Shown here: in pieces, positions 1-39,870 of the stretch
Layout: every line of letters starts with the position of its first letter
How positions within the stretch are numbered: the stretch's first letter is position 1
Source: Candidatus Zixiibacteriota bacterium
GTDB taxonomy: Bacteria; Zixibacteria; MSB-5A5; GN15; FEB-12
Assembly: GCA_020351995.1 (NCBI GenBank)
Contig: CP070674.1
Span: 3,412,223-3,452,092, forward strand
Direction: 5' to 3'
DNA: 39,870 bases
Translations under genes and position numbers: made by a program
Notes under the pieces: model-generated
Told to the model about the DNA's origin: nothing
Seen by the model: the letters and a program-made list of their open reading frames with translations, nothing else
The model's database searches: none

Positions 1-1
1 C

Positions 2-337
2 CGTTATTGCTTCACCTGGGAATATGACGGTAGCAGCAACCTTAAGCTTGGACAGCATAACGCGATGATCAATTGCTGCCTTGAGGAGCTGGGAGTGACG
101 TTCGGTTTTTCGGGTAACGTGATCGCTATCGACGAAACCGACACGGCATCCTTCTGGTGCCCCTGCTATTGTGCCTACGGCGCCGAGTTTGAGATATACA
201 ACCTGTCACCCGGCACGTACACATTTGTTGTAGATGATCCTTATTACTCCATTTATTATGGCACGGTGTTCCAGTTTACAGTTGATCTGGTAAATGAGCC
301 GATGGGTTACTACGCCCCGTTTGTGGGTTCTCCTTAA
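2..337 (+). CDS. C-terminal part of Cys-rich repeat protein (partial)
   Basis: The reading frame is open from the left edge (codon start at base 2) to TAA at 335-337, so only the last 111 residues are present. I do not recognise a named family. The sequence matches the repeated unit of the lipoprotein at 8380-9333: a Trp-Glu-Tyr-Asp segment, a leucine-rich turn ending in His-Asn, an Asn-Cys-Cys, an acidic strand, a Cys-Pro-Cys-Tyr-Cys cluster, then a beta-strand ending with an Asn-Leu-Ser-Pro-Gly-Thr-Tyr turn. It is therefore a paralogue or another member of the same exported beta-rich family. The function is unknown; the clustered cysteines could form disulfides or bind a metal, which is inference. 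Confidence 0.7.
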   Translation, partial: RYCFTWEYDGSSNLKLGQHNAMINCCLEELGVTFGFSGNVIAIDETDTASFWCPCYCAYGAEFEIYNLSPGTYTFVVDDPYYSIYYGTVFQFTVDLVNEPMGYYAPFVGSP

Positions 338-368
338 GCCGGAGAGCTGTTGCTAAGCGTTCAAGTAG

Positions 369-436
369 GGCAGGAGCCGGCCCTATCCCGAACTTCGAGG
401 GATCGGTCCTGAGCTTTGAAGGATTCGACTCCTGCC
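369..436 (+). repeat. Dispersed structured repeat, copy 1 (two internal hairpins)
   Basis: An 8-bp outer stem (369-376 with 429-436, GGCAGGAG/CTCCTGCC) encloses two tandem hairpins with 9-nt loops: 385-389/399-403 (ATCCC/GGGAT) and 407-410/420-423 (TCCT/AGGA). The loops are near-identical (GAACTTCGA and GAGCTTTGA). The outer part and first hairpin recur at 11154-11196. It lies between a finished gene and the SD of the next gene. It could be a REP-like element or a structured RNA; the sequence alone does not decide. Confidence 0.5.
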
Positions 437-535
437 GCATCATTTCTGTCCCCGTTGCTTTGTGGCCCTAATTGCCGTAGATTCACGTTTGATTCGGCAT
501 ATGCCGAACCAGAATTAGAAAACGGAGGCAAAGCT

Positions 536-1237
536 ATGGGGAACTCTCCAAAAATGACTATAATCGGCTTCGGCGTAATGGGGAAGAAATACGCCGGGCT
601 CTTTTCGAAAGTGCTCGATGTAACCGTGGTATCTTCTCGAAACGTCAGAATTGAAGTCGAAAACATGGGGGCTAGTTACTGCGCCGACCTCACTACCGCA
701 ATTGGGCAAGCCGGTTACATCCTGATATGCGCGCCCCTCGACGCACTGGATGGAATTATCTCTTCTATAAACGAACACAGTCACCCGGAATGCGTTGTGA
801 TCGATATTTGTTCGGCAAGGGTAGCGGCCCATGAAAAACTGGCCGCCCTCAAACGCAGGCACTTTGGACTCCACGGTAACATAATTACCGGGGAACCGGA
901 TGAACGAATGCTGGAATACTTGAGTCAGACCGGTTTATATCCAACGCGAATGACTCCAACGGAACATGACCAACTCAACTCCATAATCGGTCTGGTTCAT
1001 TTCGTGGGTCTGGTGTTGAACAAGCACTTCGGCAGCGATGACAGGAAGATATTGGCGCAATCGCCGGCGGCCTCCCATGTCCTGCGCCTGATGGACCATC
1101 TGAGGAGCAACTCACCCGCGACATACAAAGAAACCCAGATAGATAATGGATATACCGGAAGACGGAGAAACGACCTGATCCGGGCTATGGCTGAATGCGA
1201 CCGGAAACTGAACGCGGGCGAATTTCCCTTTGCCTGA
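536..1237 (+). CDS. Prephenate dehydrogenase-like (TyrA-type) NAD-binding protein
   Basis: A 233-residue protein with an N-terminal Rossmann fold: residues 8-20 hold the dinucleotide-binding turn G-F-G-V-M-G. The middle and C-terminal part carries the TyrA-type segment T-P-T-E-H-D-Q-L followed by a helix with G-L-V-H-F, as in prephenate and arogenate dehydrogenases, which make the tyrosine precursor 4-hydroxyphenylpyruvate by NAD-dependent oxidative decarboxylation. It is shorter than typical TyrA (about 280 residues), so a divergent substrate is possible. The start at 536 is chosen because a GGAGG sits 8 nt upstream; longer in-frame reading back to 416 would run through the structured repeat. 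No aromatic-pathway neighbours are present. Confidence 0.7.
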   Translation: MGNSPKMTIIGFGVMGKKYAGLFSKVLDVTVVSSRNVRIEVENMGASYCADLTTAIGQAGYILICAPLDALDGIISSINEHSHPECVVIDICSARVAAHEKLAALKRRHFGLHGNIITGEPDERMLEYLSQTGLYPTRMTPTEHDQLNSIIGLVHFVGLVLNKHFGSDDRKILAQSPAASHVLRLMDHLRSNSPATYKETQIDNGYTGRRRNDLIRAMAECDRKLNAGEFPFA

Positions 1238-1365
1238 GCGCCCGGCTACGCCTGCCCAATGCAATTGCTTTTTAGCGCAAATTGCTTTAGATTATGCCTT
1301 GTTTAGACCGGGTATGTCGAAATCCCCTGTGGTTGCGACTTACCACTGCTTTAATACCGAAAAAC

Positions 1366-1455
1366 GGAGAGGTGTCCGAGCTGGCCGAAGGAGCACGCCT
1401 GGAAAGTGTGTATAGGTAACCCCTATCCTGGGTTCGAATCCCAGCCTCTCCGCCA
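1366..1455 (+). tRNA. tRNA-Ser (anticodon GGA)
   Basis: A class II tRNA with acceptor stem GGAGAGG/CCTCTCC (1366-1372 with 1445-1451), discriminator G1452 and an encoded CCA (1453-1455). The anticodon loop CTGGAAA inside a CACGC/GTGTG stem gives anticodon GGA, reading UCC/UCU serine codons. The long variable arm (stem around GTATAGG..CCCTATC) and the T-loop GGTTCGAATCC are typical of bacterial tRNA-Ser. It is not a selenocysteine tRNA, since the anticodon is not UCA. Confidence 0.97.
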
Positions 1456-1460
1456 TAATC

Positions 1461-1481
1461 AGGACGATATCAGTGCGTCCT
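1461..1481 (+). terminator. Weak hairpin after tRNA-Ser
   Basis: AGGACG (1461-1466) pairs with CGTCCT (1476-1481) around a 9-nt loop, six bases after the tRNA 3' end. There is no clean T tract after it, so it may be a processing or weak termination structure. Confidence 0.25.
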
Positions 1482-1604
1482 GCGCTTTGCCGGCGATGCG
1501 GTGAGGAACCATTTCAGTTTCAGTCACACCGGGGAAGAGAGCGTCCAGTAACCTGGGGCCACGAATGAATCATACTCAAAAGAAACGGGAATGATGAACT
1601 GACC

Positions 1605-1805
1605 ATGCGAAATCAGGCCCACCTGCTCATAAACACCGTGCTCGTTGTCCTGAGCGCTTACCTGCTCTGGCTGTCCGCCCGGCATATGCGCGGCGAAGAC
1701 AAGCACGAAACCTACGATGTGTGGCGGAGAATTGCCCTGATCGCGGTAATAATCGCGACCCTGGCCGTAGTCAGCCTGGTTATCTGGCTCAGAAGCGGGC
1801 AATGA
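1605..1805 (+). CDS. Small two-helix membrane protein
   Basis: A 66-residue open frame with two hydrophobic segments (about residues 8-25 and 42-62) joined by a charged loop rich in Arg, Lys, Asp and Glu, and ending in Arg-Ser-Gly-Gln. The pattern suggests a small inner-membrane protein with two transmembrane helices. No family is recognised. The upstream SD is poor (GGGAATGA about 11 nt before ATG), so the start is uncertain. It sits alone between the tRNA and the serpin gene. The amphipathic pattern makes it more likely real than random. Confidence 0.5.
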   Translation: MRNQAHLLINTVLVVLSAYLLWLSARHMRGEDKHETYDVWRRIALIAVIIATLAVVSLVIWLRSGQ

Positions 1806-1897
1806 CCCGACAGATGGCCGGATCAGACAGGGGAACAAGTAGTCAGGCGGGATGTAGAATGAGTGATAAGGGTAATTAATCATAGGGAGATGGGGTT

Positions 1898-3124
1898 ATG
1901 AAAATCCGAGTATTTGTATCAATCTTTCTGATAGCCGCGCTGGTTCAGACGTCTGTGGCAGGGGAAAGCGAAGACCAATCGATTGGGCCGATTGTCGAAG
2001 GAAACAGCCGCTTTGCGGTAGATCTGTACCGGCAAATAGCGGATAATCCGGGCAACCTGTTCTTCTCACCTTACAGTATTTCCACCGCCCTGGCTATGAC
2101 ATACGCCGGTGCCCGCGGCGAAACCGAACAGGAAATGGCCGATGTTCTGTATTTCGGTGAAGATCAAAACATCCTCCATTCGTCACTATCTACAATCCAG
2201 AATGAACTGAATGACATTCAGACGCAGGGTCAGGTCGAACTGAGCGTTGCCAACCTGCTCTGGTGCGCCAAAGAGTATCCGTTTCTGGACAGCTATCTCG
2301 AATCCAACCGTAAGTTCTATGACGCCGATTTCAGAGTCGTCGATTTCGCCGGTGCTCCCGAGCAGGCTCGGCTGGCTATCAATGCCTGGGTCGAAGAGAA
2401 AACCAAACAAAAGATCAAGGACTTAATAGGACCGGGCGGTATCAACAGTCTTACCCGACTGGTTCTCTGCAACGCGATCTACTTCAAAGGAAACTGGCAG
2501 AGCATGTTCGATAAGGATGATACTCAGGATGATGATTTTCACGTGTCATCCGCAACTACCATCAAGGCCCCCATGATGAAGCAGAAATCGACCTGCAGAT
2601 ACTATGATTTTGGCGACCTTAGCGCTGTCGAGCTCCCCTATGAAGGTGAACGGCTTTCAATGATGATCTTTGTTCCCAAAGAGGTCGACGGTCTCGCGAA
2701 TCTTGAAAGTACTCTCACATTCGATAACCTGAGCAGCTGGACAGGCACACTGGAGGCCCAGAGACCGGCCGAGGTTACCGTCATCATGCCTCGCTTCAGG
2801 ACCACGCGTGGGCTTAAGCTCAAGAATATCCTCAGCGGCATGGGTATGCCCGGCGCCTTTCTGCCCAATGCGGCCGATTTCTCCGGCATGACCGGTACGA
2901 GGGATTTGTTCATCGGTGCCGTGGTTCACAAGGCCTTCGTTGATGTCAATGAGGAAGGCACCGAGGCAGCGGCTGCGACCGGCGTGATCGCGATGACCAC
3001 ATCGGTTACCCAGCCACCCAAGTTGATCTTTCGGGCCGATCATCCGTTTTTGTTCCTGATAAGAGAGAATCAAACCGGGAGTATCGTCTTCATGGGAAGA
3101 ATCGTCAACCCCACTGAGGAATAA
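1898..3124 (+). CDS. Secreted serpin (serine protease inhibitor)
   Basis: A 408-residue protein with an N-terminal signal peptide (residues 1-21, Lys/Arg then a hydrophobic core ending near S-V-A). The rest is a full-length serpin fold, with F-S-P-Y-S-I-S-T-A-L near residue 54, N-A-I-Y-F-K-G in the middle and the C-terminal A-D-H-P-F-L-F-L-I...G-R-I-V-N-P. The hinge E-E-G-T-E-A-A-A-A-T (352-361) has the small residues needed for loop insertion, so it should be an inhibitory suicide substrate rather than a non-inhibitory serpin. Counting P17 as E352, the bond cleaved by the target protease would be T368-S369, favouring an elastase- or subtilisin-like protease; that is inference. GGGAG lies upstream of the ATG. 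It appears monocistronic. Confidence 0.95.
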   Translation: MKIRVFVSIFLIAALVQTSVAGESEDQSIGPIVEGNSRFAVDLYRQIADNPGNLFFSPYSISTALAMTYAGARGETEQEMADVLYFGEDQNILHSSLSTIQNELNDIQTQGQVELSVANLLWCAKEYPFLDSYLESNRKFYDADFRVVDFAGAPEQARLAINAWVEEKTKQKIKDLIGPGGINSLTRLVLCNAIYFKGNWQSMFDKDDTQDDDFHVSSATTIKAPMMKQKSTCRYYDFGDLSAVELPYEGERLSMMIFVPKEVDGLANLESTLTFDNLSSWTGTLEAQRPAEVTVIMPRFRTTRGLKLKNILSGMGMPGAFLPNAADFSGMTGTRDLFIGAVVHKAFVDVNEEGTEAAAATGVIAMTTSVTQPPKLIFRADHPFLFLIRENQTGSIVFMGRIVNPTEE

Positions 3125-3297
3125 GATACGGATATCTCGTATCGGGCTGACCGGGGATCACTCATCGTATAGTCCCCCAACGACGGTAATTCATTATAAT
3201 TGACCGGGGATTTTAGCATCGCTATTTTGACCGCGTGGACAGTCAGCAATGATCGCGCATCTCTGTGTCAAAAACCATCTCACCGGGAGAGTCAATT

Positions 3298-5103
3298 ATG
3301 AGCCTGTTAAGCAATTTTCCGTCATATGATGCTGTCATTAAAGGTGCTGCCAGGACATTTGCCCGCTATCCGTTCGCGCTGCTGAGCGCCATATTTGCCA
3401 CCATAGTAACGGTTATGCTGGTCGAGCAACCGCAACCGGAAAATCACCAGCTTTTGGAGCGGCTGCAGCTGACCGGCGCGCTGGGGATAGCTTTTTTTGT
3501 CGCTCTGGTTCACTTCGCCGAGAAAATGCGATGGCGAAAACAGGCTAATCTCGCGTTACAGTTCGGGGGACTGGTGCTTTTGCTCGTTTATTATCTCACC
3601 CTCCCGGAAGATGTCTTTGATGCCTATATAGACGTCGTTCGTTTTCTACTTCTGGCCATTGGGCTCCACTTCTTGGTCGCCGTACTGCCCTACGTTGCCG
3701 ACAAGCAGGTTCAGGGATTCTGGCAGTATAATAAGTCACTGTTCCTCCGTTTTCTGACGGCAGCACTGTACTCGGGCGTGCTGTATGTCGGGCTCACCAT
3801 CGCTCTGGCCGCCGCCGACCATCTGTTCAACATGGACGTTCCGTCCGAACGCTATTTCCAGATGTGGTTGATCACGGTTGGGATATTCAACACCTGGGTG
3901 TTTCTTGCCGGCGTTCCCGTAGACCTGCACAGACTGAGCGATGATTATGCTTACCCCAAAGGTCTGAAAGTTTTCACCCAGTACATTCTGTTGTCGCTGG
4001 TGGCGCTGTACTTTGTGATCCTGATAGCCTACGAAGCCAAGATTATTATCGAGTGGAACTGGCCGAAAGGATGGGTATCGCATCTCGTTCTGTGGTATTC
4101 GGTGGTGGGCATACTATCGGCACTTCTGCTGCATCCCCTCAAGGAACAGTCAGGCAATCGCTGGATACAGGCCTTCACGACCTGGTTCTATCGTCTCCTC
4201 ATTCCACTGGTGATTCTGCTGTTCCTGGCTATCATGCGACGGATCAGTGACTACGGCATCACCGAGAACAGGTACTTTGTGCTGGCCATGGCTATCGGTC
4301 TGGGCATTGCCGTGCTCTATTTCATTATCAGTCGAAAAAAAGATATTCGTATTATTCCGGGCATCCTGTGTATTCTGGCGTTTCTGTCGGCCCTTGGACC
4401 CTGGAGCGCCTTTTCCATTTCGCTAAGTGACCAGCAGGGCAGGCTCGAGGGCATGATGATCAGGTACAATATCCTCGTGGATGGCACCATTCAGAAAACC
4501 CAAGAAAAAATTCCTCTAGAGGACAGGCGGCAGTTGAGCAGTATTGTAAGCTACCTGAATGACTGGCACGGCCCGGATTCATTTTCCGGATGGATTGAGG
4601 ACAGTATTTTGACCTCGCTTGACACTATGACCGGTTTGACTCAGGATATTGAGATAACGCGCCTGATGGGTTTTGAATGGGTGGGGCGCTTCCGGGAACT
4701 TGAAACGGGAAGATACTTCTCCGCGAAGCGCCGTTCGAGCGAGGCCTTTGACATTACGGGTTACCAACAGCAGGTCGGGTTTTATATCGGCGACGCGGAG
4801 GAAGTTATCTCGGTGAGTGGCGTTCCCGGGGCGATGAAATTCGATCGGGAACAGCGCCTGCTAAGCATTCGCCTCGGCGTAGGTGAGAGCAGGGACAGTC
4901 TGGTGGAAATCTCTCTTTCCAAGGCTATTGACGAGTTCGTAGACTATGACGAGGTTACTCTTGAAGCAGCGCGGTTGACTTTCTCCGGGGAATGCGAGAT
5001 TTTCGAAGCCCGGGTAGTGTGCTACCAGATCAGCGGGTGGCATAGAGACGGCGCGCTTTCAAGCGGCTACATTCAGGGCGACCTGCTTCTGCGGCTGAAG
5101 TGA
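3298..5103 (+). CDS. DUF4153-type polytopic membrane protein
   Basis: A 601-residue protein. The first about 390 residues contain roughly a dozen hydrophobic segments separated by short loops; the remaining about 210 residues are soluble, mixed alpha/beta and acidic. The opening (Tyr-Asp-Ala-Val-Ile then an Arg-Tyr-Pro-Phe before the first helix) and the length match the DUF4153 family of inner-membrane proteins, whose function is unknown. The start at 3298 has GGGAGAG six bases upstream and is preferred over an in-frame GTG at 3265 with no SD. The next gene starts 24 bp downstream on the same strand, so the two may be co-transcribed. Confidence 0.8.
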   Translation: MSLLSNFPSYDAVIKGAARTFARYPFALLSAIFATIVTVMLVEQPQPENHQLLERLQLTGALGIAFFVALVHFAEKMRWRKQANLALQFGGLVLLLVYYLTLPEDVFDAYIDVVRFLLLAIGLHFLVAVLPYVADKQVQGFWQYNKSLFLRFLTAALYSGVLYVGLTIALAAADHLFNMDVPSERYFQMWLITVGIFNTWVFLAGVPVDLHRLSDDYAYPKGLKVFTQYILLSLVALYFVILIAYEAKIIIEWNWPKGWVSHLVLWYSVVGILSALLLHPLKEQSGNRWIQAFTTWFYRLLIPLVILLFLAIMRRISDYGITENRYFVLAMAIGLGIAVLYFIISRKKDIRIIPGILCILAFLSALGPWSAFSISLSDQQGRLEGMMIRYNILVDGTIQKTQEKIPLEDRRQLSSIVSYLNDWHGPDSFSGWIEDSILTSLDTMTGLTQDIEITRLMGFEWVGRFRELETGRYFSAKRRSSEAFDITGYQQQVGFYIGDAEEVISVSGVPGAMKFDREQRLLSIRLGVGESRDSLVEISLSKAIDEFVDYDEVTLEAARLTFSGECEIFEARVVCYQISGWHRDGALSSGYIQGDLLLRLK

Positions 5104-5127
5104 TGTCATTGACTAAGGAATAGAGCC

Positions 5128-5751
5128 TTGAAAGCGGGACGGTTCAACGATTGGGCGGATGACTACGACGAGAGTATTGCTCCCTTTCTCGACAAGTTTC
5201 CGTTCATAGGTTATCACGAAGTATTGGCGGCCATACGCGAACTGGTACTGCCCGTGTCGGGTTTGAAGGTCCTTGACGTGGGGATCGGCACCGGTCTTCT
5301 TTCCGCTGAACTCGCCGCGGCCGGTTGCAACATCTACGGAATAGACTTTTCCCCCGGGATGCTCGAGAAAGCGGCTCAGAAAATACCCGATGCCAAACTG
5401 GCGTGCGTCGATGTTACGGCGGAGCACTTAGGGCCGTTCAACGGTGAAAAGTTCGATCGCATAATCTCGAGCTATTTCTTTCACCATCTTGATTTGAAGC
5501 AGAAGGTAACTTTCTTATTCAGAGCCGCTTCCGAAAATCTGGACGGTGACGGCAAAATCATAATCGGTGATATCGGGTTTGAGAATTTCGACGCCCACGA
5601 ATCGGCCCGCCGGAAATGGCAAGAGCAATGGGACTACGACGAATCTTACTGGTGCGCCGATGAACTCATCTCGGCTGTGAAACAAACCGGGTTGGATATT
5701 CAATACCGGCAAACTTCGGAATGCTCAGGAATTCTTATTTATGAAAAATAA
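5128..5751 (+). CDS. Class I SAM-dependent methyltransferase (YrrT-like)
   Basis: A 207-residue protein beginning with TTG (AAGGA 8 nt upstream). It starts with the F-N-D-W-A-D-D-Y-D motif seen in YrrT/UbiE-type methyltransferases, followed by motif I V-L-D-V-G-I-G-T-G (48-56), an acidic residue after the second strand (G-I-D-F-S-P-G-M), and the S-S-Y-F-F-H-H-L segment of motif IV. It should transfer a methyl group from S-adenosylmethionine to an unknown small molecule. Its last codons overlap the start of the following ComB-like gene by 11 bases, so the two are translationally coupled. Confidence 0.85.
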   Translation: MKAGRFNDWADDYDESIAPFLDKFPFIGYHEVLAAIRELVLPVSGLKVLDVGIGTGLLSAELAAAGCNIYGIDFSPGMLEKAAQKIPDAKLACVDVTAEHLGPFNGEKFDRIISSYFFHHLDLKQKVTFLFRAASENLDGDGKIIIGDIGFENFDAHESARRKWQEQWDYDESYWCADELISAVKQTGLDIQYRQTSECSGILIYEK

Positions 5752-6505
5752 CTGCTACATGCAGTCCCCATATCGCTGCCGCCTGGAATGGGGCGCTGCC
5801 GGCGCCGAAAGAGCGGCCAGGCGAGGGGACATCGTCGTCGTTGTTGATGTCCTGAGTTTCTCGACCTCCGTAGCTCAGGCCGTCAGCAGAGGCGCGGTTA
5901 TTTATCCATGCGGCGAGGATGAAGATACGCAGGAGCTGGCCGCGAATTCAAAAGCCGAAGTTGCGGTGAGACGCAAGCACGTTCCCGACAAAGGTCGGTA
6001 TTCGCTATCACCTCTGACATATGCTGACATTGACGAAGGCACCAGAGTAGTCCTGCCATCATTGAACGGGGGAACATGCGTACGATGTTCAGAGTCAGCG
6101 TCTTCTCTCTTCTCGGGTGCTCTTGTCAATGCACGAGCGGTGGCTCAGGTTGTCACAGAAATCCTGCGCACTTTTTCTCTTAACGTAACCGTCATTGCCT
6201 GCGGCGAGCGCGAAAAGGAGCCGCCCCACGACCTGCGCCCGGCCATCGAGGATTACCTCGGAGCGGGAGCCATACTGGCCGGTATCCCGTTCGACAAATC
6301 TCCTGAAGCTCGCCTGTGTGAATCGGCTTATTTAGCCAGCGAAGGACAAATTGACAAACTGATCTTTGACAGCGTCAGCGGACGTGAACTCAGGGAAATC
6401 GGATTTGAAGAGGATGTCAAGTTTGCCGCTCGTACTGATATATTCGCTACGGTGGCTTACCTGCAGGGTGGTGCTTTCGCGAACTTTAGCAATGATCGCA
6501 TGTAA
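5741..6505 (+). CDS. ComB-family phosphatase (2-phosphosulfolactate phosphatase-like)
   Basis: A 254-residue cytosolic protein with the ComB signature near residues 30-45 (repeated Val, then D-V-L-S-F-S-T-S) and the later L-N-G-G-T segment. ComB hydrolyses 2-phosphosulfolactate to sulfolactate in coenzyme M synthesis in methanogens and some bacteria, using magnesium. Many bacterial members occur without the other coenzyme M genes, and none is visible here, so the physiological substrate is uncertain. The start overlaps the end of the upstream methyltransferase gene, suggesting one operon with it and possibly with the downstream Nudix gene. Confidence 0.8.
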   Translation: MKNNCYMQSPYRCRLEWGAAGAERAARRGDIVVVVDVLSFSTSVAQAVSRGAVIYPCGEDEDTQELAANSKAEVAVRRKHVPDKGRYSLSPLTYADIDEGTRVVLPSLNGGTCVRCSESASSLFSGALVNARAVAQVVTEILRTFSLNVTVIACGEREKEPPHDLRPAIEDYLGAGAILAGIPFDKSPEARLCESAYLASEGQIDKLIFDSVSGRELREIGFEEDVKFAARTDIFATVAYLQGGAFANFSNDRM

Positions 6506-6598
6506 AAAGAATATCGTCTCGATGATCGCTGTTGGATTAGAAAGATGACAGGGAAGATATTGGTAACGTATCTGGATGTCCAAGAGGAGTGATGCCTT

Positions 6599-7225
6599 GT
6601 GCCGAAACCGTGGCGTGTTCTCAGAAGCAATGTTTCTATACGAGACAGGTGGCTGACGGTTAGATCCGACACTTGCCAGATGGACTGTGGTCGGGTCATT
6701 GAGCCTTATTTCGTGCTCGAATATCCTTCCTGGGTTAACATGGTTGTTCTCACTCTGGATTGCCAAATCGTGCTGGTGCGTCAGTACCGCCACGGAGCTG
6801 GTGAGATTATAACAGAGATACCTTGTGGGGTGGTCGATTCCACCGATGCAATGCCGGCCGATGCAGCCGCCCGCGAACTGGCCGAAGAAACCGGCTACGT
6901 GGGCAGTCCGCCCCGTTTGATGGGATCATTCTACGCGAATCCGGCCAATCAGAATAACCGGGTCTTTTCGTTTTTTGTCGCTAAGGCGCAGCCGACCGGA
7001 ACACAGCGGCTCGATCCGAGCGAAGAAATTGATATCGTCTTGGCGGATCCGATGGAATTCCTCAGGTCAGTGATGAGTGGTGATATAGAGCTTCAGGGGA
7101 TGCACAACAGTGCACTGTTACTATCCCTGCCATATATTCTGCGCGAACTTTGCGGTGATGATTTCAATAAACGCAAGGGCTTGATTAGTGACGTTTTCTC
7201 GAGTTTACGTGAGCGCACGCCGTAA
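6599..7225 (+). CDS. Nudix hydrolase, ADP-ribose pyrophosphatase-like
   Basis: A 208-residue protein starting with GTG (GAGGAG about 11 nt upstream). The R-Q-Y-R-H-G segment (61-66) before the Nudix box is typical of NudF/ADP-ribose pyrophosphatases, which split ADP-ribose to AMP and ribose 5-phosphate. The Nudix box lies at 77-100 and ends in A-R-E-L-A-E-E-T-G-Y, keeping the metal-binding R-E..E-E core. The box is slightly atypical: the first Glu is replaced by Asp (D83) and there is one extra residue before R-E-L. The exact substrate cannot be read from the sequence. Confidence 0.88.
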   Translation: MPKPWRVLRSNVSIRDRWLTVRSDTCQMDCGRVIEPYFVLEYPSWVNMVVLTLDCQIVLVRQYRHGAGEIITEIPCGVVDSTDAMPADAAARELAEETGYVGSPPRLMGSFYANPANQNNRVFSFFVAKAQPTGTQRLDPSEEIDIVLADPMEFLRSVMSGDIELQGMHNSALLLSLPYILRELCGDDFNKRKGLISDVFSSLRERTP

Positions 7226-7254
7226 GGCGGAAATCGAATTCAGGAGTTTTATCT

Positions 7255-8010
7255 ATGAGCTATAGAATTCCAACCATGCTATTACTGGGCTTGGCAATCG
7301 CGGCTAACGCTTGGGCCGATGATAACGTTGCAGCCGATGCTGACACCGGTATGGTACTGATTCCAGCGGGGAGCTATATAATGGGTGCCGAAGGAGAACT
7401 TGAATTCAGCCCGCCCCACGAAGTCTATGTCGACTCGTTCTACATGGACAAGTACGAAGTTACCAATGCCGAATACTTCAAGTTTTGCGAGGCCACGGGT
7501 CGTGAGCTTCCCGAGTTCTGGGGCATGGATATTTACCACTGCGGGTCGGACTATCCCGATTATCCGGTGGTGGGTATCAACTGGCGTGACGCCGACGCCT
7601 ATGCCACTTGGGTCGGGAAAAGGCTTCCCACCGAGGCCGAGTGGGAGTACGCTGCCAGGGGCGGACTGGAAGGCAAGCAGTATCCTTACGGTGATGACAT
7701 GGACTCAACCATGGCCAACTTCAAATCCGAAGGAACCGCTCCGGTGGGAAGTTACCTTCCCAACGGATTCGCCCTATACGACATGGCCGGCAACGTCAAC
7801 GAATGGGTGGCCGATTATTTCGGCTTTGACTACTACAAAAACTCGCCGAGAGAAAATCCACAGGGACCTGAAATTGGGAAATTCAAGGTCTTTCGGGGGG
7901 GTGGATGGCACTCGGGGAAGTCCTGTAACCGGGTGTACTTTCGCAATGGCCTGCCGGTCAACTGGGTGGATTTCAATGTCGGTTTCAGATGCGCCTGGGA
8001 CCGCAAATAG
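7255..8010 (+). CDS. Exported SUMF1-fold (FGE-sulfatase domain) protein
   Basis: A 251-residue protein with a signal peptide (about residues 1-21, ending A-N-A-W-A). The body is a formylglycine-generating-enzyme fold: M-V-L-I-P-A-G-S-Y-I-M-G, E-V-T-N-A-E-Y, K-R-L-P-T-E-A-E-W-E-Y-A-A-R, D-M-A-G-N-V-N-E-W and the final V-G-F-R-C-A. True FGE uses two cysteines near R-G-G-S-x-x-C-x-x-x-x-C; here the first is replaced (R-G-G-G-W-H-S) and only a later Cys remains, so this is more likely a structural or ligand-binding member of the family than a sulfatase activator. GGAG sits upstream of the ATG. Confidence 0.9.
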   Translation: MSYRIPTMLLLGLAIAANAWADDNVAADADTGMVLIPAGSYIMGAEGELEFSPPHEVYVDSFYMDKYEVTNAEYFKFCEATGRELPEFWGMDIYHCGSDYPDYPVVGINWRDADAYATWVGKRLPTEAEWEYAARGGLEGKQYPYGDDMDSTMANFKSEGTAPVGSYLPNGFALYDMAGNVNEWVADYFGFDYYKNSPRENPQGPEIGKFKVFRGGGWHSGKSCNRVYFRNGLPVNWVDFNVGFRCAWDRK

Positions 8011-8379
8011 ACACCGGCATAAGCCTGTATTCAGTCTCCGCGACCTTCCGAAAAGCTGTATACCTCACCGCCCGGGAACATAACATCCCAGCTTGTGCCG
8101 AACTTCTTGGCCCAGTGCGCACCGGGCTAAGGCGCCCTCGGCGAGCAATATATACGTAACGGCGACCCAACAGTACAATATTTCTCGTAGCCTAATTATG
8201 TAGCTAAAGGCGTTTTAACGGTATAGTTTGCGTTGATTGAACGTTTTGGCACCGCCAGTCGTATATATTATGATTGGGTGAATGAAGAATTATGCCTGCC
8301 GCAGCCGCCTGTAGGATTGACATCTGGCTGGCCCCTTCTCATATTAAGAAATCTGAACCTCGCAAGGGAGGATGAAACG
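8011..8379. other. Intergenic stretch without a gene on the plus strand
   Basis: This 369-bp stretch holds a good promoter (8246-8274, listed separately) and the 5' leader of the downstream lipoprotein gene. On the minus strand around 8028-8190 a short frame translates into something protein-like (A-L-G-Q-E-V-R-H-K-L-G-C-Y-V-P-G) that would continue past a stop only after a one-base frameshift. It could be a decayed gene end, but I cannot name it. Nothing else is seen. Confidence 0.4.
8246..8274 (+). promoter_or_regulatory. Sigma-70-type promoter for lipoprotein gene
   Basis: TTGGCA (8246-8251) and TATGAT (8269-8274) are separated by 17 bp, giving a predicted start near 8281 and a leader of about 100 nt before the ATG at 8380. 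Confidence 0.5.
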
Positions 8380-9333
8380 ATGCTCAAATTGATACCTTAC
8401 CGGATATTGTCGGCGGGGCTGCTTCTTGTAGTCGTTTTGTTTATGGGCTGTGGTGATGACAGTGCCGGTCCCGGTCAACCGCAGATTGTAGGGACACTCA
8501 GTGCTCACAGTGACTGCGGCGGCTACGTTGCCGCGAAGACATTGGCCGATATTACGTCGGGCCAGTCAGCCGTTGCGTGGGCCTGGGATGGTCAGGGAAC
8601 CCTGGATTTGCGCCATCTCAATGGTGCCTTTAACTGCTGCCCGCAAATGGACTGCAAGATAACAGTCAAAGACAATATCATCACCGTTACGGAAATGGAC
8701 GAAGGATTGTGTGACTGCCTGTGCCTCACCGATGTTGACTACAGGATCACAGGGATTCCTGCGGGGACCTACTTTGTCAAGTTCGAGGAGATGAATCTTG
8801 TAGAGGGTGACGAAAAACTTGAATTTCCTGTTACCCTTGGCAGCCAGGCCGGAAACGACACAGTAGTCGTTCAACGTGACCACTACCCGTGGGTACCGGA
8901 GGATCCGTTGATCGGAGGTACGACTGAATTCAGCGAATGTGGCGGGTTCGAAACGGCTCGACTGCTTTCCGAACCGCCGGCGGATTCCGTTTGCATAGCC
9001 TGGGAATACGATGAATCGCACACGCTCAAACTACTCCACCAAAATGTCACCTTCAATTGCGGTATGTACGATATAGCTACTATGGTAGTGGTGGATACGG
9101 GAGCTATCTGGATCGAAGAACGGCCGCTGATCAATCCCATGCATTGCGACTGCCTCTTTGATGTCGAGATTGAAATTCCCAATCTCTCGCCCGACTTCTA
9201 CATGGTAGTTATTATGGATTCCTACTGGGACGGGGAAAAATGGGTGCCCAGCGGTGACTCATTGCACTTCTCGATTGACCTTGTGCAGGATCCCTCGGGC
9301 TATCACTGCTACGAGGAGGCAGAACCCCAATAA
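8380..9333 (+). CDS. Lipoprotein with two copies of a Cys-rich beta domain
   Basis: A 317-residue protein. A hydrophobic N-terminus ends in L-F-M-G-C24, a lipobox, followed by a short Gly/Asp/Pro linker. Two related units follow, about 36-155 and 178-303. Each has a D-C-G-G or E-C-G-G opening, a Trp-x-(Trp/Tyr)-Asp/Glu strand, a leucine-rich turn, F-N-C, then an acidic strand, a C-D-C cluster (C111/113/115; C256/258) and a P-x-G/D-x-Y turn. The same unit ends the protein at the left edge of the window. No named family is recognised; it should be a surface or periplasmic lipoprotein. The start at 8380 is chosen because GGGAGG lies about 10 nt upstream; an earlier in-frame ATG at 8233 lies upstream of the predicted promoter -35. 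Confidence 0.8.
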   Translation: MLKLIPYRILSAGLLLVVVLFMGCGDDSAGPGQPQIVGTLSAHSDCGGYVAAKTLADITSGQSAVAWAWDGQGTLDLRHLNGAFNCCPQMDCKITVKDNIITVTEMDEGLCDCLCLTDVDYRITGIPAGTYFVKFEEMNLVEGDEKLEFPVTLGSQAGNDTVVVQRDHYPWVPEDPLIGGTTEFSECGGFETARLLSEPPADSVCIAWEYDESHTLKLLHQNVTFNCGMYDIATMVVVDTGAIWIEERPLINPMHCDCLFDVEIEIPNLSPDFYMVVIMDSYWDGEKWVPSGDSLHFSIDLVQDPSGYHCYEEAEPQ

Positions 9334-9363
9334 GATTCTGATACCATAGTTCTGTGCGAATTA

Positions 9364-9404
9364 CGGGCGCCCTGGATGACCATCATCCGCGGCGCCCGGT
9401 TTTT
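9364..9404 (+). terminator. Strong rho-independent terminator
   Basis: CGGGCGCC (9364-9371) pairs with GGCGCCCG (9391-9398), with an inner stem GGATGA/TCATCC (9374-9379 with 9383-9388), followed by a T tract from 9400. It ends the lipoprotein transcript and overlaps the stop region of the convergent gene. Confidence 0.9.
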
Positions 9405-9861
9405 ATTCGGACCGCTTGCCGGTGATGGTGTCAATTGATAGACGCCAGATGCGCGTGCTGACAAGTTCGTGAGGTTCAAAGGTCCAGCCATTGCCGGAAT
9501 AGTGACGTACAATTTCGCTCAGGCCGATGTTCTTATCTTTCGGGTCGGTCAATTCCTCGAGCTTGCCGAAACCTATAACGCTTTCATATTTGAATGTCCA
9601 CTTGCACGGGCCGGAATCGCTCGCTACCAGCCGAATGTTTCGCTCCATGGAGAAACAGACACGAGGATTGGCCGCTATACAGTCGATCTTTTTGCCCTCG
9701 GCGGCCGTATGGATATACAGGTACTCGCAGTCGTATCCATACGACACCGGCACCACGTAGGGTTCGTCACTGACCGCAAACCCAAGATGACAGACTTCAC
9801 AGCCGTGGATAATTTGGTCGATTTCGGTTCGTTCGGTTATTTCTCTTTCGGAGCGATTCAT
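9403..9861 (-). CDS. Pyridoxamine 5'-phosphate oxidase-fold flavoprotein
   Basis: A 152-residue protein of the FMN-binding split-barrel family (PNPOx-like, close to the NimA/YtfD-type group). It shows C-H-L-G-F-A, P-Y-V-V-P-V-S-Y-G-Y and the L-Y-I-H-T-A-A-E-G-K-K-I segment that lines the FMN phosphate in this family, then a V-C-F-S-M-E strand and the W-x-F-K-Y-E-S-V-I-G-F-G-K-L segment. It probably binds FMN or a haem and reduces or senses a small molecule. The start at 9861 (M-N-R-S-E) is chosen because the longer frame would overlap the end of the upstream dipeptidase gene. It follows that gene by 19 bp, so they form an operon. Confidence 0.8.
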   Translation of the reverse strand: MNRSEREITERTEIDQIIHGCEVCHLGFAVSDEPYVVPVSYGYDCEYLYIHTAAEGKKIDCIAANPRVCFSMERNIRLVASDSGPCKWTFKYESVIGFGKLEELTDPKDKNIGLSEIVRHYSGNGWTFEPHELVSTRIWRLSIDTITGKRSE

Positions 9862-9880
9862 TTCCCGGGTAGACCGTGTG

Positions 9881-11065
9881 TTAAGCGCTACCGCAGACCT
9901 CGCGGAATACGCGCATGAAATTGCCACCGAGAATCTTGCGTATGTCTTCTTCCGTATAACCCCGCGCCACCAGCTCTTTGGTTATATTGGGGACCATCGT
10001 GCAGTCATCCAGGCCAATCGGCATGACAAATACCCCGTCCCAGTCCGACCCCAGCCCAACATAATCAGCCCCGACCAGTTTCACGATGTAGTCAATGTGA
10101 TCGACAACATCGCCGACCGTAACCTCGATAGTGTCAAGCTTGGCCTTGATATCGTCCCAGATAGGCTTGAGGGCCGCCCTCCGGAGACTGTCGTTGCCGT
10201 AGAAGTATTCATCGAGCGAGTCGATTTCCGCGCGACGCGTCTCGTAGAGTGAGTCCAGCACATGGTTCCATCGCGAGGAGATATAACCGTTAAAATAGTT
10301 GATGCCAATAACACCGCCTTTGGCGGCGATGGCCTTGATCTGGTGATCGCTCAGGTTGCGATCATGCGGGCACAGGGCGTGGACACAGGAATGGGAGGCA
10401 ATCACCGGCGCCTTGCTGTACTTGAGTACCTGCTCCACAGCCGCCACCGAAGCATGGGAAACGTCAATAATCATCCCCAGCTCGTTCATTTTCCAGACTA
10501 CGGCGCGGCCGAAATCCGTCAGCCCGTTGAACGCAGGGGCCGTGTCCGCCGACGAAATGCACCAGTCCGAGGACGCCGTGTGGGTAAGTGTCATATAGCG
10601 TATGCCGCGATCGTAATAATGCTCCAAATTGCCCAGGTCTTCGGCAATGGCCACGCCGTTTTCGATCCCCAGAAAGGCCGCTATCTGGCCCTGCCCTATA
10701 ATGCTGTCAGCCTGGTCCGCTGTGAGGCATATAGCGATATCGTCCGGATTTTGTCTGACCATAGACTCAAGGGAATCAATCAGTTCATCGATCTTGGGCC
10801 GGCATTCTTCCGGCGGGGTGTCGGTTGCGACCCAGCAGGCGAACACCTGAAGGTCGGTGCCGCCTTCTTTGAGGCGAGGGATATCCATATGATCGTCACT
10901 GTTGCGAATTGAGTAATCGAGCCCCTTTTTGATTTTCAGCACGCCGTCGCAATGCATGTCCGCTACGACGGCTGACTGGTGAAGTTCAAGATATCGCGAT
11001 TGTTCGCAGTTGCAGCTCAAGAGACCTCCCGTGATAGTGATGATAATAGCAAGTTGTCTTATCAT
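9881..11065 (-). CDS. Membrane dipeptidase lipoprotein (peptidase family M19)
   Basis: A 394-residue protein with an N-terminal lipoprotein signal (G-G-L-L-S-C18) and a complete renal-dipeptidase fold. Zinc ligands of the family are present: H38-x-D40 in A-D-M-H-C-D-G, E135 in G-I-E-N-G, H204 in D-V-S-H-A-S and H225 in A-S-H-S, plus the late G-S-D-W-D-G aspartate. M19 enzymes hydrolyse dipeptides, including D-amino acid dipeptides, with a binuclear zinc centre. It is predicted to sit outside the cytoplasm, anchored by lipid. The start at 11065 gives a proper signal peptide; the longer frame to 11164 would add an unlikely extension. It is co-oriented with the downstream PNPOx gene. Confidence 0.93.
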   Translation of the reverse strand: MIRQLAIIITITGGLLSCNCEQSRYLELHQSAVVADMHCDGVLKIKKGLDYSIRNSDDHMDIPRLKEGGTDLQVFACWVATDTPPEECRPKIDELIDSLESMVRQNPDDIAICLTADQADSIIGQGQIAAFLGIENGVAIAEDLGNLEHYYDRGIRYMTLTHTASSDWCISSADTAPAFNGLTDFGRAVVWKMNELGMIIDVSHASVAAVEQVLKYSKAPVIASHSCVHALCPHDRNLSDHQIKAIAAKGGVIGINYFNGYISSRWNHVLDSLYETRRAEIDSLDEYFYGNDSLRRAALKPIWDDIKAKLDTIEVTVGDVVDHIDYIVKLVGADYVGLGSDWDGVFVMPIGLDDCTMVPNITKELVARGYTEEDIRKILGGNFMRVFREVCGSA

Positions 11066-11153
11066 GCGGTGAATATAGGCCCGGAAGCCGCCGCAGGGCA
11101 AGTTTGAATTTGGAACCAGGGTTCCGAAACATCTCCGTAGGAGTTGCAGCGCC

Positions 11154-11196
11154 GGAGCCGTCAATATCCCCAGCTTCGAGGGACTCGACTCCAGCC
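11154..11196 (+). repeat. Dispersed structured repeat, copy 2 (one internal hairpin)
   Basis: The segment aligns with 373-436: GGAGCCG, then TATCCC, a 9-nt loop ending CTTCGA, GGGA, then CTCGACTCC and GCC. GGAG (11154-11157) pairs with CTCC (11189-11192), enclosing the TCCC/GGGA hairpin. The second hairpin of copy 1 is absent here. Two further small palindromes lie just upstream (11112-11125 GGAACC/GGTTCC; 11133-11143 CTCC/GGAG). Confidence 0.5.
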
Positions 11197-11223
11197 AATT
11201 CGGCTGACTCAGGCAGAAATGAA

Positions 11224-11252
11224 TTGACCTGCCATGAACATATTGCTAAATT
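11224..11252 (+). promoter_or_regulatory. Sigma-70-type promoter for hdrC-hdrB
   Basis: TTGACC (11224-11229) and TAAATT (11247-11252) are separated by 17 bp, about 90 bp before the hdrC start. Confidence 0.45.
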
Positions 11253-11339
11253 ATACCGAATCAGGCAGGCTACTGTCCGGTCATCTACGATTTTTCAACG
11301 TGCTTTCCTCGCCTGCCAGGACATCAGGTGGACCGACCC

Positions 11340-11837
11340 ATGAGCGACAAACAGAGTACCAGGACTCCCGAAAAACACAAAATCAATTACGCCTTTCGCG
11401 AGAAGCTTAACGCCGTCGCCGAAGGCTATCGGCACAATTTCTGTTACCAGTGCGGGGCCTGCGTGGCCGATTGCCCCACCGGCAATCACTCGGAGACATT
11501 TAACCCCCGCCTTATCATGTTGATGGCTATCCTGGGGTTCGAAGAAGAACTGATCAGTCCGGACTCCGAAATCTGGAACTGTACCAACTGCTATACCTGC
11601 TCGGAAAGGTGCCCTCAGGACGTACGCCCGGTCGATGTCATCATCGCTCTCAAAAACATCTGCTATGATGAAGGCAAAGCGCCCGAACTGATCGGCAAGG
11701 TGTCCGATACCGTCCTGACCGATGGCATCACGACCAAAATCACATCGTTGGCCGAGCGTCGCCGGGCCGAACTGGGTCTGGCACCGATCAAGCAGTACCC
11801 GGTCGAAGATATTCAGAAGATAATCAGGGGAAAGTGA
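11340..11837 (+). CDS. hdrC: Heterodisulfide reductase subunit C-like iron-sulfur protein
   Basis: A 165-residue cytosolic protein with two [4Fe-4S] ferredoxin motifs: C35/C38/C41/C45 (the last followed by P) and C81/C84/C87/C91 (followed by P). This is the HdrC layout. HdrC passes electrons between the HdrA flavin module and the catalytic HdrB. The ATG at 11340 has AGGTGG about 8 nt upstream; a GTG at 11328 lies inside that SD and is unlikely. The gene is followed by hdrB with only 1 bp between. No hdrA is next to this pair; the two hdrA genes of the window are 8-12 kb away, so this pair may join those proteins or act with a distant partner. Confidence 0.9.
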   Translation: MSDKQSTRTPEKHKINYAFREKLNAVAEGYRHNFCYQCGACVADCPTGNHSETFNPRLIMLMAILGFEEELISPDSEIWNCTNCYTCSERCPQDVRPVDVIIALKNICYDEGKAPELIGKVSDTVLTDGITTKITSLAERRRAELGLAPIKQYPVEDIQKIIRGK

Positions 11838-11838
11838 T

Positions 11839-12717
11839 ATGAAGTATATCCCGTTTTTTGGCTGCATGATGACGATCAAGTACCCCTGGTTCGAAGCCGC
11901 GGTGCGCCGGACCCTGGCCAATGTCGGGCTCGAGATGGTTGATGTCGATGGGTTTACCTGTTGTCCCGACCCGATTTACTTCCAGGCCCGGGATAAAATT
12001 GAATGGTATACGGTGGCCGCCCGCAACCTCACTCTTGCCGAAGCAGCCGGGCATGATGTTATCACAACCTGTTCCGGTTGTACGGCGACGCTGTCCGAAG
12101 TCAACCTGGCCCTCAAAGAAGACCAAAAACTCAAACAGCAGATCAACGAGCGGCTGAAAGAAATCGGGCCCGAATTCAAAGGTACTATTAACGTGCGCCA
12201 TGCCGTAACGGTGCTTCGCGACGATTTCGGAATCGATCAGGTCGCGAAAACCGTCAAGCGGCCCCTGGAAGGATTGAAGGTGGCCGTGCATTATGGGTGC
12301 CATTTGCTCAAACCATCGCGCATCATGCGTGTCGATGACCCCGACCGTCCGACGATTCTAAATAAACTCCTCGAGGCTATCGGTGCCGAGCCGATTCACC
12401 ATGACCTGACCCTTCTGTGCTGCGGCCGGGCGTGCATGACCGATTCCATCCCTAACCAGATGGTGGCCGAAATACTCGACGCCGTCAAGGCGCAGCAGGC
12501 CGACTGTATGGGATTGATCTGTCCCTCGTGTTTCGACGAGTTCGATCTTGGCCAGATAACTCTGGGCCGAAAACTGGGTAAGAAGTTCGAGGTGCCGATT
12601 GTGTACTACTTCCAGCTGCTCGGGATCGCTCAGGGGATGAGCCTTGAGGAAGTCGGTCTGAATATGCACAAGGTCAAGGTGGATAAGATCTTCGACACCT
12701 CTCCCGCCAGAGCCTGA
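11839..12717 (+). CDS. hdrB: Heterodisulfide reductase subunit B-like protein
   Basis: A 292-residue protein with two complete CCG domains: C9, C41-C42, C78-x-x-C81, and C154, C194-C195, C228-x-x-C231. In methanogen HdrB each such domain holds a non-cubane [4Fe-4S] cluster that performs disulfide chemistry. The first pair is followed by P-D-P (C-C-P-D-P), as in many HdrB proteins. In bacteria the substrate is not CoM-S-S-CoB and is unknown. The gene is directly behind hdrC and ends 14 bp from the stop of the convergent minus-strand gene, with no obvious terminator. Confidence 0.9.
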   Translation: MKYIPFFGCMMTIKYPWFEAAVRRTLANVGLEMVDVDGFTCCPDPIYFQARDKIEWYTVAARNLTLAEAAGHDVITTCSGCTATLSEVNLALKEDQKLKQQINERLKEIGPEFKGTINVRHAVTVLRDDFGIDQVAKTVKRPLEGLKVAVHYGCHLLKPSRIMRVDDPDRPTILNKLLEAIGAEPIHHDLTLLCCGRACMTDSIPNQMVAEILDAVKAQQADCMGLICPSCFDEFDLGQITLGRKLGKKFEVPIVYYFQLLGIAQGMSLEEVGLNMHKVKVDKIFDTSPARA

Positions 12718-12731
12718 CATCATCGCCAATT

Positions 12732-15677
12732 TCAGAGTTTTCCCACGAGTCTTTCGATCACTTTGCCGGCCTGATCGGTTCTATTCATGAATTGATCATA
12801 TAGAACCTGGGCCGCTTTCTCGTCGTCGCCGTAACCCATGCTCTCGGCGACCGACGGAAGGTACTTGACCTCAATAACGTTGTGCGCGGCTACCTTCAGA
12901 CGGTAGAGGTCTCTGAGGTTTTTGATGAAGTTGAGGTGGTCAACTATGCCCGCGAAATCCTCGGTGCTCTCAGGATGTAGCTCGCTGAGACGATGCAGGA
13001 ATCTCCGCGACAGGCACTCACGCACCCGGTGCCTGGTCTCGTACATCAATAGCAGCATTTCGATATCTCTCAACCCGCCGCGGCATTCCTTGATATTGCT
13101 GCGCTGCTCGTCGTCTTCCCGGGCATGGCGGGCGGTCATCTCGGCTCGCATGAATTCGATATATCGCTCCCCCTTGCCGAATATGTGCGGATGGATGACC
13201 TGCTCGGACAATTTGCGCTCCAGTTTGGATGTTCCCACCAGCATCCGGGAGCAGAGCATCTGTGACTGGTCGACAAAAACATCCTCGTCATCACGGCACA
13301 GATGATCGGCCAGCAGATCGAAACTGACCACGTAGCTGCCGAAATGATCGGCGAAGCGATGGTGGGGGAGAACACCGCGCTTGACGATATGCTGGTTCAT
13401 TTTGCCGACAATCTTATTGCAGTAATCGATCTCATCACTGTCGTCGGAGTCGAGCACCACTATCATATCGTAATCATCATCGAAACCCTGCTCGCGAGCG
13501 TGTCCGCCGGTGGCATAAAGGGCGAAAAGATCGTGGGTATGCATGGAGTATCCCAGGGTGAGATAAACATCCTGCTGGCACAGCTCGTGAAGCAGGTGAG
13601 TGTAGTTGTCACAGAATTCGATGAATTCGGCGTCAGTCTGTTCACTGTGGGTACCCGCCATCGCCAGCAGGCTCACGCGCACAAATTCCAGGTCATAGTA
13701 GTCACCCAGTCGTTCGATGCGTTCTCCCAGTGAGGGGATGGAGGTAAGGTCGCTGTAGGAACCGTCGGTGATCTCCTTGAGCCGGTCGTTATTGTGAAGA
13801 TTTCGTATGAAGACCGGATACTTATTGAGGATCTTGTGAAAATGCTGCTTGAAAAAATGGCTGCTCTGGTAATGAACGTCGGTCAGGGCAGCGACCTGTT
13901 TCTGAACCGGCAGGAGTTCCGGCAAAGCCGGTTTGCGGTGGGCCAACTCCGTAAATTTGGCCAGAGACTCCCACTCGATCAGGGCCAGGAAGGAATTCAG
14001 GATGTCGGGACAATTATAAAGCATGTGTGACAGAGCCGAGGTAGCGTTGGCCAACTTGCCCAGTTTCTCAATAAAGAGACTGCCGATAAGCTCGAAAACA
14101 TGTTTGGCCTGGTCGGTTTTGGCGTTTCTCCCGATAATAACCAGGAATCTGAGCACTGCCGACGGGTCATATTCGATACCGGCCACAAAACCCTCGGCCA
14201 GCTTATGTTGGACTTTCGGCGGCAACTGGTCGAAACTATCAATGAACTCCCCGAAGAAGGGATTGTCATCGCCCACCAGCTCTTGCTGAAAATCGTCCCA
14301 ATAGGTAATCCCCTTGACGAATGTGGAGGCTCGGATAAAATCCACAGCCAGGTTGCCGCGGTAACCCGGCTTCCTGTGAATGTCTCCTGAGAATATCGGT
14401 TTGAAGATGGTAACGTCATGAAGGTGCCTCCGAAGGTCTTCGGTCAGGATATGAACGGCATCGATACTTCGGTCACGAAACTCATAGTAATTGACCAGCA
14501 TGAAGTCCTTGGCGGACACCACCCCCTTTTTCTCAAAGCCGATCATACGGGCAATCTTGGCCACCTGCTCGGCGATACCGGGTTCTCCCAGGTCTATATC
14601 TTCGTCCTGAGCGACGGTGATCTGATAAAGATGGCGGAAAACTTCGAAAAAGCTGAGGGTTTCTTCCAGGTCGTCATACTGGGCCCTTCGCTTCGGATTC
14701 TTGGTCTTCAGTTCGTCGATTATGTTCCAGGCGTTGGTTTTCTCTACCCCGTGCAGCAGTTTCTGGGCAGATAGCAGGCTTTTTATGGGTCGCAACCCGT
14801 CGTCTTTGGGATTTATGGTCTCCGGGGGCCGGGGACTGGTCAAAAGTGACCGGATTTCGCCCAGAATGCCGCGCAAATAACCCTCGTGAAAACGATTCTC
14901 TTTCTTGGCAGGATCATAGTAGAACCGATTGGTAACCTGGGTCCTGAAGTCTTCAAACAGCGAATAACTTCCCAGGATAGTTGCGGCCCCGAGCATTTCG
15001 GTCACTATGACGAAATCGTAGAGCCCCTTATCGAGTATATCTTCGTATTCATCGATAGTTGCCGTCAGCCGGTGCTCTCCGACGTGCTCGGAGAGATGGA
15101 AATGTAACCGGGTTGATTTTTTGAACATTTCGCTGGAGAGGCGCCCGATGGCACGGTTGAGAGCCTCGGTGTCACCCGGCTCCCGGTGGATAATGCCCAG
15201 GTCGATATCATCCTGATCGGCCCGGGTACCCACCCCGAGCATGACATGCTCCGGGGGATTCTCGTCTTTGAGAAAAATGCCGAGCAATCTTTCCATGTAT
15301 GATTTGGTCAAATAGCGAAACATCCGCCCGGCCTCCAGCATCAGCCGGCGGCTGGTCCGCCACCTCTCCGACTGCGTGGCCAGTTCGAGCTTTATTATAT
15401 CTACCATTCGCAAATTCATCTGGAGAAACTGAAGGCCAAAGTAGCAACCGAGAAAGTCGAGTTTCTGGCTTTCGCTCTGGGCGGTTTCCAGGACGGTGTC
15501 CATCTCGCCCGGAACTTCCATTGAGTAAGACCAGAGGTGGACCTGCTCCCGTACACCTCTTTGCTCAAGAGCGCTGGTGAGCTCTTCAATGTTGGAAGAG
15601 ATAACGTGAAGGTATTTGCGGTGATAATTACCGAGGGCGGCTGTTTTTTCAGTCAGGCGTACCAGCGGGTCTTTCAT
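12732..15677 (-). CDS. Large GlnE/GlnD-like protein with two nucleotidyltransferase motifs
   Basis: A 981-residue protein. Residues 148-161 (G-V-G-T-R-A-D-Q-D-D-I-D-L-G) form a first nucleotidyltransferase-type active-site motif, and about 723-736 (G-G-H-A-R-E-Q-G-F-D-D-D-Y-D) a second. Around 862-874 lies N-I-K-E-C-R-G-G-L-R-D-I-E, matching the segment after the catalytic domain in GlnD and GlnE. The rest is mostly helical. The length and two-domain layout resemble GlnE, which adenylylates and deadenylylates glutamine synthetase, but the motifs are divergent and the linker is different, so it may modify another target. AGGTGA is 7 nt before the ATG. No nitrogen-control gene lies nearby. Confidence 0.65.
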   Translation of the reverse strand: MKDPLVRLTEKTAALGNYHRKYLHVISSNIEELTSALEQRGVREQVHLWSYSMEVPGEMDTVLETAQSESQKLDFLGCYFGLQFLQMNLRMVDIIKLELATQSERWRTSRRLMLEAGRMFRYLTKSYMERLLGIFLKDENPPEHVMLGVGTRADQDDIDLGIIHREPGDTEALNRAIGRLSSEMFKKSTRLHFHLSEHVGEHRLTATIDEYEDILDKGLYDFVIVTEMLGAATILGSYSLFEDFRTQVTNRFYYDPAKKENRFHEGYLRGILGEIRSLLTSPRPPETINPKDDGLRPIKSLLSAQKLLHGVEKTNAWNIIDELKTKNPKRRAQYDDLEETLSFFEVFRHLYQITVAQDEDIDLGEPGIAEQVAKIARMIGFEKKGVVSAKDFMLVNYYEFRDRSIDAVHILTEDLRRHLHDVTIFKPIFSGDIHRKPGYRGNLAVDFIRASTFVKGITYWDDFQQELVGDDNPFFGEFIDSFDQLPPKVQHKLAEGFVAGIEYDPSAVLRFLVIIGRNAKTDQAKHVFELIGSLFIEKLGKLANATSALSHMLYNCPDILNSFLALIEWESLAKFTELAHRKPALPELLPVQKQVAALTDVHYQSSHFFKQHFHKILNKYPVFIRNLHNNDRLKEITDGSYSDLTSIPSLGERIERLGDYYDLEFVRVSLLAMAGTHSEQTDAEFIEFCDNYTHLLHELCQQDVYLTLGYSMHTHDLFALYATGGHAREQGFDDDYDMIVVLDSDDSDEIDYCNKIVGKMNQHIVKRGVLPHHRFADHFGSYVVSFDLLADHLCRDDEDVFVDQSQMLCSRMLVGTSKLERKLSEQVIHPHIFGKGERYIEFMRAEMTARHAREDDEQRSNIKECRGGLRDIEMLLLMYETRHRVRECLSRRFLHRLSELHPESTEDFAGIVDHLNFIKNLRDLYRLKVAAHNVIEVKYLPSVAESMGYGDDEKAAQVLYDQFMNRTDQAGKVIERLVGKL

Positions 15678-15747
15678 CGGGCGTCACCTGTTGTGCAGAG
15701 ATTGTCGCGCACTCCAAGAGTGGGGCTCAGGGTGTGGCGGATATTGT

Positions 15748-16299
15748 TCACTTCGATTTATACTCCCTGGCCGCCTCGAGACCCATGTCGAAAGCCCTCA
15801 TATAGGTCGGCTCAGACATCTTCGGCACCCTGGCTAACATGGCATTGCGGATGGATTTGCTGCCGATGGCGCCGTTTATTGCGGCGAAGAAACCCAGGGC
15901 GATGATATTGACCATTCCCGGGTTCTGAAATCTCTTCTCGGCGATTTCGGTGAACGCGACCTGGTAGATTTTTCGCCCGGATAACTCCTCGCCCGCTTTC
16001 ACAACACGGTCAGCTACCACCACGCCTCCGGCACTGAGGTCCTTTACGGACCGATCATAGGCCTCCTGTGTAAGAACCATAAGCAGGTCAATCGAGTCGA
16101 TTTTCGGATAATCTATGGCATCATCGGAGATTATAATGTCGGCCCGGCTGGCGTTACCTCGTGCCTCGGGCCCATAGGAGCAACTCTCGGCGGCGTTCTT
16201 GTTATCAAAGATGGCCGCGGCTTCGGCCAGGATGCGTGCCGCCTGTATCAGCCCCTGTCCGCCGGCGCCGCTGAACCGAATACTGTATTTTAAAGCCAT
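15748..16299 (-). CDS. 2-oxoacid:ferredoxin oxidoreductase gamma subunit, unpaired copy
   Basis: A 183-residue protein of the gamma (POR/KorC) family: F-S-G-A-G-G-Q-G-L at the N-terminus, S-Y-G-P-E-A-R-G-N-A-S in the middle, and N-I-I-A-L-G-F-F-A-A near the end. It is a paralogue of the korC at 19086. The start at 16299 has GGAG five bases upstream and begins at M-A-L-K-Y-S, preferable to an in-frame ATG at 16335. It is divergently oriented from korDABC and has no alpha/beta genes of its own nearby. It may replace the other gamma subunit under different conditions or belong to an enzyme encoded elsewhere. Confidence 0.9.
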   Translation of the reverse strand: MALKYSIRFSGAGGQGLIQAARILAEAAAIFDNKNAAESCSYGPEARGNASRADIIISDDAIDYPKIDSIDLLMVLTQEAYDRSVKDLSAGGVVVADRVVKAGEELSGRKIYQVAFTEIAEKRFQNPGMVNIIALGFFAAINGAIGSKSIRNAMLARVPKMSEPTYMRAFDMGLEAAREYKSK

Positions 16300-16358
16300 T
16301 TTCTCCGCCCTCTCTGACCGGTCAAGATCAGCCAAACGACTGGATTGAACTTTATATT

Positions 16359-16387
16359 AATATAGCGGCATTCTCGGCCGTCGGCAA
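16359..16387 (-). promoter_or_regulatory. Sigma-70-type promoter for the unpaired gamma-subunit gene
   Basis: On the minus strand TTGCCG (16387-16382) and TATATT (16364-16359) are 17 bp apart, about 60 bp before the start codon. Confidence 0.5.
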
Positions 16388-16659
16388 CATTGAATAGTCT
16401 CGGACAAATCTTTACTTATTAGTATGCCCAGGCTGTATCGTGCCGTGAAATCTTCGCTTAACCAAGACTATCCGGGGATAATTTTGCGATTTCTTGTTGC
16501 AAAAATGTCGGGCCGTTTATTACATTACGGGACGTGTGAATCCGGTGCGATTTATCGGAATTGATCTTTACATCTTAATGCCGTCCTGACATCTGATAAA
16601 CGAACACGGCACGTTTTAAGGAATCAGAAACTGTCATTTCATACTGTGCTGAGCATCAA

Positions 16660-16676
16660 GGTTTTTGGCAAAAACC
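16660..16676. promoter_or_regulatory. Perfect dyad, possible operator
   Basis: GGTTTTT and AAAAACC are separated by GGC. The dyad sits 15 bp upstream of the candidate -35 at 16691. It is a binding-site candidate only. Confidence 0.25.
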
Positions 16677-16782
16677 ATAAACGGCGCTTTTTCGACGCAG
16701 GTCGGGAGAGAGTCTATAACTGTCTACATATGATAAGGCCGCAAAAACGCAAGTTCAAATGTGGCCAACGCGGAGGCCTTAT

Positions 16783-17064
16783 ATGAAATTCTGGAGAACC
16801 CCCCTAGATATCGATAAATTGCAGATTCCAAGGGGTGAATTACACATTCTCAAGGAGCGTTGCAAAGGGTGTGGTTTCTGTGTAGAGTACTGTCCCAAAG
16901 GCGTTCTTGAGCTTTCCGATGAGTTCAACTCAAAAGGCTATCATCCTCCTAAAGCTGTCAAACCCGAGGAATGTGTGAATTGCGATCTCTGCGAGCTGTT
17001 ATGCCCGGACTTCGCCATTTATTGTGTGCGAGCCGAGGCTGGGGAGAAGGAGGTATCCAATTGA
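16783..17064 (+). CDS. korD: 2-oxoglutarate:ferredoxin oxidoreductase delta (ferredoxin) subunit
   Basis: A 93-residue protein with two [4Fe-4S] motifs, C27/C30/C33/C37-P and C64/C67/C70/C74-P. It is the electron-transfer subunit of the four-subunit 2-oxoacid:ferredoxin oxidoreductases. GGAGG lies 7 nt before the ATG at 16783; an earlier in-frame ATG at 16759 lacks an SD. The stop codon overlaps the TTG start of korA. The gene order delta-alpha-beta-gamma is the one known for oor/kor 2-oxoglutarate enzymes. Confidence 0.92.
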   Translation: MKFWRTPLDIDKLQIPRGELHILKERCKGCGFCVEYCPKGVLELSDEFNSKGYHPPKAVKPEECVNCDLCELLCPDFAIYCVRAEAGEKEVSN

Positions 17065-18218
17065 AAGCAGACCCCAAAAACGTGTTGACCGGGGCCCATT
17101 ATCTCGATGGGAACCATGCCTGTGCCGAGGGAGCAATCGCCGCCGGCTGCAAGTTCTTTGCCGGCTATCCCATCACACCATCGACAGAGATCGCTGAGAG
17201 AGTGTCGCGACGTTTTCCTCTTATTGGCGGCGTCTTCATTCAGATGGAAGATGAGTTGGCTAGCATGAATGCTATTCTGGGCGCCTCGTGGGGAGGAGTT
17301 AGATCAATGTCCTGTACCTCGGGTCCAGGATTCTCTCTGATGATGGAGAATTTCGGGCTGGGGCTGATGCTGGAAACTCCCTGCGTCCTGGTCAATGTCC
17401 AGCGCGGCGGGCCTTCAACCGGACTGCCGACTTTGCCCGGCCAGGCGGACATGATGCAGGCCCGATGGGGTTCACATGGCGATTACGAAGTTATCGCACT
17501 GGCCCCCGATTCACCCCAGGAATCCTTCGAGCTTGCCGTTCACGCTTTCAATCTTTCCGAAAAATATCGCATGCCGGTGCTGATTATGACCGACGAATGT
17601 GTTGGCCACATGACAGAGAAGGTCGTAATCCCGGATGCCGATCAGATCGAGCTAATCGAACGACGTTACACCGACAAGAAACCCGGCGAAGCCTGGCCTT
17701 TCGAGGAGACCGAGGATCTGGTTTCGCCTATGTTGCCGGTCGGTCAGGGTTACAAGTTCCACGTAACCGGGCTGACCCATGATTACCGCGGCTACCCCGT
17801 AATCAACGCCGAAGCTCAGCATAAGAACGTTTCTCGCCTTATGGATAAAGTCCGCAAACACGCCGACGACATAATCTGGCTGGAAGAGAAGGATGTCGAC
17901 GGAGCCGATGTGGTGGTAGTCTCATACGGGATCTCGTCACGCGTGGTTCAGCCCGCGATCCAGCGGGCGGTTAAGGACGGTATCAAAGTGGGCCAGATCA
18001 AGATGGTGACGGTATGGCCGTTCCCGGAAAAGCGTATTGCCGAACTGGCCGGGAAGGTCAAGTCATTGATCATGGTCGAGATGAATTTCGGTCAGGTCTT
18101 TCTGGAGATGGACCGCTGCGCCAAAGGGAAGTGTGAAACTTACCTTGTGGGACACGCCGGCGGAACCGTTCATAAACCGGATGAAATATATAAAACCATA
18201 AAGGAAGCTGCGAAATGA
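17061..18218 (+). CDS. korA: 2-oxoglutarate:ferredoxin oxidoreductase alpha subunit
   Basis: A 385-residue protein with the alpha-subunit signature G-Y-P-I-T-P-S-T-E, then E-D-E-L-A-S-M, S-G-P-G-F-S-L-M-E and the C-terminal transketolase-like domain (G-Q-I-K...T-V-W-P-F-P). Together with KorB it decarboxylates a 2-oxoacid in the presence of CoA to the acyl-CoA and sends two electrons to ferredoxin. The start is TTG at 17061, supported by AAGGAGG 7 nt upstream and by overlap with the korD stop. A substrate of 2-oxoglutarate is inferred from subunit order and family resemblance; other 2-oxoacids cannot be excluded. Confidence 0.92.
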   Translation: MKADPKNVLTGAHYLDGNHACAEGAIAAGCKFFAGYPITPSTEIAERVSRRFPLIGGVFIQMEDELASMNAILGASWGGVRSMSCTSGPGFSLMMENFGLGLMLETPCVLVNVQRGGPSTGLPTLPGQADMMQARWGSHGDYEVIALAPDSPQESFELAVHAFNLSEKYRMPVLIMTDECVGHMTEKVVIPDADQIELIERRYTDKKPGEAWPFEETEDLVSPMLPVGQGYKFHVTGLTHDYRGYPVINAEAQHKNVSRLMDKVRKHADDIIWLEEKDVDGADVVVVSYGISSRVVQPAIQRAVKDGIKVGQIKMVTVWPFPEKRIAELAGKVKSLIMVEMNFGQVFLEMDRCAKGKCETYLVGHAGGTVHKPDEIYKTIKEAAK

Positions 18219-19099
18219 GTGCAAAAGTAGAGGAACAAGTCAGGGAAGAGCATCCGCTGGAGAAGATTCTTCGAATGGATCGCATCCCGCACATCTGGTG
18301 TCCGACCTGCGGCCTCGGTACCACCGTCACGGCGCTGTCGTCGGCGTTGGAGCAGCTTCAGCTTGACACCAATAAAGTAGCCGTGGTGTCCGGGATAGGA
18401 TGCACCGGTCGGGTGGCGGGATATATGAAGCTTGACTCTTTCCACACGACCCACGGCCGGGCCGTACCCTTTGCGGTCGGTCTGCATATCGCCCGCCCGG
18501 ATTTGAAAACGATCGTTTTCTCCGGTGATGGTGATCTGATATCGATCGGCGGCAATCACTTCATTCACACGGCACGCCGCAACGTCGATATGACGATTAT
18601 TTGCGTCAATAATTTCATTTACGCTATGACCGGCGGACAGGTCGCTCCGACCACGCCCCTGACGGCCAAGGCGGCAACAACTCCCTACGGCAACGCCGAA
18701 CACCCCTTTAACCTGCCCCTTCTGGCCGCGTCATCGGGCGCGGTGTATGTCGCCCGCTGGACGGCTCTGCATGTGCGTCGACTCACCGTTGCTATCAAAG
18801 AAGCCATCCAGAAACCTGGATTCTCGTTTGTTGAGGTTATCGCACCGTGTTCCACGCTTTATGCCAGGATCAACAAACTGGGTACCGGGCTGGACCTGAT
18901 GAAATTCTATCATGACAACAGCGTCATCAGGCACGGCGCCGACCTCAATGATGTGGACATTGATTTTCAATCCAAGATAGTGGTGGGCAAGTTCGTTGAT
19001 ATTGAAAAACCCACTTACATCGACTGTTTGAACGCCGGCAACAAACGGGCGTTCGGAGACAAGTATAAACCGTACGGAGGCGGCAATGGCGACAACTGA
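18215..19099 (+). CDS. korB: 2-oxoglutarate:ferredoxin oxidoreductase beta (TPP-binding) subunit
   Basis: A 294-residue protein. C29-P-T-C32 and C63 are positioned as [4Fe-4S] ligands of the beta subunit. The thiamine diphosphate motif G-D-G-D (104-107) ends with N132-N133 about 25 residues later. The ATG overlaps the korA stop (ATGA), and korC starts inside the last codons. It forms the active site with KorA. The context, followed directly by korC and the hdr genes, points to reduced ferredoxin being made next to a flavin-based bifurcating or confurcating module. Confidence 0.93.
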   Translation: MSAKVEEQVREEHPLEKILRMDRIPHIWCPTCGLGTTVTALSSALEQLQLDTNKVAVVSGIGCTGRVAGYMKLDSFHTTHGRAVPFAVGLHIARPDLKTIVFSGDGDLISIGGNHFIHTARRNVDMTIICVNNFIYAMTGGQVAPTTPLTAKAATTPYGNAEHPFNLPLLAASSGAVYVARWTALHVRRLTVAIKEAIQKPGFSFVEVIAPCSTLYARINKLGTGLDLMKFYHDNSVIRHGADLNDVDIDFQSKIVVGKFVDIEKPTYIDCLNAGNKRAFGDKYKPYGGGNGDN

Positions 19100-19649
19100 A
19101 ATTAGAATCACCGGTTTCGGCGGGCAGGGGGTGATCCTGTGCGGTTATATCATTGGCAAGGCCGCGTCCATTTTCAACGGTCAGCACGCCACGCTCACCC
19201 AGAGTTTCGGGCCGGAGGCCAGAGGAAGCGCCTGTAGTTCCCAGGTGGTCGTGTCTGATACCCGCGTGCTGTACCCGTATGTCACGGCTCCACAGGTTCT
19301 GCTGGCCATGTCTCACGATGGCTATATGACGCACAAGGACAAAGTAGCCAAAGACTGTATTTACGTATACGAAAAAGACCTCGTACGATTGGAAAAGCAC
19401 GGCCCCAAGACAAGTGCCTTCGGTGTTCCCGCCACGCGAATCGCCGAGGACCTGGGGCGGAAAATCGTGCTCAATATCGTCATGCTTGGTTTCTTTGCGG
19501 CTGTTACAGACGTTGTACCTCATGAAGCCCTGCGCAAAGCAGTTGAAACATCGGTACCCTCGGGTACCGAAGAGCTGAATCTGAAGGCCTTTGACAAGGG
19601 CTACGAGTACGGGATAGAACTGAAAGAAAAGGCCGAAGTGAAGGTTTGA
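19086..19649 (+). CDS. korC: 2-oxoglutarate:ferredoxin oxidoreductase gamma subunit
   Basis: A 187-residue protein with G-F-G-G-Q-G-V-I-L at the N-terminus, S-F-G-P-E-A-R-G-S-A-C in the middle and N-I-V-M-L-G-F-F-A-A, all typical of the gamma subunit that interacts with CoA binding and the TPP site. It overlaps the end of korB by 14 bases, so translation is coupled. The hdrA gene begins 42 bp downstream with its own GGAGG, which suggests a single kor-hdr transcript. Confidence 0.93.
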   Translation: MATTEIRITGFGGQGVILCGYIIGKAASIFNGQHATLTQSFGPEARGSACSSQVVVSDTRVLYPYVTAPQVLLAMSHDGYMTHKDKVAKDCIYVYEKDLVRLEKHGPKTSAFGVPATRIAEDLGRKIVLNIVMLGFFAAVTDVVPHEALRKAVETSVPSGTEELNLKAFDKGYEYGIELKEKAEVKV

Positions 19650-19691
19650 TGAAGACTTTCACCCGCGACTTTGCATCTGGAGGAAGACGAA

Positions 19692-22600
19692 ATGGCCCAA
19701 CGGCCGGGTAAGGCAAACGGGGTCCTGGTTCTTGGTGGCGGTATCACCGGCATCCAGGCGGCGCTCGATCTCGCCGCGTCTCAGGCAAAAGTCTATCTGG
19801 TGGAAAAGACTCCCTCGCTGGGAGGCCGAATGGCCCAGCTGGACAAAACTTTTCCCACCATGGACTGCGCTATATGAATACTGGGTCCCCGAATGATGGA
19901 TGCCGGTCGGCATCCCAACATAGAAGTCCTGACGAACTCTGAACTGGTTCGCTTCGAAGGCAGAGCGGGCAATTTCAGGGCTACGGTTAAGAAGTATCCC
20001 CGCTATGTCGATGAGGCACTTTGCACCGGTTGTGGACAATGTGTCAACGATTGCCCGGTTATTGTTCCCAACGAGTTCGAAGTGGGCATGGGCGCGCGCA
20101 AGGCCATTTATTCGCCGTTTCCTCAGGCGGTTCCTAACACCTACATAATTGACCGAGTAAATTGTCTCAATGATCAATTCCTGGTGTGCACCAATTGCCA
20201 GAAAAGTTGCGACCGCGACGCTATCAGATATGATGATATCGGTGAGGAAATCGAGTTGCACGTCGGTGCGGTAGTGGTCGCCACTGGATTTGATGTATAT
20301 GAGGCTTCGAGGATTCCCAGCTACGGATATGGCCTGTACCACAATGTTCTGACCAACATGGAACTGGAGCGGGTTCTCAACGCTTCCGGGCCGACCCGCG
20401 GCCACATTGTCCGGCCATCGGATCACAAAGTACCAAAAAAAATCGCTTTTATTCAGTGTGTCGGTTCACGTGGTGAGGGGAAAGAAGCCGGCTGTGAATA
20501 CTGTTCGCGTTTCTGCTGCATGAACGCCGTGAAAGATTGTATGCTTGTTAAGCAACACGAGCCGGATATTGAAGAACTCCTTCTGTTTTACATAGATCTT
20601 CGCGCCGCGGGCAAGGGGTTCGAAGAGTTCTACCAGCGCTCTCTGGACATGCCGGAACTGAAGTATATCAGGGGACGACCTTCCAAGATTATGGAGGACC
20701 CCGAAACGAAAGATATCTTTGTCTACGTCGAGGATGTTGAGACCGGCAAGGTGGATAAAATCAGGGTTAGTATGGCCATCCTGTCAGCGGGAGCTGTGGC
20801 CGCGGCAGCAAATCCGGATCTGGCTAACGTGCTCGGGATAGAACTTGACGAGAACGGTTTCTTCGAAGTTGAGACGCGCTATGGCTCGCCGCTGCATACG
20901 GCCCGTCAGGGAGTTTATATTTGCGGGTGCGCGGCGGGAGTTAACGATGTATCCGATTCCGTCTCCCAGGGTTCGGGGGCCGCGGCCGAGGCCGAGAAGT
21001 TTATCGAAAAAATACCCGTCGAAACTGAACCGGTTGAGATAAAAGAATTGGATACCTCGGGGCCTCCGAAGGTTGGCGTATTTCTGTGCCATTGCGGCAT
21101 CAATATCGCCGGTGTGCTTGACATCGACTCACTCAAGGAATACGCGGAATCGATTCCCGATGTCGCCTATGTCGAGAACAATCTCTTCCTCTGCTCCGAC
21201 GAGGGGCAGCGCCTGATGCAAAACAAAGTTGTCGAACACGGCTTGAATCGTGTCGTGGCCGCAGCCTGCACCCCGCGCACGCACGAGCCGGTTTTTCAGG
21301 AGAGCTGTGAACAGATCGGGCTCAATCCGTATCTGTTCGAAATGGTCAACGTCCGCGACCAGTGCTCGTGGGTTCACACCGGCGTGCCGGAGATTGCGAC
21401 CGAGAAGGCCAAGGAGATGATAAAGCTGGGCGTGGCCAAAGCCCGTCACCTCCAGCCGCTTTACAGGAAGTCTATTCCTGTTAATCAAAGTGCCCTCATC
21501 ATCGGCGGTGGTGTCGCCGGGATGGCGGCCGCTCTGGAACTCGACGCCCAGGGAATGAAGGTTTACTTGATCGAGAAGGAAGGTCGTCTCGGCGGTCGCC
21601 TGAATAACCTTACCCGCGTGTACCCGGCCAACCTTTCAGCTTTTGAGCTTGCCCGGGTGATGGTCGAGAAGGTCAAGGCCAGCCGGGTGGAGGCCATGGC
21701 CGGTACCGAGGTAACCGGTATCACCGGATACGTGGGCAATTTCGACGTGGCGACCACTAACGGTAATTTCAAAGTTGGCACAATCGTGCTGGCGACCGGA
21801 GCTGGTATCTATGAGCCGAAAGACGAGTTCGGATACGGTAAGTTCGACAATGTAATTACGAATCAGGAACTTGAGGATATTCTGCACGATACCAAGGGTA
21901 AGATTCAAATTCATGGCGATACTCCGAAGAATGTGGTCTTTATCCAGTGTGTCGGTTCACGCGACGCCGAGACCAACCCGGGCTGCTCCCGGTACTGCTG
22001 CCCGACAACAATCAAGCAGGCCATCCGCCTCAGAGAAAGCGGCGTGAACGTAACCGTGCTCCACCGCGATATGCGCACGGTGGGAGCAAAAGCCGAGGAG
22101 CACTACCGTCGGGCTCGTGAGCTGGGAGTGAAGTTCTTGAGATACACCCCCCAGAGACTTCCCCTGGTTACCGGAAAAGACAACCGCGCAACCTCGGTCG
22201 AGATTCTGGAACTGGCCCTTGATAGAATCCTTGACGTGGACACCGATTACGTCGTTCTGGCGGCGGGAATGGTTCCCAATGAGGCCAGCACAGCCAAACT
22301 TCAGGATATTCTTAAAGTCCCGCGTGGAGCTGACGGCTTCTTTATGGAGCGTCATGCCAAGCTGGGCCCCGTGGAAACCACGAGTGAGGGTGTCTTCCTG
22401 GCCGGATGCGTGAGCGGGCCGAAGGATATTGCTGACTCGCTCGCCCAGGGTTCAGCGGCGGCCGCCAAGGTAGCCTCAATAATCTCCCGGGATACGGTGA
22501 ATCTGGAGCCGACTACATGCATCATCGAACCGTCACTCTGCCGGGCTTGCTCGATGTGTGTTGACATGTGCGAATATCACGCCCCGTCGCTGGTTGACAT

Positions 22601-22757
22601 CGCGCCGGGCCTGCGGGCGGCTCAGATCAATCAGGCACTGTGTAAAGGTTGCGGGACCTGTGCCAGCTGGTGCCCGACCGGAGCCATCGTGGCCCTGCAC
22701 TTTACCGACCAGCAGATTAATTCGATGCTGGATGCGTTGCTTTTAGATAGGGTATAA
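19692..22757 (+). CDS. hdrA: HdrA-type flavoprotein with selenocysteine, double-module form
   Basis: A 1021-residue selenoprotein if TGA at 19875-19877 is read as Sec62. GGAGGAAG lies about 7 nt before the ATG. Residues 11-30 form an FAD-binding Rossmann turn (G-G-G-I-T-G). C59-A-I-U62 occupies the place of the usual HdrA CxxC, and I-L-G-P-R-M-M continues the family sequence after it. Ferredoxin-type clusters follow at C111/114/117/121 and about C158-C173. A second module begins with V-G-V-F-L-C466-H-C, has its own Rossmann turn (605-610) but lacks the CxxC/U site and the inserted ferredoxin. C-terminal clusters are C950/953/956/960 and C984/987/990/994. HdrA carries the bifurcating flavin. 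Conventional calling would break it at the TGA. See the SECIS-like hairpin at 19898-19915. Confidence 0.92.
19875..19915 (+). promoter_or_regulatory. UGA(Sec) codon with bacterial SECIS-like hairpin, hdrA copy 1
   Basis: TGA (19875-19877) is followed after 20 nt by a perfect stem GGATGCC/GGCATCC (19898-19904 with 19909-19915) closing a GGTC loop (19905-19908). A G/GU-containing apical loop at this distance is what bacterial SelB-dependent SECIS elements require. The hairpin lies inside the coding sequence (M-D-A-G-R-H-P). Confidence 0.88.
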
Positions 22758-22760
22758 ATA

Positions 22761-23222
22761 ATGGCCGTAAGAACTCAACAGGCGAAGAAGAAGACTAAGA
22801 AGGAATTCATTCCCAATATCGTTGTTTTTGCCTGCAACTGGTGCAGTTATGCTGGGGCCGACAATGCCGGAACGAACCGGATGCAGCATTCACCGCATTT
22901 CCGCGTTATACGCACTATGTGTTCCGGCCGGGTGACGCCCGGATTCGTCCTCAAAGCGTTCAAGCTCGGTGCCGACGGCGTTCTGGTTTCAGGCTGTCAT
23001 TTCGGCGACTGCCACTACATTTTCGGCAACTATAAGGCAGTTGAGCAATTCGAGAAAACCAAAGGACTGGTAAAAACGCTGGGACTGGACCTCAAACGGG
23101 TTCGGCTGGAATGGGTATCCGCGGCCGAAGGGGTTCGCTGGGCCAATCTCATTGACGAGTTCGTGGGTCAGATAGCGGAATTGGGACCGAGCCCGTTAAA
23201 CCATAAACCGAAATACGGATGA
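22761..23222 (+). CDS. mvhD: MvhD-type [2Fe-2S] subunit
   Basis: A 153-residue protein of the MvhD/HdrA-partner family: [15 protein letters not shown] near residue 23, R-T-M-C-S-G-R-V, and S-G-C-H-F-G-D-C-H-Y, giving the cysteines of the family's [2Fe-2S] cluster. In methanogens MvhD links the hydrogenase to HdrA. Here there is no hydrogenase gene, so the electron donor is unclear. The first 16 residues are Lys-rich (K-K-K-T-K-K). The gene follows hdrA with a 3-bp gap, and its sequence closely resembles the C-terminal domain of the second hdrA. Confidence 0.92.
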   Translation: MAVRTQQAKKKTKKEFIPNIVVFACNWCSYAGADNAGTNRMQHSPHFRVIRTMCSGRVTPGFVLKAFKLGADGVLVSGCHFGDCHYIFGNYKAVEQFEKTKGLVKTLGLDLKRVRLEWVSAAEGVRWANLIDEFVGQIAELGPSPLNHKPKYG

Positions 23223-23231
23223 TTCGCACCT

Positions 23232-24371
23232 ATGAACACCGCCGTTGAACAACTCAAGAAAAATAGAGCTTTTCTGTGCCTTGAGTGCGGCAAGTGCACC
23301 GCCGTCTGCCCGATCTCGAAAGTGAATAACGCCTACTCACCCCGTCGTCTGTTGGCTCAGGGATTGTTCTATGGCGCGGAAGATATCGCCTCAGATCATC
23401 TCCTATGGTCCTGCCTGACGTGCCTGCTCTGTTCACAGCGCTGTCCGGTCGACGTGAAGTATTCCGATTACATGCGTGATGTGCGTGCGGTGGCCCACAA
23501 TATGGGCCACGAGGGAAATGCTTCGCATGGAGGGGCCCTGCATTATATAATGGAAATGGCGGCTTCGCCGAAACTCAAACAGAATCGAACCGAGTGGGTC
23601 ACAAAAGATCTGAAAGTGAAGCAGAAGGGCGACACTCTGTATTTCGCCGGCTGCCTTCCATACTATGAAGAGTTGTTCGCCAAAGATTTTTCGTTCTCGC
23701 CGGTGTCGATCGCCGTTGATACCGTAAAGATTCTCAATCATATCGGAATCGAGCCGGTGGTCCTCGATAATGAACGGTGCTGCGGTCATGATCTGTACTG
23801 GCTCGGGCGACTCGGGCAGTTCGATGAACTGGCTAAACTTAATCTGAAAGATTTTGAACAGGCCGGTGTCAAGAAGGTCATCACCTCGTGCCCGGAATGC
23901 GCGGTAGCCCTGCGCCAGCTTTACCCGGAGCGAGTCGGCACTGGCGGTCCAAAGGTGCAACATATAGCCGAGGTTCTGGCCGAGAATAAGGCCAGGTTGA
24001 AACTGGGTGAGGTAACGAGGGAAGTAGCCTTTCAGGATCCCTGCCGGTTGGGGCGTTTTATGGGCGTTTATGACCCACCGCGCGAAGTACTCTCGATGAT
24101 TCCGGGCGTGACGGTGAGCGAGATGGCTCACAATAGAAAAGGCGCCATCTGCTGCGGAACGACTAACTGGATGAACTGCGACTCCTGCAGCAAACAGATC
24201 CAGAAAAGTCGATTCGATGAGGCCAGAGCGGCCGGTGCGGGAACACTGGTAACAGCCTGCCCGAAATGCCAGATTCATTTCCGTTGCGCCCAGTGTGGCG
24301 AGCCGGAGGAGAAGAATGGCCTGGAGCTTGCGGATTTTGTGAATATAGTCGCTTCGGCTCTCAAGAGCTAA
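23232..24371 (+). CDS. HdrC-HdrB fusion (HdrD-like) iron-sulfur protein
   Basis: A 379-residue protein. The N-terminal HdrC part has [4Fe-4S] motifs C16/C19/C22/C26-P and C61/C64/C67/C71-P. The HdrB part has two CCG domains: C141, C183-C184, C220/C223; and C271, C308-C309, C343/C346. The order matches HdrD of the membrane HdrDE type and many bacterial lactate/glycolate-type oxidoreductases. Placed between mvhD and the second hdrA, it is the likely catalytic, disulfide-handling or electron-accepting subunit of the local Hdr assembly. It starts 10 bp after mvhD. No membrane subunit is next to it. Confidence 0.92.
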   Translation: MNTAVEQLKKNRAFLCLECGKCTAVCPISKVNNAYSPRRLLAQGLFYGAEDIASDHLLWSCLTCLLCSQRCPVDVKYSDYMRDVRAVAHNMGHEGNASHGGALHYIMEMAASPKLKQNRTEWVTKDLKVKQKGDTLYFAGCLPYYEELFAKDFSFSPVSIAVDTVKILNHIGIEPVVLDNERCCGHDLYWLGRLGQFDELAKLNLKDFEQAGVKKVITSCPECAVALRQLYPERVGTGGPKVQHIAEVLAENKARLKLGEVTREVAFQDPCRLGRFMGVYDPPREVLSMIPGVTVSEMAHNRKGAICCGTTNWMNCDSCSKQIQKSRFDEARAAGAGTLVTACPKCQIHFRCAQCGEPEEKNGLELADFVNIVASALKS

Positions 24372-24404
24372 GGCGAATTAGATATAAGCGATGGGAGAAT
24401 TGAT

Positions 24405-26885
24405 ATGGCACTTGAACTGAAAAAGCCCGAGAAACTGCGCATCGGTGTCTTTGTTTGCGAGTGCGGACTGAATATCGCCGGTACCATCGACTGTAGCGCG
24501 GTCAGCGAGTATTCGAAAACACTGGAGGACGTGGTTTGCGTCGTTCAGAACAAATACACCTGCGCCGACCCGGGACAGAACGAAATCAAAAAGGCGATCG
24601 TCGAGCACAAGCTAAACCGCGTGGTAGTAGCCTCCTGTACGCCAAAGATACACGAGCCGACTTTCCGGCAGTGTGTGGCCGACGCCGGTCTGAACCCCTA
24701 CCTGTTCGAGATGGTAAACCTTCGCGAACACTGTAGCTGGGTTCACCAGACCGAGAAGGAGAAAGCTACCGAGAAAGCCAAAGACCTTGTACGCAGCGGC
24801 GTGGCACGGGCGAGATTTTTGGAGCCCCAGATCGAAGCTGAAGTTCCGGTAACCAAAGCCGCCCTCGTAATTGGCGGCGGCGTGGCCGGCATTCAGGCCG
24901 CTCTGGATTTGGCCGATGGCGGGCATAAGGTCTTCCTTGTCGAGAAGGAACCGACGATTGGAGGTATCATGGCGGCTCTCGACAAGACCTACCCGACCAT
25001 GGACTGCTCCATATGAATACTCGGCCCCAAAATGATGGATGTCGGTCGACATCCCAAGGTTGAACTCTTCACCAACAGTGAAGTCGAAAATGTGACCGGG
25101 TTCGTCGGTAACTTCAATGTTACCATTCGAAAGAAAGCCCGGTACGTGGACGCCAACGAGTGTACGGCCTGCGCCGAATGCGCCAAAGTATGCCCGGTGG
25201 CGGTTCCTGATGAATATCAGCAGGGTTTCTCGTCAAGAAAGGCCATTTATATGCCATTCCCGCAGGCGGTCCCGTCCGCTTATATCCTCAATATGGACAA
25301 CTGTCTGGGGAACAATCCCATCGCTTGTGGCAAGTGCGCCGACGTCTGCGAGAAGCACTGTATCAATTACGACGACCAGGATGAACTGGTCAATATCGAA
25401 GTAGGTGTGGTAATTACCGCGACCGGTATGGATGTTTACGATCCCACCGAATACGACGAGTACGGTTACACCCGTTTTGACAACGTTATCACCAGTATGG
25501 AATTTGAAAGGCTTATCTGCGCCGGAGGCCCCACCGAGGGACATTTCATTCGCCCCAGCGATCGGAAAATCCCTCAGAAAATAGGATTTATCCAGTGCGT
25601 TGGCTCGCGGTCGCAGGATGGCCGGGGAAATCCTTACTGCAGCAATATCTGCTGCATGAATACTGTCAAAGACACCTTGCTTCTGTGCGACCACTATCCC
25701 GGCGTGGAAGCCAAGGTGTTCTATATGGATATGCGCGCTTTCGGTAAGGGCTTCGAGGACCTTTATATGCGCAGTAAGGAAGAAGGCGTTAAGTATGTCC
25801 GCGGAATTCCGGGTGACGTGGTTGAGGACCCCGAAACCCGCAATCTGCTCCTTACCGTTGAAAACACCACCACCGGCAAGTTGGAGAAGCACGAGCTGGA
25901 AATGCTGGTCCTGTCACAGGGAGTAATCCCCCGGCAGGATGGTGACAGCATTCGGAAACTGCTCACCCTTTCCCAAACCTCCGATGGTTTCATAATGGAA
26001 TCCCATCCCAAGCTGAAACCGGTCGATGCTCCTACCAAAGGTATTTTCATCGCCGGTTGCGTGGAGTCGCCCAAAGACGTCAAGGACAGCGTTACCCAGG
26101 CGAGCGCGGCGGCGGCACGAGCCAGCATCCTGCTTAACGCCGGTAAGACTAAAATCGAGGCCATTACCTCGCAGGTCGATACCGAGCTGTGTAATTTCTG
26201 CGGTATCTGTGCCAAGGTTTGCCCCTATAACGCGATTAGCGCCTCCGACCGGAAGGCCGAAAAGCCACCCACAATTATTGCCGCGGCCTGTGCCGGTTGC
26301 GGTGCCTGCGCGGCCGAGTGTCCGCAGGACGCCATCTTGATGCGTCACTTCCGCGACGAGCAGATCATGGCCCAGGTCGAGGCGCTGGTCAAGGACGATC
26401 CGGAAAAGCATCTTCTTACCTTTGCCTGCAACTGGTGCAGCTATGCCGGCGGTGACAATGCCGGGACGGCCAGACTTCAGTACCCAACTTCGAGTCGTCT
26501 GATTAGAACGATGTGCTCCGGTCGTGTTGACGAGAAGTTCGTCATGCATGCGTTCAAGATGGGTGCCCCGATGGTACTGGTCAGTGGCTGTCACTTCGCC
26601 GACTGCCACTATATCAACGCCGTTCACTGGACCCAGAAGCGAATGGACCGGCTGTGGAACAAGCTCGACAAACTGGGAATTCGTGTTGATAGGCTGCAGC
26701 TGGAGTGGATTTCCGCGGCCGAGGGTCAGAAATTCGCAAAGGTTATGCGCGAACTGGAAGAGAGGGTCCAGACCGTGACGGACGAAGAAATTGAGCACAC
26801 CAAGAAGGTACTGGCCGAAGAAGAAGCCAAGGCTGAGGCCAAGAAAAAGAAAAAGGCGAAAGCTGGAGCGGAGGTGAGCGCCTGA
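24405..26885 (+). CDS. hdrA: HdrA-MvhD fusion flavoprotein with selenocysteine
   Basis: An 826-residue selenoprotein if TGA at 25014-25016 is read as Sec204. The order is: N-terminal HdrA domain with G-V-F-V-C-E-C-G (about 13-20); Rossmann G-G-G-V-A-G; C201-S-I-U204 at the HdrA CxxC position; ferredoxin clusters C253/256/259/263 and C300/308/311/315; the F-I-Q-C-V-G-S-R segment; C-terminal ferredoxins C596/599/602/606 and C629/632/635/639; then an MvhD domain starting at C675-N-W-C678. It ends in a Glu/Lys/Ala-rich tail, probably disordered or coiled. The first and last parts are ordinary HdrA and MvhD; only the Sec codon interrupts them. GGGAG sits near the ATG. The downstream zinc-ribbon ATG overlaps its stop. 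Confidence 0.93.
25014..25054 (+). promoter_or_regulatory. UGA(Sec) codon with bacterial SECIS-like hairpin, hdrA copy 2
   Basis: TGA (25014-25016) is followed after exactly 20 nt by the perfect stem GGATGTC/GACATCC (25037-25043 with 25048-25054) with loop GGTC (25044-25047). Compared with copy 1, a C-G pair has become T-A (25042 with 25049), with a silent CGG-to-CGA arginine change restoring pairing. Confidence 0.88.
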
Positions 26886-27037
26886 TGGCACCTAAACAGG
26901 TTCGCTTCAAATGCCTGATGTGCGGGCACGAGTACGACGGAATGTATGATCACGAAAACGTGACCGAACGCAGTTGCCCGAAATGTCGCTCTAACAGCAT
27001 TCGGCGGCTTCCAGACGCCAAGGTTGCCAAGAGCTGA
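26885..27037 (+). CDS. 50-residue zinc-ribbon protein
   Basis: A short gene whose ATG (26885-26887) overlaps the TGA stop of hdrA-mvhD. The 50 residues contain two Cys pairs: C10-L-M-C13 and C33-P-K-C36, the spacing of a zinc ribbon or rubredoxin-like knuckle, followed by a basic tail ending A-K-S. No exact family is recognised. Translational coupling to the Hdr gene suggests a role in assembly or as a small metal-binding subunit of the complex; this is inference. Confidence 0.75.
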   Translation: MAPKQVRFKCLMCGHEYDGMYDHENVTERSCPKCRSNSIRRLPDAKVAKS

Positions 27038-27090
27038 TTCGATATAGATTTACGCCATTGTGCGGATCCGCCGCGGCCCGCATTCTGGCC

Positions 27091-27119
27091 TTGTGGTTTG
27101 GCCCGCGGGCAGCTATATT
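27091..27119 (+). promoter_or_regulatory. Sigma-70-type promoter for CBS-domain gene
   Basis: TTGTGG (27091-27096) and TATATT (27114-27119) are separated by 17 bp. This would let the CBS gene be transcribed independently of the hdr genes. Confidence 0.55.
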
Positions 27120-27180
27120 CCGAGTGGACCCGACAACCCCCTTTGCAGAAATTCTATTATTACAGATAGAGAGGTGATTA

Positions 27181-27630
27181 ATGCTCGTCAAGACAATGCT
27201 GGAAAAGAAACCCAGGGAAGTCATCACGGCCGCCACCGCGACAACTATCGACGAGGCTATGGACCTGCTGATCAAAAACCAGATAGGTTGCCTGCCGGTG
27301 CTTGACAGGGACAAAAAGTTAATCGGCATCATCAGCGACAAGGACATCTTTGAGAAAATCCACCAGACCAAAGGTCAGTACCAGAACCTCACGGTGGATG
27401 ACCTGATGAAAACCGAGCTGATTGTAGGCCTGCCCGACGACGACATCGACTACATTGCGGGCCTGATGGAGAAAAATTATATCCGGCATGTGCCTATTGT
27501 TGACGGCGATCAAGTAGTTGGAATGATCTCGTTACGGGACATCCATAAGACTTTTGTGAAAAATAAAGAGATTGAAAACCGCTACCTGATGGACATGCTC
27601 GAGAAGCGCGACAAATCCGGCGATATTTAG
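27181..27630 (+). CDS. Protein with two CBS domains
   Basis: A 149-residue protein made of a tandem CBS pair: the first unit has T-I-D-E-A-M-D-L-L...I-G-C-L-P-V-L-D and L-I-G-I-I-S-D-K-D-I; the second has I-A-G-L-M...R-H-V-P-I-V-D and V-V-G-M-I-S-L-R-D-I. CBS pairs bind adenosine nucleotides (AMP, ATP, NADH) and regulate partner proteins. AGAGGTGA lies just upstream of the ATG. It follows the hdr cluster after 143 bp with its own promoter, so a regulatory link to it is only suggested by position. Confidence 0.92.
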   Translation: MLVKTMLEKKPREVITAATATTIDEAMDLLIKNQIGCLPVLDRDKKLIGIISDKDIFEKIHQTKGQYQNLTVDDLMKTELIVGLPDDDIDYIAGLMEKNYIRHVPIVDGDQVVGMISLRDIHKTFVKNKEIENRYLMDMLEKRDKSGDI

Positions 27631-27645
27631 CGAACAACCCGCCAT

Positions 27646-27679
27646 AAAAAAACCTGACAACTCCACGGGAGCCGTCAGG
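27646..27679 (-). terminator. Rho-independent terminator (minus strand)
   Basis: CCTGAC/GTCAGG (27653-27658 with 27674-27679) and inner CTCC/GGAG (27661-27664 with 27668-27671) form the stem. On the minus strand it is followed by seven T (plus-strand A tract 27646-27652). It terminates minus-strand transcription from the right. Confidence 0.75.
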
Positions 27680-27740
27680 CCGGTTAAACTGTTGGGATTT
27701 ACTCATCAGTACCCCAACAAATAACTTGTCGAGGTAGCGA

Positions 27741-27776
27741 TTAAGTAGCAGTCACCTCACGTGTGTCTATATTCAA
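27741..27776 (-). CDS. Possible 11-residue ORF behind an extended Shine-Dalgarno
   Basis: On the minus strand GAAAGGAGGTGGTCC (around 27795-27781) matches the anti-SD tail of 16S rRNA over an unusually long stretch. A TTG (27776-27774) 10 nt after GGAGG opens a frame of 11 codons ending in TAA (27743-27741). An in-frame ATG at 27806 would give 21 residues and lie near the predicted transcript start. A promoter precedes it and a hairpin plus terminator follow. I do not know a family for the peptide; it could also be a structured small RNA with a decoy SD. Confidence 0.35.
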   Translation of the reverse strand: MNIDTREVTAT

Positions 27777-27810
27777 AATTGGACCACCTCCTTTCCCGTG
27801 TATCATAAAT

Positions 27811-27839
27811 AATATAACAGCCCTGTCTTTAATCAACAA
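27811..27839 (-). promoter_or_regulatory. Sigma-70-type promoter for a short minus-strand transcript
   Basis: On the minus strand TTGTTG (27839-27834) and TATATT (27816-27811) are 17 bp apart. The predicted start near 27804 and the terminator ending near 27646 define a transcript of about 160 nt. Confidence 0.55.
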
Positions 27840-27918
27840 AAAACTATTCAATTTTGCTCTCAATTTCGCAATTTCGAGCAATCACCAACCGGCCTCACGC
27901 CCCCTTGCCACGTCTACA

Positions 27919-28410
27919 CTACCTGACTAGCTGATGTGCGGTAGCGCTTATCAGCTGTTCGGCCTCAAGCCAGTCGTCAACATCATGACCGCCTTGATGA
28001 CCACGCCGCTCATAGATGTTGTAGGCCAGTTTCTCAACACATGTGTGGAGCCGACTCGAATCTGTCTCTGCGGCCAGCTCAATAGTGACTCTGGTTCCGT
28101 CCTTCGCCTCAACATACAGGCTCAGGTCTTTCTTCGTCTCATCGGTGTCCGAAATAATCTTCACCGGCTCCTTTATGGAAATGGTAGGGCGGGTGAGGCT
28201 TTCGGGGTCGGTCACGGTGGTGAACAGGTCGATACCATCGATGATGCGTCCTTTCTTGGAAAGGGCGATCCCCATCAGGGGGGTATCCGCGGTGATCTGT
28301 TCTTCGTTTTTCCCGTTCTTGATCCGAACCGAAATCGGCCGGTACTGGTTGGTGGAATTGAACCTCTTTAAGAACCTTGACCAATAGGTTCTTTTTACTT
28401 CCGTCTTCAC
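27919..28410 (-). CDS. DUF5335/DUF2934-like two-domain protein
   Basis: A 163-residue cytosolic protein starting with GTG, with AGGAGG about 7 nt upstream. The first about 115 residues form a beta-rich domain beginning W-S-R-F-L-K-R-F-N, similar to DUF5335. The C-terminus has the DUF2934-type helix A-Y-N-I-Y-E-R-R-G followed by D-V-D-D-W-L-E-A-E, common in small stress-related bacterial proteins of unknown role. No catalytic residues are evident. It is monocistronic, with a perfect 8-bp dyad in its leader. Confidence 0.6.
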   Translation of the reverse strand: MKTEVKRTYWSRFLKRFNSTNQYRPISVRIKNGKNEEQITADTPLMGIALSKKGRIIDGIDLFTTVTDPESLTRPTISIKEPVKIISDTDETKKDLSLYVEAKDGTRVTIELAAETDSSRLHTCVEKLAYNIYERRGHQGGHDVDDWLEAEQLISATAHQLVR

Positions 28411-28746
28411 TATTACCTCCTCGGATATGGCTCTCTAATTAACTGAAGTTAATTGGTCCAGAATACTCTCACTATATTTTATTTTGTCGGAGTTTGAGCC
28501 AAGTTAATAATCTATTCACGCCCGATTTATTCTTTTCCTCTTTTGCCGGCCTCTCAATAAAACTAGTCCAAAAACGCATAATGAAATTGCTCAGATATAC
28601 GTAATTAGTAAGGGAACTTATTGGTAAGAAAGCAGTTTATAAAGATACGAATAGACTCTTTTCTAGTAATTAATATCAAGCGGCACAATTGATTAACGAG
28701 AATGCCCTTGAAAAAACTTCAGATATCTCTTTATGGGAGTAAGGCC
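28411..28746. other. AT-rich divergent intergenic region
   Basis: This 336-bp gap separates the minus-strand DUF5335-like gene from the plus-strand YfiR gene. It holds the dyad at 28437-28454, A/T-rich tracts around 28470-28490 that could be -10 elements for the minus gene, and TTATAA near 28641 as a weak -10 for the plus gene. No gene is seen. Confidence 0.4.
28437..28454. promoter_or_regulatory. Perfect inverted repeat, possible operator
   Basis: AATTAACT (28437-28444) and AGTTAATT (28447-28454) are separated by GA, about 27 bp upstream of the minus-strand start at 28410, so it lies in the leader or promoter of that gene. Confidence 0.4.
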
Positions 28747-29277
28747 ATGAAAAAAAGCCTGGTGATCTTGTCGGTCCTGTTACTGGCCGTTTTTGCGGGG
28801 GCTCAGGCTGACACCGACAAGGAAATTACGCGAAAGGCAGAGTTCATTATCGGCCTCATTGACAACGTTCAGTGGTCAGATGACAGAAAGCCGGGCGATG
28901 AAGACGAAATATTGATTTACGTGGTGGGTGAAAGTCCTGTAACCCCTAAGTTGGAGGAATTGGCGGAAAAGGAGTCAGCCGAAGGTTCCACCATAACGGT
29001 GAAAGTAGTCTCCGAGGCCGATGACCTGACGGCCAGCCATATTCTGTTCCTACCTTCAGACGACGTGTCGCTTCTGGCGAAAGTGCTCAAGAAAGTCAAG
29101 AACTCGCCGACCGTGACGGTTGCCGACGCTAAGGACTTTGCACGTTATGGCGCTATGATTGCCTTCTTTAACAAAGAGGATGATTCGGATATCCACTACG
29201 AGATTAACCGGCTGGTAGTTGAGTCGGCCGGGTTAACAATCAGCTCCAAAATCATGGACAAAGCCGAACTGATTTAA
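28747..29277 (+). CDS. YfiR/DUF4154-family exported protein
   Basis: A 176-residue protein with a signal peptide (M-K-K-S-L-V-I-L-S...A-Q-A, residues 1-22). The mature part follows the YfiR (DUF4154) pattern: K-A-E-F-I-I-G-L-I-D-N-V-Q-W, I-L-I-Y-V-V-G-E-S-P, A-S-H-I-L-F-L-P-S, V-T-V-A-D-A-K-D-F-A-R-Y-G-A-M-I and a C-terminal E-I-N-R-L-V-V-E-S-A-G-L-T-I-S-S-K. YfiR is a periplasmic repressor of a diguanylate cyclase in Pseudomonas; here no cyclase is adjacent, so the role is open. The ATG at 28747 is chosen because it opens the signal peptide with GGGAG/TAAGG upstream. Confidence 0.85.
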   Translation: MKKSLVILSVLLLAVFAGAQADTDKEITRKAEFIIGLIDNVQWSDDRKPGDEDEILIYVVGESPVTPKLEELAEKESAEGSTITVKVVSEADDLTASHILFLPSDDVSLLAKVLKKVKNSPTVTVADAKDFARYGAMIAFFNKEDDSDIHYEINRLVVESAGLTISSKIMDKAELI

Positions 29278-29321
29278 TCGGCCGTCCCTCATCCAGAAAA
29301 GCCAAATCGGCCGCTTCTCGA

Positions 29322-29825
29322 TTATACCTCGGGAGGCGGCGCTCCGTATTCATCCCAGGCTTCCTTGGCCGGTCCGTATATGTTCGGCACTTTCAGGCCG
29401 GCTTGGCGCATCAGAACAGTCATCTGGCCGCGGTGATGGATCTCATGGGCAATCAGAATTTGCAGGGTCTTGCCACGCTTCCAGCGTTCGCCCCACAAAT
29501 CGTCCTCCTGGTGCATGGTCGTATCATCCCATCCATCCTTTATAGTGCCCAGCAGGGTCTCGGAGACCTTCTTATAGGCCTGCCCTATATCTGCCGCGCT
29601 GTCAGGCACAGGTGCGTTGAGGTCAGGACCTTCCAGACTAAGGTCGAGCATAGTCGCCATCACCGGTATAGTCGTCACGATATGCCAGGCCATCTGTCCC
29701 AGAGTGCGATGATCGTCGGCTACGGCTTGGTCCAGCGATTCATCGGTCAGAGCATCAATGACATTCTGCGAGAATTTCATCTCCTGGGACCATATTTCCT
29801 CGAAGTGCTCAATCGTTGTGAACAT
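29322..29825 (-). CDS. DinB-family metal-binding protein
   Basis: A 167-residue four-helix protein of the DinB/DUF664 group. The probable metal-binding histidines are H48 (in M-A-W-H-I) and H127/H131 (in H-E-I-H-H-R-G-Q). DinB-like proteins include thiol-dependent S-transferases; the substrate here is unknown. The gene lies 10 bp downstream of the aldo/keto reductase gene on the same strand, so they are probably co-transcribed. Confidence 0.88.
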   Translation of the reverse strand: MFTTIEHFEEIWSQEMKFSQNVIDALTDESLDQAVADDHRTLGQMAWHIVTTIPVMATMLDLSLEGPDLNAPVPDSAADIGQAYKKVSETLLGTIKDGWDDTTMHQEDDLWGERWKRGKTLQILIAHEIHHRGQMTVLMRQAGLKVPNIYGPAKEAWDEYGAPPPEV

Positions 29826-29835
29826 AGGTTCTCCC

Positions 29836-30792
29836 TTAGAACGACCAATTACGAGGTCGGTTATCCAGAATATTTTCTATTTCGCGAAGAGTATCATCGG
29901 ACAGCTTGGTCTGCGACGCCATCACATTATGTTCGAGCTGTTCAACTTTAGTGGCCCCGGTGATGGCGCAGCTTATTTCGGGCCGCCTCAGAATCCAGGC
30001 CAGGGCCAACTGCGACAACGAGATTCCGAGACCCTTGGCGATTTCACTTAATTTTCTAGCCTTGACGATGTTGGCTTCGTTCAGGTCGCCTTTCAGCCAT
30101 TCGGTTGTTCCGCCCCGGCTGTCCTCGGGAATCCCCTCGTTGTACTTCCCGGTGAGGAAACCCTGCGCCAGAGGTGACCATACCGTGAGACCGATTCCGT
30201 GTTTGGCACAGCTCGGCATTATGTCCAGCTCGATATGACGGTCGAGCATATTATAGCGAGGTTGCTCGACTATAGGGCCGTAGCCCCTCAGGTCGCGGGC
30301 GATACCCACGGCACGTTCAATCAGAGCCGCTGTCCAGACCGATGTCCCCCAGTAAAGAATCTTTCCCATACGAACGAGATCGTCCATGGCCCGGACTGTT
30401 TCCTCGACCTCTGTTTCCGGATCGAGGCGGTGGCAGAAATAAATATCGAGATAATCTGTCCCCAGTCGCCGCAATGAACTATCGATCGATTCCATTATGT
30501 GTTTGCGGCTGAGCCCCCTGTCGTTGATGTTATCCGACATTGGCCAGAAGACCTTGCTGGAAATAACCAGGTCGGAGCGTTTCATATCCTTGATAGCCTT
30601 GCCGACAACCTCCTCGGCTTTCCCTTTGGTGTAAATGTCCGCCAGGTCGATGAAATTGATGCCGCTATCGACGGCGGCTGTGATAATGGCCGAGGTATCT
30701 TTGGCGGCAACCGTTCCGCCGTATGTCAACCAGGCTCCGATGGCTATTTCTGAGACCTTGAGACCCGATTTGCCTACTCTACGGTAATTCAT
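29836..30792 (-). CDS. Aldo/keto reductase
   Basis: A 318-residue NADPH-dependent oxidoreductase with the AKR tetrad D49, Y54, K80 and H121, the opening Y-R-R-V-G-K-S-G-L-K-V-S, and W-S-P-L-A-Q-G-F-L-T-G-K-Y as in the potassium-channel beta/YghZ-like AKRs. It reduces carbonyl compounds in the cytosol; the natural substrate cannot be inferred. The start at 30792 matches the usual N-terminus; the frame extends further upstream (to 30906) but with an unrelated sequence. The divergent menaquinone operon starts about 260 bp away. Confidence 0.93.
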   Translation of the reverse strand: MNYRRVGKSGLKVSEIAIGAWLTYGGTVAAKDTSAIITAAVDSGINFIDLADIYTKGKAEEVVGKAIKDMKRSDLVISSKVFWPMSDNINDRGLSRKHIMESIDSSLRRLGTDYLDIYFCHRLDPETEVEETVRAMDDLVRMGKILYWGTSVWTAALIERAVGIARDLRGYGPIVEQPRYNMLDRHIELDIMPSCAKHGIGLTVWSPLAQGFLTGKYNEGIPEDSRGGTTEWLKGDLNEANIVKARKLSEIAKGLGISLSQLALAWILRRPEISCAITGATKVEQLEHNVMASQTKLSDDTLREIENILDNRPRNWSF

Positions 30793-30948
30793 TTGGATAA
30801 TCCCTGGTTCGTACGAGTTAATGTACCGCATGGTAAGAAAAAGGAGTTGGCATGGCAAGGGCCGAGGCCAGCAGGCGCAGTGACAGTGTAAGCCGTTGGG
30901 TATCAAACAATACGAGGCTCGGATAGTCGCCCTTTACTTAGCAAAGAC

Positions 30949-30976
30949 TTGTATCCGGCGGGCGATTAGTTATATT
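30949..30976 (+). promoter_or_regulatory. Sigma-70-type promoter for the menaquinone operon
   Basis: TTGTAT (30949-30954) and TATATT (30971-30976) are separated by 16 bp; the predicted start near 30983 is about 70 nt before the menG-menF start codon. Confidence 0.5.
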
Positions 30977-31055
30977 CGGATTCTGTAGTCCAGTGCTGAA
31001 ACCCGGCGCCAGATGGAGTCCATGGCTTTTCATGGTGACAGTCACAAAGCAGTCT

Positions 31056-33188
31056 ATGGCAAGTAATAGATCAAACTCGAGTGCCGGCGGGCCTTCGCGG
31101 AACGAAGTGTGGAAGATGTTTGACCGCATCGCCCATCGCTACGACCTGCTTAACCGCCTTCTGTCAATGGGCCGTGATGTAGCCTGGCGCAAGCAAGTGA
31201 CTTCCTATTTGCCGAAGCGGGAGAACCTGTCTGTTCTCGATCTCGCCACCGGCACGGCGGACCTGCTGATTTCCGTTTATGAAAACAGCGGTCAGGCATC
31301 AACTGGAGTGGGTGTGGATATGGCCGGCAAGATGCTGACCCTGGCCCGGAAGAAGATTGCCGGGAAAAGGCTGAACAGTTCCCTTTCTGTTGTCAAGGCC
31401 GATGCCACCGTGCTCCCGTTTGCGGATCGCTCTTACGATGCCGTTACGATCGCGTTCGGTATAAGAAATTTCACCGATGTATCCGCGGGTCTCAAGGAAA
31501 TGCACAGGGTGCTCAACCCCGGTGGGAAGGCACTCATTCTGGAGTTTTCACTCCCCCAAAACTGGCTCGTCCGGACGACCTACCTCCTGTATTTCAGATT
31601 TATCCTTCCGGTAATAGGAGCGCTCATTTCGGGCGACCGTTACGCCTATCGCTATCTTAATCGAACGGTCGAGACTTTTCCGTATGGTGCGCAGTTCTGT
31701 GAATTGCTCAAAGAGGCTGGCTTTGAAGATGTGCGCGCCAACCCGGTCACCTTCGGGATCGCGACTATTTACGAGGGGACGTGTCCGCAAGGTGGTTTCG
31801 GAAGGCCAACAGGCTCCACACCGGGCAAGGCAACAATCCCTAATGTCTCAGAATCGCAACGTTTGATGCATGATCGAGTCAAAGAGGTTCTCACCGGCAC
31901 CCGGCGCGACGGGGTCACTAGGATTCAGGTGGAAATACCGCGCCGTGATCCGCTTATCTGGCTCAGCCAACAGCGTATACAGGAGATAACCTTCTGGCTC
32001 GACCGCGAAGGTGGCTTTGAGTCGGCAGGTGTGGGAATGGCGGATTGTTTTGATACGACGCGTGAACCCTCGCTTGCGAACACGCTGGCGGCGATCGACT
32101 CTATCTGCGCAGGAAGTGACGTCGACGTCCGCTATTATGGCGGCAGCCGGTTCGACGTAGCAGGTACTGCTCACTCGGAGTGGGAGGAATTTGGAAGGCA
32201 TCGTTTTGTCCTGCCGCGGTGGGAAGTGGTGCGGACGAATGAAGGCTGGTTTCTGGCCTGCAATCTGTTGTCCGGTGAGGATGCCGACTGTAAGGAACAA
32301 ATCCTGCTAGAACTAAGCTCATTGAATTTTGACGGCGTGGAAGAGAGCACTGACACGCCCTCGATTATATCGCGAGAGGAAACTCCATCTCGGGCACGGT
32401 GGCAGGAAATTGTCCGTTCGGCGCTCGACGCCATTGAACGAAGGGATTATCAGAAAATCGTGCTTGCCCGAAAGACCTCTTTGCAGCTAACGGAATCAGA
32501 TGTGCCGTTGTCCATTATGCATAGCTGGCGCAAGCGGTCGAAAGGGTGTTATCTCTTTTGCTTCCGACCTCAGGCGTCCGTCGCGTTTATCGGAGCCACG
32601 CCGGAGCGTTTGTATTCTCGCAAGGGACGAGATTTGTATTGCGAGGCCTTAGCCGGGACACGACCACGCGGACCCAGCGATGATGAGGATAAAATGCTGG
32701 GAGAACAACTTACCGCGAGTGAAAAAGATATCAGAGAACATCGTCTTGTTGTACAAAGCATCGAGGAAAGCCTGTCGAGTCTTATTGAGTCACGGTTGGC
32801 GAGCGAGGGCCCGCCGGAGTCGCTGCTAAAACTTGAAACCGTGCAGCATTTAGTCTCGCGTATGAAAGCCTCGCTCAGTGCTTCCGCAAATGACACCAGT
32901 CTTCTGGCGTCGTTGCATCCCACGGCGGCCGTCGGCGGATACCCGAGAGATAATGTTATGGCTGAGATCGGCAAACTGGAGGGATTCGACCGTGGGTGGT
33001 ACTCCGGTCCGGTCGGCTGGATCGGCCGCGGGGAAAGCGAGTTCGCGGTGGCCATACGATCGGCCTTGCTGGATAAAGACATGTTGAATGTCTACGCTGG
33101 GGCAGGGATTGTCGCCGGGTCTGATGCTGAATCAGAGTGGTATGAAATCGAGGCCAAGATTTCCGGATTTTTGAAGGTGTTGGCATGA
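31056..33188 (+). CDS. MenG-MenF fusion: demethylmenaquinone methyltransferase / isochorismate synthase
   Basis: A single uninterrupted frame of about 710 residues. Residues 1-235 form a UbiE/MenG methyltransferase (M-F-D-R-I-A-H-R-Y-D-L-L-N near 21, SAM motif V-L-D-L-A-T-G-T-A at 60-68, F-G-I-R-N-F later), which performs the last step of menaquinone synthesis. After a linker rich in Gly, Pro and Ser (about 235-255), the rest is a MenF-type isochorismate synthase with K467 in Q-K-I-V-L-A-R and E530-A-L-A-G-T-R-P-R-G, which performs the first committed step. The start is uncertain: 31056 is the ATG nearest the conserved domain, but upstream in-frame ATGs (30993, 31032) exist and none has a good SD. 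The stop overlaps the menD start (ATGA). Confidence 0.9.
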   Translation: MASNRSNSSAGGPSRNEVWKMFDRIAHRYDLLNRLLSMGRDVAWRKQVTSYLPKRENLSVLDLATGTADLLISVYENSGQASTGVGVDMAGKMLTLARKKIAGKRLNSSLSVVKADATVLPFADRSYDAVTIAFGIRNFTDVSAGLKEMHRVLNPGGKALILEFSLPQNWLVRTTYLLYFRFILPVIGALISGDRYAYRYLNRTVETFPYGAQFCELLKEAGFEDVRANPVTFGIATIYEGTCPQGGFGRPTGSTPGKATIPNVSESQRLMHDRVKEVLTGTRRDGVTRIQVEIPRRDPLIWLSQQRIQEITFWLDREGGFESAGVGMADCFDTTREPSLANTLAAIDSICAGSDVDVRYYGGSRFDVAGTAHSEWEEFGRHRFVLPRWEVVRTNEGWFLACNLLSGEDADCKEQILLELSSLNFDGVEESTDTPSIISREETPSRARWQEIVRSALDAIERRDYQKIVLARKTSLQLTESDVPLSIMHSWRKRSKGCYLFCFRPQASVAFIGATPERLYSRKGRDLYCEALAGTRPRGPSDDEDKMLGEQLTASEKDIREHRLVVQSIEESLSSLIESRLASEGPPESLLKLETVQHLVSRMKASLSASANDTSLLASLHPTAAVGGYPRDNVMAEIGKLEGFDRGWYSGPVGWIGRGESEFAVAIRSALLDKDMLNVYAGAGIVAGSDAESEWYEIEAKISGFLKVLA

Positions 33189-34957
33189 TGTTCAGTGCGA
33201 AGACGCCCAACATAAACCAGTTGTGGGCGAATCTAATCGTTGAGGAACTGATTCGCTGCGGAGTCCGGCAATTTGTACTGTCTCCCGGGTACCGGTGCAC
33301 TCCCTTAACCGTGGCTGCCGCTAAAGCAGACATAGCTGAAGTTATCACTCATTTTGATGAACGCGGAGCTGCTTATTATGCACTGGGTCATGCTCGGGCT
33401 ACCGGTAAACCGGCGGCGCTTGTTTGCACTTCGGGTACGGCCACGGCCAATTATTTTCCGGCTGTCGTCGAAGCCTCCATGGATATGGTACCGATGGTTC
33501 TGCTTACCGCCGACCGCCCGGTCGAGCTGCGCGATACCGGCGCCAATCAGACGATCGATCAGGTTGAATTGTACGGAAGGTACGTGAGGTATTCTTACGA
33601 CCTGCCTGTTCCAGATGAGGAAATCTCTCCCGAGTCGGTCCTCGCCGTCATAAACGAAGCGGTGGACCTCGCACTGCATTCACCGCAGGGGCCGGTACAC
33701 GTTAACTGTCAATATCGTGAACCGCTCGCCCCGACAAGCCCAAATGAGCAATTCGCCGGTTACCTGTCCAGGCTCGGCAAATGGCTAAACGATGATCAAC
33801 CTTTCATAAAGCGTCAGGCCGTTCCCGCCGGGATCTCTGACAGTCTGGCGGAATCTGTGGCGACGGTGATAAACCGGGCAGCCTCCGGTCTGCTTGTCAC
33901 CGGGCCATTCAAAGACAGCGATGATACGGTAGCCGTTAAGAAACTTGCCGAGCAATTGCAGTGGCCGGTGTTCGCCGACATAAGATCCGGCTTGAGACTC
34001 GGTGCGAACCTCAAGTGCGTTATCAGCCATTTTGATCAGCTCCTGTTGTCGGAAAAGTATTTCGCTATGAAGGCCAATGTTGTCTTGCACTTGGGCGGCG
34101 TGATGACGTCAAAACGCTACAACGAGTTCGTCCAGCATTGCCGCGGCGAGCATTATATTCAAGTGGCCGACCATTCACTCTGCCGTGACCCCAATAATGT
34201 TGTTACCGAAAGAGTGGTTGCGCGTGTGGCCGACTTCTGTGGGAAGTTGACCGAACTGCTAAATCCGGATTCTGCCGAAGGCAGGCTCGATGCGATGATG
34301 AGTGATAATGAATCCGTGGGGAACATGATACGCGACGAGGTGGAGTCTAACGCGGCGCTGACCGAGATTGCCGTCGCACGGCTGGTATCCAGACACGCCA
34401 GCGGCAACAGCGGACTGTTTCTGGGAAGCAGTATGCCTATCCGCGATATGAACAGTTATGCCGCTGGCGACGGACCGCCGATTGGAGCTACGGCTAATCG
34501 CGGGGCGAGCGGGATTGATGGAAGTATCGCTACAGCCGTCGGCTGGGCAGCTGGTCGCAAAACACCGGTTACTGCTGTAATAGGTGACCTGGCGTTTTTG
34601 CATGATGTCAATTCACTGATGCTGATGAAAAATAATGGGCAACCGGTGACCTTGATTGTGATTAATAACAACGGTGGAGGGATATTTTCGTTATTACCGA
34701 TCCACGATTGTGGCGATGTTTTCGAGAAGTATTTTGGCACACCGCACAATCTCTCATTTGAGCGGATTACCGGTGCCTTCGACCTTGATTATTACAGACC
34801 CGAATCAACGGGGACTTTCGTCAGACTCTATGAACAAGCTCAAAAGAGCAAGCGACCTTCGGTGATCGAGATAGTCACAAATCGCGAGGAAAACCGGGAA
34901 GCGCACTTTACTCTGCAGAATAAAATTAAAGCACTTGTGGATACAGGTAAGAAGTGA
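33185..34957 (+). CDS. menD: SEPHCHC synthase (MenD)
   Basis: A 590-residue thiamine diphosphate enzyme that condenses 2-oxoglutarate and isochorismate. E59 in H-F-D-E-R-G is the TPP-activating glutamate. The substrate loop, usually P-G-S-R-S, reads P-G-Y36-R37-C38, keeping Arg but changing both serines. The C-terminal TPP domain has V-I-G-D-L-A-F-L-H-D followed by N-N-N-G-G-G-I-F, as in MenD. Overlaps with menF upstream and menH downstream indicate coupled translation. Confidence 0.95.
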   Translation: MMFSAKTPNINQLWANLIVEELIRCGVRQFVLSPGYRCTPLTVAAAKADIAEVITHFDERGAAYYALGHARATGKPAALVCTSGTATANYFPAVVEASMDMVPMVLLTADRPVELRDTGANQTIDQVELYGRYVRYSYDLPVPDEEISPESVLAVINEAVDLALHSPQGPVHVNCQYREPLAPTSPNEQFAGYLSRLGKWLNDDQPFIKRQAVPAGISDSLAESVATVINRAASGLLVTGPFKDSDDTVAVKKLAEQLQWPVFADIRSGLRLGANLKCVISHFDQLLLSEKYFAMKANVVLHLGGVMTSKRYNEFVQHCRGEHYIQVADHSLCRDPNNVVTERVVARVADFCGKLTELLNPDSAEGRLDAMMSDNESVGNMIRDEVESNAALTEIAVARLVSRHASGNSGLFLGSSMPIRDMNSYAAGDGPPIGATANRGASGIDGSIATAVGWAAGRKTPVTAVIGDLAFLHDVNSLMLMKNNGQPVTLIVINNNGGGIFSLLPIHDCGDVFEKYFGTPHNLSFERITGAFDLDYYRPESTGTFVRLYEQAQKSKRPSVIEIVTNREENREAHFTLQNKIKALVDTGKK

Positions 34958-35754
34958 TGAAGAATCAGGTGGAATATTTCTACGACTTGACAGGAAACCA
35001 GGAAAGCCCGATGCTTGTTTTCCTGCACGGATTCATGGGCTGTCTGGCCGACTGGGAAACCGTAACTGCCGGGCTTTCCAAAAAGCGACGATGCATGGTA
35101 GTCGATCTGCCCGGTCACGGAAGAACCGTCGTCGGGCAGGAAAGTGACTACACCATGGAGTCGTGTGCGGCCGAGATCGTTAAGATTCTTGACCGCTTAT
35201 CCGTACCGAAGGCCGGCGTGGTGGGCTACTCCATGGGCGGGCGACTGGCGCTGTTTCTGGCAGTGCATTATCCTGACAGGTTCAATAAGGTTGTACTGGA
35301 ATCAGCCTCGCCCGGCTTAGCCACTGAACAGGAGCGGAAAGATCGAATAGCCCAGGATAAAAAGCTGGCCGGGCAGATCGGCTGCATGGCGATAGAAGAA
35401 TTTGTCGAACAGTGGTATCGGATGCCGCTTTTTGCCGCTCTCGACAAGGACAGCGACGAGTTTCGGGCGATGTATTACCGCCGGTTGGAGAATGATCCGC
35501 ACAACCTGGGACTCTCGCTAAGGATGATGGGCACGGGAGCCCAACCGTCGCTGTGGGAGCGTCTGGGCGCGATTGAAGCCGATGTGCTGTTGATAGTCGG
35601 CCAGCATGACATAAAATTCACCGGTATTGCAAGGCAGATCGCCGAGCGCTGTCGCTCTGCCCGGATAGTGATTGTTGACGGGACCGGACATAACGTTCAC
35701 TTCGAAAATCCCGACGAATACGTCAAGCAGGTTAGCCTGTTTTTGGAATCATAA
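34957..35754 (+). CDS. menH: SHCHC synthase (MenH), alpha/beta hydrolase
   Basis: A 265-residue alpha/beta hydrolase with oxyanion-hole H24-G25-F, the nucleophile elbow G-Y-S92-M-G-G-R and the catalytic His in G-T-G-H245-N, plus an acidic residue in Q-H-D. The G-Y-S-M-G-G-R signature and the position between menD and menB identify MenH, which eliminates pyruvate from SEPHCHC. The ATG at 34957 has AGGTAAG upstream; a GTG three bases earlier is also possible. Its start overlaps the menD stop. Confidence 0.93.
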
Positions 35755-35768
35755 AGGAAAGGAAGGCA

Positions 35769-36590
35769 ATGGCTACTATAGAATGGAAACAGTTTGGTGA
35801 ATACACCGACATTAGATATCACAAGGCCGAAGGAATTGCCAGGATAACTATCAACCGGCCGGAGGTACGCAACGCTTTTCGCCCTCTGACAGTCAACGAG
35901 ATGATAAAGGCGCTGGCCGATGCCCGCACCGATGACTCTATCGGTGTCGTCATTCTTACGGGCGAGGGCGACAAAGCCTTTTGTTCGGGGGGGGACCAGA
36001 GAATTCGCGGTGAGGCCGGATATATGGACGAGGCCGGGGGCGAGCATCTTAACGTGCTTGAGTTCCAGCGTCAGATTCGCACCTGCCCTAAACCCGTGAT
36101 CGCGATGGTCGCGGGGTACGCCATAGGCGGAGGTCACGTACTGCATCTAACGTGCGACCTGACTATCGCGGCCGACAATGCCATCTTCGGTCAGACCGGT
36201 CCCCGTGTGGGTTCCTTCGACGGTGGTTATGGCTCAAGTTATCTGGCGCGGGTAGTCGGCCAGAAAAAAGCGCGCGAGATCTGGTTTCTGTGCCGCCAGT
36301 ACAACGCCGAGCAGGCGCTGGCGATGGGCCTTGTCAACACCGTAGTACCGTTGGCAAAGCTTGAGGAAGAGACAGTGCAGTGGTGCCGGGAGATTTTGGC
36401 TAACTCGCCCATCGCGATTCGGTGTCTTAAAGCTGGACTTAACGCCGACTGCGACGGACAGGCGGGGCTTCAGGAACTCGCTGGAAACGCGACCATGCTC
36501 TTCTACATGACCGAGGAAGGACAGGAAGGTCGAAACGCCTATATCGAAAAGCGTAAGCCGGATTTTTCGAAGTTCCCGCGGCGACCGTAA
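35769..36590 (+). CDS. menB: 1,4-dihydroxy-2-naphthoyl-CoA synthase (MenB)
   Basis: A 273-residue crotonase-fold enzyme with the MenB signatures F-C-S-G-G-D-Q (71-77), Y-A-I-G-G-G-H and [13 protein letters not shown] (141-153). It closes the second ring of o-succinylbenzoyl-CoA. AAGGAAAGGAAGG precedes the ATG. The gene is 14 bp behind menH and 16 bp before menA. It is the most conserved gene of the operon. Confidence 0.97.
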
Positions 36591-36606
36591 CTAAACCTGA
36601 TTTCGT

Positions 36607-37488
36607 ATGCCTGACTCTCGAATAAACGTGTGGATTCTGGCGGCGCGTCCCAAAACTCTCTGGGCCGCCGTATCTCCGGTGATAATCGGCATCGCCATGG
36701 CTGTTAAAAGCGATGCTTTTCATTTTCTGTCGGCCCTTGCCGCACTGTTCGGCGCGGTGATGATTCAAATTGGCACCAATTACACCAATGACTATTTCGA
36801 TTTCAAAAAGGGAGCCGATACTGACAATCGCCTGGGACCCACCCGGGCCACCCAGGCAGGCCTGGTAAGCCCCGGCGCGATGAGAACGGCGACTCTTGTC
36901 GTGTTCGGTCTGGCGGTTGTTGCAGGTATTTACCTCGTATGGCGCGGGGGAATACCGATATTAGTAATCGGGCTGCTCTCAATTTTATTCGGTGTGTTGT
37001 ATACAGCCGGAAGATATGCTCTGGGATACACAGGCCTGGCGGATTTGTTCGTGCTAATATTCTTCGGGCCGGTAGCGGTCGGCGGTACATATTTCGTGCA
37101 GACTCTTACAATAAACTGGACAGTAATTATAGCTGGTATCGCCCCCGGTCTATTCTCCGTGGCCATCCTGTCTGTTAACAATCTGCGAGATATAGACAAC
37201 GACCGGGCGGCGGGGAAGAAAACACTACCCGTGCGCTTCGGTTCGGCGTTCGCGAAGTATGAGTATCTTCTGGCCATTATTGTAGCCTCGCTTATCCCGG
37301 TGCTCCTGTACTCACTCAACGGTGAGCAAGTCGCTACGGTAGCATGTGCTGTCGTTATTCCGTTCGCGGTTCCCGCTTTCAAAACGGCCTTCAGTTCTGA
37401 AGGAAAAATCCTGAACGACGTGCTCGCTACAACGGGGAAACTCCTTCTTATGTATGCCGTTATTTTTTCAATCGGATGGAATCTGTGA
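36607..37488 (+). CDS. menA: 1,4-dihydroxy-2-naphthoate polyprenyltransferase (MenA)
   Basis: A 293-residue UbiA-superfamily membrane protein with about eight or nine hydrophobic helices. The first Asp-rich motif N-Y-T-N-D-Y-F-D-F (58-66) and the second N-N-L-R-D-I-D-N-D-R bind the magnesium-prenyl diphosphate. It attaches the isoprenoid tail to DHNA in the inner membrane. Its last codons overlap the menC start. Confidence 0.96.
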   Translation: MPDSRINVWILAARPKTLWAAVSPVIIGIAMAVKSDAFHFLSALAALFGAVMIQIGTNYTNDYFDFKKGADTDNRLGPTRATQAGLVSPGAMRTATLVVFGLAVVAGIYLVWRGGIPILVIGLLSILFGVLYTAGRYALGYTGLADLFVLIFFGPVAVGGTYFVQTLTINWTVIIAGIAPGLFSVAILSVNNLRDIDNDRAAGKKTLPVRFGSAFAKYEYLLAIIVASLIPVLLYSLNGEQVATVACAVVIPFAVPAFKTAFSSEGKILNDVLATTGKLLLMYAVIFSIGWNL

Positions 37489-38585
37489 AAATATCGATTC
37501 TCAAGCTGTATCGCTATCATCTGCCGCTTACGAATGTTCTGCGGACAGTGAAGTCCGAGTCTGACCGGCGTGAGGGGCTCCTGGTCGAGCTCAAGGATGC
37601 CAATGGCAACATTGCCTATGGCGAGATAGCCCCGCTTGAAGGTTTCAGCAAAGAAAATATGCCGCAGGCGGTGGAAGAAGTTAGCAGCATCAGATCACGG
37701 ATAATCGGCGACGAGTTACCGGCCGGGCTGGAGGGACTCAACGGCGGATTCGACCTGTGGTTCAACCGTTACTCGCTATCACCCTCGGTGCGTTTCGGCC
37801 TCGAGTCGGCGGTTATGGAGTTGATCGCGCGGGGGAAAGACCAATCGCTAGCCACACTTCTGGGCGTTGCCAGGTCTGCGGCCATTAAGGTGTGCGGATT
37901 ATTAAGCGGTTCGACGGACGACATCCTGTCGAAAGCGCGGGCTGCTGCTGAGAGCGGCTTCTCTTGCGTCAAGCTTAAGGTAGGTCATTTATCGGTTAGC
38001 GAAGCGGCGAAAGTGGTCGGTGATGTGAGAAATCACCTGGGTAACAGTAGTGCTCTGAGAGTCGACGCCAACCGAGCCTTTGCGATTGACCACGCTCTGG
38101 AATTCATGAACCGAATCAAGGCATTCGACGTCGAATATGTTGAAGAACCCGCCCGCAACCTTAATCAGTTAAGAAAATTGTTGAGCGAGAAACCCGGGAG
38201 TGTGGGAGTAGCTCTGGACGAATCGCTGAGTGAAATCCGGCCGGAAGATCTATCTCTGGGATATCATGTTAAGGCGATTGTCATCAAACCGACCATGCTC
38301 GGGCTTGAACGAGCCTGTCGTTTCGCGCGAAGCGCCGCTGCGAACCGTATCGCGGCGGTGATCAGCTCGAGCTACGAGAGCTCAGTAGGGATGCGTGTAC
38401 TGGCAGCTATGGCCGCAGCGTTCGCGCCTGATGTTCCCGCCGGGCTGGATACCGTTGACCTGTTTGCGGAGGATCTACTCGAACCACCTGTGCGAATTGC
38501 CGGCGGACAGATTGCGACCGAATGCTACGATGGTCCGCTGCACGGATTGAAACCCGACCTTGTTGAGGAAATAACCGATGGCTAA
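37476..38585 (+). CDS. menC: o-Succinylbenzoate synthase (MenC)
   Basis: A 369-residue enolase-superfamily enzyme: the first catalytic lysine in V-K-L-K-V-G, metal ligands in R-V-D-A-N-R-A, Y-V-E-E-P-A and A-L-D-E-S, and the second lysine in I-V-I-K-P. It dehydrates SHCHC to o-succinylbenzoate. The ATG at 37476 overlaps the end of menA by 13 bases; a GTG at 37485 is the alternative start. The stop overlaps the menE start. Confidence 0.95.
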   Translation: MESVKISILKLYRYHLPLTNVLRTVKSESDRREGLLVELKDANGNIAYGEIAPLEGFSKENMPQAVEEVSSIRSRIIGDELPAGLEGLNGGFDLWFNRYSLSPSVRFGLESAVMELIARGKDQSLATLLGVARSAAIKVCGLLSGSTDDILSKARAAAESGFSCVKLKVGHLSVSEAAKVVGDVRNHLGNSSALRVDANRAFAIDHALEFMNRIKAFDVEYVEEPARNLNQLRKLLSEKPGSVGVALDESLSEIRPEDLSLGYHVKAIVIKPTMLGLERACRFARSAAANRIAAVISSSYESSVGMRVLAAMAAAFAPDVPAGLDTVDLFAEDLLEPPVRIAGGQIATECYDGPLHGLKPDLVEEITDG

Positions 38586-39870
38586 ATACCGGGCTTTATC
38601 GGAAACACTACCACCCTCCATAAGTGAAGTGCCGGCTATTATAGATTCACGCCGTTCTATTTCTTATCAGGAATACCATCGATTAACTGCGGGCGCCGCC
38701 TCGTGGATGAAAGAAGCCGGCATAGAAAAATACGAACGAGTTGCCATTATCAGCGATAACTCGATAGAGTATGTAATTACGTTGATGGGTCTGCTCGAAA
38801 TTGGGGCGGTCGCCTGCCCGGTCAGCACCAGAAATCCCGCAGGAGTGACCGAAAACTGCCTGCGAAGAATACAATGCGATAGAGTAATTGGCTCCGAGAG
38901 ATGCAGACTCGAATCGCAATCACTTCAGTGGATACCCATGCCCAATCTGAATTCACTGGGAGAGGCCAAAGGAAAGATTAGTGGTATTGACATGGATAAG
39001 GAAGCCACGATTCTATTCACCTCGGGCACAACCGCCGAACCGAAAGCTGTGATGCACACCTTCGGTAATCATTATTACAACGCTCTGGGATCCAACCTCA
39101 ATATCGAGTTGGCGCCCGGGGATCGCTGGCTGTTATCATTGCCACTCTATCACGTCGGCGGTCTCGGGATTGTGTTTCGGTGCCTTCTCTCAGGTGCGTG
39201 CGTAGTCCTTCCCCAACTTGGTCAACCAGTCGGAGAATCAATCGATGAATTTGAAATCACACACCTTTCGCTGGTGCCAACACAGCTCAAAATGCTGCTT
39301 GAGGAACCTTCGGCGGAGGCATCCATGCGCCGGGTCAAGGTTTGTTTGGTGGGTGGTGGGTTCTTGCCGGAAAACCTGATTGAAGAGGCGAATAAAATTG
39401 GCTTGCCTCTTTTCACTACCTATGGCTTAACTGAGATGGCCTCTCAGGTGACGACTACTGCTCCGCAAGATGACCGCGATAAGCTCTGCACCTCGGGCAG
39501 GGTGCTGAAACATCGCGAGATTCGTATATCGAACGACGGAGAGATTCTTGTAAAAGGGAAAACTCTCTTTAAAGGATATGTCTCACAAACCGGCATCGAA
39601 ACACCTTTTGATGGTGCCGGATGGTTCGCGACCGGCGATCTGGGCAGGATTGACGCCGATGACTATTTGGTAGTAACCGGGCGGAAGGATAACATGTTTG
39701 TTTCGGGTGGCGAGAATATCTACCCGGAAGAAATCGAAGAAGCGATTAGACAGCTAGCGGGTATTGACGATGCCATCGTTGTGCCTGTCGACGATGAGAA
39801 GTTCGGGCAGAGGCCGGTGGCATTCGTGAAGTATGTGCCCGGCAAAGAACGGTCACCGGAAATTCTGCTC
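38578..39870 (+). CDS. menE: o-Succinylbenzoate-CoA ligase (MenE), partial at right edge
   Basis: An open frame from ATG at 38578 to the window edge (431 codons, no stop), an adenylate-forming CoA ligase. It has L-F-T-S-G-T-T-A-E-P-K (P-loop), T-Y-G-L-T-E-M, T-G-D-L-G and G-R-K-D-N-M-F-V-S-G-G-E-N-I-Y-P-E-E. MenE activates o-succinylbenzoate with ATP and CoA. Only the last few dozen residues should be missing. Its start overlaps the menC stop, completing the coupled gene chain. Confidence 0.95.
   Translation, partial: MAKYRALSETLPPSISEVPAIIDSRRSISYQEYHRLTAGAASWMKEAGIEKYERVAIISDNSIEYVITLMGLLEIGAVACPVSTRNPAGVTENCLRRIQCDRVIGSERCRLESQSLQWIPMPNLNSLGEAKGKISGIDMDKEATILFTSGTTAEPKAVMHTFGNHYYNALGSNLNIELAPGDRWLLSLPLYHVGGLGIVFRCLLSGACVVLPQLGQPVGESIDEFEITHLSLVPTQLKMLLEEPSAEASMRRVKVCLVGGGFLPENLIEEANKIGLPLFTTYGLTEMASQVTTTAPQDDRDKLCTSGRVLKHREIRISNDGEILVKGKTLFKGYVSQTGIETPFDGAGWFATGDLGRIDADDYLVVTGRKDNMFVSGGENIYPEEIEEAIRQLAGIDDAIVVPVDDEKFGQRPVAFVKYVPGKERSPEILL

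Follow-up and report, generated by a model that had tools for sequence, protein, structure and literature searches.

A unit of about 155 nt on the minus strand (27801-27646) of a Candidatus Zixiibacteriota genome is, as judged by sequence comparison, a real stand-alone RNA with its own promoter and terminator. The 39,870-nt stretch of contig CP070674.1 that was analysed is referred to here as the window. The RNA is homologous to Rfam family RF02471 (Ms_IGR-5, 'Actinobacteria sRNA'), and the comparative evidence places it in at least four distantly related phyla – Zixibacteria, Acidobacteriota, Spirochaetota and Actinobacteria. It contains a mini-ORF that is very probably translated, with strong comparative support, and covariation supports a fold in which the RNA 5′ end, the codons and the stop codon take part in helices P0, P1 and P2.

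Layout and distribution of the RNA

The original prediction had described a promoter, a Shine-Dalgarno (SD) sequence, a tiny ORF, a hairpin and a terminator. All are found, in that order and on the minus strand, as follows:

27809..27836, minus strand: promoter, with −35 TTGATT (27836-27831), a 16-nt spacer, −10 TATTAT (27814-27809) and a T run upstream (scan and relatives' layout)
27646..27801, minus strand: RNA unit, about 155 nt, with helix P0 and the conserved ACAC marking its probable 5′ end and the terminator T run its 3′ end
27797..27800, minus strand: P0 5′ strand CACG, the RNA 5′ end (unsupervised fold and pair counts)
27781..27795, minus strand: extended SD GAAAGGAGGTGGTCC (core invariant in the Zixibacteria alignment; 13-mer unique in the genome)
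27741..27776, minus strand: mini-ORF, TTG (27776) to TAA (27741), 11 codons, (M)NIDTREVTAT* (conserved frame, length and stop)
27758..27761, minus strand: P0 3′ strand CGTG, codon 6 and the first base of codon 7 (pair counts)
27749..27756, minus strand: P1 5′ strand GGTGACTG, within codons GAG GTG ACT GCT (covariation and unsupervised fold)
27742..27747, minus strand: P2 5′ strand TACTTA, overlapping the stop codon (covariation; register common to Zixibacteria, Acidobacteria and Spirochaetes)
27711..27718, minus strand: P3 5′ strand GTTGGGGT, part of the originally predicted hairpin (Zixibacteria comparison; interleaved with P2, giving a pseudoknot)
27700..27705, minus strand: P2 3′ strand TGAGTA (covariation)
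27691..27699, minus strand: conserved strand AATCCCAAC, of which 27691-27698 is the P3 3′ strand (Zixibacteria comparison)
27682..27691, minus strand: P1 3′ strand CAGTTTAACC (covariation and unsupervised fold)
27646..27681, minus strand: intrinsic terminator, 14-bp stem and T run, T-tailed as predicted (scan)

The promoter is present, but its earlier reading as TTGTTG-17-TATATT gives way to TTGATT-16-TATTAT, which fits the layout in relatives, where a T run is followed by TTGA..GTTATT/TATAAT..(T)ACAC. The SD is as exceptionally long as had been claimed: it is one G-U short of a perfect complement to the usual 16S 3′ end, which we take to be the general bacterial sequence and not the host's own. 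In the 3.6-Mb genome its 13-mer RAAAGGAGGTGRT turns up a single time, at the mini-ORF locus, and the SD lies in a loop closed by P0; the RNA appears made to bind the ribosome with unusual tightness. The unit's neighbours are an uncharacterised gene (DUF2934/DUF5335-like) at 28410-27919 and a CBS-domain gene at 27181-27630 that is convergent with it. Elsewhere in the window, 25032-26885 (plus strand) encodes a 617-aa protein with 4Fe-4S domains and an FlpD (methyl-viologen-reducing hydrogenase delta subunit) domain, and 1366-1455 (plus strand) is a tRNA-Ser (GGA), the sole tRNA. Outside the window, a non-16S stretch (locus L207, G000:C1:3592758-3592906, minus strand) matches SSU_rRNA_bacteria at 54.8 bits; it looks structured, precedes a small Cys-rich, zinc-ribbon-like ORF, and gave no Rfam match when scanned alone.

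The window matches RF02471 at 27644-27801 over the full length of the model (1-184 of 184; E 1.1e-8) with 42.8 bits, below the gathering cut-off of 45; relatives score up to 63.1 bits, and 10 of the first 17 loci pass the cut-off. When the 270-nt region was used as a blastn query, 17 of the 41 genomes searched gave matches, its own genome included. Across the Zixibacteria phylum the RNA was matched in 42 of 132 genomes, always as one copy, and the RF02471 cut-off was passed in 25 of the 132. RF02471 matches were present in 27 of 119 genomes of the actinobacterial phylum, and the exact pattern occurs, as single copies, in at least six of 198 Spirochaetota and at least seven of 247 Acidobacteriota genomes, both of these counts being lower bounds. 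A pattern scan of named genomes returned mostly Actinobacteria among the matches listed (at least 120), plus Acidobacteria and one Spirochaete. No plasmid or phage homologues were found by blastn.

Homology with Ms_IGR-5 (ncMSMEG15794c) runs from end to end, taking in the 5′ ACAC, the extended SD, GUGAGGUGRCUGC, the stop-codon helix region, the 3′ AAUCC..CAG..ACC and the terminator, and the RF02471 consensus itself holds an ORF, UUG..UAG (MIDLWTCEVAAR*). RF02471 is described as an actinobacterial sRNA, whereas the host here belongs to the Zixibacteria and its RNA includes pseudoknot P3; moreover, the Rfam structure lacks the P0/P1/P2 fold that covariation supports. Published transcripts and ribosome footprints come from actinobacterial homologues only. 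In M. smegmatis, Ms_IGR-5 and ncMSMEG15794c overlap (PMC10454040); transcription has been shown in S. lividans (PMC8079986), S. avermitilis has it as an sRNA transcription unit (PMC8780764), and ribosomes leave footprints on the homologues of both M. abscessus and M. smegmatis (PMC4974804). The authors of the last study left coding open because non-coding RNAs can be protected too. Our literature search on Ms_IGR-5 found no description of an ORF or function in the accessible text of the papers, and no mention of the ORF in that of the RF02471 literature; searching by peptide strings or the mycobacterial gene name returned nothing relevant except an M. smegmatis cold-stress paper.

A conserved reading frame within a covarying fold

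The predicted 11-codon frame is confirmed in the window, and mini-ORFs of 10-17 codons are found elsewhere. A 21-codon version from an ATG at 27806-27804, which had been offered as an alternative, is ruled out: this ATG precedes the conserved 5′ end of the RNA, the base-paired ACAC starting at 27801, and is not conserved.

Among 133 unique 5′ regions, 127 have a start codon in frame with GAG GTG, as compared with 28 and 30 in the other two frames, and in-frame stops between the SD and GAG number five, against about half of the sequences or more for each other frame. The stop codon (TAG, TAA or TGA) falls exactly five codons past GAG in all 133. The distance from SD to GAG occurs in all three mod 3 classes (37, 38 and 39 nt in 23, 32 and 27 Actinobacteria, respectively), and the length from start to stop is fixed, at 12 codons in 83 of 86 Actinobacteria and 11 codons in 30 of 33 Zixibacteria. 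The stop rule is also obeyed in 24 of 25 sequences of a set selected by the Rfam model, independently of the choice of pattern. In an IMG/VR viral-contig control, 14 chance matches to the SD plus GAGGTG were obtained, none with the family stop position that essentially all true members have; all were rejected as family members. The kept frame, start and stop lend strong comparative support to the translation that had been proposed for the tiny frame.

Starts vary among the phyla. In Zixibacteria they are TTG (23), ATG (9) or GTG (1), and six sequences lack a standard start, all with an in-frame ATT after the SD; some actinobacterial mini-ORFs start with CTG, ACG or ATC, and those of Acidobacteria and most Spirochaetes with ATG or GTG. 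Weak starts (TTG, in-frame ATT, CTG, ACG, ATC) often stand behind an extreme SD (e.g. loci L014, L031, L049, L221 and L229), an arrangement in Zixibacteria and Actinobacteria copies that is reminiscent of IF3-discriminated starts.

Unguided RNAalifold analysis of 39 Zixibacteria sequences found P0, P1 and P2, and together with the pairing counts this strongly supports the proposal of a structured small RNA. P0 joins the RNA 5′ end, CAC(N), to (N′)GUG in codons 6-7. In a set of 190 sequences drawn from four phyla, 704 of 760 P0 positions are paired as against 639.5 ± 4.4 after shuffling (0/1000), a count that overstates independence among related sequences and is not a probability. The fourth pair is G-C in 83, A-U in 55, U-A in 10 and C-G in 7; in six Spirochaetes taken alone, P0 is not significant. 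P1, which is interrupted and mostly invariant in Zixibacteria, pairs GGUGRCUG (codons E-V-[AT]-) with the 3′ CAG..ACC beside the terminator, and P2 pairs the stop-codon region with bases just 5′ of AAUCC. P1 and P2 together are 98.2% paired, with double changes at 5 pairs and in 12 cells versus 1.8 and 2.4 in shuffled controls (0/500, to be read with the same caution), and slid controls collapse. The P2 register is identical in Zixibacteria, Acidobacteria and Spirochaetes (98, 85 and 97% paired); in Actinobacteria this simple register fails.

The hairpin predicted at 27690-27696 with 27713-27719 as 7 bp is present, but its conserved form, P3, has 8 bp (27691-27698 with 27711-27718) and pairs GUUGGGGU with AUCCCAAC. 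Of the two P3 strands, P2 encloses only the 5′ one, so that P2 and P3 would form a pseudoknot. Zixibacteria and most Acidobacteria (GUUAGGAUU/AAUCCNAAC) have P3, which was not detected in Spirochaetes or Actinobacteria in the comparison of homologues. The first helix of the Rfam structure (SD with GCUGCC) is 89% paired overall, with no double changes and one pair broken in 18%; in Spirochaetes and Acidobacteria this SD-codon helix is 58-67% paired. A GUCC/GGAC hairpin within the SD loop has support in Actinobacteria only. For the free window RNA, free-energy folding favours an alternative structure by 1.8 kcal/mol (−53.3 vs −51.5); with the region under an initiating ribosome masked out, P1+P2 is predicted to be the fold of lowest energy, and a ribosome at the stop codon abolishes it.

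The original prediction had suggested weighing the peptide frame against the RNA structure in relatives: frame, start and stop are kept and the fold covaries, and the peptide residues are mostly not kept beyond what base pairing accounts for.

A proposed ribosome-gated RNA and its rivals

We give an even chance to the explanation that this is a stand-alone, ribosome-gated, trans-acting dual-function RNA. Starting from the comparative evidence for conservation, promoter and terminator, SD, frame and fold, we infer 30S docking, opening by the ribosome and an output in trans. A 30S subunit would dock on the looped-out SD, and an initiating ribosome would just fit upstream of P1. An elongating ribosome would have to open P0, P1 and P2, ending at the stop codon within P2. 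The RNA would thereby switch between a folded, untranslated form and an open one that is translated, with the 3′ segment AAUCC..CAG..ACC exposed or hidden accordingly, and so may report ribosome or initiation status to a partner in trans.

The main rival, which may overlap with the gated model and which we regard as distinctly less probable, is a 30S decoy or sponge, in which the very long SD holds 30S subunits and releases them slowly, and weak starts keep initiation inefficient, thereby tuning or hibernating ribosomes. The genome-unique SD 13-mer, its position in the loop closed by P0 and the frequency of weak starts (TTG or ATT in Zixibacteria; CTG, ACG and ATC in some Actinobacteria) all suit such a role; however, a pure decoy would have no need to keep frame and length or to fix a stop inside a helix, and the ATG or GTG starts of Acidobacteria and most Spirochaetes also speak against it. 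Ribosome titration, one of the functions originally suggested, is possible but unproven. A microprotein gene, in which a peptide of 10-17 residues ending EV[AT]xx is the product and the fold only tunes expression, seems improbable to us. All four phyla share a conserved frame, start and stop, EV is kept throughout, and codons 2-7 in Actinobacteria have a synonymous fraction of 0.369 versus an expected 0.236, an excess confounded by pairing since it comes largely from one codon that is also base-paired. Zixibacteria peptides, on the other hand, show no synonymous excess but fewer such changes than expected (0.092 vs 0.175), and from phylum to phylum the peptides vary in length and in their N-terminal residues. 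Through P0 pairing, the residue preceding Glu follows the RNA's fifth nucleotide, which is why it is Arg (CGU) or Cys (UGU); P0 thus explains the R/C/S before EV, as P1 explains EV[AT]. Since the peptide is mostly unconserved beyond RNA pairing, translation rather than the peptide seems to be selected, and the peptide is probably a by-product. The translated frame of the suggested microprotein is strongly supported, and its peptide as a product is weakly supported, most residues being explained by base pairing.

An incidental open frame in a non-coding, base-pairing sRNA would accord with how the family is annotated, as an sRNA, by Rfam and by studies of mycobacteria and Streptomyces, but is highly improbable given the frame statistics over the 133 5′ regions and the chance control with viral contigs. 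The slightest chance of all, we believe, belongs to a leader-peptide attenuator of the downstream gene, which is already largely refuted. A tiny ORF overlapping a helix strand beside a terminator resembles attenuators, and the next gene is codirectional in some genomes; yet in the window and in many relatives that gene runs convergently, its family differs almost each time, and the RNA has been published as an sRNA. The genes on either side of the RNA in Zixibacteria are of a different family in almost every case, and the few neighbour families that recur in the actinobacterial set are the synteny expected among close relatives. Nor does the terminator overlap P1, and no antiterminator is visible. 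With unconserved neighbours and no competition between terminator and P1, attenuation in cis is unlikely, and the idea that the RNA regulates its neighbours is not supported, since they differ in nearly every genome.

Related systems and wider significance

Small RNAs that are both translated and regulatory include SgrS/SgrT, SR1 and RNAIII, in which the ORF is largely apart from the regulatory part; in the window RNA, by contrast, the core helices are made from strands of the ORF, and the family is found across phyla. Leaders that act by translational attenuation, such as TnaC, the Erm leaders and whiB7, likewise have a short ORF whose translation remodels RNA structure, but the window RNA probably regulates no downstream gene in cis.

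A further parallel is CC2171 (RF01867) of Alphaproteobacteria, which is possibly a translated RNA analogous to that of the window. It too starts with GAAAGGAGGUGAUC, and in the members fetched an extended SD is followed by a 24-26 codon ORF (VSHC...*), the stop changing (TAG, TGA, TAA) with its position kept; codons CAUUGUC can pair with a 3′ GACAAUG adjoining the terminator. It differs in lacking the GAGGUG motif and in having another ORF and other helices, and its model scores 14.7 bits on the window and 28.3 on locus L008, short of the gathering cut-off of 75. The CC2171 loci examined (L236-L240, about 600-780) are on replicons of Methylobacterium, Azospirillum and Skermanella. CC2171 seems to be an analogue in architecture, without demonstrable sequence homology, and is a lead rather than a case of membership. 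Tentatively, and at somewhat below even confidence, we suggest that Ms_IGR-5-type RNAs and CC2171 are two branches of pan-bacterial 'mini-ORF RNAs' – single-copy RNAs with extended-SD 30S docking and a frame of 10-26 codons that is part of their core fold, whose translation would switch a trans-acting function tied to ribosome status.

Single-copy RNA families conserved across bacterial phyla usually have core functions, as do RNase P, SRP, tmRNA and 6S RNA. An RNA known before as an uncharacterised 'actinobacterial sRNA' has a wider distribution and very probably a translated mini-ORF, which are the new elements here, and its stop codon and coding strands form the core of its fold. Direct tests are possible in easy hosts such as M. 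smegmatis, Streptomyces and Caulobacter. If true, the proposed explanation would amount to a new type of connection between ribosome activity and regulation by RNA.
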